Below, piece after piece: positions 1-64,000 of a stretch of DNA of 64,000 nucleotides (positions within the stretch are counted from its first letter, which is position 1; the number at the start of each line of letters is the position of its first letter). This stretch comes from Natrinema sp. CBA1119 (lineage in GTDB: Archaea > Halobacteriota > Halobacteria > Halobacteriales > Natrialbaceae): the NCBI RefSeq assembly GCF_002572525.1, contig NZ_PDBS01000001.1, positions 3,534,001 to 3,598,000 on the forward strand, read 5' to 3'. A program made the translations under genes and the position numbers. The notes beneath the pieces were generated by a model that saw nothing but the letters and a program-made list of their open reading frames with translations, was not told where the DNA came from and searched no databases.

Positions 1-662
1 CGCTCCGCCGAACACGCGAAACAATCGAAATCGCCCGGCAAGTCGTCTCCGGGGAGGTCGTCTCCTACGACGGCGAATACTTCTCCCTCGACGGTTTCCG
101 ACTGCGCTGTGACGCTCCCGACCCCGAGCCCCCCATCGATGCGGCGGGACTCGGCCCGAAGGCCGTCGAACTCGCCGGCCGGTTCGCCGACGGCTGGCAC
201 TCGGTCAACTACACTCGAGACGGGCTCGCGGAGCGTCTCGAGGACCTTCGTCGCGGCGCCGAATTGGGCGACAAAACGCTCGATGACGTTCGCGTCACCC
301 TGTCCGTCGGTTGTTGTGCCCTCGAAGACGGGGAGCGAGCTCGGGATCTCGTCGCCCAGCACATCGCTTTCTACATCGGCGGCATGGGGACGTTCTACCG
401 GGACAACCTCGCTCGACAGGGGTACGAAGACGTCGCCCACGAGATCTACGAGACGTGGCAAGAGGGTGAGAAAGGGCAGGCGACGGCCATCGTGAAAGAG
501 CAGTTGCGCGATCAAATGGGCGCCGCGGGAACGCCCGAGGAAGCGCGAGACCAGTTCGAACAGTTCCTCGATATGGACGGTGTCGATGCGATCAACGTCT
601 CGTTCCCACGGGGTGCCGGTCCCGAAGAGGTACGCGAGACGATGACCACGCTCGCGCCGTAA
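1..662 (+). CDS. LLM-class flavin-dependent oxidoreductase, C-terminal part (5' end outside window)
   Basis: The frame is open from base 3 and ends in TAA at 660-662, giving 219 residues of a bacterial-luciferase-like (LLM) protein. Visible family features are a Y-D-G-E-Y-F-S segment, the GP-K-A-V-E-L-A-G-R-F-A-D-G-W block of the TIM barrel, and a C-terminal helical part like those of the two complete LLM proteins at 55811 and 58524. The family uses reduced FMN or F420 to oxidise or reduce organic substrates. The N-terminal half of the barrel is missing because of the window edge, so cofactor and substrate cannot be argued. Confidence 0.85.
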   Translation, partial: LRRTRETIEIARQVVSGEVVSYDGEYFSLDGFRLRCDAPDPEPPIDAAGLGPKAVELAGRFADGWHSVNYTRDGLAERLEDLRRGAELGDKTLDDVRVTLSVGCCALEDGERARDLVAQHIAFYIGGMGTFYRDNLARQGYEDVAHEIYETWQEGEKGQATAIVKEQLRDQMGAAGTPEEARDQFEQFLDMDGVDAINVSFPRGAGPEEVRETMTTLAP

Positions 663-1198
663 CCGCGGGCCCAGTCGGACGGGAGCCGTCCCCGTCACAT
701 ACGGGCAGTAACGCAGACCCGTCGATCCCGGTGGCCCTGTGGAGCAGTTGGCTTCGGCGATCAGGGGTCGGGACGGTCACCGAGTCGATCAGCCATCTTC
801 GTAGCACCGAATGCCGTCCTCAAGAACACGCCGGCCGCCCCCGTTGTCCTCGAGGTATTCGACGAGTTCGGTGTCCGTAGAGAGATGACTGCTCCGCCGT
901 TCTGTACCCGCTCCGTCCTTCGTGATCCGAACGGCCGTCGGTCGATCCGATACGACTCGATCGAGTGTGACTTCCAACCCGGTGACGGACCGTCCGAGAC
1001 ACGCCCCGTACCGATCGTGTACCGGTCCGTAGCCTGGAACACCAGTTCGAACCGGTATCATCTCGAGGTGCGCTAACGTATCTTAGAGTCGACGGACGCC
1101 GTCCGCGACGCCGTCGTCGACACGGCACGCGGTGACGCTATTCCGCTCGCAGTCGGTAGCCGTGAAACGGACTGATGTGCTCGAGCGCTCGGTCCGGT
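663..1198. other. Intergenic stretch, no convincing gene
   Basis: Several overlapping frames are open here on both strands, but none has a recognisable domain. The most acidic is a 90-codon minus-strand frame at 789-1061. It has a weak TATA-like stretch (about 1079-1089) some 24 nt before its ATG. It is left as an unproven hypothetical. Confidence 0.4.
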
Positions 1199-2425
1199 CT
1201 ACGTTTCCACGCCGTACTGCTTCGCGATGGTATTGAGTTGGATCTCGTCGGTTCCCTCGACGATTCGCTGGATGCGGGCGCGATGAAGGCGATCCATGAA
1301 GGGGTTCTCCTCGGAGAGACCGTTGGCGCCGTGAATCTGGACGACATCGTCAGCAATCTCCCAGAAGGCGTTGGTCGCGAACCACTTAAGAATCGACGAC
1401 TCGGCGATCGCGGTCTCTCCCTGATCGAGCAGCCAGGCGCACTTGAGGCCGACGGTGTCGGCAGCCATCGCATTCGCTCGGCCCCGTGCGATCTTGTGCG
1501 AGACCGCCTGATACCGGCCAATGTGCTCGCCGAACGCCTCGCGTTCGTTCGCGTACTCGGTGGCTGTATCGAGCAGCCACTCCGCGTGGCCGACCGCCGT
1601 CGCACCGATCTCGATGCGACCGAGTCCGAGGAACGACATCGCATCGTAGAACGCGTTGTCGACGCTCCCGAGGACACGATCCGCCGGCAGTCGGACGTCG
1701 TCGAAGTGGACTTCGGCCTGAATGCCGGTCGCACCGACGGCGTTGTTCAGGGATCCGATCTCGTACTCGTCCTCCTCGACGATGAAACACGTGATGCCGT
1801 CGTACCGGCCGGCCTCCTCCTGCGACGTCGTCCGGGCGAACACCTGGATGAAGTCGGCGTACGGGGCGTTCGTGATCCACTGTTTGGTGCCATTGAGCAC
1901 CCACTCGTCGCCGTCCTTCTCGGCTCGCGTCTCCATGTTCGGCGAATCCGATCCTACCCCCGGCTCCGTCTGGCCGAACGCGGTCGTCTTCTCCGCGCGC
2001 ATCGTCGGCTCGAGGTAGCGTTCGATCTGTGATCCTTCCGCCTGCGCGAGCAGCGGCTTCGGTCCGCCAGGACCGGCTAGAACATCCGACGCCAGCGGCA
2101 CCGCTTTGGTTGCGATGTGTTTGTTCGCCCGATACCACGTGACAGCCGAGACATCTTCGCCCCCGACCTCCTCGGGCATGTTCATCGCGTAGAAGCCGGC
2201 TTCCGCGCTCTTTCGTCGCACTTTGGCTTTCGCCTCGAGCACCTCATCGGTCAGTCGGCCGTCCGGTTCGTGTCCGAGCCGGGGATTGGTGAGTGTCTCG
2301 CCGAGATCGTCCGCGATCGGCTTTACTTCTTGTTCGACGAACTCGTCAAGACTCTGGAGGATGAGTTCCGTCTCTTCGTCGGTCCCGAACGAAACGCCGG
2401 AACCAGTCTTCGCTGATTGTGCCAT
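1199..2425 (-). CDS. Acyl-CoA dehydrogenase family protein (paralogue of 38865-40091)
   Basis: A 408-residue FAD flavoprotein that would introduce a 2,3-double bond into an acyl-CoA and pass electrons to ETF. The start at 2425 (MAQSAK...) is chosen because it gives exactly the length and N-terminus of its close paralogue at 38865; the frame stays open further upstream without support. The FAD/substrate block (TAFGQTEPGVGSD), the W-I-T-N block and the C-terminal catalytic-loop signature VEGTDEIQ are present, with the putative base at Glu394. A TATA-like box (about 2453-2463) lies upstream. Substrate unknown. Confidence 0.93.
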   Translation of the reverse strand: MAQSAKTGSGVSFGTDEETELILQSLDEFVEQEVKPIADDLGETLTNPRLGHEPDGRLTDEVLEAKAKVRRKSAEAGFYAMNMPEEVGGEDVSAVTWYRANKHIATKAVPLASDVLAGPGGPKPLLAQAEGSQIERYLEPTMRAEKTTAFGQTEPGVGSDSPNMETRAEKDGDEWVLNGTKQWITNAPYADFIQVFARTTSQEEAGRYDGITCFIVEEDEYEIGSLNNAVGATGIQAEVHFDDVRLPADRVLGSVDNAFYDAMSFLGLGRIEIGATAVGHAEWLLDTATEYANEREAFGEHIGRYQAVSHKIARGRANAMAADTVGLKCAWLLDQGETAIAESSILKWFATNAFWEIADDVVQIHGANGLSEENPFMDRLHRARIQRIVEGTDEIQLNTIAKQYGVET

Positions 2426-2797
2426 GCGTACACAGCTCATTAGTCCGAATACACATATAAATATCGCCATTGGCATGGGAAAGCTGTCATGAAGTGGCAG
2501 CCCTTGGACCGGACCGCGGACCTGCCCGCCGCTTCGGCAGCGGTCGAATGGTCCCGCCACCGAGCGGACAACGGTGCCACTGCGGTTTCGCGTCCCGCTC
2601 CGGTTCCTTTCCCGGCGGGAATCGTACCGAAGAGCCCTGGTTCGATTCGGCGCACTGTGTCATCTTCTCGCTGTGAGTCCCGTTTCAGCAGGCAAACATG
2701 CCGCCGGTCGGTGCAGTCACCGGCGTGCGACTAGATTCGGGCTCGGTATCGCCCTCCGACGGACTCCTGATCAGCGACGACCCGATTTGAGTACAGC

Positions 2798-2881
2798 TAT
2801 AGTAGCCACTGAAAGTCACTGCACATCTAATCGCATGACTACGTTGCGATCAGTGTGTAAATCGTTTCAGTGGCTACTATA
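2798..2881. mobile_element. 84-bp MITE-like palindromic element, copy 1
   Basis: The element begins TATAGTAGCCACTGAAA and ends TTTCAGTGGCTACTATA, a 17-bp perfect terminal inverted repeat. It has an imperfect palindromic interior and no coding capacity. Copies of the same ends occur at 27681-27764 and 44030-44112, and a solo end at 34923. The outer TA bases suggest TA target duplication (inference). Confidence 0.8.
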
Positions 2882-3043
2882 AACCTCCCTATCACAGAGG
2901 AGCAAGCAACGGGAGTATTGACATCTGAGAAATGGGCGCACGATCACGCGGAGCGCGTCCCGTCAAACGATCGCGTTCGAACCGTCATAGCCCCCTAGTA
3001 GTCACTTATGGGAGGAAAAATTCAAACACGTGGAGGAGTCACC

Positions 3044-3307
3044 ATGGAATGGATACTCATGACTGTGAAGGCCGTCACCCTCACGCCTGTCGATCGAATT
3101 CCGTGCGACTCGCGCATCCATCACTACGACGAACTCTGCGAGTCCGCAAAAAATCACCTGCCCCGTTTGGTCAGGACCGACGGGATGACTGTTCTAGTCC
3201 CCGATACGGTAGGTGCTGCGCTCGAACCATACGACATCGTAAAATTCACGGGATACTATCGAGTTACGGTTGGCGAAGAACCGTCGTCAGTGCGCGTCTC
3301 TAGCTGA
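3044..3307 (+). CDS. Small conserved haloarchaeal-type protein, function unknown
   Basis: An 87-residue acidic/neutral protein. The ATG at 3044 follows a GGAGGAG stretch (3032-3038), which supports this start. The ATG at 3059 (MTVKAV...) is the alternative and aligns better with its paralogue. The sequence shares an S-R-x-x-H-Y-D-E-L core, a following A-K...P-L segment and a C-terminal V-K-x-T-x-Y-Y motif with the protein at 41476-41685, so the two form a local family. No catalytic motif, membrane segment or signal is visible. Function not assignable. Confidence 0.65.
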   Translation: MEWILMTVKAVTLTPVDRIPCDSRIHHYDELCESAKNHLPRLVRTDGMTVLVPDTVGAALEPYDIVKFTGYYRVTVGEEPSSVRVSS

Positions 3308-3664
3308 TCTCATCGTGGCGTCATCCGCATACTCCTCGCGAACGCTGCGTTCGAGCGACCGCTGTCATACTGCCCCAGTTCCATGGTACTTCGGCTCATC
3401 AATGGCACTTTGTCACAAACAGGAAGTCGATTTGTTTGGACACGGAACGTGGGCTCTCTTCCAAATATATAACGACCTAAGTACGTTATCAGCGGCCCGC
3501 AATGTCACAATATAACTGCCAAGACTCGTGCTGGCTAGCTATTCAATACCGGAGCAGTGCCAGCGTCGGATCGATCGGCTGATCCCGGCTCGGTCGACGG
3601 AACGGGTTCATGGACAGCAGATCAGTGAAAAACACTATAACGCTACTCGCAAGAGGAGACGACC
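3308..3664. other. Intergenic stretch before the acyl-CoA ligase gene
   Basis: No gene is supported. AT-rich patches (about 3463-3475 and 3510-3517) look promoter-like. A CTATAACG box (about 3634-3641) lies some 27 nt before the ATG at 3665 and probably serves the ligase gene. Confidence 0.5.
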
Positions 3665-5194
3665 ATGAACGGGTTGACCCTCGGTAACGTGACAGAGACG
3701 AACGCACGGAAGTATTCGAACGGCAACTGTCTCGTGTCGCTCACCGGCGGGACGCGAGACGAGATTACGTTCCGGGAGTTCGACAATCGGGTGAACCAGA
3801 TCGGGCGAGCGCTCGCGGACCGCGGCCTCTCGAAGGGGGACCGCATCGCGGTCTACATGCAGAACCACCCCGAAACGATCCAGACGTACTACGCAGCAAT
3901 GAAACTCGGCGCACTGCCGGTACCGATTAACCACCGATTCAAGGACGAAGAAGTCGGGTACGTCCTCCGGGACAGCAGTGCATCGTTCTGTCTCTTCGAT
4001 GAGGAGGCGCGAGAAACAATCTCCACGGTCGCTACGCGGGACGAGACGGAAATCGACGAGTATCTGTACCTCGGCTCGGACGTTCCCGACTTCGCTGACG
4101 GCTTCGACGCCATCCTCGAGGACACTTCTACCGACCGAATCGACATCGTCCCGGACCGACTCGACGACGCGGCCCTCATGTACACGAGCGGAACGACGGG
4201 GAAACCGAAGGGGTGCGTGCTCACGCATGACAATATCTTGCAGAACTCCGTGAACACGGTGTATAGCTGTAACTTCGAGGAGAACGAGGACCGCTTTCTC
4301 GTAGTGACGCCGCTGTTTCACATCGCGGCGGTCGCGTTGTTCAACAACACGTTCTACTGCGGATCGACGACGTATCTGATGAACGATTTCAATCCGGATC
4401 GCGTAATGGAGGTCATCGACGCCGAGGACATCACCGGATCGTTCTTCGTGCCCATGATGAGCCGTGCACTGCTCGACGCTGACGGGTTCGACGACTACGA
4501 TATCGACTCGTTCGAGCACTACATGACCGGCGCTGCACCCTCCGGAAAGGAACTCAAAGAAGAAATCATCGACGCGTTCGACGCGAACCTCTATGAGGTG
4601 TTTGGACAGACGGAGATGGCCCCAGTCACCTGTCTGCTCGATCCCGAAAACGCACTCGAGAAGCCGGACAGCATCGGAAAGCCGATCACCAATGTGACGG
4701 TCAAAGTCGTCGATGCGGACAGAGAGGAAGTGGAACCCGGCGAGGTCGGTCGAATCGCGTATCGCGGTCCGACCGCGTTCAGGGAGTACCTCGGAATGCC
4801 GGAGAAGACTGACGAGGTCTTCGACGACGAGGGATACTTCGTTTCCTCGGATCTCGTCCGCCGGGACGAGGACGGATTCCTCTACTTCGTCGGCCGGTAC
4901 GACGACATGATCGTCTCGGGCGGTGAGAATATCTATCCCGCCGAGATCGAGGAAGTACTTCACGAACACGAGAGCATCTCGGAGGCGGCCGTCGTCGGCG
5001 TTCCGGACGAGGAGTGGACGGAACGCGTGAAGGCTGCGGTGGTCCTCCACGACGGCGAATCGATGACTTCCGAGGTAGTCATGGACTACGTTGGGAGTCG
5101 CATCGCTGATTTCAAGAAGCCTCGCGAGGTGGAATTCTACGAGGAATTGCCGCGCAATCCGACCGGTAAAATCCTCAAAGAGAATCTCTCGTGA
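3665..5194 (+). CDS. AMP-forming acyl-CoA synthetase (ANL superfamily)
   Basis: A 509-residue ligase that would adenylate a carboxylic acid with ATP and transfer it to CoA. The P-loop A3 motif YTSGTTGKPKG is at residues about 173-183. The Y-E-V-F-G-Q-T-E motif, the S-D-L hinge region, a G-R-Y-D-D-M-I-V-S-G-G-E-N-I-Y-P block and the catalytic lysine motif PTGKILKENL at the C-terminus are all present, so the enzyme looks intact. An ATG with GAGGAG upstream (about 3654-3659) and a TATA box mark the start. A decayed relative lies at 6049-6360. Substrate unknown; an aliphatic or aromatic monocarboxylate is possible. Confidence 0.95.
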   Translation: MNGLTLGNVTETNARKYSNGNCLVSLTGGTRDEITFREFDNRVNQIGRALADRGLSKGDRIAVYMQNHPETIQTYYAAMKLGALPVPINHRFKDEEVGYVLRDSSASFCLFDEEARETISTVATRDETEIDEYLYLGSDVPDFADGFDAILEDTSTDRIDIVPDRLDDAALMYTSGTTGKPKGCVLTHDNILQNSVNTVYSCNFEENEDRFLVVTPLFHIAAVALFNNTFYCGSTTYLMNDFNPDRVMEVIDAEDITGSFFVPMMSRALLDADGFDDYDIDSFEHYMTGAAPSGKELKEEIIDAFDANLYEVFGQTEMAPVTCLLDPENALEKPDSIGKPITNVTVKVVDADREEVEPGEVGRIAYRGPTAFREYLGMPEKTDEVFDDEGYFVSSDLVRRDEDGFLYFVGRYDDMIVSGGENIYPAEIEEVLHEHESISEAAVVGVPDEEWTERVKAAVVLHDGESMTSEVVMDYVGSRIADFKKPREVEFYEELPRNPTGKILKENLS

Positions 5195-5454
5195 GGATCG
5201 GGAACGATCGACGAGCCGTCCCGCTCGTTGATGTCATCGTTCCCCGTGTTCGGCAGGGAGTAAACAATCTCGAAGTTTAGACTCGAGCGGTCCTCGGCTG
5301 TCCCGATATTGACGGCCGGGAGCCGTCGGATCTTCGGTCCGGGACCGGTGGTAGCCGTTGGCAGTTATCGGTGTTATACCGGTCTCAGGGCGGGTCGACA
5401 CTGCATAGTGCTTCGCCGCACAGAGTCGGTTTCGGTGTCACTGCCCAGCAACAA

Positions 5455-5460
5455 TATAAA
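5455..5460 (+). promoter_or_regulatory. TATA box of the AsnC-family gene
   Basis: TATAAA about 24 nt before the ATG at 5481, the spacing expected for an archaeal leaderless transcript. It supports 5481 over the internal ATG at 5496. Confidence 0.65.
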
Positions 5461-5480
5461 GAGATTTTAATAGTTAGTAG

Positions 5481-5981
5481 ATGCAGTACCAGAATATGCC
5501 AAGCCACGACAAAGACGATGTTCTCGAGATAGACGAGATCGATAGACGGATTCTGGAAATACTGGCGAACGATCCGCGAAGCCCGTACGCCGATATCGCG
5601 GACGAATTGGCGAACTACGACATCGATATGAGCAGCGAAGGGGTCCGCCGACGCGTCACGTCGCTGCTCGAGAATATGACGAGCTTCTTTCTTCCGCGTC
5701 CGGAACGCAATAGCTGGGAGATCGTTCTGATCACGATCGAGACCATCGACAAGGCGAACTCGAAACAGGAAGTCTTCGAGGCGATGGCGAACATGGACTT
5801 CTGGTTCGTTGCCGACGGATTCGGAACTATCGATCTGTACGGAATCGCCACCGCAGAGTCGAACGCGAAAATCGACGACCTGCTCACTCAGGTGCGGGCG
5901 CTCGATTCGGTGGCTGAGCTCGACTATTTCATCGAAACCGATCGCAACGTAAACATTAGAAACTACCTCCCAGTTTATTAG
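5481..5981 (+). CDS. Lrp/AsnC family transcriptional regulator
   Basis: A 166-residue protein. The N-terminal part (about 16-65) has the AsnC pattern D-E-I-D-R-R-I-L-E-I-L followed by a helix-turn-helix (ADIADELA...SEGVRRRVTSL). The C-terminal part (about 75-155) is predicted to form the RAM-type alpha-beta ligand-sensing domain seen in Lrp proteins. It probably binds an amino acid or acyl metabolite and regulates nearby genes; the ligand is not predictable. It sits between a ligase gene and a ligase pseudogene plus phosphotransferase, all on the same strand, so local control of acid activation is a reasonable guess. Confidence 0.88.
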   Translation: MQYQNMPSHDKDDVLEIDEIDRRILEILANDPRSPYADIADELANYDIDMSSEGVRRRVTSLLENMTSFFLPRPERNSWEIVLITIETIDKANSKQEVFEAMANMDFWFVADGFGTIDLYGIATAESNAKIDDLLTQVRALDSVAELDYFIETDRNVNIRNYLPVY

Positions 5982-6048
5982 GCCCCTCAACTCTGAGCGA
6001 TCGGTTGGAATGTGACCGTGTAGAACGGCGTACACCGGCGGATTCCGG

Positions 6049-6360
6049 ATGGACCATCGCGACCGGATAGACCGTTTCGTCGGCGAAGTAACCGACGAGG
6101 TCCGCTACGTCCCCGAGGACTCCGATGCCGATTTTCTCCTCTTCGACGATCAGGCGACGCATATCGTCGATGGGATTCACGAAGAACCGATACTGCCGGA
6201 CGATACGCTCTTTGCCGGTGATACTCGTCCCGACTACGCGGACGAGTATGTCGAGTTCCGCGACTCAGCATCGGCCGACTCAGTCGATATCGTTCCATGG
6301 AGAACGTTCTCTCGAACTGGACCAGTGAGTACGACTGGCAACGCACAGCAGGCACCATAG
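6049..6360 (+). pseudogene. Decayed fragment of an acyl-CoA ligase
   Basis: The translated frame keeps an E-V-R-Y-V...D-S-D-A-D-F-L-L-F-D-D block, a D-T-L-F-A-G-D...D-Y-A-D block and a final D-S-V-D-I-V-P. These match residues about 96-163 of the ligase at 3665 in the same order. Just after this, bases 6321-6342 read as TSGTTG if one base is removed, which is the ligase P-loop behind a frameshift. Upstream and downstream parts of the gene are gone. It is a remnant, not a small gene. Confidence 0.75.
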
Positions 6361-6489
6361 TACGGCAACTGGTATTGGCCGACGGTCGGTTGCCGTAACA
6401 CCGTGATTTCACCGCTGGGAATCGGCTTCGGGATCATCCCTAGCCCTATAAGGTCATTTGTCTACAGAGTAGTATAGACGTTGTCTCCC

Positions 6490-7548
6490 ATGACGAACCC
6501 GAACTACTTCGACCGGCTGATCGATGAACCTGCACTGCAACGGTATCTCGAAACGACACTAGGTTCTGCAGATAAATTCGACATCGACTATCATCGCGAG
6601 GGAAAATCCAACGAGACGCTCTTTCTCGACTGGGGTGACTACGATCTCGTCCTCCGTCGACCACCCGCTGGAGCGACGGCTGAATCCGCACACGATGTGC
6701 ACAGGGAATACCGAATCCTGGACGCGCTTCAGGAGACCGACATTCCGGTCCCTCGAACAGTGGCGAGTTGTGACGATCACTCCGTTATCGGCGCGGACTT
6801 CTACCTGATGGAGCGGTGCCAGGGTACCGTCCTCAGAGATGAACCGGAACGGTTCGCGACACCTCAGTACCGCCGGGCCCTGTCGGAACGGTTCATCGAA
6901 ACGATCGCTGCGATCCATACCGTCGATACGGCAACGGTCGGTCTCGATGACCTGGGCCATCCGGATGGGTACACCGAACGGCAGGTCGATCGGTGGACTT
7001 CGCAATTAGAGTGGGCATTCGAACGCACGGAAACGGAGCGATCGATTCCGTTACTCTGGGACGTCGCCGATTGGCTTGCCGCGAACGTCCCGGACGAATA
7101 CGATCATACGCTCGTTCATGGAGACTACAAGCCCGATAACGTCATGTTCGGCCCGGAAACGCCACCGGAACTCACCGCCGTCTTCGACTGGGAACTCTGT
7201 ACTCGAGGGGATCCGGCGATGGACCTGGGCTGGCTGTTGGTCTATTGGCCCGACGAAGGTGACCCAGAATACGGGAGTTCAGCCCTCCCGCAGTTCCTCA
7301 CTCGCGACGGGTATCCGACGCGACGGGAACTCGTCGAACGCTACGAAACTGCCACCGGGAGGGAGTTCGAACAACAGCGGTTCTATCGGACGTTCGGTGT
7401 TTTCAAGATGGCCAGCGCCTGTGAGATGATGTACCGCCGCTATCTCGAGGGGAACGCCGACGACGAGTCGTACTCCAGGATGGAAAACCGAGTGCCGGAT
7501 CTCGCTGAACGCGCGTCCCGAATCCTCGACGGAAACGAACCGTTGTGA
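6490..7548 (+). CDS. APH-like phosphotransferase family protein (ACAD10/11 kinase-type)
   Basis: A 352-residue protein kinase-fold phosphotransferase. The catalytic loop HGDYKPDN is at residues 210-217 and the metal-binding D-W-E motif at 233-235, followed by the family block G-D-P-A-M-D-L-G-W. This subgroup resembles the N-terminal kinase domain of eukaryotic ACAD10/ACAD11, which acts in 4-hydroxy-acid breakdown, rather than antibiotic kinases. The ATG at 6490 is preferred over the TTG at 6481. Being in a region full of acyl-CoA dehydrogenases fits a role in hydroxyacyl-CoA phosphorylation (inference). Confidence 0.88.
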   Translation: MTNPNYFDRLIDEPALQRYLETTLGSADKFDIDYHREGKSNETLFLDWGDYDLVLRRPPAGATAESAHDVHREYRILDALQETDIPVPRTVASCDDHSVIGADFYLMERCQGTVLRDEPERFATPQYRRALSERFIETIAAIHTVDTATVGLDDLGHPDGYTERQVDRWTSQLEWAFERTETERSIPLLWDVADWLAANVPDEYDHTLVHGDYKPDNVMFGPETPPELTAVFDWELCTRGDPAMDLGWLLVYWPDEGDPEYGSSALPQFLTRDGYPTRRELVERYETATGREFEQQRFYRTFGVFKMASACEMMYRRYLEGNADDESYSRMENRVPDLAERASRILDGNEPL

Positions 7549-7765
7549 AGCTCTGTGGGGACAACGATGAGTCAGCGGTATCCTCGAGTGATCATCGAGT
7601 CGAGTTTGACGTGCTCGGTACGGTTCGACATGTTCTCGACTGTGCGCCCTCTATTATGGAAATGGTCCGTTCGATCGCTCGCACCGACACCTCATCGAGA
7701 CGTTCGGGGACCAGTGAATCACCCATCCAATTTATGTCTGTCCGCGTACCATACAAGCGCAGACC

Positions 7766-8692
7766 ATGGCACAGACAGTATCCAACCCGAAGTATCGGGA
7801 GATCAAGGACGGGTTCTACTGGACTCAGGAGTGCCTGCCGCTGGGCACCCTGAGTGAACTCGACCGGTTCGACATGTCGAAGTGGATCGACGCCGACGAG
7901 GAAGTTCACGGCTGCCAGAATGCCTATCTGCTTGACGGAGAGCAGAGCCTGCTGTTCGACACATTAACCCAGCCGAACGGTGACCAGGTGGTCGATCTGC
8001 TTGAGAACTTGCTCGACGGCGATGACCTCGACTACCTCGTCATCTCCCATCCGGAGGCCAACCACGCGGGCAACACGTTCACCATTCTCGAGGCGTACCC
8101 GGAGGCGACACTGCTCGTTCCTGGCGAAGCGGCGGGACACGGCACCGGCCACGGAACTGAGCACGAGCTGTACCACATTGCGACTGACACTCCGGAGGAT
8201 GTCTCCGAACTGGCGAACGAGATCCGATACATCGGTGACGGCGACACCGTCGATCTCGGCGGGTATACCGTCGAGTTTCACAGGCCCGTTGTGGCCGACC
8301 ACTCGTTCACGCTGTGGATGACCGAGCACACCACGAACACGCTGTTCACCGTCGATTGGATGGGCTTTCTCCACCAGAGTTCGAACTGCGTATCATACGT
8401 GCACGAACTCGACCGCGAAGTCACGGTTGAACAGGTATTCCGGTTTCACGCGCTTGCATTTCCCTGGCTCCGCTTCTCGGATGTCGAGGCGATCGAGAAG
8501 GGCGTCGCAGACGTGAGGGAACGGTTCGATCCCGACATCGTTGCGCCGGCCCACGGGATGGTAACGACCGAGAATCCCGGCCAGTACATGGATCTGTTCA
8601 CCGAGGCGGCGGCATACCTCTCCGAGGAGGGTGAGCACGAGAACATGCAGAGCAAACTCGAGTACATTCTGCGGCCGCCGACGGAGGTGTGA
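7766..8692 (+). CDS. Metallo-beta-lactamase-fold protein, flavodiiron (ODP) domain type
   Basis: A 308-residue protein. The motif S-H-P-E-A-N-H at residues 94-100 is the H-x-E-x-(D/N)-H form typical of the diiron domain of flavodiiron proteins rather than the H-x-H-x-D-H form of hydrolases. Further ligand candidates are a D-W-M segment and A-P-A-H-G near the C-terminus. There is no flavodoxin domain, so this is a stand-alone ODP-like protein; Asn replaces the usual Asp. It may sense or reduce O2 or NO, or act on a CoA thioester. It overlaps the RBS of the next gene, forming a two-gene operon. Confidence 0.85.
   Translation: MAQTVSNPKYREIKDGFYWTQECLPLGTLSELDRFDMSKWIDADEEVHGCQNAYLLDGEQSLLFDTLTQPNGDQVVDLLENLLDGDDLDYLVISHPEANHAGNTFTILEAYPEATLLVPGEAAGHGTGHGTEHELYHIATDTPEDVSELANEIRYIGDGDTVDLGGYTVEFHRPVVADHSFTLWMTEHTTNTLFTVDWMGFLHQSSNCVSYVHELDREVTVEQVFRFHALAFPWLRFSDVEAIEKGVADVRERFDPDIVAPAHGMVTTENPGQYMDLFTEAAAYLSEEGEHENMQSKLEYILRPPTEV
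8683..8687 (+). promoter_or_regulatory. Shine-Dalgarno GGAGG deciding the start at 8695
   Basis: GGAGG lies 7 nt before the ATG at 8695, inside the end of the upstream gene. It selects ATG 8695 over the GTG at 8689. Confidence 0.7.
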
Positions 8693-8694
8693 CG

Positions 8695-9429
8695 ATGGCG
8701 AGAGAACTCGTTGACGACGTTCACTGGATTAGGAACTGTCATCCGGACGATGGCCGCCACCTTCACATGTCCGAGTACCTGCTCCGGGATGGAACGGACA
8801 CGATCCTCGTCGACTCGGGGTCGAGCCACTACCGCGAGGAGATCGTCAGCGAGGTGAACCGTCTCACTGACGGTGCCGGGCCCGACGTGGTATTGCTCAC
8901 CCACTCGACGCTTCCCCACACTGAGAATGTCCCCGCGTTCGAGGACGAATGGGGAGAAACCGAGACTATCGCCGCTACGGGGCGGTTTCCCGAGGTCGTC
9001 GGCCTGCCGGACGCCGAAGTCCGCCAGTTGAACCAGCCGGTCGAATTCGCCGGCCGGCCGTTCACCTGCATTCATCCGTTGCTCACCGACGTAACGGTTT
9101 CTCAGTGGGCTTACGACCACGAGTCGGGCGTCCTGTTCACGGCGGAGGCGTTCGGACACTACCACGACGCCGAGAGCTGCGGGCAAATGTCCGCCGAGAT
9201 GGAGGGCGGCATCCCCACGGAGCACATCGACGATTTCTACATGGACAAGCTACCGTTCGTCGATTTCCTCGACCGTGAAAAGCTCGGAGACGCCTTCGAG
9301 ATGCTGTTCGACATCCTCGACGTGACGTACGTCGCCCCCATTCACGGCACCCCCGTAGCAGCTGAGGATATCGACGACTACGTCGACGATGTGATGCAGG
9401 CGCTCGATCCCCAGTCGGTCGATTCGTAA
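8695..9429 (+). CDS. Metallo-beta-lactamase-fold protein, degenerate ODP type
   Basis: A 244-residue protein related to the preceding gene: same fold order, the Y-L-L-x-D-G-T-D-T-I-L-V-D-S-G strand pair, and a late P-I-H-G-T-P motif. The metal-site motif is T-H-S-T-L-P-H (residues 69-75). The Glu and Asn/Asp positions of the upstream protein are therefore replaced by Thr and Pro, and metal binding is probably altered. It is translationally coupled to the upstream gene (3 nt after its stop), which suggests a hetero-oligomer with that protein. Function not known. Confidence 0.82.
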   Translation: MARELVDDVHWIRNCHPDDGRHLHMSEYLLRDGTDTILVDSGSSHYREEIVSEVNRLTDGAGPDVVLLTHSTLPHTENVPAFEDEWGETETIAATGRFPEVVGLPDAEVRQLNQPVEFAGRPFTCIHPLLTDVTVSQWAYDHESGVLFTAEAFGHYHDAESCGQMSAEMEGGIPTEHIDDFYMDKLPFVDFLDREKLGDAFEMLFDILDVTYVAPIHGTPVAAEDIDDYVDDVMQALDPQSVDS

Positions 9430-9485
9430 TATCCGAGCGAACCGTCCGTAGGGAAATTTCCGGGACTACGGCGTGAGACGGGAAC

Positions 9486-10463
9486 TTACTCGCGCTCTTG
9501 TGTGCCAACTTCGTACCGTTTGACACCATCTCTTTCGCTGATTACAACGCGATTCTCGTCCTCCAGAAGGTCGAAGTGGCCGATCACCTCCGACATGCCG
9601 GAGAACATTTCAGTCGCCGGAAGGTTCGGAAACATCTCCCTCGTAATCCGATACGCTGTCGTCGGCTCACGGTCGGCTACGAGTTCGAAGATCCGTTCTT
9701 TCCGATCTTGATGGTGGGCGATCGTCTCTCTCGCCCGGTCCTGAAGGGCGAGGATCGGTTCGCCGTGGCCACCGTACCCCACCGCTCCCTCCCGATCGAG
9801 TAGCTTCCGGAGCGACTCGAGATAGGTCGGCAAACTCCGCGTTCGCTCGTCATCAGAGCCGGGGACGAGCGTGAGTAGCGGGTTCGGCGTGATGTCGGGA
9901 AGGACGTGATCGCCGGTGAACATGATATCTTCGGACGCCGCGAGGTAACAGATCGAACCGGGGGAGTGGCCCGGGGTAGAAATACACTCCAGATCGATCC
10001 CGACGTCGATGACGTCTCCGTCTGCTATTTCGTGGGTGACCGTGACCGGATCCTGGTAATCGGTGTACGGTTCCGGCAGTTCGAGTACTGTCTCGACCGT
10101 GTCCGTCGGCATCCCCATCGACAGCAAGAAGGGTCGGAAATACGCCCGTTCCGCTTCGAAGTGTCCGATGGGATCCGACAAGCGCTCGACGGCATCCTCA
10201 TGCGCGAATACGGATGCGCCCGATTCCTCGGCGAGTTGGTCGACGAGCCCGAAGTGATCCATATGTGGATGGGTGATAAGTATCCGATCGATGTCATCGA
10301 TGCTGCGGTCGAGACCGGCGAGCGCACGGTCTAGTTCCTCGTGGGCTTCGGTGGTCGCCGGTCCGGGGTCTATGACAGTCAGGCCGTTTTTGAGAATGAG
10401 GTAACAGTTCACCGGGCCGACGCCGAACGGTGTCGAAATCGAAACGCGTTCTATCGCATCCAT
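9486..10463 (-). CDS. Metallo-beta-lactamase-fold hydrolase (glyoxalase II-like)
   Basis: A 325-residue enzyme with the complete binuclear zinc motif T-H-P-H-M-D-H (His65, His67, Asp69, His70). It also has S-T-P-G-H-S-P-G-S, an F-T-G-D-H strand and G-Y-G-G-H-G-E-P. The C-terminal about 90 residues form an extra helical domain as in LACTB2-like hydrolases. It probably hydrolyses a thioester or ester. ATG 10463 is preferred to the upstream TTG at 10478. It converges on the ODP-like pair with about 55 nt between the stops. Confidence 0.88.
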   Translation of the reverse strand: MDAIERVSISTPFGVGPVNCYLILKNGLTVIDPGPATTEAHEELDRALAGLDRSIDDIDRILITHPHMDHFGLVDQLAEESGASVFAHEDAVERLSDPIGHFEAERAYFRPFLLSMGMPTDTVETVLELPEPYTDYQDPVTVTHEIADGDVIDVGIDLECISTPGHSPGSICYLAASEDIMFTGDHVLPDITPNPLLTLVPGSDDERTRSLPTYLESLRKLLDREGAVGYGGHGEPILALQDRARETIAHHQDRKERIFELVADREPTTAYRITREMFPNLPATEMFSGMSEVIGHFDLLEDENRVVISERDGVKRYEVGTQERE

Positions 10464-10619
10464 GATTGTGATAGTCAACCTGATCGCTTATAACGTCTCC
10501 CGTCACGAGCGGTCCAGCCGTTGCAGTTCCGCATGGACTGACCGAGATACACGATTTCTCCGACAGTGAGTCTCGTCGATGGCTATGGATCTCTGAGTGC
10601 CATCGCTCGAGGAGGAGGA

Positions 10620-10630
10620 CCCCCCCCCCC
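10620..10630 (+). repeat. Poly-C tract (11 C)
   Basis: An uninterrupted run of 11 C preceded by GGAGGAGGA. It is next to the left end of the IS630 remnant and not inside a recognisable gene. Confidence 0.9.
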
Positions 10631-10641
10631 TTCACCATCTG

Positions 10642-11362
10642 TAGCATCCGTTAGAATTTTCTACTCACTTATTGTCGTTGACTGTAGTGATCATCTCGTC
10701 GAGGTTCCTGTCGATAAATTGCAAGACGCTCTCGACAGCCTGGAGAGAAAGAAGCCGACACAGCGGTTATTCACAGCAATGGAATTCAAAATCGGTCGTG
10801 CGCAGACAGAACTAGCCGAGCGGTACGACGTTCAGCGATGACCGATCTCTCGTCGGTCTCGAGTCGCCCGAGTCGGCCGTTGCTAATATACGCCCTATTT
10901 GGAGAGGATAAATAAGAAATATTAGCAAATATTCGAAAGAACTGTTCACGAATCGCCCAGAGAGTCGGGATTCGGGTTATCTGTCGTGTAGAATCTACAC
11001 GTTTATCCGTAAAGTTCTCTGGAGCGGCGACGGGACGTGTCTTTCGGCCATGATTACCGAGGACAAGGCTCGACTCCTCTCTCAACTTTGATCTGATTCT
11101 GAAGATGATTCAACCGTGGTTCTGGACGGTGCACCGTACTTACAAGCGTCGGCTGTCACGGACCCGCGGCTCATGACGACCTCGCATTTGTCACGTTACC
11201 GGCGCGTTCACCGCACCACGTCCGGTCGAGGAATACCGTGGACAGTTCCACTCAGCGCTTCGCAATCGATTCTGTGATACACGGTCTGAATTCACAACAG
11301 CGATCGATACTGCTCTTCCTCACTCTATACCAAGAGTGAGTAATTATTTCTGCTGCCTACTA
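10642..11362 (+). mobile_element. Decayed IS630-type element, copy 1
   Basis: The left end (GCATCCGTTAGAATTTTCTACTCAC) and right end (GAGTAATTATTTCTGCTGCCTACTA) match the two ends of the element at 23473-24526 in the same arrangement. Between them are the transposase helix-turn-helix part (about 10671-10841: K-K-P-T-Q-R-L-F...A-Q-T-E-L-A-E-R-Y) and pieces of the DDE domain. These include T-C-L...I-T-E-D (about 11035-11065) and L-D-G-A-P-Y-L-Q-A-S-A-V (about 11117-11155). Stops, frameshifts and internal deletions make it inactive. Confidence 0.8.
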
Positions 11363-11387
11363 TCGCTGTTGTCGACCAGACTCTCGG

Positions 11388-12575
11388 TCATCCTTCGGCG
11401 AAGACAACGTCCTGTTCGAACAGGTCCACGATTTCACGCTCGGTGTACGAGAGCGTCTCGAGGATGTCGACCGTGTGCTCTCCTTTTTTCGGCGGTCGGG
11501 AGGAGAACGTTCCGTCGTGGATCGCCGAACGAAACCTGAACGGCAGCGCGGGGGTGACGACGTCTTCGTCGGCTTCCGGATTGTACGAATCGACGAGCAT
11601 CGATCGGTCGGCGACGTGGGGATCCGTGTCCACGATGTCGCCGACCGTCCGTACTGCGCCGGTCGGGACGCCGGCGTCCATGAGTCCCTTTTCGAGTTCG
11701 ATCTGGTCGTACGACTCGAACTCGGTTGTGAACTCGTCCTTGAGGACATCGCGGTGCTCGAGCCTGTCGTCGATCGTCTCGAAGCGCTCGTCCTCGAGCA
11801 GGTCTTCACGGCCGAGGAAGTGACAGAGGCGCTCGTACATCGCTTCCGAGAGCGTTGCGAGGTAGACGTACCCGTCTCCGGTTTCGAAGACGCCGTTGGG
11901 CGCGCTGCCAATCCCCTGTCCGCCTGCGCGTTCGGGCAGCTCTCCGGTCCGGTCGTACCGCGAGATCCAATAGGACATCCACGACACGGCGACGTCGAAC
12001 AGCGAAATGTCGATTTCGGTGCCCGATCCGCCCCGGTCCCGCTGGCGAACGGCAGCCAGAATCGCGTACGCGGCATTCGCACCCGTTCCGCAATCGATCA
12101 GACTCGCACGTATCCGGACCGGGGGCCGGTCGAGATAGCCCGTGGTCGCCATCAGGCCCGAGATCGCCTGGACGCACGGATCGTATCCGGGATACGAACT
12201 ATAGGGCCCGGTTCGGCCGAACCCCGAGAGCGAACAGTAGATGACGTCTTCGTTTCGCTCACGCACCGACTCGTAATCGAGATCGTACTTTTCGAGGACC
12301 CCTGGACGGAAACTCTCCACGACGATATCGGCTTCGCCGACCAGTTCTGTGACAATCGCGTGTCCCTCCTCGGTTTTCATATCGACGCAAACGCTTTCCT
12401 TGCCGTGATTGAACGGGGTAAACATGCTTCCGCCCATCAGATTCCGGAAATTGTCGCCCGACGGCGGTTCGACCTTGATCACGTTCGCGCCCATCTCCCC
12501 GAGTAACTGCGTACAGACCGGACCGGCTATCGACTGAGTGAGGTCTACGATGGTAAGATCATCTAACGGTTGCAT
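11388..12575 (-). CDS. CaiB/BaiF family III CoA-transferase
   Basis: A 395-residue protein that would move CoA between carboxylates (or act as an acyl-CoA racemase). The N-terminal block IVDLTQSIAGPVC, the N-V-I-K-V-E-P-P strand, S-G-F-G-R-T-G-P-Y and the catalytic Asp161 in L-I-D-C-G-T-G-A are present. The start at 12575 (MQPLDD...) matches the family N-terminus; the longer open frame to 12662 lacks support. It is on the same strand as, and directly downstream of, the IclR gene, so control by it is likely (inference). Donor and acceptor are unknown. Confidence 0.92.
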   Translation of the reverse strand: MQPLDDLTIVDLTQSIAGPVCTQLLGEMGANVIKVEPPSGDNFRNLMGGSMFTPFNHGKESVCVDMKTEEGHAIVTELVGEADIVVESFRPGVLEKYDLDYESVRERNEDVIYCSLSGFGRTGPYSSYPGYDPCVQAISGLMATTGYLDRPPVRIRASLIDCGTGANAAYAILAAVRQRDRGGSGTEIDISLFDVAVSWMSYWISRYDRTGELPERAGGQGIGSAPNGVFETGDGYVYLATLSEAMYERLCHFLGREDLLEDERFETIDDRLEHRDVLKDEFTTEFESYDQIELEKGLMDAGVPTGAVRTVGDIVDTDPHVADRSMLVDSYNPEADEDVVTPALPFRFRSAIHDGTFSSRPPKKGEHTVDILETLSYTEREIVDLFEQDVVFAEG

Positions 12576-12733
12576 ACAAGTGGCGATCACACCGGATTGA
12601 GAAAGACTTTTTGGGAACTGTCCGCACCCGCTGATGATCGTCCGACGGCTATCGTTTCGCACTCGCAGTACGTGCGAGACGGTTCGTACGAGCAGTACAG
12701 AGATCAGCGCCGGAGGGAGGCGACCATCCGCGA

Positions 12734-13510
12734 TCAGGAGTACGTGAGATTCAACTCGATTTCGTTAACGGCGCTTAGCATGACATCCGGAATCTTGTCT
12801 TCGAACCGCCCGCTATGCATTCGATGGCTCGGTCCGGCGATGGCGAACGCCCCGAGAACGTCGCCCTCCGGCCCTCGCAGAGGAACTCCAACGGCGTGGA
12901 GTCCGTTCGTACTTTCGGCCTTATTGAACGCGTACCCTCGATCGCGGATCGTCTCGAGTTCCTCGAAGAGTTCGGATTCGGTTGTGATCGTCGACTCCGT
13001 TGCGGCCGGCAGTCCGTGCTGGGCGATTATGGCTTGCACACGTTGTTTCGACAGGTTGGCGAGGATCGCTTTTCCGCCCGAGACCTGGTGCATATAGAAC
13101 CGCGTTCCGAGTCGGGCGCGGCTAGAGACGCCCTTCTGTCCTGCCTCTCGGGTTAGTACGACGGTGCGACCGTGTTGCTCTGTCGAAAATTGAACCGTTT
13201 CACCGGTTTGGTCTGCAAGCTCTCTCACCTTGGACGTGATCTGTTTGACGCCGTCGAACTGGCAGAGCGCATATCCACCGATATCCAGGAAATGAAAGCC
13301 AATTCGATAGCTGCCGTCGTCATTCACGACGTAATCGTGCTCACGTAACGTGGCCAGATGTTTGTGGACCGTCCCCTTTGACACGTCAACTGTCGAGGCC
13401 AGTTCCGAGACGGTCGCTCCATTTTGCCGTTTTAATTCGGCAATTATCTCAAGGGTAGTTTCGACGCTCTTGATCCGCGTAGTCGACGAACCGCTTCCGT
13501 CTGGGGACAT
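12734..13510 (-). CDS. IclR family transcriptional regulator
   Basis: A 258-residue regulator. A winged helix-turn-helix occupies about residues 12-75 (S-V-E-T-T-L-E-I-I-A-E-L, A-T-V-S-E-L-A, V-S-K-G-T-V-H-K-H-L). The effector-binding GAF-like domain follows, with R-L-G-T-R-F-Y-M-H-Q-V-S-G-G-K-A-I-L-A and A-F-N-K-A-E-S-x-x-G-L-H-A-V-G-V-P. It is divergent from the thiolase operon at 14433 and upstream of the CoA-transferase. Palindromes in the 0.9-kb gap (13530, 13767, 14129) are candidate operators. ATG 13510 is favoured over a TTG at 13531. Confidence 0.93.
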   Translation of the reverse strand: MSPDGSGSSTTRIKSVETTLEIIAELKRQNGATVSELASTVDVSKGTVHKHLATLREHDYVVNDDGSYRIGFHFLDIGGYALCQFDGVKQITSKVRELADQTGETVQFSTEQHGRTVVLTREAGQKGVSSRARLGTRFYMHQVSGGKAILANLSKQRVQAIIAQHGLPAATESTITTESELFEELETIRDRGYAFNKAESTNGLHAVGVPLRGPEGDVLGAFAIAGPSHRMHSGRFEDKIPDVMLSAVNEIELNLTYS

Positions 13511-13529
13511 TATCCAATAAATGGTTGAC

Positions 13530-13551
13530 AATGGGAAAAAGTTTACCCATT
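13530..13551. promoter_or_regulatory. Imperfect palindrome at the IclR promoter
   Basis: AATGGGAAAA, a 2-nt centre, then TTTACCCATT; 8 of 10 arm bases pair. It begins 20 nt upstream of the IclR start codon and overlaps its AT-rich promoter, so autoregulation is plausible (inference). Confidence 0.45.
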
Positions 13552-13766
13552 CGAAATTGATGCGGACTCTCTTTCGTTTGTCTGACCACTACGACGAAGC
13601 ACTCGAGAGAACACGGCTGCCGTTCCCGAGTGGAACGTCAGAGTGTGGCGCTGCAGTCGAGAACGACGATATCACGATTATTTCCGTTTCACAGGCTCGA
13701 GAGTAGGTCATGCTGTTACTCCCTTCGCGGTTCGCTCTTTTACAGTCGATTCCTCGCCGATATCCG

Positions 13767-13781
13767 TTTCGTAATACGAAA
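13767..13781. promoter_or_regulatory. Perfect palindrome TTTCGTAATACGAAA
   Basis: A 15-bp palindrome around a central A in the gene-free IclR-thiolase gap. A near copy (TTTCGTAATTCGAAG, read on the minus strand) is at 14129-14143. Candidate operator for the IclR protein. Confidence 0.5.
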
Positions 13782-14128
13782 TAATAGCCGTGCTCCGAAC
13801 ACTTCTCTCGCGGCCGATGAAGAGGAGCACGCTGTACGAATGATACGCCGAAGTGGCGGCTAAATTATTCCTCCCTTTTCGTTGCATTACTACGCACACT
13901 CTGGGGTACAGTTCTGCGTCCCTGTATCGTGCTCAGAGCGATTCAGATCTGCTTTACAATAGTACGACAGTAAATACCGTCCGCGTTGTGACCGGATCGA
14001 TGTTGTGAGCGGATCGTGATTATACGGCCGTAGTGTTGTAAAATAAGGCGCATCTATATCGCTTACCGGCCGTAGTTGTAAATAGACTGTAAAACTACGG
14101 TTCGTGTCCCTAACACTTTGGAGTGAGG

Positions 14129-14143
14129 CTTCGAATTACGAAA
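14129..14143. promoter_or_regulatory. Second copy of the TTTCGTAAT-type palindrome
   Basis: CTTCGAATTACGAAA differs from the 13767 site at two positions when reverse complemented. It lies about 290 nt upstream of the thiolase start. Confidence 0.4.
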
Positions 14144-14432
14144 CGCCGCTTCAGATAACTTCCCTTCTCTCCGTTTTGTATCCTCGGTTCCATTCCTCAC
14201 TGTATATTCTCGATCTGATGGACAATTTCGATATAGTAGCGAAAAATCCCGCATATACTCTCATTTCCAGCGCACGAGTGCGACTTCACAATGGTGTTTT
14301 GTAGACTTGCGATGGGTGGTGCACGAAACTTCGGCTCCCATTGAACGGCTACTCGTCGAGTCGAAGTCGTCCGTTCTCCAGTTACTCGGATGCGGACAAC
14401 GGTGTGCTTATTTCGTGCCGATTGGTACTGAT

Positions 14433-15659
14433 ATGCGTATGCCAGACGCCTACTTAGTCGGTGCAGGACAATCAGACTACGGAACATTTCCCGATGAGAG
14501 CTACCGCTCATTGTTTCGAACGGCGTTCGACGCCGCAGTAGAAAACGTCCCAAAGGGGTTCGAGACGGCCGACGTCGATGAAGCTTTCATCGGCACGCTC
14601 GGCGTCGGTGGCCGTCAGCTCGGTCTCTCCGGGCCGGCGGTGACCGAACACGTTGGCCTCGACGGCGTCCCCTGTACCCGCGTCGAGAACGCCTGCGCGG
14701 CGAGCGGCTTCGCGACCCGCCAGGCCGTCCAGGCGGTCAAATCCGGCATGGCAGACGTTGCCCTCGCGGGCGGCTTCGAGATTATGACGGACATGAGCTC
14801 GGATGCAACGAAGTACTGGCTCGGCGTCTCCGGCGAAACCGAGTGGGAGCGCCTCTCCGGGACGACGTTCTCGGGCGTCTACGCCCAGATGGCTAGCGCA
14901 CATATGGAAAAACACGGGACCACGCGCGAACAGCTCTCCCGCGTCGCCGTCAAGAACCACTCGAACGGAGCGAAGAACCCGCATGCTCAGCTCGGGTTCG
15001 AGTGCTCGCTCGATGACGCCCAGTCTGCCCCGATCGTCGCGGACCCGCTCAATCTCTATCACTGCTGTCCGACTTCGGACGGCGCGGCGTGTGCGCTGAT
15101 CGTCAGTGAGGACGTCGTCGACGAGTACACGGACGACCCGATCCGGGTCGCCGGCGTCGGTGCCGGGAGCGACACCGTCGGGCTCTTCCAGCGCGATTCG
15201 TACACCGGCATTCCAGCTAGCCAACGCGCCGCCGAAACCGCCTACGAGATGGCCGATGTCAGCCCCGCCGACCTCGATTTCGCGGAGGTTCACGATTGCT
15301 TCGCGATCGCCGAACTGCTCGCCTACGAGGATCTGGGCTTTTGCCAGAAGGGTGAGGCCGGACAGCTCATCGAGTCCGGCGCGACTGAACTCGACGGTGA
15401 CCTCCCCGTAAATACGTCGGGCGGGCTCAAATCGAAGGGGCACCCGATCGGTGCAACCGGTGCGGGCCAGGTCGTCGAAGCGTTCAAGCAGCTCTCTGGA
15501 ACAGCCGGCGAGCGACAGGTCGAGAACCCGATGCGCGGTCTCACGCACAACGTCGGCGGCAGCGGCGGCGCCTCGGTGATCCATATCTTCGAGCGCGAGG
15601 AGCAACGCTCCTCGAGCGGACATCGTCCGCGAGAGAAGGAAACGGAGGTGAGCGCGTAA
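14433..15659 (+). CDS. Thiolase family protein (SCP2/acetoacetyl-CoA thiolase type)
   Basis: A 408-residue thiolase-fold enzyme. The nucleophile Cys88 is in V-E-N-A-C-A-A-S-G. The H-D-C-F motif, the G-H-P-I-G-A-T-G loop and a C-terminal L-T-H-N-V-G-G-S-G-G segment follow. The last replaces the second Cys of bacterial thiolases, as in archaeal and SCP2 types. It should cleave or form 3-ketoacyl-CoA. The ATG at 14433 (or 14439) fits a TATA-like GCTTATTT at 14406-14413; the frame is open further upstream without support. Its stop overlaps the ATG of the HMG-CoA-synthase-like DUF35 fusion, so the two very likely form a complex. Confidence 0.92.
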   Translation: MRMPDAYLVGAGQSDYGTFPDESYRSLFRTAFDAAVENVPKGFETADVDEAFIGTLGVGGRQLGLSGPAVTEHVGLDGVPCTRVENACAASGFATRQAVQAVKSGMADVALAGGFEIMTDMSSDATKYWLGVSGETEWERLSGTTFSGVYAQMASAHMEKHGTTREQLSRVAVKNHSNGAKNPHAQLGFECSLDDAQSAPIVADPLNLYHCCPTSDGAACALIVSEDVVDEYTDDPIRVAGVGAGSDTVGLFQRDSYTGIPASQRAAETAYEMADVSPADLDFAEVHDCFAIAELLAYEDLGFCQKGEAGQLIESGATELDGDLPVNTSGGLKSKGHPIGATGAGQVVEAFKQLSGTAGERQVENPMRGLTHNVGGSGGASVIHIFEREEQRSSSGHRPREKETEVSA

Positions 15660-17089
15660 TGGCCGCTATTACCGCCGTCGGCGCCTACGCGCCCCGTTTC
15701 CGCATCACCGCTGAAGAGTTCGCAGAGGCATGGGGTCACTTCCAGGCGTCCGGTATCTCCGAGAAGGCTGTTCCCAGCGCCGACGAGGACGCCCTGACGA
15801 TGGCCTACGAGGCCGCAACCCGCGCGATCGAAGCTAGCGATTTCGATGCCGCGGAGGTGGACTGGCTCGGGTTCGCGTCCTCGAGACCGCCGGCGGCCGA
15901 AGAGGACCTCACCGCCCGGCTGGGTGCGATGCTCGGTCTTTCCTCGACCACGGCGAGACAGACCTTCACGGGCAGTACGCGCGCCGGGACGCGAGCTCTC
16001 TGGGCCGGGATGGACGCGGTCGAGACTGCGGCCGGCACGGCCGTCATCGTTGCCGCCGACGCCCCGCACGGTGATCCGGACGACGAGATCGATCACGCTG
16101 CTGGCGCCGGAGCCGCGGCGTTCGTTCTCGAGGCGAATGGACCCGCTGAGCTCGTTGACCGTGCGGAGTACGCCGCGCCGTATCCGGGCACGCGATTCCG
16201 CACCACTGGCGAGGACGAGACGCAGGGACTCGGCGTCACGCAGTACGACCGGCAGGCGTTCACCGAAACGATCGGCGGCGCCGTCTCCGGGCTCGAAGTC
16301 GAGTCCGGACCGGAGGCAGCAGCCATCCAGGCACCGAACGGGAAACTGCCCTATCGCGCCGCGGGCGCGGCTGGGGTCGGCACCGACGAGATTCAGGCCG
16401 CCGCGACGGTCCACGAGCTGGGCGACCTCGGTGCCGCGAGCGTTCCCGTCTCGCTCGCCGGCGCGCTCACGGGCGGCTACGAATCGATCTTGGCCGTTTC
16501 CCACGGCAGTGGCGCCGGCGCGGACGCCCTCCTCGTCACCGTCAGCGGCGACGTTCCCGCGAAGATTGCTATCGAGAGCGACGATGCCATCTCGTACGCC
16601 GACTACCTGCGCCAGCGGGGCATCGTTACGTCGGGACCGCCGTCGGGCGGCGGCGCATACGTCAGCGTGCCATCCTGGCGGCGCTCGCTCCCCCAACGGT
16701 ATCGACTCGAGGCGGGTCGCTGTCCCGAGTGTGGTGCGCTCGCGTTCCCGCCGGAGGGTTCGTGTGACGACTGCGGCGCGCTCGCCGAGTACGATCCTAT
16801 AGAACTCCCTGGCGAGGGAGTTATTGAGGCCGTCACGACGATCTCACAGGGTGGTGCGCCGCCGGAGTTCGCTGCCCAACAGTCGCAGTCGGGCGACTAC
16901 GCAGCCGCGATCGTCGCCCTGGAGGCCGAAACCGATAGAGAGACCGTCAGTGTGCCGGCGATGGGCACCGATGCGGACCCGTCCGCGTTCGCCGTCGGCG
17001 ACCGAGTTGAGACGACGATCCGCCGAATCTACACCCAGGAAGGCGTTACGCGATACGGGTTCAAGATTCGCCCGTCGGATGACGAGTAA
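15659..17089 (+). CDS. HMG-CoA synthase-like protein fused to a DUF35 zinc-ribbon/OB domain, catalytic residues replaced
   Basis: A 476-residue two-domain protein. Residues about 1-325 follow the HMG-CoA synthase/KAS III fold (A-x-G-A-Y-x-P-R-F-R-I start, N-G-K-L-P-Y motif). Residues 350-470 are a DUF35 module with zinc ligands Cys355, Cys358, Cys369 and Cys372, then an OB fold. Compared with true HMG-CoA synthases the nucleophilic Cys aligns with Thr107 and the catalytic His with Gln224, so condensation activity looks lost. It overlaps the upstream thiolase gene by one base (TAATG). It is likely a scaffold or acyl-channel partner of the thiolase, as in archaeal thiolase/HMGCS/DUF35 complexes (inference). 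Confidence 0.85.
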   Translation: MAAITAVGAYAPRFRITAEEFAEAWGHFQASGISEKAVPSADEDALTMAYEAATRAIEASDFDAAEVDWLGFASSRPPAAEEDLTARLGAMLGLSSTTARQTFTGSTRAGTRALWAGMDAVETAAGTAVIVAADAPHGDPDDEIDHAAGAGAAAFVLEANGPAELVDRAEYAAPYPGTRFRTTGEDETQGLGVTQYDRQAFTETIGGAVSGLEVESGPEAAAIQAPNGKLPYRAAGAAGVGTDEIQAAATVHELGDLGAASVPVSLAGALTGGYESILAVSHGSGAGADALLVTVSGDVPAKIAIESDDAISYADYLRQRGIVTSGPPSGGGAYVSVPSWRRSLPQRYRLEAGRCPECGALAFPPEGSCDDCGALAEYDPIELPGEGVIEAVTTISQGGAPPEFAAQQSQSGDYAAAIVALEAETDRETVSVPAMGTDADPSAFAVGDRVETTIRRIYTQEGVTRYGFKIRPSDDE

Positions 17090-17295
17090 CGACGGGAAAA
17101 TACGGCGTCCTATCGAACGGCCGTCCCGACTTGAAATCACGTTCATCGTTTCGAATGCGAATATTTGTCGACACTGTCGTGTCGAGATCGCCCCCTCGAG
17201 ACTCGGCGTCTGGACGGACTCGAGACGATACGGAGGGTATTCGTCATACTGATTCGACTCGAAACTACTTTCACCCCCGTCTAACGAGTACCTGT

Positions 17296-18435
17296 ATGGC
17301 ATTCAGTCTGTCCGACGAGCACGAAGCCATCCGTGCTGCCGTTCGTGAGTTCGGTGAAAACGAGATCCAGCCGGTCGCGGAAGAACACGACCGAGAGGGA
17401 AAATATCCCGAAGAGTTACGACGAACAGCCGCGGAGTACGATTTCGTCGCACCCAGTATACCGGTCGAGTACGGCGGCGCTGGCATGGACAAGCTTTCGA
17501 AGACGATCGTTACCGAAGAGCTGTGGCGAGCCGACCCCGGAATCGGATCCGCAGTCGGCAGCGCGGGGTTCGGGACCAACATGATCGTCGAATTCGGCGA
17601 CGATTGGATGAAAGAGGAGTGGCTGCCGAAGGTCGCAAGCGGCGAAGTCGCCTCCTGTTCCTGTATTTCTGAGCCCGCTCATGGATCGAACGTTTCGGGT
17701 ATCGAGACCGTTGCCGAAAAAGACGGCGACGAGTACATCCTGAACGGAAACAAGATGTGGATCACCAACGGCACGGTCGCTGACATCGGTGTCGTCATGG
17801 CGAAGACGAGTCCGGGAGAGCGCCACCGCGGTATCACTGCCTTCCTTCTGCCGATGGACACCGACGGCATCTCCACCGAGAAGATCGACAACAAGCTCGG
17901 TATCCGCGCCTCCGACCTCGCAGAGGTCGTCATCGACGACGTTCGGATTCCCGAGGAGAACGTTATCGGCGAGGTCGACGAGGGGTTCTACCAGCTCATG
18001 GAATTCTTCGCCTCGGGCCGAACCAACGTCGCTGCACAGGCCGTGGGCGCTGCGACGGGCGCGCTCGACGCTGCGGTCGAGTACGCTAATCAGCGCGAAC
18101 AGTTCGACCAGAAGATCTCCGAGTTCCAGGCCATCCAGCACAAAATCGCCGAGATGGCCACCAAGGTCGAGGCGGCTCGCTCGCTGACCTACCGCGCCGC
18201 AACCGAGGTCGAACGGAACAACCAGGACGTCGCCGCGCAGTTCTCCAGCATGGCGAAGCTGTTCGCCAGCGAGATCGCGGTCGAGGTTGCGGACGAAGGA
18301 ATCCAGGTCCACGGCGGTTCGGGCTACGTGACTGACTACCCCGCCGAACGCTACTACCGCGACGCCCGCATCACGAAGATCTACGAGGGAACGAGCGAAA
18401 TCCAGAAGAACATCATCGCCGATCGAGTGCTGTAA
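17296..18435 (+). CDS. Acyl-CoA dehydrogenase
   Basis: A 379-residue, typical-length FAD-dependent acyl-CoA dehydrogenase. It has C-S-C-I-S-E-P-A-H-G-S-N in place of the usual TEP block, W-I-T-N-G, and the C-terminal Y-E-G-T-S-E-I-Q with catalytic Glu368. The start at 17296 (MAFSLSDEHE...) gives the family N-terminus; the open frame to 17131 is not supported. It follows the thiolase pair by about 200 nt and precedes a TRAP uptake system on the same strand. That suggests one catabolic unit from uptake to cleavage. Electron acceptor probably the ETF encoded at 41.8-43.6 kb. Confidence 0.95.
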   Translation: MAFSLSDEHEAIRAAVREFGENEIQPVAEEHDREGKYPEELRRTAAEYDFVAPSIPVEYGGAGMDKLSKTIVTEELWRADPGIGSAVGSAGFGTNMIVEFGDDWMKEEWLPKVASGEVASCSCISEPAHGSNVSGIETVAEKDGDEYILNGNKMWITNGTVADIGVVMAKTSPGERHRGITAFLLPMDTDGISTEKIDNKLGIRASDLAEVVIDDVRIPEENVIGEVDEGFYQLMEFFASGRTNVAAQAVGAATGALDAAVEYANQREQFDQKISEFQAIQHKIAEMATKVEAARSLTYRAATEVERNNQDVAAQFSSMAKLFASEIAVEVADEGIQVHGGSGYVTDYPAERYYRDARITKIYEGTSEIQKNIIADRVL

Positions 18436-18916
18436 CCGTTCGCTGTGAACGGCCGTTGTTGATGCACGCTCGAGGTGGAACAGTATCCTGTCCCGTTTCA
18501 TCTCGCTGTGTTGTCTCAGTAAGGCGGATGCAGTAACGAGACGCTCAAACTGAAACCGAGAGCGGGTATTGCTGTAGGGGTCTCTGAAACGAATTATACA
18601 CGTACTGCATACACGTACCGCAACGCGTAAACTCACCACATAGAGCTCTCTCGTGAGATGCGTTCAGACACTCTCAGAGCGTTCCAACTCCGCCGCGGGC
18701 TCTGCCGAAAATCAGGACGGGATCAGCGCAATCACGCTATCCGCGCGGTACTCTGAAATCGATACTATAGCCGTGAGCGTCCGACCCAACCGGACCGTTC
18801 TCACTGATTTCCCCGAGCGGCGTGAAGAAAGGACAGAGACACGACAACTATATCGGTGCTGAAGGCCTCCACCGTTTCCAAAGATTTAATTGGGAAGAAT
18901 ACACCGAGTAGTGTGT
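18436..18916. other. Intergenic region before the TRAP operon
   Basis: No gene seen. A TTTAATT box at about 18885-18891, some 28 nt before the ATG at 18917, is the likely promoter of the receptor-permease operon. Confidence 0.5.
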
Positions 18917-19972
18917 ATGACTTCCACGAGAAGACGGGATATTTTGAAAGTAGCAAGTGGTGTCGGTGCTGCAGCGCTGGCCGGCTGTCTCGGCGGCAGT
19001 GGTGGAATGGCATCGTTGAGCGTTGGCATCCCGGGCGCGAGCTCGACGACCGGTGCGGCGAGCAACTCCTTCCAGCGCGTCGTCAAGGACCAGTCCGGCG
19101 ACACCGATCCGGCCGGCGAGATACGCTGGCAGAACCAGGATACCGGCGGCGACCCGCCGAGTCTTCGTCAGTTCTCACAGGGGAACCTGCAGGCGCTGAC
19201 CGCGGGGAACTTCATCGTTGCCTCCGCTCAGGAGGACAAGGAACCGTTCGCAGAACGGCCGGTGGAGACGCTCCCGCAACAGATGTTCTCCATCACCTCG
19301 CTTCACATGCACGTGGTTTCCGTCAAGGGGTCAGGTATCCAGACGACCGATGACCTTGCCGGGAGCAACTTCTGGCCGCTGCCGCCATCGTGGGGACTGC
19401 GTCAGCTGGCCGAGACCGTCTTCTCGAATGCCGATCTCTGGAGCGAACTCCAGAACTCCGACTCGATCGTCAACGCGGATACGGGCGACGTCGCCGGCCT
19501 CATCGAGGAAGGTAACATCGATGCTCTGGTGGCCTACGGCGCTGGTTTCCAGAATCTCGCCGGCTGGGCGACCGAGGTCGACGCGCGCGCCGACCTCCAA
19601 CTCGTCGAGTTCACTGACAGTTTCGTCGAGGCCGCGAACGGCACCCGTGGGACGAGCCACAGCGAACTCGACGTCTACGGCTGGCAGCAACAGAACTTCG
19701 ACACCGACAAAATGGACGTCTACGGCGCGGACTTCCAGTTCTGGCTCGGTAACGACACCTCTCGCGACATCGGCTACGAACTCGCGCGGATCAGCAACGA
19801 GCACACCGAAGCGATTCAGGAGGGGCAGCCGGCGTACCTCGATCACAGCGACGCCGAGACCATGGCTTCGCTGTATCTCGAGGATCTCCCGGTCCACCCC
19901 GGTCCGTACGACTATCTCGAGGAGCAGGGTGTCGATATGAGCGCATACACCCGCGGCGAAACCAGCGAATAG
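18917..19972 (+). CDS. TAXI-family TRAP transporter solute-binding lipoprotein
   Basis: A 351-residue extracytoplasmic receptor. The N-terminus M-T-S-T-R-R-R-D-I-L-K with a hydrophobic stretch and the lipobox L-A-G-C indicates Tat export and lipid anchoring at about Cys26. The mature part begins with a G/S-rich linker and the TAXI strand pattern. The gene ends 7 nt before a fused TRAP permease, its partner. TAXI receptors bind organic anions such as carboxylates or glutamate-like compounds; given the neighbours an acyl substrate is likely (inference). It is more divergent than the two receptors at 37.4 and 46.3 kb. Confidence 0.92.
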   Translation: MTSTRRRDILKVASGVGAAALAGCLGGSGGMASLSVGIPGASSTTGAASNSFQRVVKDQSGDTDPAGEIRWQNQDTGGDPPSLRQFSQGNLQALTAGNFIVASAQEDKEPFAERPVETLPQQMFSITSLHMHVVSVKGSGIQTTDDLAGSNFWPLPPSWGLRQLAETVFSNADLWSELQNSDSIVNADTGDVAGLIEEGNIDALVAYGAGFQNLAGWATEVDARADLQLVEFTDSFVEAANGTRGTSHSELDVYGWQQQNFDTDKMDVYGADFQFWLGNDTSRDIGYELARISNEHTEAIQEGQPAYLDHSDAETMASLYLEDLPVHPGPYDYLEEQGVDMSAYTRGETSE

Positions 19973-19979
19973 AGCGCCC

Positions 19980-21986
19980 ATGAGCGAGACCAAGAGCGAA
20001 CCGCCCGTCTGGTCGCCATTTGATCTCCGACGGGAGCATCTGCTGAACAACCTCATCACCGTCGTCGCCCTGCTCTTCTGGGCGCGGGTGCTGCTGTACG
20101 GGCTCACTCAGGAGGTGCCGCGGGCAAAGTACGGCGCCGCTTTCCTCGCCGGTGGCGTCCTCATCTACACTCTCGACGAACTCCGCAATCTCGACGGATC
20201 CGACCGACTCGAGCGCCTCGGGCTGTGGATCTGTGCGCTCGTCGGCGTCACCGTGCCGGCCTACGTGTGGCTGCATTACGAGGTCCTCGAGACCCAGCGA
20301 ATCGGCTACGCCCTGGGCTACGAATACGCCATCGGCGGCCTGTTCGGGCTCGTCGTCCTCTATCTGACCTATCGGGCGTTCGGGGCCGCCTTCGCGGGCG
20401 TCGTGATCGCTTCCGTCCTCTACGCCTACTTCGGCAACCTCATCACCGGACTGTTGGGCCATGGGGGGGTCGCTTTCGAACAGATCATCAACGTCCTGTC
20501 GATGGAGTTCGACGGCTTCTTCGGCTCGATCACGCAGGTCGTCGCCGTCAAGGTCGCGCTGTTCCTGCTTTACGCGGGGCTGATGCGCGGCTACGGTGCG
20601 TTCGATCTGATCATGCGCCTTTCGTTCCGGACGGCGAAGTACCTCCGGTCGGGGGTCGCCCAGTCGGCGGTTATCTCGAGTCTGATCGTCGGCTCGATCA
20701 ACGGGGCGCAGACGGCAAACGCCGCGATGACCGGTTCCTTTACCATCCCATTGATGAAAGAAAGCGGGATGAAATCGGACTCGGCCGGCGGGATCGAGGC
20801 CGTCGCCTCCGCCGGCGGGCAGATCATGCCGCCGGTAATGGGTGCGGCTGCATTCGTCATGGCCTCGCTCATTCCGGGACTCGGCTACGTCGACGTGCTC
20901 ATCGCGGGCATCATTCCGGCGGTGGTGTTCTACATCTCCGTCGCAATCGGCGTCCACTACATGGCGGTCAAACAGCTCCCCGAGGGCGGCATTAATATCG
21001 AAGGTCGACTCGAGGATCTGGACGATGGGTATCACCCGCTCATCGAGGCGATCCGATTCGGCGTTCCCTTCGCCGTGTTGCTGTACACGCTCGGGATCGC
21101 TCAGTGGACGGTCATTAGTTCCGCGCTGTACACCTGTGGGGCGATGGTGCTGACGGGCACGGGGATCCCCCTTCTGCTCAGCGTCGCCGACGGCGACGCG
21201 GACCCGATCGAAACGGTCCGCGACGCCGCGAACAACACGGTCTCCGGATTCAAGTTCGGAGCCGTCGCCATCGCGCCGATCGCAATCATCATCGCGGCAG
21301 TCAACGGGATCGTCGACTTGCTGAACGCGACCGGTCTTCCGGGCAAACTCTCGCTCGCAATCGTCGGCGTTGCCGGCGGCGTCCTGCTATTCACGGCTAT
21401 CCTCTCGATGGTCGTCTGTCTCATCCTGGGACTGGGGATGCCGACCGTGGCGGCGTACACCATCGTCGCGCTGTTGATCGCGCCGACGTTGACCGGCGAA
21501 TTCGCCATCGACCCGGTCGCTGCTCACTTCTTCGTGCTCTACGCGGCGATCCTTTCGGGGATCACGCCGCCGATCGCTATCGCAGTTGTGGTGACGACCG
21601 GCATCGCCAACTCGAACTTCTGGAAGACTGCGGTTGAGGCACTGAAACTCGGGTTTCCGCTTTTCGTTCTCCCGTTCTCGTTCATCTACAACCCCGAAAT
21701 CGTGACCGGCGGACTCACCCTTGCGACCGTCAGTTCGGGACTGATCCTTCTGCTGGGTGCGGTCGCGATCATCCACGGTCTCAACTGTGCGCCTCGCCCC
21801 TTCGATATCTCGGCGCCACTGAGCTACGGCATACGCGCAGTGTACGTTGTACTCGGCGTCGTCGCGATGGTGTGGCCGTCACTGACGCCCCGTATCGGTG
21901 CCGCAGCGGCCGCGATACTATTCATCGCGGTCCAGTCGAGGATAGCTGAGACTCCCAACGTCGGTTACGTTGCCGAAGGCGATTAA
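19980..21986 (+). CDS. TRAP transporter fused permease (4TM + 12TM)
   Basis: A 668-residue membrane protein typical of TAXI-TRAP systems, where the small DctQ-like and large DctM-like subunits are fused. About 16 hydrophobic helices are visible. The DctM signatures N-A-A-M-T-G-S-F-T-I-P, S-A-G-G-Q-I-M-P-P-V-M-G, and L-G-L-G-M-P-T-V-A-A-Y are present. It would drive sodium-coupled uptake of the ligand captured by the receptor 7 nt upstream. The length is normal and no frameshift is seen. Confidence 0.95.
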   Translation: MSETKSEPPVWSPFDLRREHLLNNLITVVALLFWARVLLYGLTQEVPRAKYGAAFLAGGVLIYTLDELRNLDGSDRLERLGLWICALVGVTVPAYVWLHYEVLETQRIGYALGYEYAIGGLFGLVVLYLTYRAFGAAFAGVVIASVLYAYFGNLITGLLGHGGVAFEQIINVLSMEFDGFFGSITQVVAVKVALFLLYAGLMRGYGAFDLIMRLSFRTAKYLRSGVAQSAVISSLIVGSINGAQTANAAMTGSFTIPLMKESGMKSDSAGGIEAVASAGGQIMPPVMGAAAFVMASLIPGLGYVDVLIAGIIPAVVFYISVAIGVHYMAVKQLPEGGINIEGRLEDLDDGYHPLIEAIRFGVPFAVLLYTLGIAQWTVISSALYTCGAMVLTGTGIPLLLSVADGDADPIETVRDAANNTVSGFKFGAVAIAPIAIIIAAVNGIVDLLNATGLPGKLSLAIVGVAGGVLLFTAILSMVVCLILGLGMPTVAAYTIVALLIAPTLTGEFAIDPVAAHFFVLYAAILSGITPPIAIAVVVTTGIANSNFWKTAVEALKLGFPLFVLPFSFIYNPEIVTGGLTLATVSSGLILLLGAVAIIHGLNCAPRPFDISAPLSYGIRAVYVVLGVVAMVWPSLTPRIGAAAAAILFIAVQSRIAETPNVGYVAEGD

Positions 21987-22117
21987 TCGGCTCGCGGTAC
22001 TGTTTTCCGATCGCCCTGACCGATCGTGGTAGACCCCTCGGAATCGCGCTCTTCGCGGAGTACCCACAATTCCTCCACAGTCGACTTTCGTGTTCGCCCC
22101 ACGTCGTTATCGACCAG

Positions 22118-22372
22118 TTGCGAGAACTGGTACTCGAAGCCTGGGACAGGGCCGTGGCCGACGGCAACTTCGACGATATAACCGAGGTTCCGTGGTGGCC
22201 GCCACACGAGAACGTGGTCGGTGAGGAGAACCAGATTCAATACATCGTTCTCGCTCACAACGGCCGATCGGGCGTCGCTCCAAACACGATCAAGGCCAAA
22301 ATCGTCGCCGTTGCCGACGAAATCGCGGTCGATGGAATCTTCTGGGAATTCCTTCATCGACTCAAGGAGTGA
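22118..22372 (+). CDS. Hypothetical protein, possibly a truncated remnant
   Basis: An 84-codon frame with protein-like composition (D-I-T-E-V-P-W-W-P-P-H-E-N-V-V-G-E-E-N-Q-I). The same frame is open upstream towards the permease stop but without a clear start. The opposite strand is also open over most of the stretch. No family is recognised, so this could be the 3' end of a lost gene. Confidence 0.35.
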   Translation: MRELVLEAWDRAVADGNFDDITEVPWWPPHENVVGEENQIQYIVLAHNGRSGVAPNTIKAKIVAVADEIAVDGIFWEFLHRLKE

Positions 22373-23208
22373 CCGTTCCGATCGAGCCGATTCCGATTCC
22401 CGGTTCGTTTCTCGAGTGCGATGGCTTTCTCGCTGACCAAGTTATAAGTAGATGTGTCGACACCACATAACGTATACGACCCACTGACATCGAAGCTGTT
22501 TCGAGTTGTTATCATCTGCATTGTCTTCGAAACTAACGCCACCAGTATTGTATATATAATGCAATAAATGTTCAGTTCTACGTGAATGGTTTCTTTTATG
22601 GCATTCAATAATATGATTTTCACTCGGTAGCTGATTTCCACCGCTGAATCCGCACAAAACACGATACACCGGCTGGTGAGTTTCTCGTTGATCGATTCGA
22701 TTATCGGATTTCTTGTTCGTGGAGGACGAAGCGATCAGGACAACTCTACTGGTCGAAATCGAGCCGAAAAGCGGTTTATCCACTCGAGGTGCGTATCGAT
22801 CGCTTCCGGAACTCGTAAGTGGGCGGTCGGACGAATATTCGTCAATGAATTGTTACATTCACACATTACTACGTTAGTCGAGACCGTGTTGAGCTTTCGG
22901 TGGAAACGTACCAGCCGGGGAGGGGCAAAACGAGACAGTGACCGATTCGACACAGTGTCAATAACTATACCATCATCTGTGAAACGTGTTATTGCCGGTT
23001 GGTGAATACAACTCGAGTCCGCATCGAAACGGATTGCTCCGGTGCACCGACAGATAGCACCGACGTAGTTCGTGAAACCGGCGCGTTGAAGCGGGAATCC
23101 TCACTCTCCGCAACGCGAGCGACCGTCTCTGCTATCAAGCGTACTGTCGACCACTGAAACTACGATCCGTCTAGCGATTCACCGCGGTCAGTCATATGGA
23201 ATACCGGA
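22373..23208. other. AT-richer stretch without a recognised gene
   Basis: The stretch is clearly lower in GC than the rest of the window (for example around 22545-22625). Frames of 60-110 codons exist on both strands, but none looks like a haloarchaeal protein. It may be old mobile or viral DNA flanking the IS630 copy (inference). Confidence 0.4.
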
Positions 23209-23343
23209 TCAGCGGAGCATACTCGCGAGCAACTCGATGTATTCTATGAACGAGGGGGTTGGAGTTCCGGGCATGTAGATCGGGGGATCAGGCTGCTCGA
23301 GGCGGACGTTGGTAATCGGATCTCTGTATTCGGTTCGTTTCAT
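23209..23343 (-). CDS. Small 44-residue protein from a leaderless transcript, function unknown
   Basis: ATG at 23343, stop TGA at 23209-23211. The 44-residue product is acidic and proline-rich in the middle (Q-P-D-P-P-I-Y-M-P-G-T-P-T-P) with a possible C-terminal amphipathic helix (F-I-E-Y-I-E-L-L-A-S-M-L). A TATA box (23365-23373) is centred 26 nt before the ATG, the spacing expected for a haloarchaeal leaderless mRNA, which is the main argument that this is a gene. No cysteines, transmembrane segment or leader-type cleavage motif is seen. Confidence 0.55.
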   Translation of the reverse strand: MKRTEYRDPITNVRLEQPDPPIYMPGTPTPSFIEYIELLASMLR

Positions 23344-23364
23344 AGGCTAGATTCGAGTCGGGGC

Positions 23365-23373
23365 TATTTATAC
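23365..23373 (-). promoter_or_regulatory. TATA box GTATAAATA for the 44-residue gene
   Basis: Strong archaeal TATA element centred 26 nt upstream of the ATG at 23343 on the minus strand. Confidence 0.65.
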
Positions 23374-23472
23374 TTTCACAGATATAGTTTCTGTATAATA
23401 CACCAACAATCGTTATTGACCACTCTATTCACGGTACCAGATGGCACGATGTCTCAGTCCCCGCCCGAAAGA

Positions 23473-24526
23473 TAGTAGACAGTAGAAATAATTACTCAGT
23501 TTTGGAACAGAGGGGTGATCAAATGCGGTATCGATCGCCGTTGGTAACTCGCTAATCGAGTCGAAGAACCGTTTGTTGAGAGTCGCTTGTGACTGTCTCC
23601 AGCACCTTCGACTGGCTTATGTTCCGGCGAATACGCCGGTAGCGTGACGAGGGCGAGGTCGTCACGGGCCGCCAGATCCGGGACGGCCGACGCCTGAAAG
23701 TACGGTGCTCCATCTAACACAATGATCAAGTCATCTTCAAACTCTTGGCATAATGCAAGAATGAAATGTTTTGCGTGATCGGCAGTAACGTACTCTTCGA
23801 ATCGAGAGAAAAAGCGATCATCGTCCTCGGTGATCGCGCCCAAAAGACACGTCCACCCACGTTGTCCGGATAATTCGATAGACGGCCGCGTGCCGCGCGG
23901 AAACCACGCGGCACGCGGCTCGACGTGGACCGATTTCTTGGTTTGATCGATACGGACTACCGTGGCGTCCATCTCCCGCCGCTTTGTTTGCGATTCTCAC
24001 GGATCGCTTCTTGCTCATCAGCATCAGATTCGACGGCTGTACGGCGAGGTTTTTGATAACTCAATCCCGCTTCGTTGAGCAGCCGCCGACAGCTCGGGAT
24101 TGAGTACTCGACATCGTAGGTCTCGTCGAGATATTGCTGGACGAGCGCCGGCGTCCACGCCGGCGCGTCAACGCCAACTTCTTCGGGAGATTCATGAACG
24201 ATCTCTTCGAACTCTTTTTGCTCTTGTTCTGATAGCTTTCGTTTTCTCCCAGATCGATGAGCATCAGTAACAGCCTGCTCAAGCGACTCATCGGTGTCGA
24301 GTCGCTTGAGCCAGCTATAGATCGTCCGGCGCTGAACGCCGTACCACTCAGCTAGTTCAGTTTGCGTAAGACCGTTTTTGTACGCAATTGCTGCTAAGAG
24401 CCGTTGTGTCGGCTTCTTTCCTTCCACATTGTCGAGGGCTGTTTGTAGTTCCTCGACAGAGATTTCGTCGAGATGCTCCACTACACTCGACAACAGTATC
24501 TGAGTAAAAAGCTCTAACGGTTACTA
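23473..24526 (-). mobile_element. IS630-type insertion element, copy 2 (about 1.05 kb, decayed)
   Basis: The ends carry related inverted repeats. One end reads TAGTAGACAGTAGAAATAAT then TACTCAG. The other, reverse complemented, reads TAGTAACCGTTAGAGCTTTT then TACTCAG. TA lies at both outer ends as expected for IS630. It contains a two-piece transposase gene and matches the more damaged copy at 10642-11362. Confidence 0.85.
23496..24493 (-). pseudogene. IS630 family transposase, broken by two frameshifts
   Basis: The N-terminal frame (24493 to 23957) has the helix-turn-helix (L-T-Q-T-E-L-A-E-W-Y-G-V-Q-R-R-T-I-Y-S-W-L-K-R-L). The next frame (from 23972) holds the DDE domain with D-Q-T and L-D-G-A-P-Y-F-Q. 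The join at R-K-Q/R-R-E-M-D is a frameshift that might be programmed. A second shift, a lost base after P-V-E at about 23604, moves the conserved C-W-R-Q...N-K-R-F-F-D-S tail into a third frame. The HNPVEE-type motif here reads H-K-P-V-E. Probably inactive. Confidence 0.8.
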
Positions 24527-24716
24527 TTGAGGAACGAGTCATGCGTTTTGGCGGTAGCGGTGCGGCTGTCAGTGCCCACGGAGCTGCCGAAGGCGGCGAG
24601 TAGGCCGGGGTAGTTCAGTGCATGGAGCACGTCGAAACGCGACACCGTACTTTTTCAACTGTCTCTGAACGCCGCTACGAGACGGTCCCGTGAGAGAGCG
24701 TCGTAGCGATGCAAAA

Positions 24717-24723
24717 CTTATAG
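24717..24723 (+). promoter_or_regulatory. TATA-like box of the cupin gene
   Basis: CTTATAG centred about 25 nt before the ATG at 24745; leaderless-type spacing. Confidence 0.5.
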
Positions 24724-24744
24724 TCTCCCAAGCTAATACTTCAC

Positions 24745-25167
24745 ATGGGTATGGAGTACACTGTTGTCGATAGCGAGGATGTACCGCTCACTGACCTCTC
24801 TGAAGTCGACGAAATGCCGCCGGATCTGGACATTCGGGCCGTTGACGAGGAACTCGACTGTCAGAATACTGCGGTGAAGATCTGGTACTTCGACGAGGGC
24901 GAAGAGATCGGCTATCACGCGCACACGGAGCAGGAGGAACTCTTCTACGTCCTCGAGGGGACGTTCTCGTTGAAACTCGGCCGCTCGGGCGAGGAAGAGT
25001 TCGTCGAGGCAGACGAGGGGACCTTCTGGGTCGCCGCGCCGAAGATCGGCCACGGCCATCGCTGTATCAGTGATGATGGCGGCGCTGTCCTTGCGTTCGG
25101 CGCGCCACCAGTCGACGACCCTGGCCGTGATCCGCACTCGATTTCCGACGAAGAGAGAGACGGCTGA
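24745..25167 (+). CDS. Cupin domain protein
   Basis: A 140-residue single-cupin protein. Motif 1 is G-Y-H-A-H-T-E-Q-E-E-L-F-Y-V-L-E-G with the two His and Glu metal ligands, and motif 2 is P-K-I-G-H-G-H-R-C. It is probably a metal-binding sugar- or acid-handling enzyme or sensor; the reaction is not predictable. It shares the E-Q-E-E-L-(F/Y) core and overall layout with the cupin at 30982-31434. The spelling M-G-M-E-Y leaves 24751 as an alternative start. Confidence 0.85.
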   Translation: MGMEYTVVDSEDVPLTDLSEVDEMPPDLDIRAVDEELDCQNTAVKIWYFDEGEEIGYHAHTEQEELFYVLEGTFSLKLGRSGEEEFVEADEGTFWVAAPKIGHGHRCISDDGGAVLAFGAPPVDDPGRDPHSISDEERDG

Positions 25168-25341
25168 CGGCCCGTGAAACCGGCTGTAACGCCGCTGAAT
25201 CTCACTCAAATTTTCGGACCTAACGGTGCTGTGGGATAGTTGTATTAGCTGAGTAATCGGAAGGGGCGGGACGATTCCAGTCAGACGGTGTTGCCGTGGC
25301 TCCCGTTCTTCGAGTCGTCGGTCCGACTCACTCCCGCTCAG

Positions 25342-26064
25342 TCACGTGTCGCCGTTGTGAGTATGATCGTGGTCGTGCCCATGCTGGTGTCCGTGTCCCG
25401 TGTCCGACGTTTCGAGAACGTCCTCGCACTCGACGTTCGTGTAGCCGGAATGGAACAGTTCGACTGAGCCACCGTCGGCGTCGAACGCATGCCGTTCGAT
25501 ACAGCCGACATCCGCGCCGAGCAGGTGGACGCTGACGCTGGGTTCGTCCGATGTCGTTTCGACGGAGTGGATATCGTTGTTTGGCGGAATCAGTTCGTAG
25601 TAGTCACCTCGTTCCATGCGCTCGGTCCGAATCCGTTCGAGCTCCGCCTCGCCTTCGTCGTTCGTTGCGTCATCGACCCGGCGGTAGAAGTCTTCGCGTT
25701 GCGTTCCACCGTAGATTCCGACGAGTCCCCAGGCGAGATGATCGTGGACCGGCGTCGAGGCGCCCGGCGGAAGGACGAGTGTGAACACCGACAGTTTGTT
25801 TCCCTCCCGGTACAGCAGCCACTGGGCGATGTCCTCTCCCATGTTGCCCTTGTCGTCCACGTCGTCCATGGCGAGTTCTTGATACCGTTCAGCAAGCCAG
25901 TCATCGTCCGCGAGGAGTTCCTCGAACGGGTCCGCCAGCGACTCGAGCAGCGCGGGAACCTCTTCGTGCTCGTCGGCGGTCGCTTTCACCGTTGCGACGA
26001 ATTCTCGCAGTCGATCGTTATCGTAGATGAACTCCGGTTCGGGGTCCGATTCGGGTGACGCCAT
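25342..26064 (-). CDS. Cysteine dioxygenase-like cupin enzyme with His-rich tail
   Basis: A 240-residue protein related to type I cysteine dioxygenase / thiol dioxygenases. The metal motif is V-H-D-H-L-A-W-G-L-V-G-I-Y-G-G-T-Q-R-E with a later D-I-H-S-V-E-T, giving the three-His site. The C-terminal 18 residues are a run of Gly-His-Asp (G-H-G-H-Q-H-G-H-D-H-D-H-T-H), which looks like a metal reservoir. The start at 26064 is chosen; ATG 26094 would add ten residues, and the frame is open to 26346. It may oxidise a thiol such as cysteine or mercaptopropionate. Confidence 0.85.
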   Translation of the reverse strand: MASPESDPEPEFIYDNDRLREFVATVKATADEHEEVPALLESLADPFEELLADDDWLAERYQELAMDDVDDKGNMGEDIAQWLLYREGNKLSVFTLVLPPGASTPVHDHLAWGLVGIYGGTQREDFYRRVDDATNDEGEAELERIRTERMERGDYYELIPPNNDIHSVETTSDEPSVSVHLLGADVGCIERHAFDADGGSVELFHSGYTNVECEDVLETSDTGHGHQHGHDHDHTHNGDT

Positions 26065-26260
26065 CGTACTGTGGTGGATGTCATCAGTGACCATAAACGC
26101 TCGCCCGTCGTCCCACAGCGGATCGGCAGGATCGGCCCTGTTGCCTCGCGAAGACCGGACGGAAGCAGGAGCATCTCGAGACGAACGCCGTCGCGATCCG
26201 ATGCCGTCTCTCACGGTGACGAACAGAATACTTATCATTGCGACACGGTAACGACCCGTC

Positions 26261-27481
26261 GTGAGAAATAGCTCTTTCAGGCCCCTCTCCGCGTTCAGGA
26301 ACGGCGTGCTCGAACTATGGAGTGGCGGACGCGGAAAGGTACTCACCGCGGTCGCCGGCGGCTGGTTTCTCTCCGTCGGCGTGCGGATGATCTATCCGGT
26401 CATGCTCCCGTCACTACGGTCGGCCTACGGACTTAACCTGACGACCGCCGGACTCCTGCTGACGGTGTTGTTCCTCGCCTACGCGTTCGGCCAATTTCCG
26501 GGCGGTGTCCTCGCGGATCGTTTCGGAGAGCGATTCACGCTCACGGCCAGCGCGGTGATCTCCGCCGGAACGCTGACCCTCGTCATCACCGCCAGATCCG
26601 CGATCGTCCTCTTCGTCGCGACGGCGCTGTTCGGGTTCGGAACGGCACTGTATGCAGTCGGTCGATACACCGTCCTCTCCCGGCTCTACTCGGAGCGACT
26701 CGGCGCTGCGAACGGTGTGACGGCCGCTTCACAGGACGCCGGCCAGTCGATCCTTCCCCCGATCGCCAGCGTGCTCGCGGCGACGTACCTCTGGACGTAC
26801 GGATTCGGTTTCGTGATTCCGCTGTTCATACTCGCGGCCGTCGCCCTCTGGCTCGTCATTCCGATTCGTTCCACGAGTACGTCGAACGGCGACTCGGGCT
26901 TCAGTCGGGACGACCTCACGGAACTCAGATCGGCGTTGAGACGGCCGACGATCGTCTCCGCGACGGCGGCGTTGATCCTCGGCCTCGTCGTCTGGCAGGC
27001 CTTTACGAGCTTCTACCCGACGTATCTGATCGAGGAGAAAGGGCTTTCGGCGACCGTCGCCAGTCTCCTGTTTGGGACGTTCTTCGCGCTCGGCATTTGT
27101 ATCAAGCCGCTCTCCGGGGTGGCGTACGATCGATTCGGCATCCGGCGGTCGCTCGTGATCGTCGCGAGCGGTCCGACGATCGCCCTCGTCATGTTGCCGT
27201 TCGTCGACGGACTCTGGGGTCTCGTCGCGGTTACGGCGCTCGTGAGCACCCTGCTCGGCTTCGCGACGGTCCTCGAGCCGTCGTTGCTTCGCTCCCTCCC
27301 TGCGGATATCCGCGGCACGGGGTTCGGAATTCTCCGATCCATCGGGTTCACGATCGGCGCGATTAGCCCCGTGCTGTTCGGAGCGGCGGCAGAACGCGGC
27401 TTCTTCGACGAGGGGTTCACGATACTGGCCGTCTTCGCGGCCGGAATGCTCCTCCTGGCGTTTCGAATTCCCGAGAATTAA
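26261..27481 (+). CDS. MFS transporter
   Basis: A 406-residue carrier with 12 hydrophobic helices and the MFS loop motif G-x-L-A-D-R-F-G-E-R between helices 2 and 3, repeated in weaker form as V-A-Y-D-R-F-G-I-R-R in the second half. The gene starts with GTG at 26261; a TTAT box (about 26229-26236) at leaderless spacing supports it. It is likely to move an organic acid or a related metabolite. It is related in layout to the MFS carrier at 31520. Confidence 0.9.
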   Translation: MRNSSFRPLSAFRNGVLELWSGGRGKVLTAVAGGWFLSVGVRMIYPVMLPSLRSAYGLNLTTAGLLLTVLFLAYAFGQFPGGVLADRFGERFTLTASAVISAGTLTLVITARSAIVLFVATALFGFGTALYAVGRYTVLSRLYSERLGAANGVTAASQDAGQSILPPIASVLAATYLWTYGFGFVIPLFILAAVALWLVIPIRSTSTSNGDSGFSRDDLTELRSALRRPTIVSATAALILGLVVWQAFTSFYPTYLIEEKGLSATVASLLFGTFFALGICIKPLSGVAYDRFGIRRSLVIVASGPTIALVMLPFVDGLWGLVAVTALVSTLLGFATVLEPSLLRSLPADIRGTGFGILRSIGFTIGAISPVLFGAAAERGFFDEGFTILAVFAAGMLLLAFRIPEN

Positions 27482-27680
27482 TGCTCGTTGCCACGACCGG
27501 TACTCGGTAACCGTCCGCCGCATGGGACACGGTAATCGCTCGCCGCACCCGAGTCGGAGAACTGCACACAGAGAGCGGGTCCCTCGTATCGGCCGGAGAC
27601 GCCGAAACACTTCCCAAGACATCACGATTGACTCCGGTTCACCGTGTGCTGATCGACGGCGTCGCCTCGAGGGATCACAA

Positions 27681-27764
27681 TATAGTAGCCACTGAAATGA
27701 TTCACACACTGATCGCACAGCTGTCGGTCGATCAGGCGTACAATGACTTGCAGTGGCTACTATA
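27681..27764. mobile_element. 84-bp MITE-like element, copy 2
   Basis: Same ends as copy 1 (TATAGTAGCCACTGAAA...CAGTGGCTACTATA) and the same 84-bp length. The interior is palindromic around CAGCTGTCGGTCGATCAG-type sequence and is closely shared with copy 3. Confidence 0.8.
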
Positions 27765-27925
27765 GGGCAGCGGCTGATCGGCCGTTCTTGGACAAAACCG
27801 GAACCTGATCGTCGATTGGCGACGCAACGTTCGTTCCGAGCGCTTCGCATCACAGATCGACGCCGCTGACTCAGTTCGACGACGAGGACATAATACTTTT
27901 ACCCCGTTCCACCGATGTGAGACTG

Positions 27926-29131
27926 ATGGCCCAACTCCTCAGCGACGCTGTCACGCTGACCGAAAGTCAGCAGTTGGTACAGACCAGCGTCCGCGACGTT
28001 TGTTCGAATTTCGACCACCAGTACTGGCGTAACCAGGCCGAAGCGGGCGATTATCCCCGAGAGTTCGTTGATACGCTTGTCGACCACGGATGGATGGGTG
28101 TCCTCATTCCCGAAGCGTACGGCGGTGCCGGAATGGGGACCCGGGAAACCGTCGTCATGATGGAGGAAATTGCCGCGAACGGCGGCGGATTCAGTGCCGC
28201 GCAGGCGGTCCACGGCGGCGTGTACAACTCCGTCCCCATCGTCGAGTACGCCAGTGAGGAACTGAAACGTGACCTGCTTCCCCGGGTCGCGGACGGCGAG
28301 GCGTCGATTCAGGCGTTCGGCCTGACCGAGCCGAACGCGGGCTCGAACTCGACGGCGATCGAAACGCGCGCGGAAAGCGACGGGGACGAGTACGTCATCA
28401 ACGGCCAGAAGATCTGGACCTCCCGCGTCGACGTCTCCGACTACATCGTCCTCGTCGCGCGAACGACGCCGCTCGAGGACGTCGACAAACGAACGCGTGG
28501 AATTTCGATGTTCCTCGTCGACATCGATGACGCCATCGAGCAGGGGGCACTCGAGATGGAGCCGATCCCCAAGTCCGCCAGCGACTTCGTTCACTCGTTC
28601 GAACTCTGGTTCGACGACCTTCGCGTCCCCGCCGAGAACCTGATCGGCGTCGAGGGCGAGGGGTTCTATCAGGTGCTGGACGGCCTCAACGAGGAACGGC
28701 TCGTCATTGCCGCCGAGTGCATCGGGCTGGGTCGGCTGGCGCTCGAGCGGGCGGTCGACTATGCCAACGAGCGAGAGGTGTTCGACCGCCCGATCGGTTC
28801 GAATCAGGCGGTCCAGCACCCGCTCGCGGAGGCATACGCGCGGTTGCAGGCGGCCAAGCAACTGACGTACAACGCGGCCGACCGAGCGGCCTCAGACGAG
28901 GATGTCGATCTCGGCGCGTACGCGAACGCGGCGAAGTTCCTCGCGGCCGACGCGGCCTACGAGGCGGCCGACGCCGCGGTCCAGACCCACGGCGGATTCG
29001 GCATCGCGACGGAGTACGATGTCGAGCGTTACTTCCGCGAAGCCAGACTGACCCGGCTCGTGCCGATCACCCAGCAACTCGCCCTGAACTATCTCGGCGA
29101 GAACGTGCTCGGCCTGCCGCGCTCGTACTAA
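27926..29131 (+). CDS. Acyl-CoA dehydrogenase family protein with Gln at the usual catalytic-Glu site
   Basis: A 401-residue flavoprotein-type protein. It has the F-G-L-T-E-P-N-A-G-S-N-S block, I-N-G-Q-K-I-W-T-S, the helical C-domain with V-Q-T-H-G-G-F-G, and the tail N-Y-L-G-E-N-V-L-G-L-P-R-S-Y. At the GTxE position it reads P-I-T-Q-Q-L-A-L-N-Y, placing Gln384 where its relative at 62407 has Glu372. The base may be elsewhere, as in isovaleryl-CoA dehydrogenase, or the reaction may differ. ATG 27926 fits a TATA box at about 27892-27902. It heads an operon with MaoC and CoA-transferase genes. Confidence 0.9.
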   Translation: MAQLLSDAVTLTESQQLVQTSVRDVCSNFDHQYWRNQAEAGDYPREFVDTLVDHGWMGVLIPEAYGGAGMGTRETVVMMEEIAANGGGFSAAQAVHGGVYNSVPIVEYASEELKRDLLPRVADGEASIQAFGLTEPNAGSNSTAIETRAESDGDEYVINGQKIWTSRVDVSDYIVLVARTTPLEDVDKRTRGISMFLVDIDDAIEQGALEMEPIPKSASDFVHSFELWFDDLRVPAENLIGVEGEGFYQVLDGLNEERLVIAAECIGLGRLALERAVDYANEREVFDRPIGSNQAVQHPLAEAYARLQAAKQLTYNAADRAASDEDVDLGAYANAAKFLAADAAYEAADAAVQTHGGFGIATEYDVERYFREARLTRLVPITQQLALNYLGENVLGLPRSY

Positions 29132-29159
29132 TTGAAACACGACTCACGATAGAACCCCC

Positions 29160-29741
29160 ATGACGGACCACAGCGAGACAGCGGACGACAGCGAGGAACC
29201 GACAGACAAACGACTCGTCGAGGGCTGGCACGGCCGATACTACGAGGATTTCACGGTCGGTGATGTCTACAAGCATCCCTTCGGCCGGACCGTCACCGAG
29301 ACGGACAACGTCTGGATGACGAACGTGACGATGAACCTCAACCCGATGCACTTCAACGAGGCTTACGCCGCCGAGACCGAGTTCGGCGAGCGACTCGTCA
29401 ACGGTCTCGTCGTCATCTCGACGGCCGTCGGAATGAGCGTCGTCGACGTTTCGGTCAACGCCACTGCGAATCTCGGCTACGACAATATTCGTCACCACAG
29501 CCCCGTCTTCCACGGTGACACCCTCTTCGCCGAGAGCGAGGTCCTGCACAAGCGAGAACTCGAGTCCCGCGACCACGTCGGCATCGTGGAAACCGAACTC
29601 CGGGCGTACAACCAGCACGACGACCTCGTACTCAGCCTCGAGCGCACGCCGATGGTGCTGAAACGGGCACACGCCGATCCCTCTGCCGCGGAGCCGCCGG
29701 GCTGGCCGGAGGGGATCGGAACCCAGCCGGAGGACCTCTAA
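29160..29741 (+). CDS. MaoC-type (hot-dog) acyl-CoA hydratase
   Basis: A 193-residue hot-dog-fold hydratase related to mesaconyl-CoA/itaconyl-CoA hydratases. The active-site stretch reads M-N-L-N-P-M-H-F-N with the His of the N-P-x-H motif; the usual catalytic Asp position is Asn or displaced. R-Y-Y-E-D-F-T-V-G-D-V-Y and F-H-G-D-T-L are family marks. It begins 28 nt after the dehydrogenase stop and ends 2 nt before the CoA-transferase, so it is clearly an operon. A paralogue at 53448 sits next to a CitE-type lyase. Confidence 0.88.
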   Translation: MTDHSETADDSEEPTDKRLVEGWHGRYYEDFTVGDVYKHPFGRTVTETDNVWMTNVTMNLNPMHFNEAYAAETEFGERLVNGLVVISTAVGMSVVDVSVNATANLGYDNIRHHSPVFHGDTLFAESEVLHKRELESRDHVGIVETELRAYNQHDDLVLSLERTPMVLKRAHADPSAAEPPGWPEGIGTQPEDL

Positions 29742-29743
29742 GC

Positions 29744-30922
29744 ATGTTCGCACTCGACGACATCACGGTTCTCAGCCTCGAGAACGGGATCAGCGCGCCG
29801 CTGTGCACCCGGATGCTGGGTGACTTCGGTGCCGAGGTGATCAAGGTCGAACGACCGGACGTGGGGGACGTAAACCGCCACTGGGATTCTGTCGTGTACG
29901 GTGATTCGTCCGCCCACGCGTGGGTCGATCGGAACAAACTGAGCGTCGAACTGAATCTCAAGAACGAGTCGGGGACCGCTATCTTCCACGAACTGGCCGA
30001 AGAGGCCGACATCGTCGTCCAGAACTCGTCGCCCGGCGTTGTCGAACGACTCGGCGTCGGGTACGACGACATCAGGCAGACTACCGAGGATATAATCTAC
30101 CTGAACATCTCCGGCTACGGCCGGGACGGCCCCTACAGCGATCGGAAAGCCTACGATATGGTTATGCAGGGCGAGACCGGGCTGATTCCGATGAACGGCT
30201 CGCCGGACGCGCCGGCGAAGATTCCCCTGAGCGTCTGCGACATCAACGCCGCGACCTACGGAACGATCTCGACGCTCCTCGCGCTCTTCCACCGCGAACG
30301 CACCGGCGAGGGCCAGGAACTTGACGTCACGATGTTCGGCGGGATGCTCTCGTGGCTCGGCTACTTCCCGCACAAGTACTGGCACAACGACGAACTGCCC
30401 GAGCGGATCGGAATGCGCCACCACCTGCTGACACCCTACGGACCGCACGAGACGGCCGACGAGCAGTACGTCAACTACGCCATCCTCAGCGAGGCGCACT
30501 GGGAACTGCTCTGCGAGGGCGTCCTCGAGCGTCCCGACCTGCTCGAAGACGAGCGGTTCGCAGACAACGAACGCCGGGTCGAGAACCGCGACGTTCTCGA
30601 ACCGATGATCGAGTCCCTCATCGCGGAGGAGTCCCGCGATTACTGGGCCGAACGGTTGACCGAGGCGGGTATTCCGTGGGGTGACGTGAACCAGCTCGAC
30701 GAGGTGCTCGACCATCCGCAGACCGAGCATCTCGAACTGGTCAAAGAGCTCGAAACGGAGGACGGCCCGGTGCCGTACATCGACAATCCGATCGACTCCG
30801 ACTCACTCGAGTTCGCGGCCGAGCCGATGCCCGATCTGGGCGAGGACACTGACGACGTGCTCGGGGCGCTGGGGTACTCGGACAAGGAGATTGAGCTGCT
30901 GCGTACGGAAGACGTAATTTAG
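29744..30922 (+). CDS. CaiB/BaiF family III CoA-transferase
   Basis: A 392-residue enzyme with the family N-terminus L-S-L-E-N-G-I-S-A-P-L-C-T-R-M-L-G-D-F-G-A, E-V-I-K-V-E-R-P, I-S-G-Y-G-R-D-G-P-Y and the catalytic Asp166 in V-C-D-I-N-A-A. It probably activates a carboxylate by CoA transfer for the dehydrogenase and MaoC encoded just upstream (gap of 2 nt). With a MaoC hydratase next to it, an itaconate-, mesaconate- or methylsuccinate-like substrate is a reasonable but unproven guess. Confidence 0.93.
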   Translation: MFALDDITVLSLENGISAPLCTRMLGDFGAEVIKVERPDVGDVNRHWDSVVYGDSSAHAWVDRNKLSVELNLKNESGTAIFHELAEEADIVVQNSSPGVVERLGVGYDDIRQTTEDIIYLNISGYGRDGPYSDRKAYDMVMQGETGLIPMNGSPDAPAKIPLSVCDINAATYGTISTLLALFHRERTGEGQELDVTMFGGMLSWLGYFPHKYWHNDELPERIGMRHHLLTPYGPHETADEQYVNYAILSEAHWELLCEGVLERPDLLEDERFADNERRVENRDVLEPMIESLIAEESRDYWAERLTEAGIPWGDVNQLDEVLDHPQTEHLELVKELETEDGPVPYIDNPIDSDSLEFAAEPMPDLGEDTDDVLGALGYSDKEIELLRTEDVI

Positions 30923-30981
30923 GCGGAGGGACGTGCTCCAATCGGAGAGACCACCCTGCACGTTCGCTCGCGCCGCGGAAG

Positions 30982-31434
30982 GTGCGATCGACGATACTCA
31001 CGATTGAACGGCTCCGCAACCGTTCCGGCAGATTCGATCGTTTGGCGTTTCTTTATGCTTCTCGTCGTCGAGGCGGGGCCCTGTTCAGCCGAGTCAGCGT
31101 CGACGACCTCGAGTTGCGGAGCGTCGACGACCTCGATCAGCGAGGGAAAGCGGTCGGGTACGACCTCCAACCGGAAGCGATGCGACCGAACAGCTGGGTG
31201 TTTGAACAAGGGGACACCGGCAACCGCCATCACCACCGCGAGCAGGAGGAGCTGTACCTCGCCTTCGACGGCCGGTTCCGACTAAAAATCGGCGACGAAA
31301 CGATCGAACTCGAGGCCAAAGACGTCGTGGTCGTCTCGCCGGAGGAGTGGCGGCAGGTGACGGCGCTCGAGGACGGAACGCTGTTCGTCGGTGCACCGAA
31401 CGTCGCGGACGATGGCGTTTGCGAGGACGACTGA
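30982..31434 (+). CDS. Cupin domain protein, start uncertain
   Basis: Cupin motif 1 reads N-R-H-H-H-R-E-Q-E-E-L-Y-L-A-F-D-G-R-F and is followed by the second strand set V-V-V-V-S-P-E-E-W-R-Q-V. The conserved part begins near base 31084. The GTG at 30982 gives an unusually basic first 33 residues, so it is probably wrong. A TTTATGC box at about 31052-31058 points to initiation near 31081, where the in-frame codon is CTG; TTG 31114 is another option. It is related to the cupin at 24745 and may be the last gene of the upstream operon. Confidence 0.7.
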   Translation: MRSTILTIERLRNRSGRFDRLAFLYASRRRGGALFSRVSVDDLELRSVDDLDQRGKAVGYDLQPEAMRPNSWVFEQGDTGNRHHHREQEELYLAFDGRFRLKIGDETIELEAKDVVVVSPEEWRQVTALEDGTLFVGAPNVADDGVCEDD

Positions 31435-31519
31435 GACGGTCGCACAATCGGGAAGAGGCGGTAGAGCTGTCTCGAGACGGCACCTCCCGCATTCATCGAA
31501 AACGATCCCACAGTTGAGT

Positions 31520-32704
31520 TCAGTACCCCAGATCGAGAACGGAGTTGCAGACGACGGCTCCGAACGCGAGTGCGCAGAGTCCCGCCAGGACGCTGTACGA
31601 TACGCCCCACCCGAACAGATCGGCGAGGAGGCCGACACCGAACGATCCGGTTGAGCCGAAGACCACGTACACTGTCCGGACGAGTCCGAACCCCGCGCCC
31701 CGCTCGTCGTCACCCAGCACGTCCATGAATCGCGGTTCCAGCGAGGCGAAAAAGCTCGAGCCGATGCCGAACAACAGGACACCGAGCGCGACCGCGACGA
31801 GACCGGGACCGGCAACGAACAGCGCGAGCCCGCCCGCTCCGGCGATCAGGCAGGTCGCGACAGCGAAGTCTCGGCCGACTCGATCTGAGAGGACGCCGAC
31901 GCCGATCTGAGCGCCGCCCCTGACGACGAAGTACGCGGAGAAAACGAGACCCGCCAGCGCCGGTGACTGCGCGCGGTGTTCGACGAGAAACGTCGGCAGA
32001 AACGTGACGATTCCGTTGACCGCGAACGTCGCGATGATCGCGATGAGAAGGGTGAAGGCGATCTGCGGTCTCGAAAGATACTCCAGGAGCGGAGCGATGG
32101 CGAACTGCTCCCGCATCGATCGCTCGGGGTGGCGCGGCTCGGTGGGCCGGATCCGCCACGTGAAGAGTACGAAGATCGGAACTGCGACCAGGACGGCCAG
32201 CGCGACGGCGGGCCGCCACCCGTACCGAATACCCACCCAGGAGGCCATGACCGGGGCGAGCAGGCCGGCCAGGGGCGCTCCGAAGGAGTGGAGGCCGAGC
32301 GCGGTCCCGATATCGTCGTAGGTGCGAGAGAGCAGCGTCGTCGCGACGCTGTAGTGAAGGCCGGCAACGCCACCGAGGAGGACGACGCACGCGGCGAACA
32401 CCACGAACAGGGGCGCGATAGCGGCCAGGAGACTAGTAACTGCCGTCCCGCCCACCGCGACCGCGATAATGCGTTTCTCACCGAAGCGTTCCGCGAAGAC
32501 GCCGCTCGGGAACTGCGTCAGCCCGTAGGCGATCCACATGCCGGAAAGCGAGATCCCGATCTGCGTGTTCGAGACGTTGAAATCCTCGATGATGAACGGA
32601 ACAACCGGGCTGACGAGTAGACGGGCGAAGTACGTCACGAAAAACGCGAACATACAGAGGACGAGGACCGTGTGACGATATTTCCAGTCCGTTCTCGAGT
32701 TCAT
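31520..32704 (-). CDS. MFS transporter
   Basis: A 394-residue carrier with 12 predicted helices. The loop 2-3 motif reads G-V-F-A-E-R-F-G-E-K-R and its counterpart in the second half is G-V-L-S-D-R-V-G-R-D. A CATATAG-type box (about 32727-32734) is 26 nt before the ATG at 32704, indicating a leaderless transcript. It converges with the cupin gene. Substrate not predictable. Confidence 0.92.
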   Translation of the reverse strand: MNSRTDWKYRHTVLVLCMFAFFVTYFARLLVSPVVPFIIEDFNVSNTQIGISLSGMWIAYGLTQFPSGVFAERFGEKRIIAVAVGGTAVTSLLAAIAPLFVVFAACVVLLGGVAGLHYSVATTLLSRTYDDIGTALGLHSFGAPLAGLLAPVMASWVGIRYGWRPAVALAVLVAVPIFVLFTWRIRPTEPRHPERSMREQFAIAPLLEYLSRPQIAFTLLIAIIATFAVNGIVTFLPTFLVEHRAQSPALAGLVFSAYFVVRGGAQIGVGVLSDRVGRDFAVATCLIAGAGGLALFVAGPGLVAVALGVLLFGIGSSFFASLEPRFMDVLGDDERGAGFGLVRTVYVVFGSTGSFGVGLLADLFGWGVSYSVLAGLCALAFGAVVCNSVLDLGY

Positions 32705-32769
32705 CTGCTATCGGCATTCAGTCGAAGCTATATGGATGTGATGGATCCGCTTCGAGTCCGACCGATCGG

Positions 32770-33115
32770 CCGTTAGTTGGCGTGACCGCGATCGAGATCA
32801 CTCCGCTCGAGACCCCGGATGAGGTGAGTAACGAGTTCGTTGACCGGCACGTCAACGTGCTCTTCGCGGGCGATTTTGACCAGTGCACCGTTCTACTCCG
32901 TCGATTTCGATTCTCCGCTCTGCGCGCACGTCCTGGAGCACACTGGACCGGTGAGTCGACTCGAATCGACTGATCGTCCCAGTTCGGGTCATCGCGTCGA
33001 CGGCCGACTGGCGGTGGTGGAGCAACCACACGTCGTGTCCGATGGCCCGTAGTTTCCCACCGAAGAAACAACCGAGCGCACCGGTTCGGATGACTGCGAT
33101 CCCTACGACTAGCCC
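32770..33115 (-). pseudogene. 2-dehydropantoate 2-reductase (PanE/ApbA-like), internally deleted
   Basis: On the minus strand, bases about 33115-32990 encode G-I-A-V-I-R-T-G-A-L-G-C-F-F-G-G-K-L...G-H-D-V-W-L-L-H-H-R, the Rossmann N-terminus of PanE with the first Gly of GxGxxG changed. Bases about 32880-32775, in another frame, encode G-A-L-V-K-I-A-R-E...D-V-P-V-N-E-L-V-T-H-L-I-R-G-L-E, the C-terminal helix pair. About 200 residues between them are missing. This is a decayed gene. Confidence 0.75.
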
Positions 33116-33223
33116 CTCGATTGCCAGTGGTTTACTCGCCAGAGTCTGCTCTCTCCCTAGAGAACGAAGTACGTTGAGCGCCGCGGGCAGAACTGTGATT
33201 GGCGCGAACGGACACCACCGATC

Positions 33224-33240
33224 GTTCTGCATTACGGAAC
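33224..33240. promoter_or_regulatory. Palindrome GTTCTGCATTACGGAAC
   Basis: A near-perfect 17-bp member of the GTTCCGTATTACGGAAC family, one of three within 300 bp of gene-free DNA. Confidence 0.5.
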
Positions 33241-33404
33241 GAGGACTCAGTTCGCAACTTTTATTCCTGCACCATATTCTTCGAGAAGAATTTCTATTCG
33301 AGCCGTGGGACGGGTCGGAGAGCATCGACGCTATGAATTACATCTATACGATTGTAAATGTCTGGTACTTTCGATGATCGGAGTGTGATACCAACACCTA
33401 TCGT

Positions 33405-33421
33405 GTTCTGCATTGAGGAAC
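33405..33421. promoter_or_regulatory. Palindrome GTTCTGCATTGAGGAAC
   Basis: A second, weaker family member, 181 bp from the first. Confidence 0.4.
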
Positions 33422-33505
33422 ACCGGCGTAACGGGATTATATCGCAGGTACCCGATCGATGAGACGGTATCTGGAGAAGTACGAAGAGAACGCAGGGAGA
33501 CTCCG

Positions 33506-33522
33506 GTTCCGTATTGCGGAAC
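33506..33522. promoter_or_regulatory. Palindrome GTTCCGTATTGCGGAAC
   Basis: Third member, one base pair from a perfect palindrome. The gap 33116-33655 holds no gene, only these sites and an AT-rich patch near 33240-33300. Confidence 0.55.
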
Positions 33523-33655
33523 GACGGGGAACCCGGATCGGAGACCGGCGATAGCGCCGCTCGAGAGCGCCACCGCGGAACCGTCGTAGCTACTGAGAAA
33601 GGGTAGAAGCGTGGGCGCGAAAAGAGGGCCCACCGGTTTCCAACTGCTGGGACGG

Positions 33656-34852
33656 TCAGTAGAACGTGTCGCCGTTCTTCGCCTTCTCGACGAGCAGGTC
33701 ACACGGGAGCGTTTCGGCGAGTTTGTTCGTGTCCTCGTGTCGGCTGGCGACTTCGGTCAGTTTCTCGACGACGACGTCGAGGCCGACCTGGTCCGCCTTT
33801 TCGAGCGGTCCGACCGGCCAGTTACCGCCGAGTCGAGCGCCGGTGTCGATATCTTCGACGCTCGCGACGTCGTTTTGGACCATCTTGGCCGCTTCGTTGA
33901 CGATCGGGGCCCAGACGAGCAGCGTATCGAAGCCTTGGCCCGCGTCGACCGAGATCTGCGGTTCGTCACGTTCGTCGTAGTCGTAGTAGCCCGCGTCGGC
34001 CTTGCGTCCGTATCGCCCCTTTTCGTACAGCTGATGCAGAATGGGGCAGACCTCCGTATCGTAGGACATCGGTCGATCGTCCTCGAGGTGGTCCTGTTCC
34101 CCTTCGATTCGAACCTGTATCCCGCCCGTGAAGTCGGCGAGTTCGAACGGCCCCATCGGGAATCCCTCTTTGAACTTCATCGCGGAGTCGATCTCCTCGA
34201 TCGCGTATTCGCCGCGATAGACCATCCACGCGGGGCCTTCACCGTAGGGACGCATCAGTCGATTGACGATGAACGAGGGAATGTCGATCTTACACCGGAT
34301 CGGCGTTTTGTCGAACGATTCGATGAGCGCTTCCGCGGTGTCGCCGACGGAATCGGGCGTGTGTTCGGTCATAATGACCTCGACCAGATCCATCAGCATC
34401 GGGGGATTGAACCAGTGCGTTCCGACGACCTGTGACGGGCGATCGGTCACTTCGGCGAGCCGGGTGATGTTGAGCCCCGACGTGTTCGTCGCGAGGAGGG
34501 CCTCCGGCGGTGCGACGTCATCGAGATCCTCGAAGATATCCTCTTTCACCGACTGCTGCTCGACCGCCGCCTCGGTGACGAAGTCCGCGTCGCCGACTGC
34601 CTCCTCGAGATCGGTCGTGAACTCGAGTCGGTCGATCGCACCGTCGACTTCCGCCTGGGTCGCGTTCCCGCTTTCGACGGTCTTCTCGTACGACCATTCG
34701 ATCTCCTCTCTGGCCTCCACGAGTTGTTCTTCGTCGATGTCGTTGACTGTGGTCTCGTAGCCGGATAACGCGGCGACGGCGGCGATTCCGCGTCCCATTT
34801 GACCGCTCCCGATCACTGCGACAGTCTCGATGGTGTCACTATCTACTACCAT
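33656..34852 (-). CDS. 3-hydroxyacyl-CoA dehydrogenase
   Basis: A 398-residue two-domain NAD-dependent enzyme oxidising 3-hydroxyacyl-CoA to 3-ketoacyl-CoA. The Rossmann motif G-S-G-Q-M-G is at residues 15-20. The catalytic His-Glu pair lies in G-T-H-W-F-N-P-P-M-L-M-D-L-V-E-V-I. N-T-S-G-L-N-I-T-R-L precedes it, and two C-terminal helical domains follow (F-I-V-N-R-L, G-P-F-E-L-A-D). There is no hydratase fusion. A T-rich promoter box lies about 31 nt upstream of the ATG at 34852. It supplies the step between the MaoC/crotonase hydratases and the thiolases of this region. Confidence 0.95.
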   Translation of the reverse strand: MVVDSDTIETVAVIGSGQMGRGIAAVAALSGYETTVNDIDEEQLVEAREEIEWSYEKTVESGNATQAEVDGAIDRLEFTTDLEEAVGDADFVTEAAVEQQSVKEDIFEDLDDVAPPEALLATNTSGLNITRLAEVTDRPSQVVGTHWFNPPMLMDLVEVIMTEHTPDSVGDTAEALIESFDKTPIRCKIDIPSFIVNRLMRPYGEGPAWMVYRGEYAIEEIDSAMKFKEGFPMGPFELADFTGGIQVRIEGEQDHLEDDRPMSYDTEVCPILHQLYEKGRYGRKADAGYYDYDERDEPQISVDAGQGFDTLLVWAPIVNEAAKMVQNDVASVEDIDTGARLGGNWPVGPLEKADQVGLDVVVEKLTEVASRHEDTNKLAETLPCDLLVEKAKNGDTFY

Positions 34853-35325
34853 GTGCAGTCGGTTCCCAACGCGGATAAAAAAGTGTACCGTTCAGAGAAG
34901 ACAGACGACGAATTTCCGACTCTATAGTAGTCACTGAAACGAATTACACACTATCACGGAAAGGCGATGGATGACGTTCGACTCCCTGAACGGGTATGGG
35001 ACGTTCTGCGTGGTCGTCGACGAGGAATACTCGCCGGAACATTACTCGGCCGAGACATTGTGCGGTCGTCTGCGACGAACGTGAGGGACTGCTCCGGGAA
35101 CGTTCACGTGAGGGGTGGAAGTCTTTTTTGGAGATGCGAATATGGTGTTCGCGAACCGCTATAGACCGTTCGACCGCCGGTTCGGGTGTGAATGAATCCT
35201 GTCCGAACGAGGTGGACGGGTTACCTCTCGCCGAACGATGGCATCGTACCGAACAGTATCCAATGGGGATTCGGAAATCGTCCTGTACCGTCTCGAACCA
35301 GTAACGCGGTCGGAAATACTCCCCG
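34853..35325. other. Gene-free region with a solo MITE end
   Basis: A single end TATAGTAGTCACTGAAACGA at 34923-34942, continuing ATTACACAC as in copies 2 and 3, has no partner end nearby. The remainder (34960-35325) shows no recognisable gene. Confidence 0.6.
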
Positions 35326-37395
35326 TTAATTTCCCAGCTTCGAGCCCAGTCGGGCGATTTCAACGCGCTTATTTTCGAACGCGAGGAGACAGATAATACC
35401 AACTACTGCAGCGCCCTGAATCACCAATGGACCCCACATTCCGACCCCGGAAAGGGCCAGGTAGAGTCCCCGGTGCGGGAGGGAGATCGTACGCTGTCCA
35501 TTGAATCCGGTCGTTGCGACCGTGAGAGACGCTATACTCACGAAAACGAGGCAGGCAGCGACGATCGTTTCGGGGAACGACCAGTAGAGGAGGCTGTCGT
35601 TCGTCACGAACGCAAACGGAATGACGAATCCGGGTGCACCGATCCGGAGCGCCTGTTTGCTCGAGGTGAGGAAAGACGCATCGGCGATCTTCGATCCGAT
35701 CGCAACTGCGATTGCCACGGGGGGTGTGATCGCCGAAAGCATCGCGAAGTAAAAGACGAACATATGCGCCGTGATTTCTCTCACGCCGAAGCCGACCATC
35801 GCTGGCGCGACGAGAATGACGACCAGAATATAGGCGGCCGGTGTGGGCATTCCCAGCCCGAACATGATGCTGGTAATCGCAGCGATGAGCAGAAGGAATA
35901 CGAAGATGCCACCAGCGAGACCGACCATCTGGGCGCTGATCTTCTGCGTGAGCCCCGTCTGGGTTACCATGCTGAGCACGATTCCGAGAGATGCCAACAC
36001 GCCGACTAACGGGGCTACGTCGACGCCCCCCTGTCTGAAACCGTGTATCGTTTGTTTCGTCGTTTCAGCAGCGACGGATAGCGATAGCCCGTCAGTCATG
36101 AAGTTTCTCACATAGACGGTTCCGATTAATGCGATCGTGGAGTATAGCCCGGCTCCGAGCGGCGTGAGACGCATGACGGCGAGCGTATACGCGAGCACAG
36201 TCAGCGGAACCAGAAAGTGAATACCGGACAGGAGGACACTCTTGTCGAATTTTCCGGTGTTGGGGACCGTCCATCCGTATTTGAGTAACACTAGATGGAC
36301 AGCGATGAAGACGCTGAAGTAGAACAACGCTGCAGGGAGAATTCCAGCCTGAATCACGCGAACGTATGATATGCCGAGCATGTCCGCCATGAGAAACGCT
36401 GCGACTCCCATCACTGGCGGAAGCATCTGTCCACCGGTCGATGCGACGCTCTCGATCGCGGCAGCGAAGTCTTTCCTGATCCCCTGGTCTTTCATCATCG
36501 GGATGGTAAAGCTGCCCGTCGTCGCAGTGTTGGCCGCGGCACTACCCGTGATCGACCCCATCACCATGCTCCCCACGACGGCGATATGGACAACGCCACT
36601 TTTGAGTGATTTCTGGGTTTCCTGTGAGGCGTCGATAATGAAATCCATCAGTCCGTACACCTTTGCGATCCCGGCGAACATAATGAAAATCGCGACCCAC
36701 GTCGAGCCGACAGTGAGGATAAACCCATAGACACCGGATAATCCAATCGCACCGTTACGGCTGATCTGCTCCCATCCAAGGCCGCTGTGACCGAATACTC
36801 CTGGGAGAAGGGGCCCGATCATCGTTGTCGCGTACAATAACGATCCCGCAACGACGGCTGCAATCGCCTTTCCGTACGCGCGATACGTTGCATCTACCGC
36901 GAGAAGGATAATAACGACTCCGATAAGGAGGTCCGTCTGTGACCAGCCCATGATCGGTGCGTCGCTCAACAATCGATCGAAGTTGTGTTCGACGTAGGCG
37001 GTCGCACCCACTGCAACAATCGCGAGCAGGAGACAAACAACTGGGTTGGCTCGAGTAATTACGGGACGAACGTTTCTTCTCCAGATCGTACTACTCCGGT
37101 CAAACCATCGCTGCAGTCGGCTACTGACTACGTCGATTTCATCGGTCAAAACGCGTTTTCCCCCCTTCCCAGAAGGATCGGCTACAGTTTCCCCGCTATC
37201 GTCGATCGCCTCCTCGATCTCTCGCATGTAGAAGAGGAAGAGACCCATCCCGAGGAACAGATTCGAGAACCGAAGTCGACTCATCGGTAACGCGTATGCG
37301 AAGTAGAGTGTGGCTACCGTTAGTGCGACTCCGGATGCAAATATTACGCCTCGGAGGAGCGACAGTGCATGTGCTGATCGGCTGGATACGGACAT
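35326..37395 (-). CDS. TRAP transporter fused permease (system 2)
   Basis: A 689-residue fused DctQM protein, predicted membrane carrier. Signatures are N-T-A-T-T-G-S-F-T-I-P-M-M-K, S-T-G-G-Q-M-L-P-P-V-M-G-V-A-A-F, and F-G-L-G-M-P-T-P-A-A-Y-I-L. It is clearly a paralogue of the permease at 44270 (same signatures and length class) and less close to the one at 19980. Its receptor is encoded 30 nt upstream on the same strand. A 40-residue hydrophilic acidic segment (about 55-90) separates the first helices. Confidence 0.95.
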   Translation of the reverse strand: MSVSSRSAHALSLLRGVIFASGVALTVATLYFAYALPMSRLRFSNLFLGMGLFLFYMREIEEAIDDSGETVADPSGKGGKRVLTDEIDVVSSRLQRWFDRSSTIWRRNVRPVITRANPVVCLLLAIVAVGATAYVEHNFDRLLSDAPIMGWSQTDLLIGVVIILLAVDATYRAYGKAIAAVVAGSLLYATTMIGPLLPGVFGHSGLGWEQISRNGAIGLSGVYGFILTVGSTWVAIFIMFAGIAKVYGLMDFIIDASQETQKSLKSGVVHIAVVGSMVMGSITGSAAANTATTGSFTIPMMKDQGIRKDFAAAIESVASTGGQMLPPVMGVAAFLMADMLGISYVRVIQAGILPAALFYFSVFIAVHLVLLKYGWTVPNTGKFDKSVLLSGIHFLVPLTVLAYTLAVMRLTPLGAGLYSTIALIGTVYVRNFMTDGLSLSVAAETTKQTIHGFRQGGVDVAPLVGVLASLGIVLSMVTQTGLTQKISAQMVGLAGGIFVFLLLIAAITSIMFGLGMPTPAAYILVVILVAPAMVGFGVREITAHMFVFYFAMLSAITPPVAIAVAIGSKIADASFLTSSKQALRIGAPGFVIPFAFVTNDSLLYWSFPETIVAACLVFVSIASLTVATTGFNGQRTISLPHRGLYLALSGVGMWGPLVIQGAAVVGIICLLAFENKRVEIARLGSKLGN

Positions 37396-37425
37396 ATGTG
37401 ATTAGTGTGTAATCGCTTCGCTCAG

Positions 37426-38451
37426 TTATTCGTCGGCTCGACCGCCTTTTGCGAGGTCCCACATGTCGTTCTCCTCGTAGAAATCGGCGGCCGCCGGATG
37501 GAACGGGACGGTTTCATAGGAGTTCTCTACCCAATGGGTTGGATCCTCGTGGAAGGAGAGTATATTATGGTAGTCACTCAGTGATTCTCGGTTCTCGTAC
37601 ATAACACTGAGTGTTTCGTAAATAGCGTCGTACCCCACATCGTTACGAGTAACGAAGTTGAAATTTGCAGTTGGCACCATCAGTTGATCCTCTGGGACAT
37701 TAGCATAGCCCTCAAACTGAGTCATATCCACTTCGACCATCGAAATGAGCGGATCCGATTCCATCTCAGAGACGGCGTTATCCGGCCACTTCAACACACT
37801 GAGGTCGACCGTGCTCTTCTGTTCTTCGACGTACGAACCTTCGATCGCGCCATTCATCAGCGGAACGATACCCACATCGAGCGTCCCTTCCTGGAAGGGG
37901 CCGGCCTGCTGAGTGAATCGCACGCTCGTTGCATCGTAGTCGTCAACGACGTATCCCAGTGCCTTTTCCAACATGTCTCTCGTCCCGGCACCCTCTTCAG
38001 CGGGAGAGACACGACTATCCGATCCGATATCACTGATCGAATCCCAGTCGTGTGGCGTCACGAAAAGGAACGGGGAAGACATCCAGTGGATGACCTCGTT
38101 CAACTCGAAACTCAGGTTATCATAGGGTTCCATCCCCTCCGTTACTCGAACAGCGTCAAAGCTCTGCGTGTACGCGACGTGAGCTTCGTCTCGCTGAAGA
38201 CGACCGATGTTTGCGCCAGTTCCTTTGCTGGGCTTTGCCTCCATTTGCACCTCGTCCGACTCCTCATTGACGAGTGACGCAATGCCCTGAACGGACGCAT
38301 ACGACGAGCTCTCCGACGCCATCGTTGTCCAGATCGTGTTCCCTTCCCCTGTACTCTCGCCACCTAAACAACCGGTGACTCCAAGAACCCCTGCTGCGGC
38401 TGCCGTTTGTAGGAACGATCGACGTGCTAACTTATCACTCATATTCGGCAT
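37426..38451 (-). CDS. TAXI-family TRAP solute-binding lipoprotein (system 2)
   Basis: A 341-residue receptor. The signal has L-A-R-R-S-F-L-Q-T-A (Tat-type twin Arg), a hydrophobic stretch and lipobox V-T-G-C. The mature domain opens with N-T-I-W-T-T-M-A-S-E-S-S-S-Y and has N-I-G-R-L-Q-R-D-E-A-H-V-A-Y, shared almost word for word with the receptor at 46306. ATG 38451 or 38442 both fit. It is transcribed with the permease 30 nt downstream and divergently from an acyl-CoA dehydrogenase gene. Confidence 0.92.
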   Translation of the reverse strand: MPNMSDKLARRSFLQTAAAAGVLGVTGCLGGESTGEGNTIWTTMASESSSYASVQGIASLVNEESDEVQMEAKPSKGTGANIGRLQRDEAHVAYTQSFDAVRVTEGMEPYDNLSFELNEVIHWMSSPFLFVTPHDWDSISDIGSDSRVSPAEEGAGTRDMLEKALGYVVDDYDATSVRFTQQAGPFQEGTLDVGIVPLMNGAIEGSYVEEQKSTVDLSVLKWPDNAVSEMESDPLISMVEVDMTQFEGYANVPEDQLMVPTANFNFVTRNDVGYDAIYETLSVMYENRESLSDYHNILSFHEDPTHWVENSYETVPFHPAAADFYEENDMWDLAKGGRADE

Positions 38452-38864
38452 ACGATAGAAAGATAGTACTGGGTCATAAACATACCGGTTACGTGAGGAA
38501 CGCCTCGAGGGAGCGATCAGGGGAAGATCGCGATCGTGATAGCGAGGTATTTTGCGGGTACCATCGTCTTTTCACGACTATCACTTGGTAGTATTTCACG
38601 GAGCTTTCGACGGGAATATCGACCTGTTATACTCAACTACTGGCCTGATAATACACGCGAATCTCACAGGATATCGAACAAAATAACGAACTTAGGTTGT
38701 TATTCTCACTGCGGCGTGCTATTGAAATACTCGCGAAGGGTAGTCAGCAGTTCCACGACAGCCTCCGTCGACAGTCGGATCTGCGCGGAATACTATAGAG
38801 GGACGATTCCCTCGTCTGACGGGAGAGAAACGGGTTTATATGCAAGCGAAACGGATCGTGCGAC
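38452..38864. other. Divergent promoter region between TRAP receptor and dehydrogenase genes
   Basis: No gene seen. A TTTATAT box at 38835-38841 is centred about 27 nt before the ATG at 38865, indicating a leaderless dehydrogenase mRNA. AT-rich DNA lies at about 38585-38710. Confidence 0.55.
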
Positions 38865-40091
38865 ATGACACAGAAATCGGCTGCGAGCACAGGTGTGTCC
38901 TTCAATCTCGACGAGGAGACAGAGCTTATTCTCCAGAGCCTCGATGAGTTCGTCGAACGGGAGGTCGAGCCGATCGTAAACGAAATCGAGACGGAGCTTA
39001 CGAACCCGCGATTGGGTCACGAAGCGAACGGGAAAATCGTCGACGACGTACTCGAGGCGATCGATCAGATCAGGAAGCAAAGTGCGGAGGCCGGGTTTTA
39101 CGCGATGAACATGCCCGCCGACGCCGGTGGCGACGACGTTTCGGCGGTGACCTGGTATCTGGCGAACAAGCAACTCTCAGCGACGGGCGTCCCCCTCGCC
39201 GAGCACGTACTCGCCGGCCCGTCAGGTCCCAAACCGCTGCTCGCGCAAGCGGACGGCGAACAGCGGGAGAAATACCTCGAGCCGACCATGCGTGCGGAGA
39301 AAACGACCGCTTTCGGCCAAACCGAACCCGGCGTCGGATCCGACTCGCCGAACATGGCTACTCGCGCCGAGAAGGACGGCGATGAGTGGGTGCTCAACGG
39401 CACCAAACAATGGATCACGAACGCGCCGTACGCGGATTTCATCCAGGTGTTTGCACGGACCACGTCGCAGGAGGAAGCCGGCCGCTACGGCGGCATCACC
39501 TGCTTCATCGTCGAGGAGGACGAGTACGAGATCGGTTCGTTCAACAACGCCGTCGGTCGCGAAGGAATGCAAGCAGAGGTCCACTTCAACGACGTCCGCC
39601 TCTCGGAGGACCGAATCCTCGGGGAGGTCGACAACGCGTTCTACGATGCGATGTCGTTCCTCGGACTGGGGCGGGTCGAAATCGGAGCGCGAGCGGTCGG
39701 TAACGCCGAATGGTTACTCGATCGTGCGACCGAATACGCGAACGATCGGGAGGCGTTCGGGAACTCGATCGGTCAGTTTCAGTCGATCGCTCACAAGATC
39801 GCACGCGGTCGAGCGAACGCGTTCGCGGCCGATACGGTCGGCCTTCGATGCGCGTGGTCGCTCGATCAGGGCGACGACGTTATCGCCGAATCGTCGATTC
39901 TCAAGTGGTTCGCGACGAACACGTTCTGGGAGATCGCCGACGACGTCGTCCAGATCCACGGTGCGAACGGCCTTTCCGAGGAGAACGAATTCATGGACCG
40001 CTTGCACTACGCACGGACACAGCGCATCGTCGAAGGAACCGACGAGATTCAGCTCAACACGATTGCGAAACAGTACGGCGTTGATATGTAA
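38865..40091 (+). CDS. Acyl-CoA dehydrogenase family protein (paralogue of 1199-2425)
   Basis: A 408-residue FAD enzyme with T-A-F-G-Q-T-E-P-G-V-G-S-D, Q-W-I-T-N-A and V-E-G-T-D-E-I-Q (Glu394 as likely base). The middle third is nearly identical to the dehydrogenase at 1199-2425, while the N-terminal 110 residues differ more. It starts from a leaderless promoter and is divergent from TRAP system 2, which suggests a common substrate. It may be a short-branched or dicarboxyl-type dehydrogenase, but this cannot be told from sequence alone. Confidence 0.94.
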   Translation: MTQKSAASTGVSFNLDEETELILQSLDEFVEREVEPIVNEIETELTNPRLGHEANGKIVDDVLEAIDQIRKQSAEAGFYAMNMPADAGGDDVSAVTWYLANKQLSATGVPLAEHVLAGPSGPKPLLAQADGEQREKYLEPTMRAEKTTAFGQTEPGVGSDSPNMATRAEKDGDEWVLNGTKQWITNAPYADFIQVFARTTSQEEAGRYGGITCFIVEEDEYEIGSFNNAVGREGMQAEVHFNDVRLSEDRILGEVDNAFYDAMSFLGLGRVEIGARAVGNAEWLLDRATEYANDREAFGNSIGQFQSIAHKIARGRANAFAADTVGLRCAWSLDQGDDVIAESSILKWFATNTFWEIADDVVQIHGANGLSEENEFMDRLHYARTQRIVEGTDEIQLNTIAKQYGVDM

Positions 40092-40226
40092 CTCCAGTAC
40101 GATCCGAATCGTCGAGTCGCTATTCCGTAACGGAGTGCAGTTTCAGAGTACAGGTTCCATTCTTCCACCGAGTCGTCACCCATCGCCGAGCACACGACGA
40201 AGTCAGCGCCGGTCGAGTACCGTGTC

Positions 40227-41393
40227 CTACACGCGTTCGACGATCGTCGCGACGGCCTGACCGAACCCGATGCACATCGTTGATAGCGCAGTGTCTTGGC
40301 CGGTTCGCTCGAGTTCGTGGACGAGTTTCGTAACGAGCGCGCTGCCCGTCGCCCCGAGCGGATGACCGTGGGCGATCGCTCCGCCGTTGACGTTGGTGTC
40401 CTCCCACGAGATCCCCGTTTCGTTGAGCCACGCGGCGACGACCGACGCGAACGCCTCGTTGACCTCGAACAGATCGATATCACCGGGCTCCATGTCCGCC
40501 TTCTCGAGAACTTGCTCGGTCGCGGGAATGGGGCCCGTCAGCATCAGTACCGGATCGACGCCGACGACTTCGGTCTGAACGACGCGAGCCATCGGCTCCC
40601 ACCCGTGTTCGTCGGCGGCCTCCTCGCTCGCTACGAGAAGCGCACTCGCACCGTCGACGATTCCGGAGGAATTCCCCGCGTGGATGACGCCGTCGCCCTC
40701 GTCGCGAAACGCCGACGGCAGATTCGCGAGCGTCTCGAGATCCGTGTCTGGCCGAGGGTGTTCGTCCTCCTCGACGACGATTCCTTCGCCGTCGACTTCG
40801 GTCTCGACGGGGACGAGCTGACTGTCGAACCGTCCCTCGTCCTTCGCTCGCTTCCAGCGGCGGTGTGAATCGACGGCGATTTCGTCTAACTCCCGCCGAT
40901 CGAAATCCCACTTCTCAGCGACTCGTTCCGCGCTTTCGCCCTGATGGACCAGCTCGTCGTAGTGATCGAAGTAGGTGTCAGTCATGTCGGGCTCGGCCGT
41001 CTTTCCGCTCCGGTTACTGGACATCGGGACCCGCGTCATGTGTTCGATGCCGCCGGCGACGACGACGTCGTGAAAGTCGGCGCGGACGTTCGCTGCGGCC
41101 AGATTGAGCGCCTGTTGTCCGGAACCACACATTCGATCCAGTTGGAAGCCCGGAACGGTATCGCCCCACCCGGCGACCATGGGTGCGATACGTCCGATGT
41201 TCGATCCCTGTTCGAACACCGGCTTGACGCAGCCGAACATGACATCCTCTATCGTCGTTGGATCGAAGCCGTTACGCGCTTGCAGCGCTTTCAGCGGGGC
41301 TGCCGCGAGGTCCTGCGGGTGCGTGTCCCGAAACGATCCGTCACGTTTTCCAAACGGTGTCCTGACGGCGTCGACAATCACGGCTTCAGTCAT
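40227..41393 (-). CDS. Acetyl-CoA C-acyltransferase (degradative thiolase)
   Basis: A 388-residue canonical thiolase. The nucleophilic Cys is in D-R-M-C-G-S-G-Q-Q-A, the G-H-P-L-G-A-T-G loop carries the activating His, and the second Cys is in T-M-C-I-G-F-G-Q-A. N-V-N-G-G-A-I-A-H and N-E-A-F-A are also present. It cleaves 3-ketoacyl-CoA with CoA, the last beta-oxidation step. ATG 41393 (MTEAVIVDAVRTPFG) is the standard family start; the GTG at 41414 is unlikely. Unlike the other two thiolase-fold genes in the window it has no DUF35 partner. Confidence 0.95.
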   Translation of the reverse strand: MTEAVIVDAVRTPFGKRDGSFRDTHPQDLAAAPLKALQARNGFDPTTIEDVMFGCVKPVFEQGSNIGRIAPMVAGWGDTVPGFQLDRMCGSGQQALNLAAANVRADFHDVVVAGGIEHMTRVPMSSNRSGKTAEPDMTDTYFDHYDELVHQGESAERVAEKWDFDRRELDEIAVDSHRRWKRAKDEGRFDSQLVPVETEVDGEGIVVEEDEHPRPDTDLETLANLPSAFRDEGDGVIHAGNSSGIVDGASALLVASEEAADEHGWEPMARVVQTEVVGVDPVLMLTGPIPATEQVLEKADMEPGDIDLFEVNEAFASVVAAWLNETGISWEDTNVNGGAIAHGHPLGATGSALVTKLVHELERTGQDTALSTMCIGFGQAVATIVERV

Positions 41394-41475
41394 GGTCGTT
41401 TGTAGTGATAGCACATACCGTAATAGGGATTACGGTGTGACTGATGGATCGACCCGTTCGTCGACCGTCGTACGG

Positions 41476-41685
41476 TTATTCGCTCACAATCTCGTAGTAA
41501 CTCGTGTATTTCACGCAGTCGCAATTGCGAAGTCCGTCTGCGATACGAATCTCCACGGTGCTGCTACCGGGTTCAAGAAGGGACGGGAACGCCTCTTTCG
41601 CTCGCTCGCCGAGTTCGTCGTAATGACACACCCGAGAATCCGACGGAACGTCGTCGATTCGTCGTACAGTGACATTCTCACTCAT
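41476..41685 (-). CDS. Small conserved haloarchaeal-type protein, function unknown
   Basis: A 69-residue acidic protein (ATG 41685; ATG 41700 would add five residues). It is the paralogue of the protein at 3044-3307: both share V-P/I-P-x-D-S-R-x-x-H-Y-D-E-L, a central A-K-x-x-x-P-x-L and a C-terminal V-K-(Y/F)-T-x-Y-Y. Two Cys residues in N-C-D-C-V-K are unique to this copy. No known catalytic motif is seen. It lies alone between a thiolase gene and etfB. Confidence 0.7.
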   Translation of the reverse strand: MSENVTVRRIDDVPSDSRVCHYDELGERAKEAFPSLLEPGSSTVEIRIADGLRNCDCVKYTSYYEIVSE

Positions 41686-41801
41686 GCTATTTAGTAGCAT
41701 CGCCGATCACTTCATTGTTACTCTCACTTCCCACTGCTCGTCCAGATTTAAACCACGCTGCCTGCCGGCGATTCCGACGGGCGGGCCTTCGAGATAAGAA
41801 T

Positions 41802-41810
41802 CTTTTTACG
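41802..41810 (+). promoter_or_regulatory. TATA-like box of the etf operon
   Basis: CTTTTTACG centred about 28 nt before the ATG at 41834. It supports MKILVTVKE as the start over the ATG at 41822. Confidence 0.5.
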
Positions 41811-41833
41811 ATCGAACTCCGATGAATCTCACG

Positions 41834-42625
41834 ATGAAGATTCTCGTTACGGTCAAAGAGGTAGCGACCGTCGAAGACGAGTTCGAAATCGAGGGAACCG
41901 AAATTGCCGACCAGTACCTCGGTGCCGATCTCAATGAGTGGGACGACTACGCGATCGAAGAGGCCGTCCAGCTCCAGGAAGACGGTATCGCCGACGAAGT
42001 CGTCACCGTCACCATCGGTCCGGAAGAGTGCGAACAGACCATCCGACAGGCCCTCGCAAAGGGCGCCGACCGCGCCGTCCGCGTCTGGGATGACTCCCTC
42101 GAGGGCGTCGACCTGCTCGACGTCAACGCCAAGACGGAGATCCTCAGCGCCGTCATCGAAGCGGAAGATCCCGACCTCGTCCTCTCGGGCGTCCAGGCCG
42201 GCGACGACAGCTTCGCCGCGACCGGCGTTTCCGTGGCCGAGAACCTCGGCTTCCAGTGGGGCGCCGTCGTCAACCACCTCGAACACGACCTCGAGGAGGG
42301 CGTCGCCTCCGTGCGACGCGAACTCGAGGGCGGCGTCGAGGAGTTCACCGAACTCGAGCTCCCGGCCGTGTTGACGATCCAGACGGGGATCAACGAGCCT
42401 CGCTACGCCAGTCTCCGCGGTATTCGGCAGGCACAGCGGAAAGAACTCGACGTCAAGGCCCTCGCCGATATCGGCGTCGACGAGAGCACTATCGAATCCG
42501 AACTCGACCTGACGGCCATGTACGAGCCCGAAAGCGAGAGCGACGCGACGTTCTGGGAGGGCAGCGCCGACGAAACGGCGTCTGAGCTGGGAGAACTGCT
42601 CCGCGACAAGGGGGTGGCACAATGA
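41834..42625 (+). CDS. etfB: Electron transfer flavoprotein subunit beta
   Basis: A 263-residue protein with the ETF-beta N-terminus M-K-I-L-V-T-V-K-E-V, L-N-E-W-D-D-Y-A-I-E-E-A-V-Q-L, and the AMP-binding / recognition loop region V-L-S-G-V-Q-A-G-D-D-S. Family signature P-A-V-L-T-I-Q-T-G-I-N-E-P-R-Y-A-S-L is near residue 180-197. It pairs with the alpha subunit, whose ATG overlaps its stop by 4 nt (ATGA). The heterodimer takes electrons from the acyl-CoA dehydrogenases of this window and passes them to an ETF:quinone oxidoreductase, not encoded here. Confidence 0.95.
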   Translation: MKILVTVKEVATVEDEFEIEGTEIADQYLGADLNEWDDYAIEEAVQLQEDGIADEVVTVTIGPEECEQTIRQALAKGADRAVRVWDDSLEGVDLLDVNAKTEILSAVIEAEDPDLVLSGVQAGDDSFAATGVSVAENLGFQWGAVVNHLEHDLEEGVASVRRELEGGVEEFTELELPAVLTIQTGINEPRYASLRGIRQAQRKELDVKALADIGVDESTIESELDLTAMYEPESESDATFWEGSADETASELGELLRDKGVAQ

Positions 42626-43578
42626 CGGACGTCCTCGCGGTCACCGACCACCGCCGCGGCGACCTGCGCGACGTCAGCTACGAGATTATCACCGCCGGGC
42701 GCGAACTCGCCGACGAAACCGGCGGCGACCTCCACCTCGCGGTCATCAGCGGCACCGTCGACGACTTCGCCGACAAACTCAATCGCGACGGCGTCGACGC
42801 TATCCACACCGTCTCCCACGGCGAGGAGTTCAACCACGACGTCTACACGCAGGCGATCACGCAGCTCTACGACGACCTCGCCCCGCAGTACGTCCTGACG
42901 CCCAACAGCGTCAACGGGCTCGACTACGCCCCCGCCGTCGCGAACCAGCTCGATCTCCCCGTCGTCACCGACACGATCGACCTCGAGACTGACGGCGAAA
43001 CGCTCGTCGCCACCCGCGAGATGTACGGTGGGAAGGTCGAGACGACCAACGAACTCGAGGGCGAGGCGGTCGTCACGATCCGAAGTGCCGAATGGCCCCA
43101 GGCCGAAGGCACCGGCGACGCCTCGATCGAGGCCTTCGACGCCGACATCGACGAGGACGCCATCGGCTCGACGGTCAGCGGCTTCGAAGAGGTCGGCGGC
43201 GGCGACGTCGACATCAGCGAGGCCGAACTCCTCGTCTCGATCGGCCGCGGGATCGAAGAAGAGGAGAACCTCGACCTGATCCGTGATCTGGCGGACGCGC
43301 TCGGTGCGACGCTGTCCTCGTCCCGACCGATCGTCGACAACGGCTGGCTGCCCAAGAACCGGCAGGTCGGTCAGTCCGGAAAGGTCGTCACGCCCGACGT
43401 CTACATCGCCATCGGTATCTCCGGCGCAGTCCAGCACGTCGCCGGCATGAAGGGCTCCGATACGATCGTCGCGATCAACACGGACCCCAACGCGCCGATC
43501 ATGGACATCGCCGACTACGCGATCGTCGACGACCTCTTCGATGTCGTCCCTGAACTCATCGACGAGTTCGAAGGCTGA
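42622..43578 (+). CDS. etfA: Electron transfer flavoprotein subunit alpha
   Basis: A 318-residue protein. The C-terminal FAD domain carries the signature [35 protein letters not shown] and [12 protein letters not shown], all intact. It overlaps etfB by 4 nt, so translation is coupled. The last 12 codons are duplicated at 43666-43703. A T-rich terminator follows at about 43606-43611. Confidence 0.96.
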
Positions 43579-43580
43579 GC
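43543..43580 (+). repeat. Direct repeat unit 1 (end of etfA)
   Basis: 38 bp covering the last codons and stop of etfA; repeated at 43666-43703 with one mismatch. Confidence 0.9.
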
Positions 43581-43605
43581 AGGCGTCACGGTCGATTCGA
43601 GTCGA

Positions 43606-43611
43606 TTTTTT
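43606..43611 (+). terminator. T-tract terminator after etfA
   Basis: Six T following the repeat GTCGATTCGAGTCGA, 27 nt after the etfA stop; the usual archaeal oligo-T terminator form. Confidence 0.5.
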
Positions 43612-43619
43612 GCGCGAGT

Positions 43620-43871
43620 GGTCGCGAACAGCGTGAGCGACCCGAACGGAAAAAGGTGGTCGCACGTCGTCCCCGAACTCATCGACGAGTTCGAAGGCTG
43701 AGCGGTCGTCCCGCGAGCGAACGTGGTTCGAGAGAGCGTCGCTCTCTCGTGACTGAGCGAATCGAAGATTCGCGATGTCCGCGAACGCGAAGCGTTCGCT
43801 TGATGACGAAAGACGCGAAGCGTCTTTCGAACGGCAGTGAGCGGTCTTCCTCGTGAACGAAGTGGACGAGG
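43620..43871. repeat. Tandem array of short hairpins with 3-nt loops
   Basis: Six inverted repeats follow each other. They are 43620-43642 (8 of 10 paired, loop AGC), 43729-43749 (9-bp stem, loop GTC), 43757-43773 (7 bp, loop GAA), 43781-43799 (8 bp, GAA), 43807-43829 (10 bp, GAA) and 43849-43871 (8 of 10, GAA). Stems differ in sequence but keep the loop. Two contain GCGAAGC exactly, known as an exceptionally stable DNA mini-hairpin. No gene is seen in 43704-44029. Confidence 0.75.
43666..43703 (+). repeat. Direct repeat unit 2 (copy of the etfA tail)
   Basis: 37 of 38 bases equal to 43543-43580, including the stop codon, with unrelated DNA before it. Confidence 0.9.
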
Positions 43872-44029
43872 GCTCGGAAAAACTCCGTTCATCCGGTGTT
43901 TTTGGTCGCGATTTTTCTCCGAGGGTAAGTAGCGCGGGACCCCGGTTCCACGGACCGTTCGCGCAGCGATACCGTGCGAAGACGAAGCGAACTCGAGTGG
44001 AAAAAGGTCGGACTGAATTCTCGTCGGAC

Positions 44030-44142
44030 TATAGTAGCCACTGAAACGAGTTACATACTGATCGGACAGCTGTCGTTCGATCAGGTGTGCAATGATTTTC
44101 AGTGGCTACTATCGGTTACAGTGACGTTCAGTGGCTACTATA
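44030..44142. mobile_element. MITE-like element copy 3 with an extra terminal repeat
   Basis: 44030-44112 is a complete copy (TATAGTAGCCACTGAAA ... TTTCAGTGGCTACTAT). It is followed within 30 bp by a second right end, GTTCAGTGGCTACTATA at 44126-44142, as left by a nested insertion or partial duplication. Confidence 0.8.
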
Positions 44143-44269
44143 TCGGGACACTGTCGAGTTGGGTGCAGGGCCGCTTACTGGCGGTAGTCGTATGGAATCG
44201 CGTTGCATCCCTGAATCACTCAAAATAGATGATGATTGTGAACACAGCGAACGATCCATAGTCGGGATG

Positions 44270-46273
44270 TTACTCTGCCAACACTCTCTGGGCCGAACTG
44301 GAGACGGCGCTGTTTGCCACCGCTAACAGGGAGAGGATACCCGCTGTTGCTGCGATCTGAACCACGAGCGGACCCGCGATTGCGAGGGCAGAGAGGACGA
44401 GATAGATCGCTCGTCGCGGAAGGCCGATCCGTTCGCCCCCGTCGTAGCCGATCGTGGCGACCGAGAGTGCGACGACGCCAGTAAAGACGAAGACAACGGC
44501 AACGATCGTCTCCGGGAACGACCAGGAAATAAGCGACTGGTTCGCGATGAACGAGTAGGGAATGACGAACCCGGGTGCACCGATACGGAGCGCCTGTTTA
44601 CACGCTGCCGTAAAGCTAGCGCCCGATATCTGCGACCCGATCGCCACGGCGACGGCAACGGGCGGCGTGATCGCAGAAAGCATCGCGAAGTAGAAGACGA
44701 ACATATGGGCCGTAAGCTGGTCGACGCCGAAGCTGACCATCGATGGTGCCACGAGGATGACGACGAGAATATACGCTGCGGGCGTTGGCATCCCGAGTCC
44801 GAATAGAACGCTCGTTACCATCGAGAGAACGAGGAGCAAGATGAAAATCCCAGCGGCGAGATCGAGCATCTGCGTACTGATCTTCTGACTGAGCCCCGTC
44901 TGATTGACCAGGCCGAGGACGACGCCGAGCGATGCGAGCATCCCGACGAGCGGGGCCATATCTACTGCCCCCTGTCTGAAGCCATCTATCGTCTGTTTCG
45001 TCGTGGCGACGGCCGTTCCCGACTCGAGACCGTCGACGACGAAGTTCCGGAGGTACATCGTGACGACCAGCGAGATGATCGTATACAGACCCGCTCCCAG
45101 CGGGGTGAGCTCTAGTACGACGAGCGTGTATATGAGGACGAAGAGCGGGACGCTAAAGTGGATCCCCTCGGCGATCACACTTCTGTCGAACGTTCCCCGT
45201 TCGGGTACCGTCCATCCGAACCGGAGTATAACGAGGTGCACCGCGACGAGGACGCTGAAGTAAAAGAGAAGCGCCGGAATCAGTCCCGCTTGGATGACAG
45301 TGAGGTAGGAAACCCCGAGAATATCGGCCATCAGGAAGGCCGCGACGCCCATCACCGGCGGCATCATCTGGCCGCCGCTGGATGCAACGCTCTCGATCGC
45401 GGCCGCATAGTCCGGCCGGACGCCCTGGTCTTTCATCATCGGAATCGTGAAGCTTCCGGTCGTTGCCGTATTCGCGGCCGCGCTCCCGGTGATCGAGCCC
45501 ATGGCCATACTTCCGAGCACGGCAACGTGAACGACGCCACTGTGGAACACTTTCCGTACTTCACGGCTGATCTGCGTGATGAAGTCCATCAGGCCGTAGG
45601 CTTTCGCCATACCGGCGAACATGATGAAAATCGCGACCCAGGTCGTCCCAACGCCGAAGATAAAGCCGTACGCGCCGCTGAGACCGATCGCACCCTCGCG
45701 GCTGATCTGTTCCCAGCTCATTCCCGTGTGTCTAAATATCCCCGGGAACCAGGGGCCCGCAAATGCGTAGAACACCGAACTCACCACGACCAACCCGATC
45801 GATTTTCCGTACGCCCGCCACGTCGCGTCGATCACGAGATAGATTATCAACCCGCCGACGATCAGATCCAGTTGCGTCCAGCCGAGGATCGATGCCTCCT
45901 CCTGCAGTCGAGTGAAGTGGAATTCGACGTATCCCGCTGCGAATACGGATGCGAGGGCTAACAACCCATAGACGAACGGGTTCAGTCGTTGGACGAGCGA
46001 ACGGACGGACGACGGAACGGTGACCCACGACTGCGTCTCTCCGTCGTCAGTCGATCGCGCCGAAGACCCCGTTTCGTTCGAGACGGTCGACCTGATCTGT
46101 AGGAGGTAAAACAGGGTCAGTCCCGTCCCGAGGAATATATTCGAGTATCTGAGTCTCGACATCGGGTATTCGTACGCGTAGTAGATCGTGAATAGCGTGA
46201 GCAGCACGCCGATACCGTAGATAGCGGAGCTTAGAAACCGGTCCGTCTTCGTATCAGGGGAAGCATTCATCAT
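44270..46273 (-). CDS. TRAP transporter fused permease (system 3)
   Basis: A 667-residue fused DctQM membrane protein. It has the same signature set as system 2: N-T-A-T-T-G-S-F-T-I-P-M-M-K-D-Q-G, S-S-G-G-Q-M-M-P-P-V-M-G-V-A-A-F, L-F-G-L-G-M-P-T-P-A-A-Y. The start M-M-N-A-S can be 46273 or 46270. Its receptor gene ends 32 nt upstream. Systems 2 and 3 are recent duplicates compared with system 1, which implies related substrates. Confidence 0.95.
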   Translation of the reverse strand: MMNASPDTKTDRFLSSAIYGIGVLLTLFTIYYAYEYPMSRLRYSNIFLGTGLTLFYLLQIRSTVSNETGSSARSTDDGETQSWVTVPSSVRSLVQRLNPFVYGLLALASVFAAGYVEFHFTRLQEEASILGWTQLDLIVGGLIIYLVIDATWRAYGKSIGLVVVSSVFYAFAGPWFPGIFRHTGMSWEQISREGAIGLSGAYGFIFGVGTTWVAIFIMFAGMAKAYGLMDFITQISREVRKVFHSGVVHVAVLGSMAMGSITGSAAANTATTGSFTIPMMKDQGVRPDYAAAIESVASSGGQMMPPVMGVAAFLMADILGVSYLTVIQAGLIPALLFYFSVLVAVHLVILRFGWTVPERGTFDRSVIAEGIHFSVPLFVLIYTLVVLELTPLGAGLYTIISLVVTMYLRNFVVDGLESGTAVATTKQTIDGFRQGAVDMAPLVGMLASLGVVLGLVNQTGLSQKISTQMLDLAAGIFILLLVLSMVTSVLFGLGMPTPAAYILVVILVAPSMVSFGVDQLTAHMFVFYFAMLSAITPPVAVAVAIGSQISGASFTAACKQALRIGAPGFVIPYSFIANQSLISWSFPETIVAVVFVFTGVVALSVATIGYDGGERIGLPRRAIYLVLSALAIAGPLVVQIAATAGILSLLAVANSAVSSSAQRVLAE

Positions 46274-46305
46274 TGTTATCTTGAGGACGGCAGTCGTCGC
46301 TCTCC

Positions 46306-47322
46306 TTACTCCTCTCCGCGTACGAACTCATCGCTCCAGATGCCCCATTCCTCGTATAGATCGGCGGCAGCGGGATGGAACGGGACATCTTGGTACGAGC
46401 TCTCGACCCAGTACTCTGGCTCCTGCATGAACGCCAGAAGGTCGTGGTACTCCGCCAGTGCCTCGCGGTTCTCGTAGAGGATTGTCAGTGCTTCCGTAAG
46501 CGTGTCGTAATCGATGTCATTACGGACGACCCAGTTATACGAGAGTCGGAGCGTGGTCACCTCGTCCGGGGTGTGTGCGTAGCCCTCGAAGCCGGTCATA
46601 TCCAGTTGGGAGACCTCGAGCAACGAGTCGTCTTCGAGTTCGCTCACAGCGTCGTCCGGCCACTCCAGCACGCGGAGATCGACGCTACTCTTCTGTTCTT
46701 CGACGTACGACGCCTCGATGTTACCGTTAATGATCGGAAGGGCACCGACGTCGAGCCGTCCTTCTTGCATCGGGCCGGACTGTTGGGTGTAGGCGACGCT
46801 GACTCGGTCGTAGTCGTCGACCGCATAGTCGAGACCCAACTCCAGATAGGGTGCAGTTCCGGCACCTTCTTGGGTCGGCGAGACGCGCGTGTCTGACTGG
46901 ATATCGGCGAGTGACGTCAGATCTTCGTTCGCGGTCACGAAAACCCAGTCGGTATCGAGGAAGTGCAGGAGTTGATTGATATTGAACGAGAGCTGATCGA
47001 ACGGTTCGATTCCCTGATGAACGCGTTGTACGGTGTAGTTCTGGTTGTACGCGACCTGCGCTTCCTCGCGCTGTAGCCGTCCGATATTCGCGTCCGTTCC
47101 ATCGCTCGTCCGGGCCTCCATGTAAACGTCGTCGCTGTTCTCGTTTACAACGGCAGCCATTCCCGTTGCACCCTGATATCCACCGCTGCCTTCGGACGTC
47201 GTCGTCCAAATCAGGTTTCCATCGTCCGAATTAGAGCCGCCCGAACAGCCGGCGAGGCCAGCAATTCCTGCGACACCAGCTGCTTTAACGAAGTTTCTCC
47301 GGTTCGTATTGCTGTCGGCCAT
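46306..47322 (-). CDS. TAXI-family TRAP solute-binding lipoprotein (system 3)
   Basis: A 338-residue receptor with N-R-R-N-F-V-K-A-A-G (Tat motif) and lipobox L-A-G-C at about residue 25, followed by a Gly/Ser linker. The mature part has N-L-I-W-T-T-T-S-E-G-S-G-G-Y and N-I-G-R-L-Q-R-E-E-A-Q-V-A-Y, matching the system 2 receptor throughout. An AT-rich TATTATCA box about 28 nt upstream of the ATG (near 47350) is the likely promoter. It forms an operon with the permease downstream. Confidence 0.93.
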   Translation of the reverse strand: MADSNTNRRNFVKAAGVAGIAGLAGCSGGSNSDDGNLIWTTTSEGSGGYQGATGMAAVVNENSDDVYMEARTSDGTDANIGRLQREEAQVAYNQNYTVQRVHQGIEPFDQLSFNINQLLHFLDTDWVFVTANEDLTSLADIQSDTRVSPTQEGAGTAPYLELGLDYAVDDYDRVSVAYTQQSGPMQEGRLDVGALPIINGNIEASYVEEQKSSVDLRVLEWPDDAVSELEDDSLLEVSQLDMTGFEGYAHTPDEVTTLRLSYNWVVRNDIDYDTLTEALTILYENREALAEYHDLLAFMQEPEYWVESSYQDVPFHPAAADLYEEWGIWSDEFVRGEE

Positions 47323-47473
47323 TGCTGTCTACCCCATATCATTGTGTGATAATAGTTGTTTTGGTCGCTGTTAGCATGTGATGACTGCGCCGTGCGAAAG
47401 AGCGGTTCTACGGAGAAACGAGCCGGCGAGTAATTTCGAACGGCTGGCCGTTGGGATAGCTGTAGTCGGCAGT

Positions 47474-49120
47474 CTAGGCGTCGAGTTCCGACCGCTTGAT
47501 CTTCCCGCTCGACGTTTTCGGGAGTTCATCGACGAATTCGATTTCGCGAGGATACTCGTGCTTTGAAAGCCGAGACCGAGCGAACGACTGCAGTTGTGAT
47601 GCGAGCGATTCGGAGGGAGACGCATCCGATGCGGGAGCGACGATCGCTTTGACGACTCGCCCGCGCGTTTCGTCCGGTGCGCCGACGACTGCGACTTCCT
47701 CGATAGCGTCGTGTTTCAGGAGCGTTTCTTCTACTTCTTCGGGGCCGATTCGGTAGCCCGAGGAGATGATGACCTGATCTGCCCGTGACACGTACCAGAA
47801 GTAGCCGTCCTCGTCGCGTTTGGCGAGGTCGCCCGTCCGCCACCACAGGCCGCTGTAAGACGTGATCGACGATTCCGGGCGTCCCCAGTACCCGCCCGTT
47901 CGGGCGTCTTGGTCACGTTTGACGGCGATTTCGCCGGTTTCCCCCACTCCAACGTCCTCTCCGTCCTCGTCGAGCAACGCGACCTCGTGGCCGGGAACCG
48001 GCTTTCCCATACTACCGGCCTTGACCTCCCAATCGGGAAACGCGAAATTGGCGACGACCATTCCCGATTCGGTCTGCCCGTAGGCGTCGAGGGGCCGGGC
48101 TCCCAGTGCGTCCGCACACCAATTGACGGTCGCCTCGTCCAACGACTCGCCGGCGGAGACGAGTACTCGAAGGTCGACCTCGTACTCGTTGGGCGAAGCG
48201 GACGACGACCGGAGCTTGCGAAGTCCCGTCGGCGGTAACATCGCGTTCGTGATCTCGAAGTCCTCGAAGGTCGCCAGCAACTGCTCGGGATCGAACGGCC
48301 CGCGGTAACAGCCCGCAGCGGTACCGCGCAATCCCGCTGCGAGCGTGCCGGCAGTGAAGCCGTACGACCACGCCGGCGACGCGGCAACGAAGTAGTTGTC
48401 CTCTGGCTGCAGGTCTACGACGTACTCGAGGTACGCGTGGAGGTGAATCGTTCCTTCGTGCGTCGACGGACACCCCTTCGGTTGCCCCGTCGTTCCGCTC
48501 GTGTACTTGATTGCGTAGACGTCGCTCGGATGGCTCTCGACCGACTGAAAATCACCGTCCGCCCGTTCGATCACGTCGTACGATTCGAGAGCGACGTCCG
48601 CCGGTCGGTCGTCGGGATCGAGACCGTCAGTTCCGTCGACGACGATCACGGTCTCGAGTTCGGGGAGCGCCTCACCGTCGAGTTTCGACACGTGTTCGGA
48701 CGACGTCACCAACACCGACGCGCCGGAGTCGGCGAGTCGATACTGCAACGCCTCGTCACCGAACAGCGGTGCCAATGGCACGTACACTCGCCCGGATTTA
48801 ATAGTGCCGTACGCGGCGGCGTAGAGTTCTATCTGTGCGGGAAGCATCGCAGCAACCCGGTCACGCGAGCCGACGGTCGCTTCGAGATAGGTCGCGACCC
48901 TGTTAGCGGCAGTGTCGAGCTCCGCAAACGAGTACGTCTCGTTGGCGCCGGTTTCGAAATCCCGCAGTCGGAGGCCGGTTTCATGCGAGTCACCGTGACG
49001 GCCGAGGGCCTCTTCAGCGATGTTCACCGACTCTCGATCACCGACCGTGACGAGTTCGTCCCAGCAGCGGTCACGATCGTACAGTTCGGAAACGGATCCG
49101 TGGATGCTTTCATATGTCAT
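47474..49120 (-). CDS. AMP-forming acyl-CoA synthetase, medium-chain/benzoate-type
   Basis: A 548-residue ANL enzyme. A3 motif Y-T-S-G-T-T-G-Q-P-K-G-C, D-A-Y-G-Q-T-E-S-G-M, W-W-R-T-G-D-L-A, and Y-V-S-R-A-D-Q-V-I-I-S-S-G-Y-R-I-G-P-E-E-V-E. The last is the pattern of acyl-CoA synthetase medium-chain (ACSM) and benzoate-CoA-ligase-like proteins. The catalytic Lys lies in T-S-S-G-K-I-K-R-S-E-L at the C-terminus. It sits upstream of TRAP system 3 on the same strand, so uptake followed by activation is plausible. Confidence 0.94.
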   Translation of the reverse strand: MTYESIHGSVSELYDRDRCWDELVTVGDRESVNIAEEALGRHGDSHETGLRLRDFETGANETYSFAELDTAANRVATYLEATVGSRDRVAAMLPAQIELYAAAYGTIKSGRVYVPLAPLFGDEALQYRLADSGASVLVTSSEHVSKLDGEALPELETVIVVDGTDGLDPDDRPADVALESYDVIERADGDFQSVESHPSDVYAIKYTSGTTGQPKGCPSTHEGTIHLHAYLEYVVDLQPEDNYFVAASPAWSYGFTAGTLAAGLRGTAAGCYRGPFDPEQLLATFEDFEITNAMLPPTGLRKLRSSSASPNEYEVDLRVLVSAGESLDEATVNWCADALGARPLDAYGQTESGMVVANFAFPDWEVKAGSMGKPVPGHEVALLDEDGEDVGVGETGEIAVKRDQDARTGGYWGRPESSITSYSGLWWRTGDLAKRDEDGYFWYVSRADQVIISSGYRIGPEEVEETLLKHDAIEEVAVVGAPDETRGRVVKAIVAPASDASPSESLASQLQSFARSRLSKHEYPREIEFVDELPKTSSGKIKRSELDA

Positions 49121-49354
49121 CGCTTAGGTGTGGTATTGAATGTCGTTTGATTTCGTAAGGGTGTCCGGGAATACCTCTGCAGCAATCGGTTTAGTACGAC
49201 CACAGTGATTGGCATTCGCACACACTCATATAACGCTTCGGAATGAATCGGCGTTCGTCGCGACGAAAAAACGCCGTCGACCGCCGACGTTACCGTCCTC
49301 GGTCGCTGTCTCGTCAGCTGGCTGGGTCGTGACGGCACGCAGCTCCCGGCCGAG

Positions 49355-50131
49355 CTAGCCTCGGATATAGCCGCCGTTGACGCTCACGACCTCTGCGGTG
49401 ATCCACTCGGCGGCGTCGCTCGCGAGGAAGGCGACCGTGTTAGCGATGTCCTGTGGCTTCCCGAGTCGGTTCAGCGCATACGACTCGAGGACCTTTTCCC
49501 GATACTCTGCGAGCCACTCCTCGGTCGCGGGCGTCTCGGTTGTTCCGGGAGACACGACGTTCATCCGGATACCGTGTTCACCGACTTCCTTGGCGACGTT
49601 CTTCGTGAACGCGACGTTCCCGGCCTTCGCGCCGCCGTAGACGGCGAGGGACGGATCGTTCCCCTTGTACGAATCGCTGGCGTAGTTGATGATGCAGCCG
49701 CTTTCCTGGTCGACCATGTGCGAAAGGGCGGCGTGCGTACAGTTCATCGTCCCGAAATAGGTCACGCCGACCGCCCGATCCCAGTCTTCGGGCGTCGACT
49801 CGAGGAACGAAGACGTGCCCGTACTCAGGCCGGCGTTGTTAACGAGGACGTCGATCGAGCCGAACTCGTCGACGGTCGTCTCGATCATCTCGGTGGCGTC
49901 GTCGTACGACGAGACGTCCGTCTCGATCGCCAGCGCTCGAGTATCGTACTCCTCTTCGATGGTCGCCGCGACCGTTTCGGCGGCATCGATGTCGACGTCG
50001 GCGATAGTGACGTTCGCGTCGTGTGCGGCGAAGGTTTCACAGACTGCCCGACCGATACCGCTCGCACCGCCGGTCACGACGACACTGTCATCTGTAAAGT
50101 CAAACTTCTCGGCGAGTGATTTTTCAGACAC
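49355..50131 (-). CDS. SDR family NAD(P)-dependent dehydrogenase
   Basis: A 258-residue classical short-chain dehydrogenase. Cofactor motif T-G-G-A-S-G-I-G at residues 20-27, a D-V-D after the second strand that favours NAD, N-N-A-G-L-S, and the catalytic Tyr-Lys in Y-G-G-A-K. The C-terminal S-V-N-G-G-Y is typical. It may oxidise a 3-hydroxyacyl-CoA or an alcohol intermediate. A TATTATG box at about 50153-50161 is 26 nt upstream of the ATG. It is divergent from the Ltp2-like thiolase gene across a 0.76-kb gap holding two palindromes. Confidence 0.94.
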   Translation of the reverse strand: MSEKSLAEKFDFTDDSVVVTGGASGIGRAVCETFAAHDANVTIADVDIDAAETVAATIEEEYDTRALAIETDVSSYDDATEMIETTVDEFGSIDVLVNNAGLSTGTSSFLESTPEDWDRAVGVTYFGTMNCTHAALSHMVDQESGCIINYASDSYKGNDPSLAVYGGAKAGNVAFTKNVAKEVGEHGIRMNVVSPGTTETPATEEWLAEYREKVLESYALNRLGKPQDIANTVAFLASDAAEWITAEVVSVNGGYIRG

Positions 50132-50316
50132 GATTCGTCATTTATTGCCTTCTCACATAATAGTACTGTTGCGAGTCATCGCGGCCGGAACAGTGGATCT
50201 CGACGAGATACACATCGGCCGTCCGAGCCCGGTGAATCGTTAGAACGTATTCCCAACAGTAGCAGCGACATCGCGGTCTACGAAACGTGTTCAGTGTGAA
50301 TGGGGAACCAATATGC

Positions 50317-50333
50317 GTTCCGTATTACGGAAC
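50317..50333. promoter_or_regulatory. Perfect palindrome GTTCCGTATTACGGAAC
   Basis: 17-bp perfect inverted repeat around a central T in the SDR-thiolase divergent gap. It is the best member of the family also seen at 33224, 33405, 33506 and 50615. Confidence 0.6.
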
Positions 50334-50614
50334 CACTATCGCGACCGAGAGTTGGGACTGACGGACCCCTCACCTCGTTACTCCGGCAATTACGGGTACT
50401 GTGCGTATCGACGGCCGATATCGACGAGAGAGACGACCAGTACTTTACAATCATATACTTGGAAAGGAGATGGAGAGAACGAGAAACGGAGGGATACTAT
50501 TGATCTGCGTGCCATTCTGTATCGGGGAACAGAGATCGGAGTGGCGCATATCCCGAGAAAGCGATAAAGAGTGGCTCTCGGACGGAATGAGGGCGGAATC
50601 ATCGGAGAAAATCC

Positions 50615-50631
50615 GTTCCGTATTCCGGAAT
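50615..50631. promoter_or_regulatory. Palindrome GTTCCGTATTCCGGAAT
   Basis: Second copy in the same gap, followed by a (GA)n run at 50636-50649. No gene is supported between 50132 and 50895. Confidence 0.5.
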
Positions 50632-50898
50632 GCCGAGAGAGAGAGAGAGGGGGGATGGCTGCCCCACTCGAGTCGGTCTACGGTGAGTGGCCTCGGTCGT
50701 TCGCTCGAATCGACGACCGAAACTCGAAGTACTATCAGCGTGCGTACGAGTTGACTGAACGTTCGACGCTGTCGTCCGTGTCCGGGCGCGCTTCCGAGAT
50801 CGCTTCTCGAGAGTTCGCGATATCCCCCGAAACGACGCCGTGAGTCGGAAGTAACCCAACGCAAAGTTTTAGGATAACCGACCCTCTCAGTAGACGTG

Positions 50899-52074
50899 AT
50901 GACAGAACGCGAACCAGCGTACATAGCTGGAGCCTTCGAACATCCGACGCGGGAGGCACCGGACAAATCGACGATGCAGTTACACGCGGAAGTAGCCAAA
51001 GGAGCACTCGCTGACGCGGGCCTGTCGAAAGACGACGTCAATGGGCTCTTCACCGCTGGCGTCCCCGAGTATCAATCCGGACTTTCCCCGCTCGTTATCG
51101 CGGATTACCTCGGTGTTGACGCGTCGTACGTCGACACGACCGACTACGGTGGGTCGTCGTACATCGCGCACGTCGGCCACGCGGTCAGCGCGATCCGTGA
51201 CGGAAAGTGCGACGTTGCGCTCATCACGCTTGCCGGCCGGCCGCGGTCGCGCGGCCAGGCGACGGGGTCCGGAGCGCGAGAGATACGGACCGTCCAGGAC
51301 AGCTTCGAGCGGATCTACGGCGCGACGAACATCACGATGTACGGCATGGCCGCACAGCGCCACATGCACGAGCACGGGACGACGGCCGAACAGCTCGCGG
51401 AAATCCGCGTCGCTGCGTCCCAGCACGCCCAGTATAACGACGACGCGATGTTTCAGGACCCGGTGACCGTCGAAGATGTCGTCGAGTCTCGAGTCGTCGC
51501 CGATCCGCTCCATCTGCTCGACTGCTGTGTCATCTCGGACGGCGGCGGCGCGCTGGTACTCGTTTCCGAAGACGTCCGCGACGATCTCGATCGCGAGGCC
51601 GTCGAAGTGCTCGGCCACGGCGAAGCGCCCTCACACCACGATGCAGGACGCATCGATATCACGCGTACCGGGGCCGAGTCATCCGGCGAACGCGCCTTCG
51701 CGGAAGCCGGTCTCGGTCCCGCGGACATCGACTACGCGTCGATCTACGACTCCTTCACCATCACCGTTCTCGAGGCGATCGAGGATCTGGGGTTCTGCGA
51801 GAAGGGCGAGGGCGGCGAGTTCGTCGAAGGCGGCACGCTACAGGCACCGGACGGAGACCTTCCGTTCAACACCGACGGTGGCGGCCTCTGCTCGAATCAC
51901 CCCGCGAACCGCGGCGGGATGACCAAAGTCATCGAGGCCGTTCGCCAGCTCCGCGGCGAGGCGAACCCCGAAGTGCAAGTCGACGCCGACGTCGCGCTTG
52001 CCCACGGAACGGGCGGCAGCATCGCGACTCGTCACGGTGCGGCGACCGTCGTTCTCGGAGGGGAAGGCCGATGA
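50899..52074 (+). CDS. Thiolase-fold protein without nucleophilic Cys, Ltp2-aldolase type
   Basis: A 391-residue thiolase-like protein. Where thiolases have the nucleophile Cys it reads T-D-Y-G-G-S-S-Y-I, without Cys. It keeps Y-D-S-F-T-I-T-V-L, G-F-C-E-K-G-E-G-G, N-T-D-G-G-G-L-C-S-N-H-P and A-H-G-T-G-G-S, the pattern of the steroid side-chain aldolase Ltp2 group, which needs a DUF35 partner. Exactly such a partner overlaps its stop by 4 nt. A retro-aldol cleavage of a 3-hydroxyacyl-CoA is therefore more likely than thiolysis (inference). Start ATG 50899, or GTG 50896 with a GTTTTAGG box at 50866-50873. Confidence 0.9.
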   Translation: MTEREPAYIAGAFEHPTREAPDKSTMQLHAEVAKGALADAGLSKDDVNGLFTAGVPEYQSGLSPLVIADYLGVDASYVDTTDYGGSSYIAHVGHAVSAIRDGKCDVALITLAGRPRSRGQATGSGAREIRTVQDSFERIYGATNITMYGMAAQRHMHEHGTTAEQLAEIRVAASQHAQYNDDAMFQDPVTVEDVVESRVVADPLHLLDCCVISDGGGALVLVSEDVRDDLDREAVEVLGHGEAPSHHDAGRIDITRTGAESSGERAFAEAGLGPADIDYASIYDSFTITVLEAIEDLGFCEKGEGGEFVEGGTLQAPDGDLPFNTDGGGLCSNHPANRGGMTKVIEAVRQLRGEANPEVQVDADVALAHGTGGSIATRHGAATVVLGGEGR

Positions 52075-52481
52075 CCTGGGAACCCCGGCCCGTTCCCGAA
52101 GTGAACCCCGAAACCGACCGCTACTGGCAAGCCGCCGCGAGCGGCGAGTTGCTGGTCCAGGAGTGTGACGATTGCGGACTCGTGTATCACTACCCGCGAT
52201 CGCTCTGTCCCGACTGCTTCAGCGAGAAAGTGGAATGGCGTGAAGCTTCGGGCCGCGGCGAGGTCTACTCGTACTCGACCGCTCGAACGATGAGCGGCTG
52301 GCCCGAAGACGACCTGCCGCTCGTCGTCGCCTACGTGGAACTCGACGAGGGGCCCCGGATCATGACGAACATCGACGCCGACCCCGAGGACATCGCCATC
52401 GGAGCGCGCGTCGAGGTCCGGTTCGTCGATACCGAGGACGAGGACGTCTCGATTCCCGTCTTCGTTCCGGCGAACGCGTAG
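52071..52481 (+). CDS. DUF35 zinc-ribbon/OB-fold protein, partner of the thiolase-like protein
   Basis: A 136-residue protein. An N-terminal helix leads to a zinc ribbon with Cys32, Cys35, Cys46 and Cys49 (C-D-D-C...C-P-D-C), then an OB fold with G-R-G-E-V-Y-S-Y-S and the A-Y-V-E-L-D-E-G-P strand. In known complexes DUF35 proteins shuttle or hold the CoA end of the substrate for thiolase-like partners. The ATGA overlap with the upstream gene indicates coupled translation and equal amounts. A hairpin with an 8-bp stem lies just downstream (52491). Confidence 0.93.
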   Translation: MTWEPRPVPEVNPETDRYWQAAASGELLVQECDDCGLVYHYPRSLCPDCFSEKVEWREASGRGEVYSYSTARTMSGWPEDDLPLVVAYVELDEGPRIMTNIDADPEDIAIGARVEVRFVDTEDEDVSIPVFVPANA

Positions 52482-52490
52482 TCGGAACCC

Positions 52491-52512
52491 GGCTCGAGCG
52501 TCGCCTCGAGCC
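52491..52512 (+). terminator. Hairpin after the thiolase-DUF35 operon
   Basis: GGCTCGAG, six-base loop, CTCGAGCC; 10 nt after the stop codon. No T-run follows, so termination is only a possibility. Confidence 0.35.
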
Positions 52513-52641
52513 GAAACCGCCGACCGAGAGAAGCATCGAGAACTGGAAACTACGATACCAACGGCGGACGATCGCGATACCGCCCGCCTTCTGCGGAAGG
52601 TTTAATCGGTGTACCGGTGTGTAGGAGACGAGGGATGTACT

Positions 52642-53379
52642 ATGCCAAATGCCAATCCAGCGGTGTTACGAGAGTTCGAAACGTGGTTGAGTCTGTTCAC
52701 CGACGGCGAACTGCCGGAGCATCACCGATGGAAAGCGTGGTTCTGCGTCGCGGAATACGACCTAGCCGATTTCGCGCGGATCTCGGCGCTGCTCCGGGAG
52801 AACGGCGCGACGGGGAGCTTCGCGTTCCTCGGCCGGGATGCGGAGGAACAGGCTGATATCATCGAAACGCTCGACGCCGATGGCCACGAGATCACGTTTC
52901 ACTCTCATCGCCACCACGCGTACGCCGACCTGTCGTACGACGCGGCACACGATGCGATCACCACCGGAATGGCGGCCATCGAGGACGCGACGGGTATCAC
53001 GCCGAGCGGGTTCTTCGTCCCGTTCCGGCGACTCAGCGATGGTGCAGTTCGGGCCGTCGAGGACGTCGGGTTCGACTGGGTACTCGGACGAGCGGATCGG
53101 GATCTCACGGACGTCGAACTCGTGGAACCGGTAACGCCGTTCGACACGAGGCTACTCGAGGAGCACCCTCCCGCGGAGGCGACGAGCCGACTGCGAGCGA
53201 AGGCCGAAGCCGGCGAGACCCCGTTTCTCTTCCACCCGCCGGTCCTCGAGTATCACGAGGGACTTCCAGCGCTCGAAGACTGGATACGCGCCGTCGAACC
53301 CGTCTCCGTCGCCGAACAGATCGAACGAGGTGGGACGGGAATCGTCCTCGACTGCGTTCGACCGGTGCGCGTGGAATAG
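52642..53379 (+). CDS. Polysaccharide deacetylase-like (NodB-fold) protein
   Basis: A 245-residue protein with the NodB fold order: F-x-x-I-S-A-L-L-R-E-N-G-A-T-G-S-F-A-F-L-G, the metal-type motif F-H-S-H-R-H-H-A-Y, the F-F-V-P-F-R-R-L-S strand, and F-L-F-H-P-P near the end. The first NodB motif (T-F-D-D) is not present; it reads C-V-A-E-Y-D, so deacetylase chemistry is doubtful. ATG 52642 has GAGGG 8 nt upstream and a TTTAAT box at about 52599-52605. It may be an amide or ester hydrolase acting on an acyl intermediate (inference). Confidence 0.8.
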   Translation: MPNANPAVLREFETWLSLFTDGELPEHHRWKAWFCVAEYDLADFARISALLRENGATGSFAFLGRDAEEQADIIETLDADGHEITFHSHRHHAYADLSYDAAHDAITTGMAAIEDATGITPSGFFVPFRRLSDGAVRAVEDVGFDWVLGRADRDLTDVELVEPVTPFDTRLLEEHPPAEATSRLRAKAEAGETPFLFHPPVLEYHEGLPALEDWIRAVEPVSVAEQIERGGTGIVLDCVRPVRVE

Positions 53380-53447
53380 GGGCGGTCACACCTCCATGTG
53401 AACGAGCCCCAAATACTTTTGTCCGTTGAGCAAGTCCTCTCCGTGAG

Positions 53448-53918
53448 ATGTCGACACAAACACGCGGGAAGTACTACGAAGAGCTAGCAGTCGGTGACGT
53501 GTACGAACACCGGCCCGGTCGAACCGTCACCGAATTCGACAACACGCTGTGGTCGTTGCTGTCCGTCAACCTGCAACCCTTGCATCTCGACGCTCACTAC
53601 GCGGCGGGGACCGAATTCGGCCAGCGTCTCGTCAATAGCATGTTCACGCTCTCGACGGTCGTCGGCCTGCAAGTTCACGATCTCACGCTCGGAACGACCG
53701 TCGCGAACCTCGGATTCGAAGAGATTGCATTCCCACATCCCGTCTTCATCGGCGATACGCTCTACGCCGAGACCGAGGTGCTCGAGAAGCGACCGAGCGA
53801 TTCCCGAGACGACAGCGGCATCGTCACGTTCGAGCATCGGGGCCACACACAGGACGGAGAACTGGTCTGTGAGTGCACGCGGATCGCACTCATGCTTCTC
53901 CAGCCGGAGGACGAGTGA
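53448..53918 (+). CDS. MaoC-type (hot-dog) acyl-CoA hydratase
   Basis: A 156-residue hot-dog protein and paralogue of the one at 29160: shared Y-Y-E-(E/D)-x-x-V-G-D-V-Y, G-R-T-V-T-E-x-D-N, A-A-x-T-E-F-G-x-R-L-V-N and P-V-F-x-G-D-T-L. The active-site region reads N-L-Q-P-L-H-L-D, so His and Asp are both kept, unlike in the 29160 copy. It lies 2 nt before a CitE/HpcH-type lyase gene. Such hydratase-lyase pairs act on itaconyl-CoA/citramalyl-CoA or mesaconyl-CoA/methylmalyl-CoA. Confidence 0.9.
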   Translation: MSTQTRGKYYEELAVGDVYEHRPGRTVTEFDNTLWSLLSVNLQPLHLDAHYAAGTEFGQRLVNSMFTLSTVVGLQVHDLTLGTTVANLGFEEIAFPHPVFIGDTLYAETEVLEKRPSDSRDDSGIVTFEHRGHTQDGELVCECTRIALMLLQPEDE

Positions 53919-53920
53919 CG

Positions 53921-54808
53921 ATGCGTCCGATTCGATCGATTCTGTACATCCCCGCAAACAACGAGGACTGGGTGCTCGAGGCGCCCGAAAAGTACGACGC
54001 CGACGCGTTCATCTTCGACCTCGAGGATTCCGTCCCCCCTAGCGAGAAGGAATACGCACGCGAGGTCGTCGCCGATGCGTACGAGCAGTGGGACACTGAC
54101 AAGACCATCACCGTCCGTCTCAACGCACCCGATACCGGGCTGTTCGAAGCTGATCTCGACGCGGTCGTTCACGACCGACTGGACGCCGTCATCGTGCCGA
54201 AACTCCCGCGAACGGAGTATATAACGCGCACCGATCACGTCCTCTCGTATCTCGAAGCGAGGCGCGGAATCGACAGTCCAACCGAAATCGTCGCGCTCCC
54301 GGAGACGCCGCGCGGGTTCTACAACGCTCACGAACTGTGTCAGGCGAGCGACCGGGTCGCCGCCATCGTCGGCGGAACCAGCCGCGGTGCCGACGTCGAG
54401 CGGGCGCTCGGCTGGGAGTGGACCGAAGAAGGAACCGAGAAACTCCACATGCTGTCGAAAGTTCTCCTCGACGGCAAAGCGGCCGGCGTCGAGCAGTTCT
54501 TCGGCGGGGCGTGGACGAACGTCGAGGATATCGAGGGGCTCAGAACGGAAGCCGAGCGGCTTCGGTCGCTCGGCTACACCGGCTACCAGGTCATCCATCC
54601 GAGCCACGTCGAGCCGATCAACGAGATTTTCACCCCCGACGAGGACGACGTGGCGTTCTGGCAGCGGGTGATGGAAGCGATGGAGACGGCGGAACTCGAG
54701 GAATCCCGCGGCGCTGTCCGGTTCGAGGGGGAGATGATCGATGTCGCACACATCAAGCGTGGCGAAGACATTTTAGAGCGCGCTCGAGCGTTCGATATGA
54801 TCGATTGA
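53921..54808 (+). CDS. HpcH/HpaI aldolase / CitE-like CoA lyase
   Basis: A 295-residue TIM-barrel lyase. R-S-I-L-Y-I-P-A-N-N, F-I-F-D-L-E-D-S-V-P-P-S-E-K, the Arg in V-R-L-N-A-P, and a catalytic/metal Glu in A-L-P-E-T-P-R-G follow the CitE/malyl-CoA lyase order. The second metal position, usually an Asp in G-x-E-D, reads G-T-S-R here, which is odd. The I-H-P-S-H-V-E-P-I motif is kept. It would split a (methyl)malyl- or citramalyl-CoA. The start 53921 follows the MaoC stop by 2 nt; both genes form an operon from the promoter near 53413. Confidence 0.9.
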   Translation: MRPIRSILYIPANNEDWVLEAPEKYDADAFIFDLEDSVPPSEKEYAREVVADAYEQWDTDKTITVRLNAPDTGLFEADLDAVVHDRLDAVIVPKLPRTEYITRTDHVLSYLEARRGIDSPTEIVALPETPRGFYNAHELCQASDRVAAIVGGTSRGADVERALGWEWTEEGTEKLHMLSKVLLDGKAAGVEQFFGGAWTNVEDIEGLRTEAERLRSLGYTGYQVIHPSHVEPINEIFTPDEDDVAFWQRVMEAMETAELEESRGAVRFEGEMIDVAHIKRGEDILERARAFDMID

Positions 54809-54837
54809 CAGCGCGGCGACCGTCGGGTGACGCCGTC

Positions 54838-55608
54838 TCACCACTCCGGTTCCCTGCCCTCGACGTAGGCCCGGAGGCCTTCCTGTGCCTCGTCGGTCTC
54901 GACGATGTTGCAGATCGTCTCGACGACGTTCTCGATGTTCCGTCGGTAGTCCAGATCCTGCGAGCGCATGTAGGCGTCTCGCGCGAGTTCCATCACGAGC
55001 GGCGATTTCTCGTTGAACGACGCCGCCAGCTCACGGGCGGTCTCGAGGACCTCGTCCTGCGGGACGACGCGATTGAAGATCCCCCTGTCGGCGGCCTCCT
55101 GTGCCTCCATGGGATCGCCCGTAAACAGCAACTCGAACGCCTTGTGCCGGCCGATCTGTCGCGGCAGGTGGACGAAGTGCATCGCCGGGATGAGTCCGAC
55201 GTCGATCTCGGGGTAGCCGATCGACGCCGTTTCGCTGCCGACGATTACGTCGCACGAGACCGCCAGCGTCACCCCCGCCGCCCGCGCCGGTCCGGTGAGC
55301 GCGGCGATCGTCGGCTTTCCCATCCGGTACTGGAGATCGTGCATGTCGAAGTACAGCGTCTCGAGGAACCGACGCAGTTCGAGACCCGAGCCACCCGCCA
55401 TCATCTCGAGGTCCATACCGGCGCTGAACGCACGGTCGAAGGCGCTCGTCAGAATGATCGATCGGACCGAATCGTCGTCGGCCGCGAGCCGATACGCGTC
55501 GTTGACCTCCTCGGTGAGGTCGTGATTGATCGCGTTGACCGGATCCCGGTGCATCGTCAGTTCGGCCGTGTGGTCGGTGACTTCGTAGTCGATGAGTTCG
55601 AACGACAT
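54838..55608 (-). CDS. Enoyl-CoA hydratase/isomerase family protein lacking one catalytic Glu
   Basis: A 256-residue crotonase-fold protein. The oxyanion-hole block A-F-S-A-G-M-D-L and P-T-I-A-A-L-T-G-P-A-R-A-A-G are present. Relative to rat crotonase, Glu144 aligns with Thr114 while Glu164 is kept as Glu134 in Y-P-E-I-D-V-G, so simple hydration is unlikely. It may be an isomerase, hydrolase or lyase. ATG 55608 gives the family N-terminus; the long frame upstream to 56094 overlaps the LLM gene and is not real. It is convergent with the CitE-like gene (29 nt). Confidence 0.9.
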   Translation of the reverse strand: MSFELIDYEVTDHTAELTMHRDPVNAINHDLTEEVNDAYRLAADDDSVRSIILTSAFDRAFSAGMDLEMMAGGSGLELRRFLETLYFDMHDLQYRMGKPTIAALTGPARAAGVTLAVSCDVIVGSETASIGYPEIDVGLIPAMHFVHLPRQIGRHKAFELLFTGDPMEAQEAADRGIFNRVVPQDEVLETARELAASFNEKSPLVMELARDAYMRSQDLDYRRNIENVVETICNIVETDEAQEGLRAYVEGREPEW

Positions 55609-55783
55609 CACTCGAGGTACAGCGAAGCGTCCCTTAACCGTTTTGTTGAGTGTTACCAACCAACACCTACTTTGATCTGTCTTCACCCTATCTAGCACCT
55701 CGTTTTGAGCGGAAGAGAGCAGGGTGCGCCACGACGTCATCTTAGTGACTGTGCTGGTACTGTCGTATAAATAATACAAGTGT

Positions 55784-55791
55784 GATATAAG
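55784..55791 (+). promoter_or_regulatory. TATA box of the LLM gene
   Basis: GATATAAG about 24 nt before the ATG at 55811; a second box (CGTATAAATAATAC) lies about 20 nt further up. Confidence 0.55.
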
Positions 55792-55810
55792 TGCATTGGG
55801 TAGGGAACCC

Positions 55811-56788
55811 ATGACAGTTGGCCTGATGCTACCGACGTACCTCGACCGCGAGGAACGACTGCCGCTCGCCGAGGCCGCCGACGAACTCGGCGTCGACGCG
55901 GTGTTCACCGGCGAATCCGCGAGTTCGAACCTCTTTATCGACCTGACGTGGATCGCCTCGAAGACGTCGACCGTGACGATCGGAGCGGGGATCGCCAACG
56001 TGTTCTCGCGCTCCCCCAGCCTCATCGCCCTCAGCGCGGCCGAACTCGACGGAATCTCCGACGGTCGCGTCGTCCTCGGCCTCGGGACGAGCACTCCGCC
56101 GTTGATCGAAGGCGTTCACGGTCTACCGTTCGAACGGCCGGTGTCACGGACGGCGGAGTACATCGACATCATCCGAGCGGGATGGACCGGCGACCGTCTC
56201 GACTACGACGGTGACTTCTACTCGCCATCCGGCGGCCGGCTGCTCGAGACCCCGGTTCAGGACGAGATTCCGATCGCGGTCGCGGCCCTCGGTCCGTCAA
56301 ACCGCCGGTTGACCGGTTCGAAGGGCGATATCTGGCTTCCCCACCTCGTTCCGAAGACCGTCCTCGGCGATCTGGCCGAAGACGTGTACGGCGCCGCTCG
56401 AGATCGCGAGCGGTCGGCCGACGCCATCGACGTCTACGCGTACGTTCCGACGGCCATCGACGAGGACATCGACGCGGCCTACGACCGTGTGCGACGACAC
56501 GTGGCCACGTACGCCGGCTCCGCGGAGCCCTACCGTGACGCGATCGCCGACGCGGGCTACGACGTTGCGATGGAGGTCCACCGAACGTGGCAAGACGGTG
56601 ACCGCGACGCTGCGGCGCAGTTGGTCACCGACGAACTGGTCGAGGACATCGGCCTCGTCGGAACGCCTGACGATGCGCCGAGCGCCTGCTCGCAGTGGTA
56701 CGACGCCGGCGCCGATATGGTCGTGATGAACTTCCCGCCGGGCTCGAGCGCGGACGACGTTCGGACCGCGCTGGCCGCCGTCTCGTAG
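55811..56788 (+). CDS. LLM-class flavin-dependent oxidoreductase
   Basis: A 325-residue luciferase-like TIM-barrel protein. It shows D-E-L-G-V-D-A-V-F-T-G-E, the T-I-G-A-G-I-A-N-V-F-S-R-S-P strand and loop, G-R-V-V-L-G-L-G-T-S and a P-I-A-V-A-A-L-G-P strand. These are typical of F420- or FMN-dependent members such as methylene-H4MPT reductase-like oxidoreductases. The C-terminal helices resemble those of the partial LLM protein at the left edge. It may hydroxylate or desaturate the compound degraded by this cluster. ATG 55811 is supported by the TATA box. Confidence 0.92.
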   Translation: MTVGLMLPTYLDREERLPLAEAADELGVDAVFTGESASSNLFIDLTWIASKTSTVTIGAGIANVFSRSPSLIALSAAELDGISDGRVVLGLGTSTPPLIEGVHGLPFERPVSRTAEYIDIIRAGWTGDRLDYDGDFYSPSGGRLLETPVQDEIPIAVAALGPSNRRLTGSKGDIWLPHLVPKTVLGDLAEDVYGAARDRERSADAIDVYAYVPTAIDEDIDAAYDRVRRHVATYAGSAEPYRDAIADAGYDVAMEVHRTWQDGDRDAAAQLVTDELVEDIGLVGTPDDAPSACSQWYDAGADMVVMNFPPGSSADDVRTALAAVS

Positions 56789-56835
56789 ACCGAGCCCTCG
56801 GTCTCGGTGCGTTCGACAACCAACCAGCGTATCGG

Positions 56836-56961
56836 CTACCGATCAGCCAATCGGCCATAAGACGCCGGACCATCGAATCCTGCGGCAATTTTCCCGCCGT
56901 ACGGGCCCGGAAGCAGTCGCGTGAGATCGAGGACGCAACCGTCGTCGAGGAACGGTTGCAT
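56836..56961 (-). pseudogene. Truncated N-terminus of a CaiB/BaiF-type CoA-transferase or acyl-CoA racemase
   Basis: A 41-codon minus-strand remnant starting M-Q-P-F-L-D-D-G-C-V-L-D-L-T-R-L-L-P-G-P-Y-G. V-L-D-L-T-R-L-L-P-G-P-Y is the classic start of alpha-methylacyl-CoA racemase / family III proteins, like M-Q-P-L-D-D of the gene at 12575. The sequence then diverges and stops. It lies head-to-head with the intact CoA-transferase gene at 57097. Confidence 0.65.
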
Positions 56962-57096
56962 GGTCTTGAGAAACACACTCGTCGTCAAATGTGTTCGCAT
57001 CGGACCGTCGCGGACGGGTTCGTATCGGATTCCCGCGGACGTCGAACGGAACCCGACGCCCAAACACGTAATTGGGTCCGGGATAATCCACCATCT

Positions 57097-58287
57097 ATGG
57101 GCTTCTTGAACGGGATCAACGTGGTCGATCTGTCTCAGATGGTGTCCGGACCGGTGGCGACGATGCACCTCGGCGACATGGGTGCAGACGTAGTGAAGGT
57201 CGAACGACCGGAGTCCGGGGACATCTCCCGAAATCTGGCGCCGTTCGTCGACGGCGTGAGCTCCCAGTTCGTCGCCCTCAATCGCAACAAGCGCTCGATC
57301 GAGGTTGACCTCCGCTCGGATCGTGGACAACGCCTCGTGATGGAACTCCTCGAGAAGGCGGATGTCTTCGTCGAGAACTACAAGGCCGGTACCGCCGAGG
57401 GGTTCGGCCTCGATTACGACGCCGTGTCCGCGGTGAACCCGGAGATCGTCTACTGTTCGATCAAGGGGTTCGCATCGGATTCGATTTACGAGGACAACCC
57501 CGCGTACGACATGGTGGCACAGGCGATGAGCGGCTCGATGAGTATCAACGGCTGGCCCGACGGACCGCCGACGAACACGTCCATCCCGATCGCCGATATC
57601 GCGGCGTCGATGTACGCCGTCCAGGCGATCACCGGTGCGCTGTACGATCGAGACGTCAACGACGCCGGCGGGGAGTACATCGAGGTCTCGATGCTCAACT
57701 GCATCATGTCCTGGCTAGGGATCCGAGCGACCGCCAGCGGCGTGGAAAACGAACCGTACCCCCGCGTCGGGAACAGGCACTCGACCGTCGCGCCGTACAA
57801 GGTGTACGAGACGGCCGACTCGTACGTCGTCGTCGCCGTCGCGAGCGACGGACTCTGGCCGAAGTTCTGCCGCGCGATCGACCGAGAGGACCTTATCACC
57901 GATCCGCGATTCGAGACCGGGGCCGATCGAACGGCGAACATGGACGAACTGTACGAGATCACGGACGACATCATGCGGCAGAAGACGACCGAGGAGTGGT
58001 TCGACATCCTGCAGGAACACGGCGTTCCGTCGGGCCCCGTCCGGAACACCCTCGAGGCGCTCGAGGACGAGTACACCGAGCAACAAGGGTTAGTGCAGGA
58101 ACTCACCACCGCTGCCGGCGACGACTCGATTCCGGTGATCCGCTATCCGGTCGACTTCGGCGAGTTCGACGCGCCGGTCCACACTGATCCGCGGCCGCTC
58201 GGTGCCGACACGTCTCATGCCCTCCGCGAACTCGGCTACGACGACGCCGAAATCGAGGCGCTGCACGAAGCGGGAATCATTGGCTGA
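57097..58287 (+). CDS. CaiB/BaiF family III CoA-transferase
   Basis: A 396-residue protein. The N-terminus is V-V-D-L-S-Q-M-V-S-G-P-V-A-T, then D-V-V-K-V-E-R-P-E-S-G-D, V-E-N-Y-K-A-G-T-A, and catalytic Asp167 in I-A-D-I-A-A-S. The C-terminal half has E-E-W-F-D-I-L-Q-E-H-G-V-P-S-G-P-V, typical for the family. ATG 57097 with a GTAATTG box (about 57068-57074) is chosen over the open frame reaching back to 56695. It lies between two LLM genes on the same strand. Confidence 0.93.
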   Translation: MGFLNGINVVDLSQMVSGPVATMHLGDMGADVVKVERPESGDISRNLAPFVDGVSSQFVALNRNKRSIEVDLRSDRGQRLVMELLEKADVFVENYKAGTAEGFGLDYDAVSAVNPEIVYCSIKGFASDSIYEDNPAYDMVAQAMSGSMSINGWPDGPPTNTSIPIADIAASMYAVQAITGALYDRDVNDAGGEYIEVSMLNCIMSWLGIRATASGVENEPYPRVGNRHSTVAPYKVYETADSYVVVAVASDGLWPKFCRAIDREDLITDPRFETGADRTANMDELYEITDDIMRQKTTEEWFDILQEHGVPSGPVRNTLEALEDEYTEQQGLVQELTTAAGDDSIPVIRYPVDFGEFDAPVHTDPRPLGADTSHALRELGYDDAEIEALHEAGIIG

Positions 58288-58492
58288 GCGGAGTGCAACC
58301 GTCGAAAACGGTCGTTCGATCTCTCCGTCACAGTACGAGTCGAACGATCGGGCTGCTCGTCCGATGCCGATCAAATACCTCTGACCTCATCCAAACGCGC
58401 GAGTGACTCGAGCGGATCGGCGACCAGACCGTGGTCGGAACCCGATTGCTCCGACGCGCGGAGACCGATGGCTCGGACTAGTTGCTCGGAAG

Positions 58493-58499
58493 GTTTATT
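58493..58499 (+). promoter_or_regulatory. TATA-like box of the second LLM gene
   Basis: GTTTATT centred 28 nt before the GTG at 58524, which decides for the GTG start (MKFDANLASP). Confidence 0.5.
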
Positions 58500-58523
58500 C
58501 CGATCTCCGATGACGGTACACGC

Positions 58524-59516
58524 GTGAAGTTTGACGCAAATCTCGCCTCACCGGCTATCACGGAAGCGGACAATCTCGCTGGGGCGGCGGAGGATATGGG
58601 TTTCGACGGCGCGTGGGTCACCGAGACGACACACTCGCCGTTCACGCTGACGACGCAGCTGGCGAACGGGAGCGATCGAATGGATCTCGGAACGGCCATC
58701 ACGGTCGCGTTCCCCCGCAGCCCGATGGTGACAGCCTACACGGCGTGGGATGTCCAGTCCCTGGCGGACGGCCGATTCGTGCTGGGGCTCGGGACGCAGG
58801 TCAAGGGTCACATCGAGCGGCGGTTCGACGTCGAGTGGGATTCGCCCGGCCCGCGACTCCGCGAGTACGTGGAGGTGCTCCGGGAGATCTGGGCGTCGTG
58901 GGAGGAAGACCGCCATCCCAGCTACGAGGGTGAGTTCTACTCGATCACGCTCTGTCCGGCGGACTGGCGTCCGGAACCGATCGAGCACTCCCGCGTCCCG
59001 ATTTACATCGCGGGCGTCAATTCCTACAACGTCACGCTCGCGGGAGAGTGCTGTGACGGACTGCACGTCCACCCGCTCAACTCCCCGGAGTATATCGAAC
59101 GGGAAGTCGTTCCGGACATCGAAACGGGTGCGGCTCGAGCCGATCGAGACCCGGACGACGTGACGCTGGTGACCAACGTGTTCGCGATCACCGGCGAGAC
59201 CGACGCGGAGCGAGAGCAGGCGCGGGAGGAGATCCGACGGCAGATCGCGTTCTACGGGTCGACGCGGACCTACAAGCGAATCTTCGCAGTCCACGGCTGG
59301 GAGGACGTCTGCGACGACCTCCACGAGCTGTCGGTCGAGGACCGCTGGGACGAGATGCCCGCGCTCGTCACCGACGAGATGGTCGAGACGTTCTCCGTCG
59401 AGGGAACGTACGACGAACTCAGAGACGAGATCGAAGAGCGGTACACCCACATCGATCGGATCTCGCTGTACGCGCCGTACCGCGGCGAGGAACACTGGCA
59501 GCGCGTCCTGTCGTAG
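58524..59516 (+). CDS. LLM-class flavin-dependent oxidoreductase
   Basis: A 330-residue luciferase-like protein with G-F-D-G-A-W-V-T-E-T-T-H-S-P, the A-I-T-V-A-F-P-R-S-P-M strand and loop, G-R-F-V-L-G-L-G-T-Q-V-K-G-H-I-E-R-R-F and Y-I-A-G-V-N. The F-P-R-S-P and K-G-H-I-E-R motifs are common in the F420-dependent subgroup. It belongs to a different branch from the protein at 55811. The GTG start fits the TATA box. It is followed by an acyl-CoA ligase, so both may act on one substrate. Confidence 0.92.
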   Translation: MKFDANLASPAITEADNLAGAAEDMGFDGAWVTETTHSPFTLTTQLANGSDRMDLGTAITVAFPRSPMVTAYTAWDVQSLADGRFVLGLGTQVKGHIERRFDVEWDSPGPRLREYVEVLREIWASWEEDRHPSYEGEFYSITLCPADWRPEPIEHSRVPIYIAGVNSYNVTLAGECCDGLHVHPLNSPEYIEREVVPDIETGAARADRDPDDVTLVTNVFAITGETDAEREQAREEIRRQIAFYGSTRTYKRIFAVHGWEDVCDDLHELSVEDRWDEMPALVTDEMVETFSVEGTYDELRDEIEERYTHIDRISLYAPYRGEEHWQRVLS

Positions 59517-59705
59517 TTCGCGGCCGATGACCGGACTTGTGCTCAGATGGCGACCGCCCGCGCCGACCGGCTGTCGCTTGCGTCGTCTCGTCCGTTTCAG
59601 GCCTGCGGGTCGCTTCGCTCGGTCGAACGATGTTTTACTCGGTCGGACGCACGACGAAGCACTAACGAAACGGTATTAGTAGACGTTACCGTACCACATA
59701 GAACG

Positions 59706-61259
59706 ATGATGCGAATCGAGCAACTCCTCGAGTCGCGGGTAGAAAAGACGCCGGAAAAACCGTTCGTGACGGTTCCCGACGACGACGGACCGGCCGACTG
59801 GACGTTCGAGGCGGTTGCCGACAGATCGAAACGATACGCGAACGCGCTCTCGGCGTTCGGTGTGGAATCCGGTGATCGGGTCGGCGTGTTCCTTCCGAAC
59901 CGGCCCGAATTCGTGTTTTTGCTGTTCGCGAACGCCTACCTCGATAGCGTTACGGCCCCTGCCAATCCCCAGTACACGGCGTCCGAACTCCGCCACTCGG
60001 TCGAGCTCTCGCGGCCGTCGGTTCTGGCGACGACGGCCGACCTGCTCGAGGTCGCCGTCGAAGCGACGGACGAGACGACCGTCGATCGAATCGTGACAGT
60101 AGACCCCGTCGAGGGGTACGACGCGTTACCGGCGGCGGCCGACGAGCAGTCGCCGGCGCGTCCGACCCACGACGGTAACGCCGAGTCGATCGGCCTCCAC
60201 ATGTACACGTCGGGGACGACCGGCCCGCCGAAGGCCGTCGAGTGCCAGCACGAAAACTGGACGGTGAGCGCCGTCGATTTCCAGAAGCGGATGGGACTGA
60301 CGGGCGCGGACACGCTACTGACGGCGCTTCCTCTCTTCCACGCGAACGCCCAGGTGTACTCGCTGCTCGGAGCAGCCGCGGCGGGCGCGGCGGTCGTCAT
60401 TTACGAGCGGTTCTCCTCCTCCCGCTGGTGGGAGTGGTGCCGAGCGCACGATGTCACCGAGTTCAACGCCATGGGAAGTATGCTGAAGATGCTGGATAAT
60501 CGCCCCGAATCCGACGACGACGCGGACAACCCGGTCGACCGGGTCTTTTCGGCGGGGACGCCGCCGGAGCTCATCGAATCGTTCGAGGAGCGATTCGGTC
60601 TGCGGGTCGTCGAAGGCTACTCCCTCACCGAGGATCCGCTGTTGGTGCTCAACCCCGTCGACGAGGGCAAGCGCCGCATCGGTAGTATCGGACTGCCGCC
60701 GGCCGAAAAGCGAATTCGAATAGTCGACGAGGACGGAACCGACGTTCCGCGCGGTGAACGGGGCGAAATCGTCCAGCGGTGCCCGGCGGTGATGGCCGGT
60801 TACCATCGCCAGCCGGAGAAGACCGCCGAGGCGATCGTCGACGGCTGGTTCTACACCGGCGACTACGGGAAGATCGACGAGGACGGGTTCGTCTACTTCC
60901 TAGACCGGAAGAAGGACATCGTCCGACGAGGGGGCGAGAACATCTCCTCGTACGAGGTCGAGGGCGTCATCAAGTCCCTCGACGCGGTCGACGAAGTCGC
61001 CGTCATCCCGAGCCCGGATGAGTTCTACACCGAGGTCGTGAAGGCGCTCGTTCGGGTCGAGGCGGATCGCGAACTCTCCGAAGCGGCGATCGTCGACCGG
61101 TGTCGAGATGACCTCGCACCGTTTAAATTGCCGCGGTACATCGAGTTCGTCGAGGAGTTTCCGTACACGCCGACGGGCAAAATCCAGAAGGAGAACCTTC
61201 GAACTCGAGAGAAGGCGGAGAGCCCGGATCACTGGGATCGAGAGGCGAAGGACGACTGA
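59706..61259 (+). CDS. AMP-forming acyl-CoA synthetase (ANL superfamily)
   Basis: A 517-residue ligase: Y-T-S-G-T-T-G-P-P-K-A-V-E as the A3 motif, G-Y-S-L-T-E-D-P, F-Y-T-G-D-Y-G-K, D-R-K-K-D-I-V-R-R-G-G-E-N-I-S and C-terminal T-P-T-G-K-I-Q-K-E-N-L with the catalytic Lys. The K-K-D-I-V-R-R-G-G-E-N pattern recalls CaiC/long-chain-type ligases. ATG 59706 (or 59709) fits a GTATTAG box near 59675-59681; the frame upstream to 59547 is unsupported. Substrate unknown. Confidence 0.94.
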   Translation: MMRIEQLLESRVEKTPEKPFVTVPDDDGPADWTFEAVADRSKRYANALSAFGVESGDRVGVFLPNRPEFVFLLFANAYLDSVTAPANPQYTASELRHSVELSRPSVLATTADLLEVAVEATDETTVDRIVTVDPVEGYDALPAAADEQSPARPTHDGNAESIGLHMYTSGTTGPPKAVECQHENWTVSAVDFQKRMGLTGADTLLTALPLFHANAQVYSLLGAAAAGAAVVIYERFSSSRWWEWCRAHDVTEFNAMGSMLKMLDNRPESDDDADNPVDRVFSAGTPPELIESFEERFGLRVVEGYSLTEDPLLVLNPVDEGKRRIGSIGLPPAEKRIRIVDEDGTDVPRGERGEIVQRCPAVMAGYHRQPEKTAEAIVDGWFYTGDYGKIDEDGFVYFLDRKKDIVRRGGENISSYEVEGVIKSLDAVDEVAVIPSPDEFYTEVVKALVRVEADRELSEAAIVDRCRDDLAPFKLPRYIEFVEEFPYTPTGKIQKENLRTREKAESPDHWDREAKDD

Positions 61260-61503
61260 TTTCGGGTTGAACGCGGCGCTATCACCGGTTTCAGCGAATT
61301 CGGTACCACGCTGTCAGTAACCGGTCACAGATCGGGGATCGCAATCGACACTGGCGCACCCCGTTCGGAACGCACTCGTAACGCGTCCTCGCCTTCATCG
61401 TACTCACGCCCAACGGTCGATCGATAATGCGAATCGTCTCGGATCCCCCATCGCGGTTCGAGGGTAACTGGCGCGGAACGCCGGAACGTCTGCGCCCCCG
61501 GTA

Positions 61504-62277
61504 TCAACGCCCCTCGAAGGCCGGATCGCGCTTCTCGAGGAACGCTTCTGCGCCCTCCTGCTGGTCCGCCGTCCCGAACAGGAACGCACACGCGATCCGC
61601 TCGAAATCGAGCCCCCCTTCGTCGTCCAGCCCGCGGTTGATCGACTCCTTCGCCAGTCGGAGCGCCAAGGGCGCGTTCGCGGCGATGGTTTCCGCTAACT
61701 CGCGGACGGAGTCGTCGAACTCGTCCGGTTCGTAGACGCGGTTGACGATCCCGAGAGTCGCGGCCTCCTCGGCGTCGACCGCACGGCCGGTGAAGATGAG
61801 ATCCTTCGCGACGCCGGCACCCGCGACGTGGGCGAGGCGCTGGGTGCCGCCACCGCCGGGGAGGATCCCGAGGCCGACTTCCGGGAGCCCGACCGTCGCG
61901 TCCGGCGTCGCGACGCGCAGATCACAGGCGAGCGAGACTTCCAGACCGCCGCCGAAGGCGTAGCCGTCGATCGCGGCAATCGTCGGCACGGTGAGATCAG
62001 CGACGTCGTTGTACAGTCCCTGCCCGTAGTTCGTCAGGTACTCGAGCGCGTCGACTCGGTCGAACTCGGCGAACGCCTCGATGTCGCCGCCGGCGATGTA
62101 CGAGTCGCCTTTTCCCCGGAGGACGACGACCCCGATATCGTCGTTCGCGTCGATATCGTCGAGCCGGCCGCGGAGCGCGGTCCGTGTTTCCCGATCCATC
62201 GCGTTCCGTTTGTCGGGATTGTTGACGGTTAGCGTGGCTATTCGATCCGAAACGTCGAGCAGGACCTTCTCGGACAT
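61504..62277 (-). CDS. Enoyl-CoA hydratase/isomerase family protein
   Basis: A 257-residue crotonase-fold enzyme with both catalytic glutamates in place: Glu113 in G-G-G-L-E-V-S-L-A and Glu133 in L-P-E-V-G-L-G. The oxyanion block S-Y-I-A-G-G-D-I and the P-G-G-G-G-T-Q-R-L loop are intact. It is thus a plausible true (S)-specific hydratase, unlike the crotonase at 54838. It is divergent from the dehydrogenase at 62407, with 129 nt between the start codons; together they could carry out the first two beta-oxidation steps. Confidence 0.94.
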   Translation of the reverse strand: MSEKVLLDVSDRIATLTVNNPDKRNAMDRETRTALRGRLDDIDANDDIGVVVLRGKGDSYIAGGDIEAFAEFDRVDALEYLTNYGQGLYNDVADLTVPTIAAIDGYAFGGGLEVSLACDLRVATPDATVGLPEVGLGILPGGGGTQRLAHVAGAGVAKDLIFTGRAVDAEEAATLGIVNRVYEPDEFDDSVRELAETIAANAPLALRLAKESINRGLDDEGGLDFERIACAFLFGTADQQEGAEAFLEKRDPAFEGR

Positions 62278-62374
62278 CAGTGGCCCTACGACCGGTCGCT
62301 AGTTAGTCGTTAGCATTGCCAGCAGTACGGCCCGGAAGCCGCGAAACGAGTGTTCGGAGTTCCGACCACCGGTG

Positions 62375-62382
62375 CCTATAAG
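62375..62382 (+). promoter_or_regulatory. TATA box of the last dehydrogenase gene
   Basis: CCTATAAG centred 28 nt before the ATG at 62407; leaderless spacing. Confidence 0.55.
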
Positions 62383-62406
62383 TCCGCTTCCCGAAACTGA
62401 CATAGT

Positions 62407-63576
62407 ATGGACTTCGAGCTCAGCGATGAGCAACGACTCATCAGAAGCGAGATTCAGGACCTCTGCGACCAATTCGGCGACGAGTACTGGCGCGAAAAGG
62501 ACATGCAACACGAGTTCGGGTGGGAGTTCTACGAGGAGTTCGCCGACGGCGGCTGGTGCGGCGTCACGATTCCGGAGGAGTACGGCGGACAGGGGTACGG
62601 CGTTCAGGAGGCGAGCATCATCCAGCAGGAGATCGCCCGCTCCGGCGCTGCGATGGCCGGCACGTCGATCACGTCACACCACGTCTTCAGCGCTGCCCCG
62701 CTGGTGGAGTACGGGTCGGACGATCACAAGGAACGGTACCTGCCGGATATCGCCGATGGAGCGGTCATGGTCTGTACGGGCGTCACGGAACCGAACGCGG
62801 GGACCGATACGTCACAGATCGAGACGTTCGCGGAGCGAGACGGCGACGAATACGTCGTGAACGGCCAGAAGATTTGGACCTCGAAGGCGCAGGAGGCGGA
62901 CGTCATCATGCTCCTCGCGCGGACGCAACCGCGCGAGTCGAGCGACCGGTTCGGCGGCCTCACGCTGTTTTTCACCGAGTTCAACAAGGACATGGACAGC
63001 GTCGACGTGAGCGAGATCCCGAAGGCCGGCCGCGGCGCGGCGGACTCGAACGAGGTCTGGTTCGACGACTTCCGCGTTCCGGCCGCGGATCGAATCGGCG
63101 AGGAAGGAAACGGGTTCAAATACCTCCTCTCGTTCGCGAACTCCGAGCGGATCAGCATCGCTGCCAACGCCGTCGGAACCGGACAGGCCGCACTCGAGAC
63201 GGCCGCATCCTACGCCAGGGAGCGCGAAGTCTTCGACAACTCCATCGGCACCTATCAGGCGATTCAGCATCCGCTCGCGGACTCGTGGACCAAACTGACG
63301 CAGGCGGAACTGATGATTCGGAAGGCCGCGTGGCTGTACGACAACGACAAAAATTCGGGTCCAGAGGCTAACGCCGTCAAACTCCGCGCGAGCGAGGACG
63401 CGATCGAGGCCTGCGAGCGCGCCGTTCGCGTTCACGGCGGAATGGGGTACGCGAGGGAGTACGACGTGGAGCGATACTGGCGCGAAGTCATGATCAACGT
63501 GCTCGCACCGATCTCGAACGAGATGGTCAAAAACTACATCGCACAGCACGTCCTCGATCTTCCGCGCTCTTACTGA
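62407..63576 (+). CDS. Acyl-CoA dehydrogenase
   Basis: A 389-residue FAD enzyme: M-D-F-E-L-S-D-E-Q start, C-T-G-V-T-E-P-N-A-G-T-D-T-S, N-G-Q-K-I-W-T-S-K, R-V-H-G-G-M-G-Y and the tail S-N-E-M-V-K-N-Y-I-A-Q-H-V-L-D-L-P-R-S-Y. It belongs to the same branch as the protein at 27926 but retains an acidic residue (Glu372) at the aligned base position. The leaderless promoter and the hydratase gene opposite suggest joint use. Substrate unknown. Confidence 0.94.
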   Translation: MDFELSDEQRLIRSEIQDLCDQFGDEYWREKDMQHEFGWEFYEEFADGGWCGVTIPEEYGGQGYGVQEASIIQQEIARSGAAMAGTSITSHHVFSAAPLVEYGSDDHKERYLPDIADGAVMVCTGVTEPNAGTDTSQIETFAERDGDEYVVNGQKIWTSKAQEADVIMLLARTQPRESSDRFGGLTLFFTEFNKDMDSVDVSEIPKAGRGAADSNEVWFDDFRVPAADRIGEEGNGFKYLLSFANSERISIAANAVGTGQAALETAASYAREREVFDNSIGTYQAIQHPLADSWTKLTQAELMIRKAAWLYDNDKNSGPEANAVKLRASEDAIEACERAVRVHGGMGYAREYDVERYWREVMINVLAPISNEMVKNYIAQHVLDLPRSY

Positions 63577-63741
63577 GTCAGCACGGATACCGCCATTTCC
63601 GCCAGAGACGCGTTATCGGTCGTTTTGACGGCTTCAGGCCTTCGATCGGGAACAGGACTTCGAACCGCCGCACGACTTCGAGCGGGAAGAACCTCGAGCG
63701 GTATCACACCGGACTGACAGCGGACCCCCGCTCGTGGACGG

Positions 63742-64000
63742 TCAGCTGTCCTCGTCGGCCGCTCGTCGCCGAACGATGTTGTGCGAGATGACCGACATCA
63801 CTTCGTCTCCGTCGTCGTTATAGACCCGACGCTTGAAGTCGACGTATCCGCGATCAGAGTGGCTGTCGCTCGGCGTCTTCTCGAGGATCTCCGCGCGAAC
63901 GGTGAGCGTGTCGCCGGGACGAACCGGCGTGTACCACCGAAGTTCGTCCATGCCGCTACCGCCCATGTTTGCTATTTCGCTGAGGCAGTCGTCGACGGTC
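63742..64000 (-). CDS. MaoC-type (hot-dog) acyl-CoA hydratase, C-terminal part (5' end outside window)
   Basis: The frame is open to the window edge. Visible are R-W-Y-T-P-V-R-P-G-D-T-L-T-V-R-A-E-I-L-E-K-T-P-S-D-S and the strand pair V-D-F-K-R-R-V-Y-N-D-D-G-D-E-V-M-S, the second half of a hot-dog domain. An internal Met at 63966 is not the start, because family-like sequence (S-E-I-A-N) continues upstream. The active-site half lies outside the window, so the reaction is not checked. It is convergent with the acyl-CoA dehydrogenase at 62407. Confidence 0.82.
   Translation of the reverse strand, partial: TVDDCLSEIANMGGSGMDELRWYTPVRPGDTLTVRAEILEKTPSDSHSDRGYVDFKRRVYNDDGDEVMSVISHNIVRRRAADEDS

Follow-up and report, generated by a model that had tools for sequence, protein, structure and literature searches.

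The core of the hairpin array behind etfA in Natrinema sp. CBA1119 is one dispersed repeat, probably a transposase-less mobile DNA element resembling the SMR-A small mobile repeats of Haloquadratum walsbyi, in which a second unit (B) is nested within a first (A). The window, meaning the whole stretch of 64,000 nucleotides that was analysed, is C1:3534001-3598000 of this genome (G000), and its features are listed in Table 1. In unit A, a TGATGA linker connects two inverted triloop hairpins, and the ends are TNGTTCGA...TCGAACNA; the unit is represented by two-hairpin copies of 58-62 bp with the form TNGTTCGARAG...CTYTCG-TGATGA-CGARAG...CTYTCGAACNA. Four-hairpin copies, mostly of 105-115 bp, have an additional CTGAGC-hairpin-GCGAGGTCCGC-hairpin-GCTTGA (unit B, about 51 bp) that splits the linker of A into TGA and TGA. 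Because A is found elsewhere without B (about 60 bp) and B alone interrupts a tnpA gene, B is considered a separate nested unit; in the window, A minus B is exactly 60 bp. The window copy has TGGTTCGA at its left end and TCGAACGG at its right end, and the deviation of the latter from the canonical TCGAACNA counts against the mobile-element reading.

Table 1. Coordinates of features at the etfA gene end, as positions in the window.
Feature	Position	Strand	Remark
etfB and etfA	41822-43578	+	
T6 tract directly behind etfA	43606-43611	+	upstream of the array
Gene-end hairpin GGTCGC-GAACAGCGTGA-GCGACC	43620-43642	+	GGTCGC-GA-AC-AGC-GT-GA-GCGACC, tandem G.A type; outside the mobile element
Partial copy of etfA 3' end with stop codon	43666-43701	+	identical to the end of the etfA paralogue
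Left half of host hairpin, CCGCGAGCGAACG	43711-43723	+	joined to 43835-43844 gives the motif CGAACGCAGTGAG
Putative type A mobile hairpin element	43724-43834	+	111 bp: 60 bp of A split by 51 bp of B; paralogues and orthologues with matching ends and linkers
hp1, CGAGAGAGC-GTC-GCTCTCTCG	43729-43749	+	
Putative type B element, CTGAGC-hp2-GATGTCC-hp3-TTGA	43753-43803	+	51 bp, in the linker of A between TGA and TGA
hp2, GCGAATC-GAA-GATTCGC	43757-43773	+	covariation supports
hp3, GCGAACGC-GAA-GCGTTCGC	43781-43799	+	covariation supports
hp4, CGAAAGACGC-GAA-GCGTCTTTCG	43807-43829	+	
Right half of host hairpin, CAGTGAGCGG	43835-43844	+	pairs with the left half after element removal
Separate gene-end hairpin CCTCGTGAACGAAGTGGACGAGG	43849-43871	+	inner AC-GAA-GT; belongs to another repeated gene-end module
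TRAP transporter gene	44270-46273	-	convergent with etfB and etfA

The six consecutive inverted repeats that an earlier, sequence-only reading had listed behind etfA (43620-43871) are all present, and two hairpins of the array contain GCGAAGC as it had stated, a sequence whose stability as a hairpin is known from published DNA hairpin work. The 64-kb window contains 15 perfect hairpins whose stem is 7 or longer and whose loop is 3 nt; the array has four of them within 110 bp and includes all three that have a GAA loop. Of 100 second-order Markov shuffles, 83 had at most one such hairpin in any 110 bp and the other 17 a maximum of two, and the number of GAA/TTC loops per shuffle had a mean of 0.37 and a maximum of 2. 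The hairpin array is real and far above chance. A search of the window against Rfam 15 gave no match above the gathering score. The view of the array as six independent hairpins was rejected, as four of them form a single dispersed element with fixed linkers. A search of the same genome with the intergenic region located imperfect copies of 43723-43832 at other sites, in which the linkers TGACTGAGC, GAGGTCC and TTGATGA are kept and the stems differ; hp3 is GCAAGACC-AAA-GGTCTCGC in the copy at C1:744509, GCGAAGTC-TTC-GACTTCGC at C1:2485096 and GCGAAACC-GAA-GGTTTCGC at C1:959783. Nesting goes deeper in L277 and L279, where more hairpin pairs lie within hp2 or the linker. The last hairpin of the array, CCTCGTGAACGAAGTGGACGAGG, has copies of its own module at C1:889141, C1:1243213 and C1:1605506.

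A covariance model of unit B (R1) was made from the five ungapped copies and used to find further copies. In these five copies, which provide the cleaner test, 98.7% of cells are paired and 5 of 15 pairs have changed on both sides. Among 55 distinct copies, in an alignment that was fitted to the model and hence leans to structure, 98.4% of cells are paired versus 80.1% when shuffled, 12 of 15 pairs have changed on both sides, and both-side changes are seen in 144 cells versus 44 when shuffled, values that none of 500 shuffles reached. The covariation score was 0.455, and slid controls scored below 0.08. These counts exclude an alignment (A1) of the eight copies with four hairpins, in which hp1 was misaligned. 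The alignments indicate that the stems are kept by compensatory change, which supports the earlier claim of selection for structure; the kept GAA loop in that claim is only partly right. GAA is common in the array and its copies, but 71 of 127 triloops in 45 other copies differ, the counts being 56 for GAA/TTC (44%), 29 for GGA/TCC, 19 for AAA/TTT and 23 for others; in oriented copies, hp2 favours GAA or GGA, and hp1, hp3 and hp4 are mixed. The four hairpins are not of independent origin, being parts of one dispersed element. Arrays are present elsewhere among relatives and their stems co-vary, as the sequence-only reading would have it. Either strand, taken as single-stranded DNA, also folds well into the hairpins (z -3.8 and -3.1), and together with the compensatory changes this could suit a DNA-level structural site with a host function, such as a cruciform, nuclease or recombination site, in place of a selfish element; given the sporadic presence of the element at a given locus between species, such a site is a very unlikely explanation.

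Comparison of occupied with unoccupied sites bears on how the mobile element, as it is taken to be here, came to lie where it does. With the element removed from the window, CCGCGAGCGAACG directly adjoins CAGTGAGCGG to make a canonical haloarchaeal gene-end hairpin of motif CGAACGNAGTGAG, and the joined flanks have no target duplication; an uninterrupted CCGCGAGCGAACGCAGTGAGCGAGCGG is present behind etfA of N. thermotolerans (L109). At a locus behind an AsnC-type gene compared across 28 Natrinema genomes, A plus B is present in G000, G004 and G022, A alone is present in G028, G012 and G016, and at least 15 of the 28 genomes have precisely empty sites, in which GCTG is followed directly by a sequence like CGGGC. 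An example of the uninterrupted cassette at this locus is TTTTGCGCTG immediately followed by CGGGCGCGGC in G023. The full and empty orthologous sites at this locus have no target duplication, and A and A plus B are located at one identical point. Insertion is the simpler reading of this precise presence and absence, which may also reflect precise excision.

Both units have also entered genes. Two tnpB genes (L258, L259) carry unit A in frame in the 3' end of their coding sequence, related tnpB genes (L252, L257) are without it, and unit B is in frame in an IS605 tnpA between VPK and YRR (VFVPK[SGETEGPADLAEQGSAQ]YRRSHL), two other TnpA of the same genome having CPKYR without unit B. As at G000:C8, R1 matches adjoin tnpA matches at G006:C1:3443122, G021:C2:335643 and G021:C1:1839699, which suggests that the tnpA with the in-frame insert of B has itself spread. 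G288 has A plus B precisely within the loop of the palindrome at the right end of an IS605 element, between GCCTCGGGG and CTTGACCCCGAGGC (L360, L361), and the uninterrupted form of this palindrome is found in L254. Of 42 distinct insertion sites, 41 have G immediately to the left and 39 have C immediately to the right, against a background of about 30% each. General targeting of hairpin loops was rejected because a strict test of flank pairing across the junction was negative over the 42 sites (mean stem 2.95 versus 3.14 when re-paired and 3.51 when shifted); it is only at particular sites that loops are clearly targeted. In principle the element could spread from one gene-end cassette to another by ectopic gene conversion, with no transposition-like step, which would accommodate both the many copies that lie in a related cassette, TTTTGCGCTG...CTCGGCAAAA, and the chimeric copies joined at shared stems (L217, L309), but apart from the G and C neighbours no flank homology is shared among the insertions in the etfA hairpin, in tnpA and tnpB and in IS605 ends, making this explanation unlikely.

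The host hairpin motif CGAACGNAGTGAG has 81 occurrences in the genome of the window versus none for the reversed control, and is present in all Halobacteriales genomes of a phylum sample and rare outside the order. An unbiased scan of 80 loci looked for intergenic hairpins having both a triloop and a 2x2 mismatch, and this mismatch was GA/GA in 34 of 115 per strand, the next type numbering 6; the triloop was GNA in 26 of these 34, and coding DNA had no GNA excess. An order-wide hairpin grammar is thereby observed, comprising a Watson-Crick outer stem, tandem G.A, a short inner stem and a GNA triloop, as at 43620-43642. This pattern fits tandem sheared G.A pairs plus a GNA triloop, a combination known from work on stable DNA and RNA hairpins. 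A literature search with 12-mers of the canonical motif found no haloarchaeal paper in the collection searched, nor was the order-wide grammar found described there.

Hairpins of the G.A type are denser between convergent genes (24 in 63.6 kb versus 30 in 242 kb of other intergenic DNA, as counted with a crude gene caller in 1.66 Mb of stretches from the same genome) and in relatives are often found 12-20 nt after a stop codon. Haloferax volcanii is known to have hairpins upstream of termination sites (PMC7237163), and the array follows etfA in a gap between convergent genes that also holds T tracts, so that the hairpins could be supposed to function in RNA as a transcription terminator or 3' stabiliser of the etfBA mRNA. 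That explanation is distinctly improbable: A and B are also inside coding sequences and IS605 ends, the T6 tract is upstream of the array, the same-genome paralogue is the only other of the fetched etfA loci to have a type A element behind it, and G.A hairpins in tandem gene gaps have no clear strand bias (sense to antisense only 9:7). The earlier suggestion of an mRNA 3' stabiliser is dispensable for the core of the array, because A and B units also sit in tnpA and tnpB coding sequence. The array does not have the layout of an intrinsic terminator of etfA, a gene-end hairpin with a T tract directly behind it: the T6 tract precedes it and no T tract directly follows hp4. A T stretch is a termination motif in Haloferax (PMC7237163), and T6 is likely the actual transcription terminator of etfA. 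Since the insertion is downstream of this tract, which is of the haloarchaeal terminator type, it probably has little effect on etfA.

Other repeats are found at these gene ends. The two etfA copies of the genome, one in the window (42622-43578) and the other at C1:1936406-1937359 (L101), encode proteins that are 100% identical, and the gene-end duplicate in the window is an exact match to the end of L101. In 10 of 30 Natrinema etfA loci, 30-36 of the 36 nt at the gene's own 3' end are repeated 77-163 nt behind the stop codon (the window, L102, L113, L114, L115, L121, L122, L124, L125 and L127); these copies often match the gene end of their own species, and would reflect gene ends that have repeatedly undergone tandem duplication or gene conversion. 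Units of 57-58 bp built around the CGAACGNAGTGAG hairpin are repeated in tandem, with four copies at L007:3568-3754 and six at L220 (C1:2668508-2668805). Such richness of haloarchaeal gene ends in tandem duplications is the attraction of a purely local origin of the array, in which a quasi-palindrome would have grown through template switching during replication and through repeat expansion, without any mobile element. Local template switching cannot explain dispersed copies in different genera that have common fixed linkers and exact ends at unrelated flanks, and a local origin is accordingly given hardly any credence.

The cassette TTTTGCGCTG-hairpin-CTCGGCAAAA...AAAAGCACTCCTCCTTCC, which is larger and dispersed among gene ends, contains T and A tracts (L201 and L206 in the same genome; L293-L316) and has the look of a terminator module working in both directions. 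TATAGTAGCCACTGAA is present three times, in inverted order (window 44030-44047, 44096-44113 and 44125-44142), and resembles the ends of a MITE or IS remnant. A near-identical PATE-like repeat of about 130 bp, GTGAACCGCCTCGGGGTCAAGTGGTTCGAGAG..., has A-type hairpins in its outer palindrome at L210, L211 and L212 (C8:437039, C1:3434831 and C1:415024). The repeat of about 130 bp ending in VKWFERATLSRHPENLRFSDDPEALGLLRR was considered as the end of a transposase gene, a reading rejected for want of a longer homologue in the genome; it was taken as putatively non-coding with A-like hairpins inside.

At E<=1e-6, R1 (the model of B) has matches in 76 of 195 Halobacteriales genomes and 40 of 66 genera; a single genome holds as many as 15 copies, and those within G369 include near-identical ones. 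Many Natrinema genomes have strong R1 matches. Haloarchaeal plasmids of six genera carry an element of R1 type; a search of IMG/VR viral contigs for the exact pattern gave no match.

The closest described counterparts are the SMR-A small mobile repeats HqIRS42, HqIRS43 and HqIRS55 of Haloquadratum walsbyi (Dyall-Smith et al. 2011, PMC3119063), three families mutually unrelated in sequence, about 110 bp long, with inverted terminal repeats, no target duplication and no coding capacity, found within IS605-type palindromes, and with a mobilisation called enigmatic (PMC3119063). The element described here is alike in length, A plus B and still more A alone being too short for a transposase gene, in its inverted terminal repeats (TNGTTCGA...TCGAACNA), in the absence of target duplication at full versus empty orthologous sites, and in insertion within near-terminal palindromes of PATE or IS605 elements (L360 and L361 compared with L254), many copies here lying elsewhere. 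It differs in being a composite chain of triloop hairpins with covarying stems, B nested in A, in its additional presence within coding sequence and host gene-end hairpins, and in a range that takes in much of the order. Placed by described features and not by comparison with the HqIRS sequences, it is classed as a variant of the SMR-A kind rather than as a member of one of the HqIRS families.

The suggestion of a REP-like element, made in the sequence-only reading, comes close to this interpretation. REP units have GTAG or GTGG 0-2 nt before a stem of 7-20 bp with a loop of 2-5 nt, and two inverted units make up a REPIN or BIME, which is linked to TnpA-REP (RAYT). The element here likewise has two inverted hairpins and matches in stem, loop, spacing and inversion, with a GTNG tetranucleotide two bases before each outer hairpin that resembles GTAG/GTGG (GTCG at one end, usually GTGG at the other); unlike REPINs and BIMEs, it has in-frame gene insertions and two nested unit types. 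Rickettsia palindromic elements are short palindromic sequences inserted in frame in protein genes, and can be likened by description alone to the in-frame inserts of units A and B, in another domain of life. PATEs and other elements derived from IS200/IS605 share palindromes near the ends and the absence of target duplication; PATEs differ in being without inverted terminal repeats, which the element here has, and it enters IS605 ends. Typical MITEs usually have target duplication, in contrast to the element here at the AsnC-type locus. ISPsy8, ISPa11 and ISPpu9, which target REP palindromes (PMC1525189), are alike in inserting in intergenic palindromes but carry a transposase gene. Only the IS200-type subclass 1.1 of TnpA-REP-related enzymes has been reported in archaea (PMC6006769).

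As judged from sequence comparison, the element exhibits dispersal, exact ends, precise presence or absence, no target duplication, a strong preference for a junction between G and C, kept stems and nesting. In the proposed mechanism, an enzyme provided in trans would recognise the end hairpins in single-stranded or extruded form, move the element and join its ends to a G-C step. The best-known precedent for such an enzyme acting in trans is an HUH (Y1) enzyme of the IS200/IS605 type, which is tentatively put forward as the mover. Searches for Y1_Tnp, which cannot distinguish RAYT from IS200, detected it in 21 of 29 Natrinema genomes and detected none in G004, G012, G023 and G028, all of which carry A or A plus B. 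Because several carriers are without a detectable Y1_Tnp, a resident IS200 TnpA is not needed for persistence of the element. A direct link to IS605 ends was rejected, the end hairpins beside tnpA and tnpB being unlike A or B. A more far-reaching and doubtful possibility is a haloarchaea-wide class of composite hairpin elements moved by undescribed hairpin-recognising machinery other than IS200 TnpA, which would insert at G-C steps without target duplication, and further elements would use the loops and linkers of earlier ones as their sites.

The 2011 description of SMR elements concerned a single species; to it are now added a related type with exact ends, a rule of G and C neighbours and a covariance model, full and empty orthologous sites in culturable species, and an order-wide distribution. 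What moves transposase-free hairpin elements of archaea thereby becomes directly testable, and the data explain part of the hairpin-rich gene ends of haloarchaea, sequence that might otherwise be wrongly read as terminators or non-coding RNAs.
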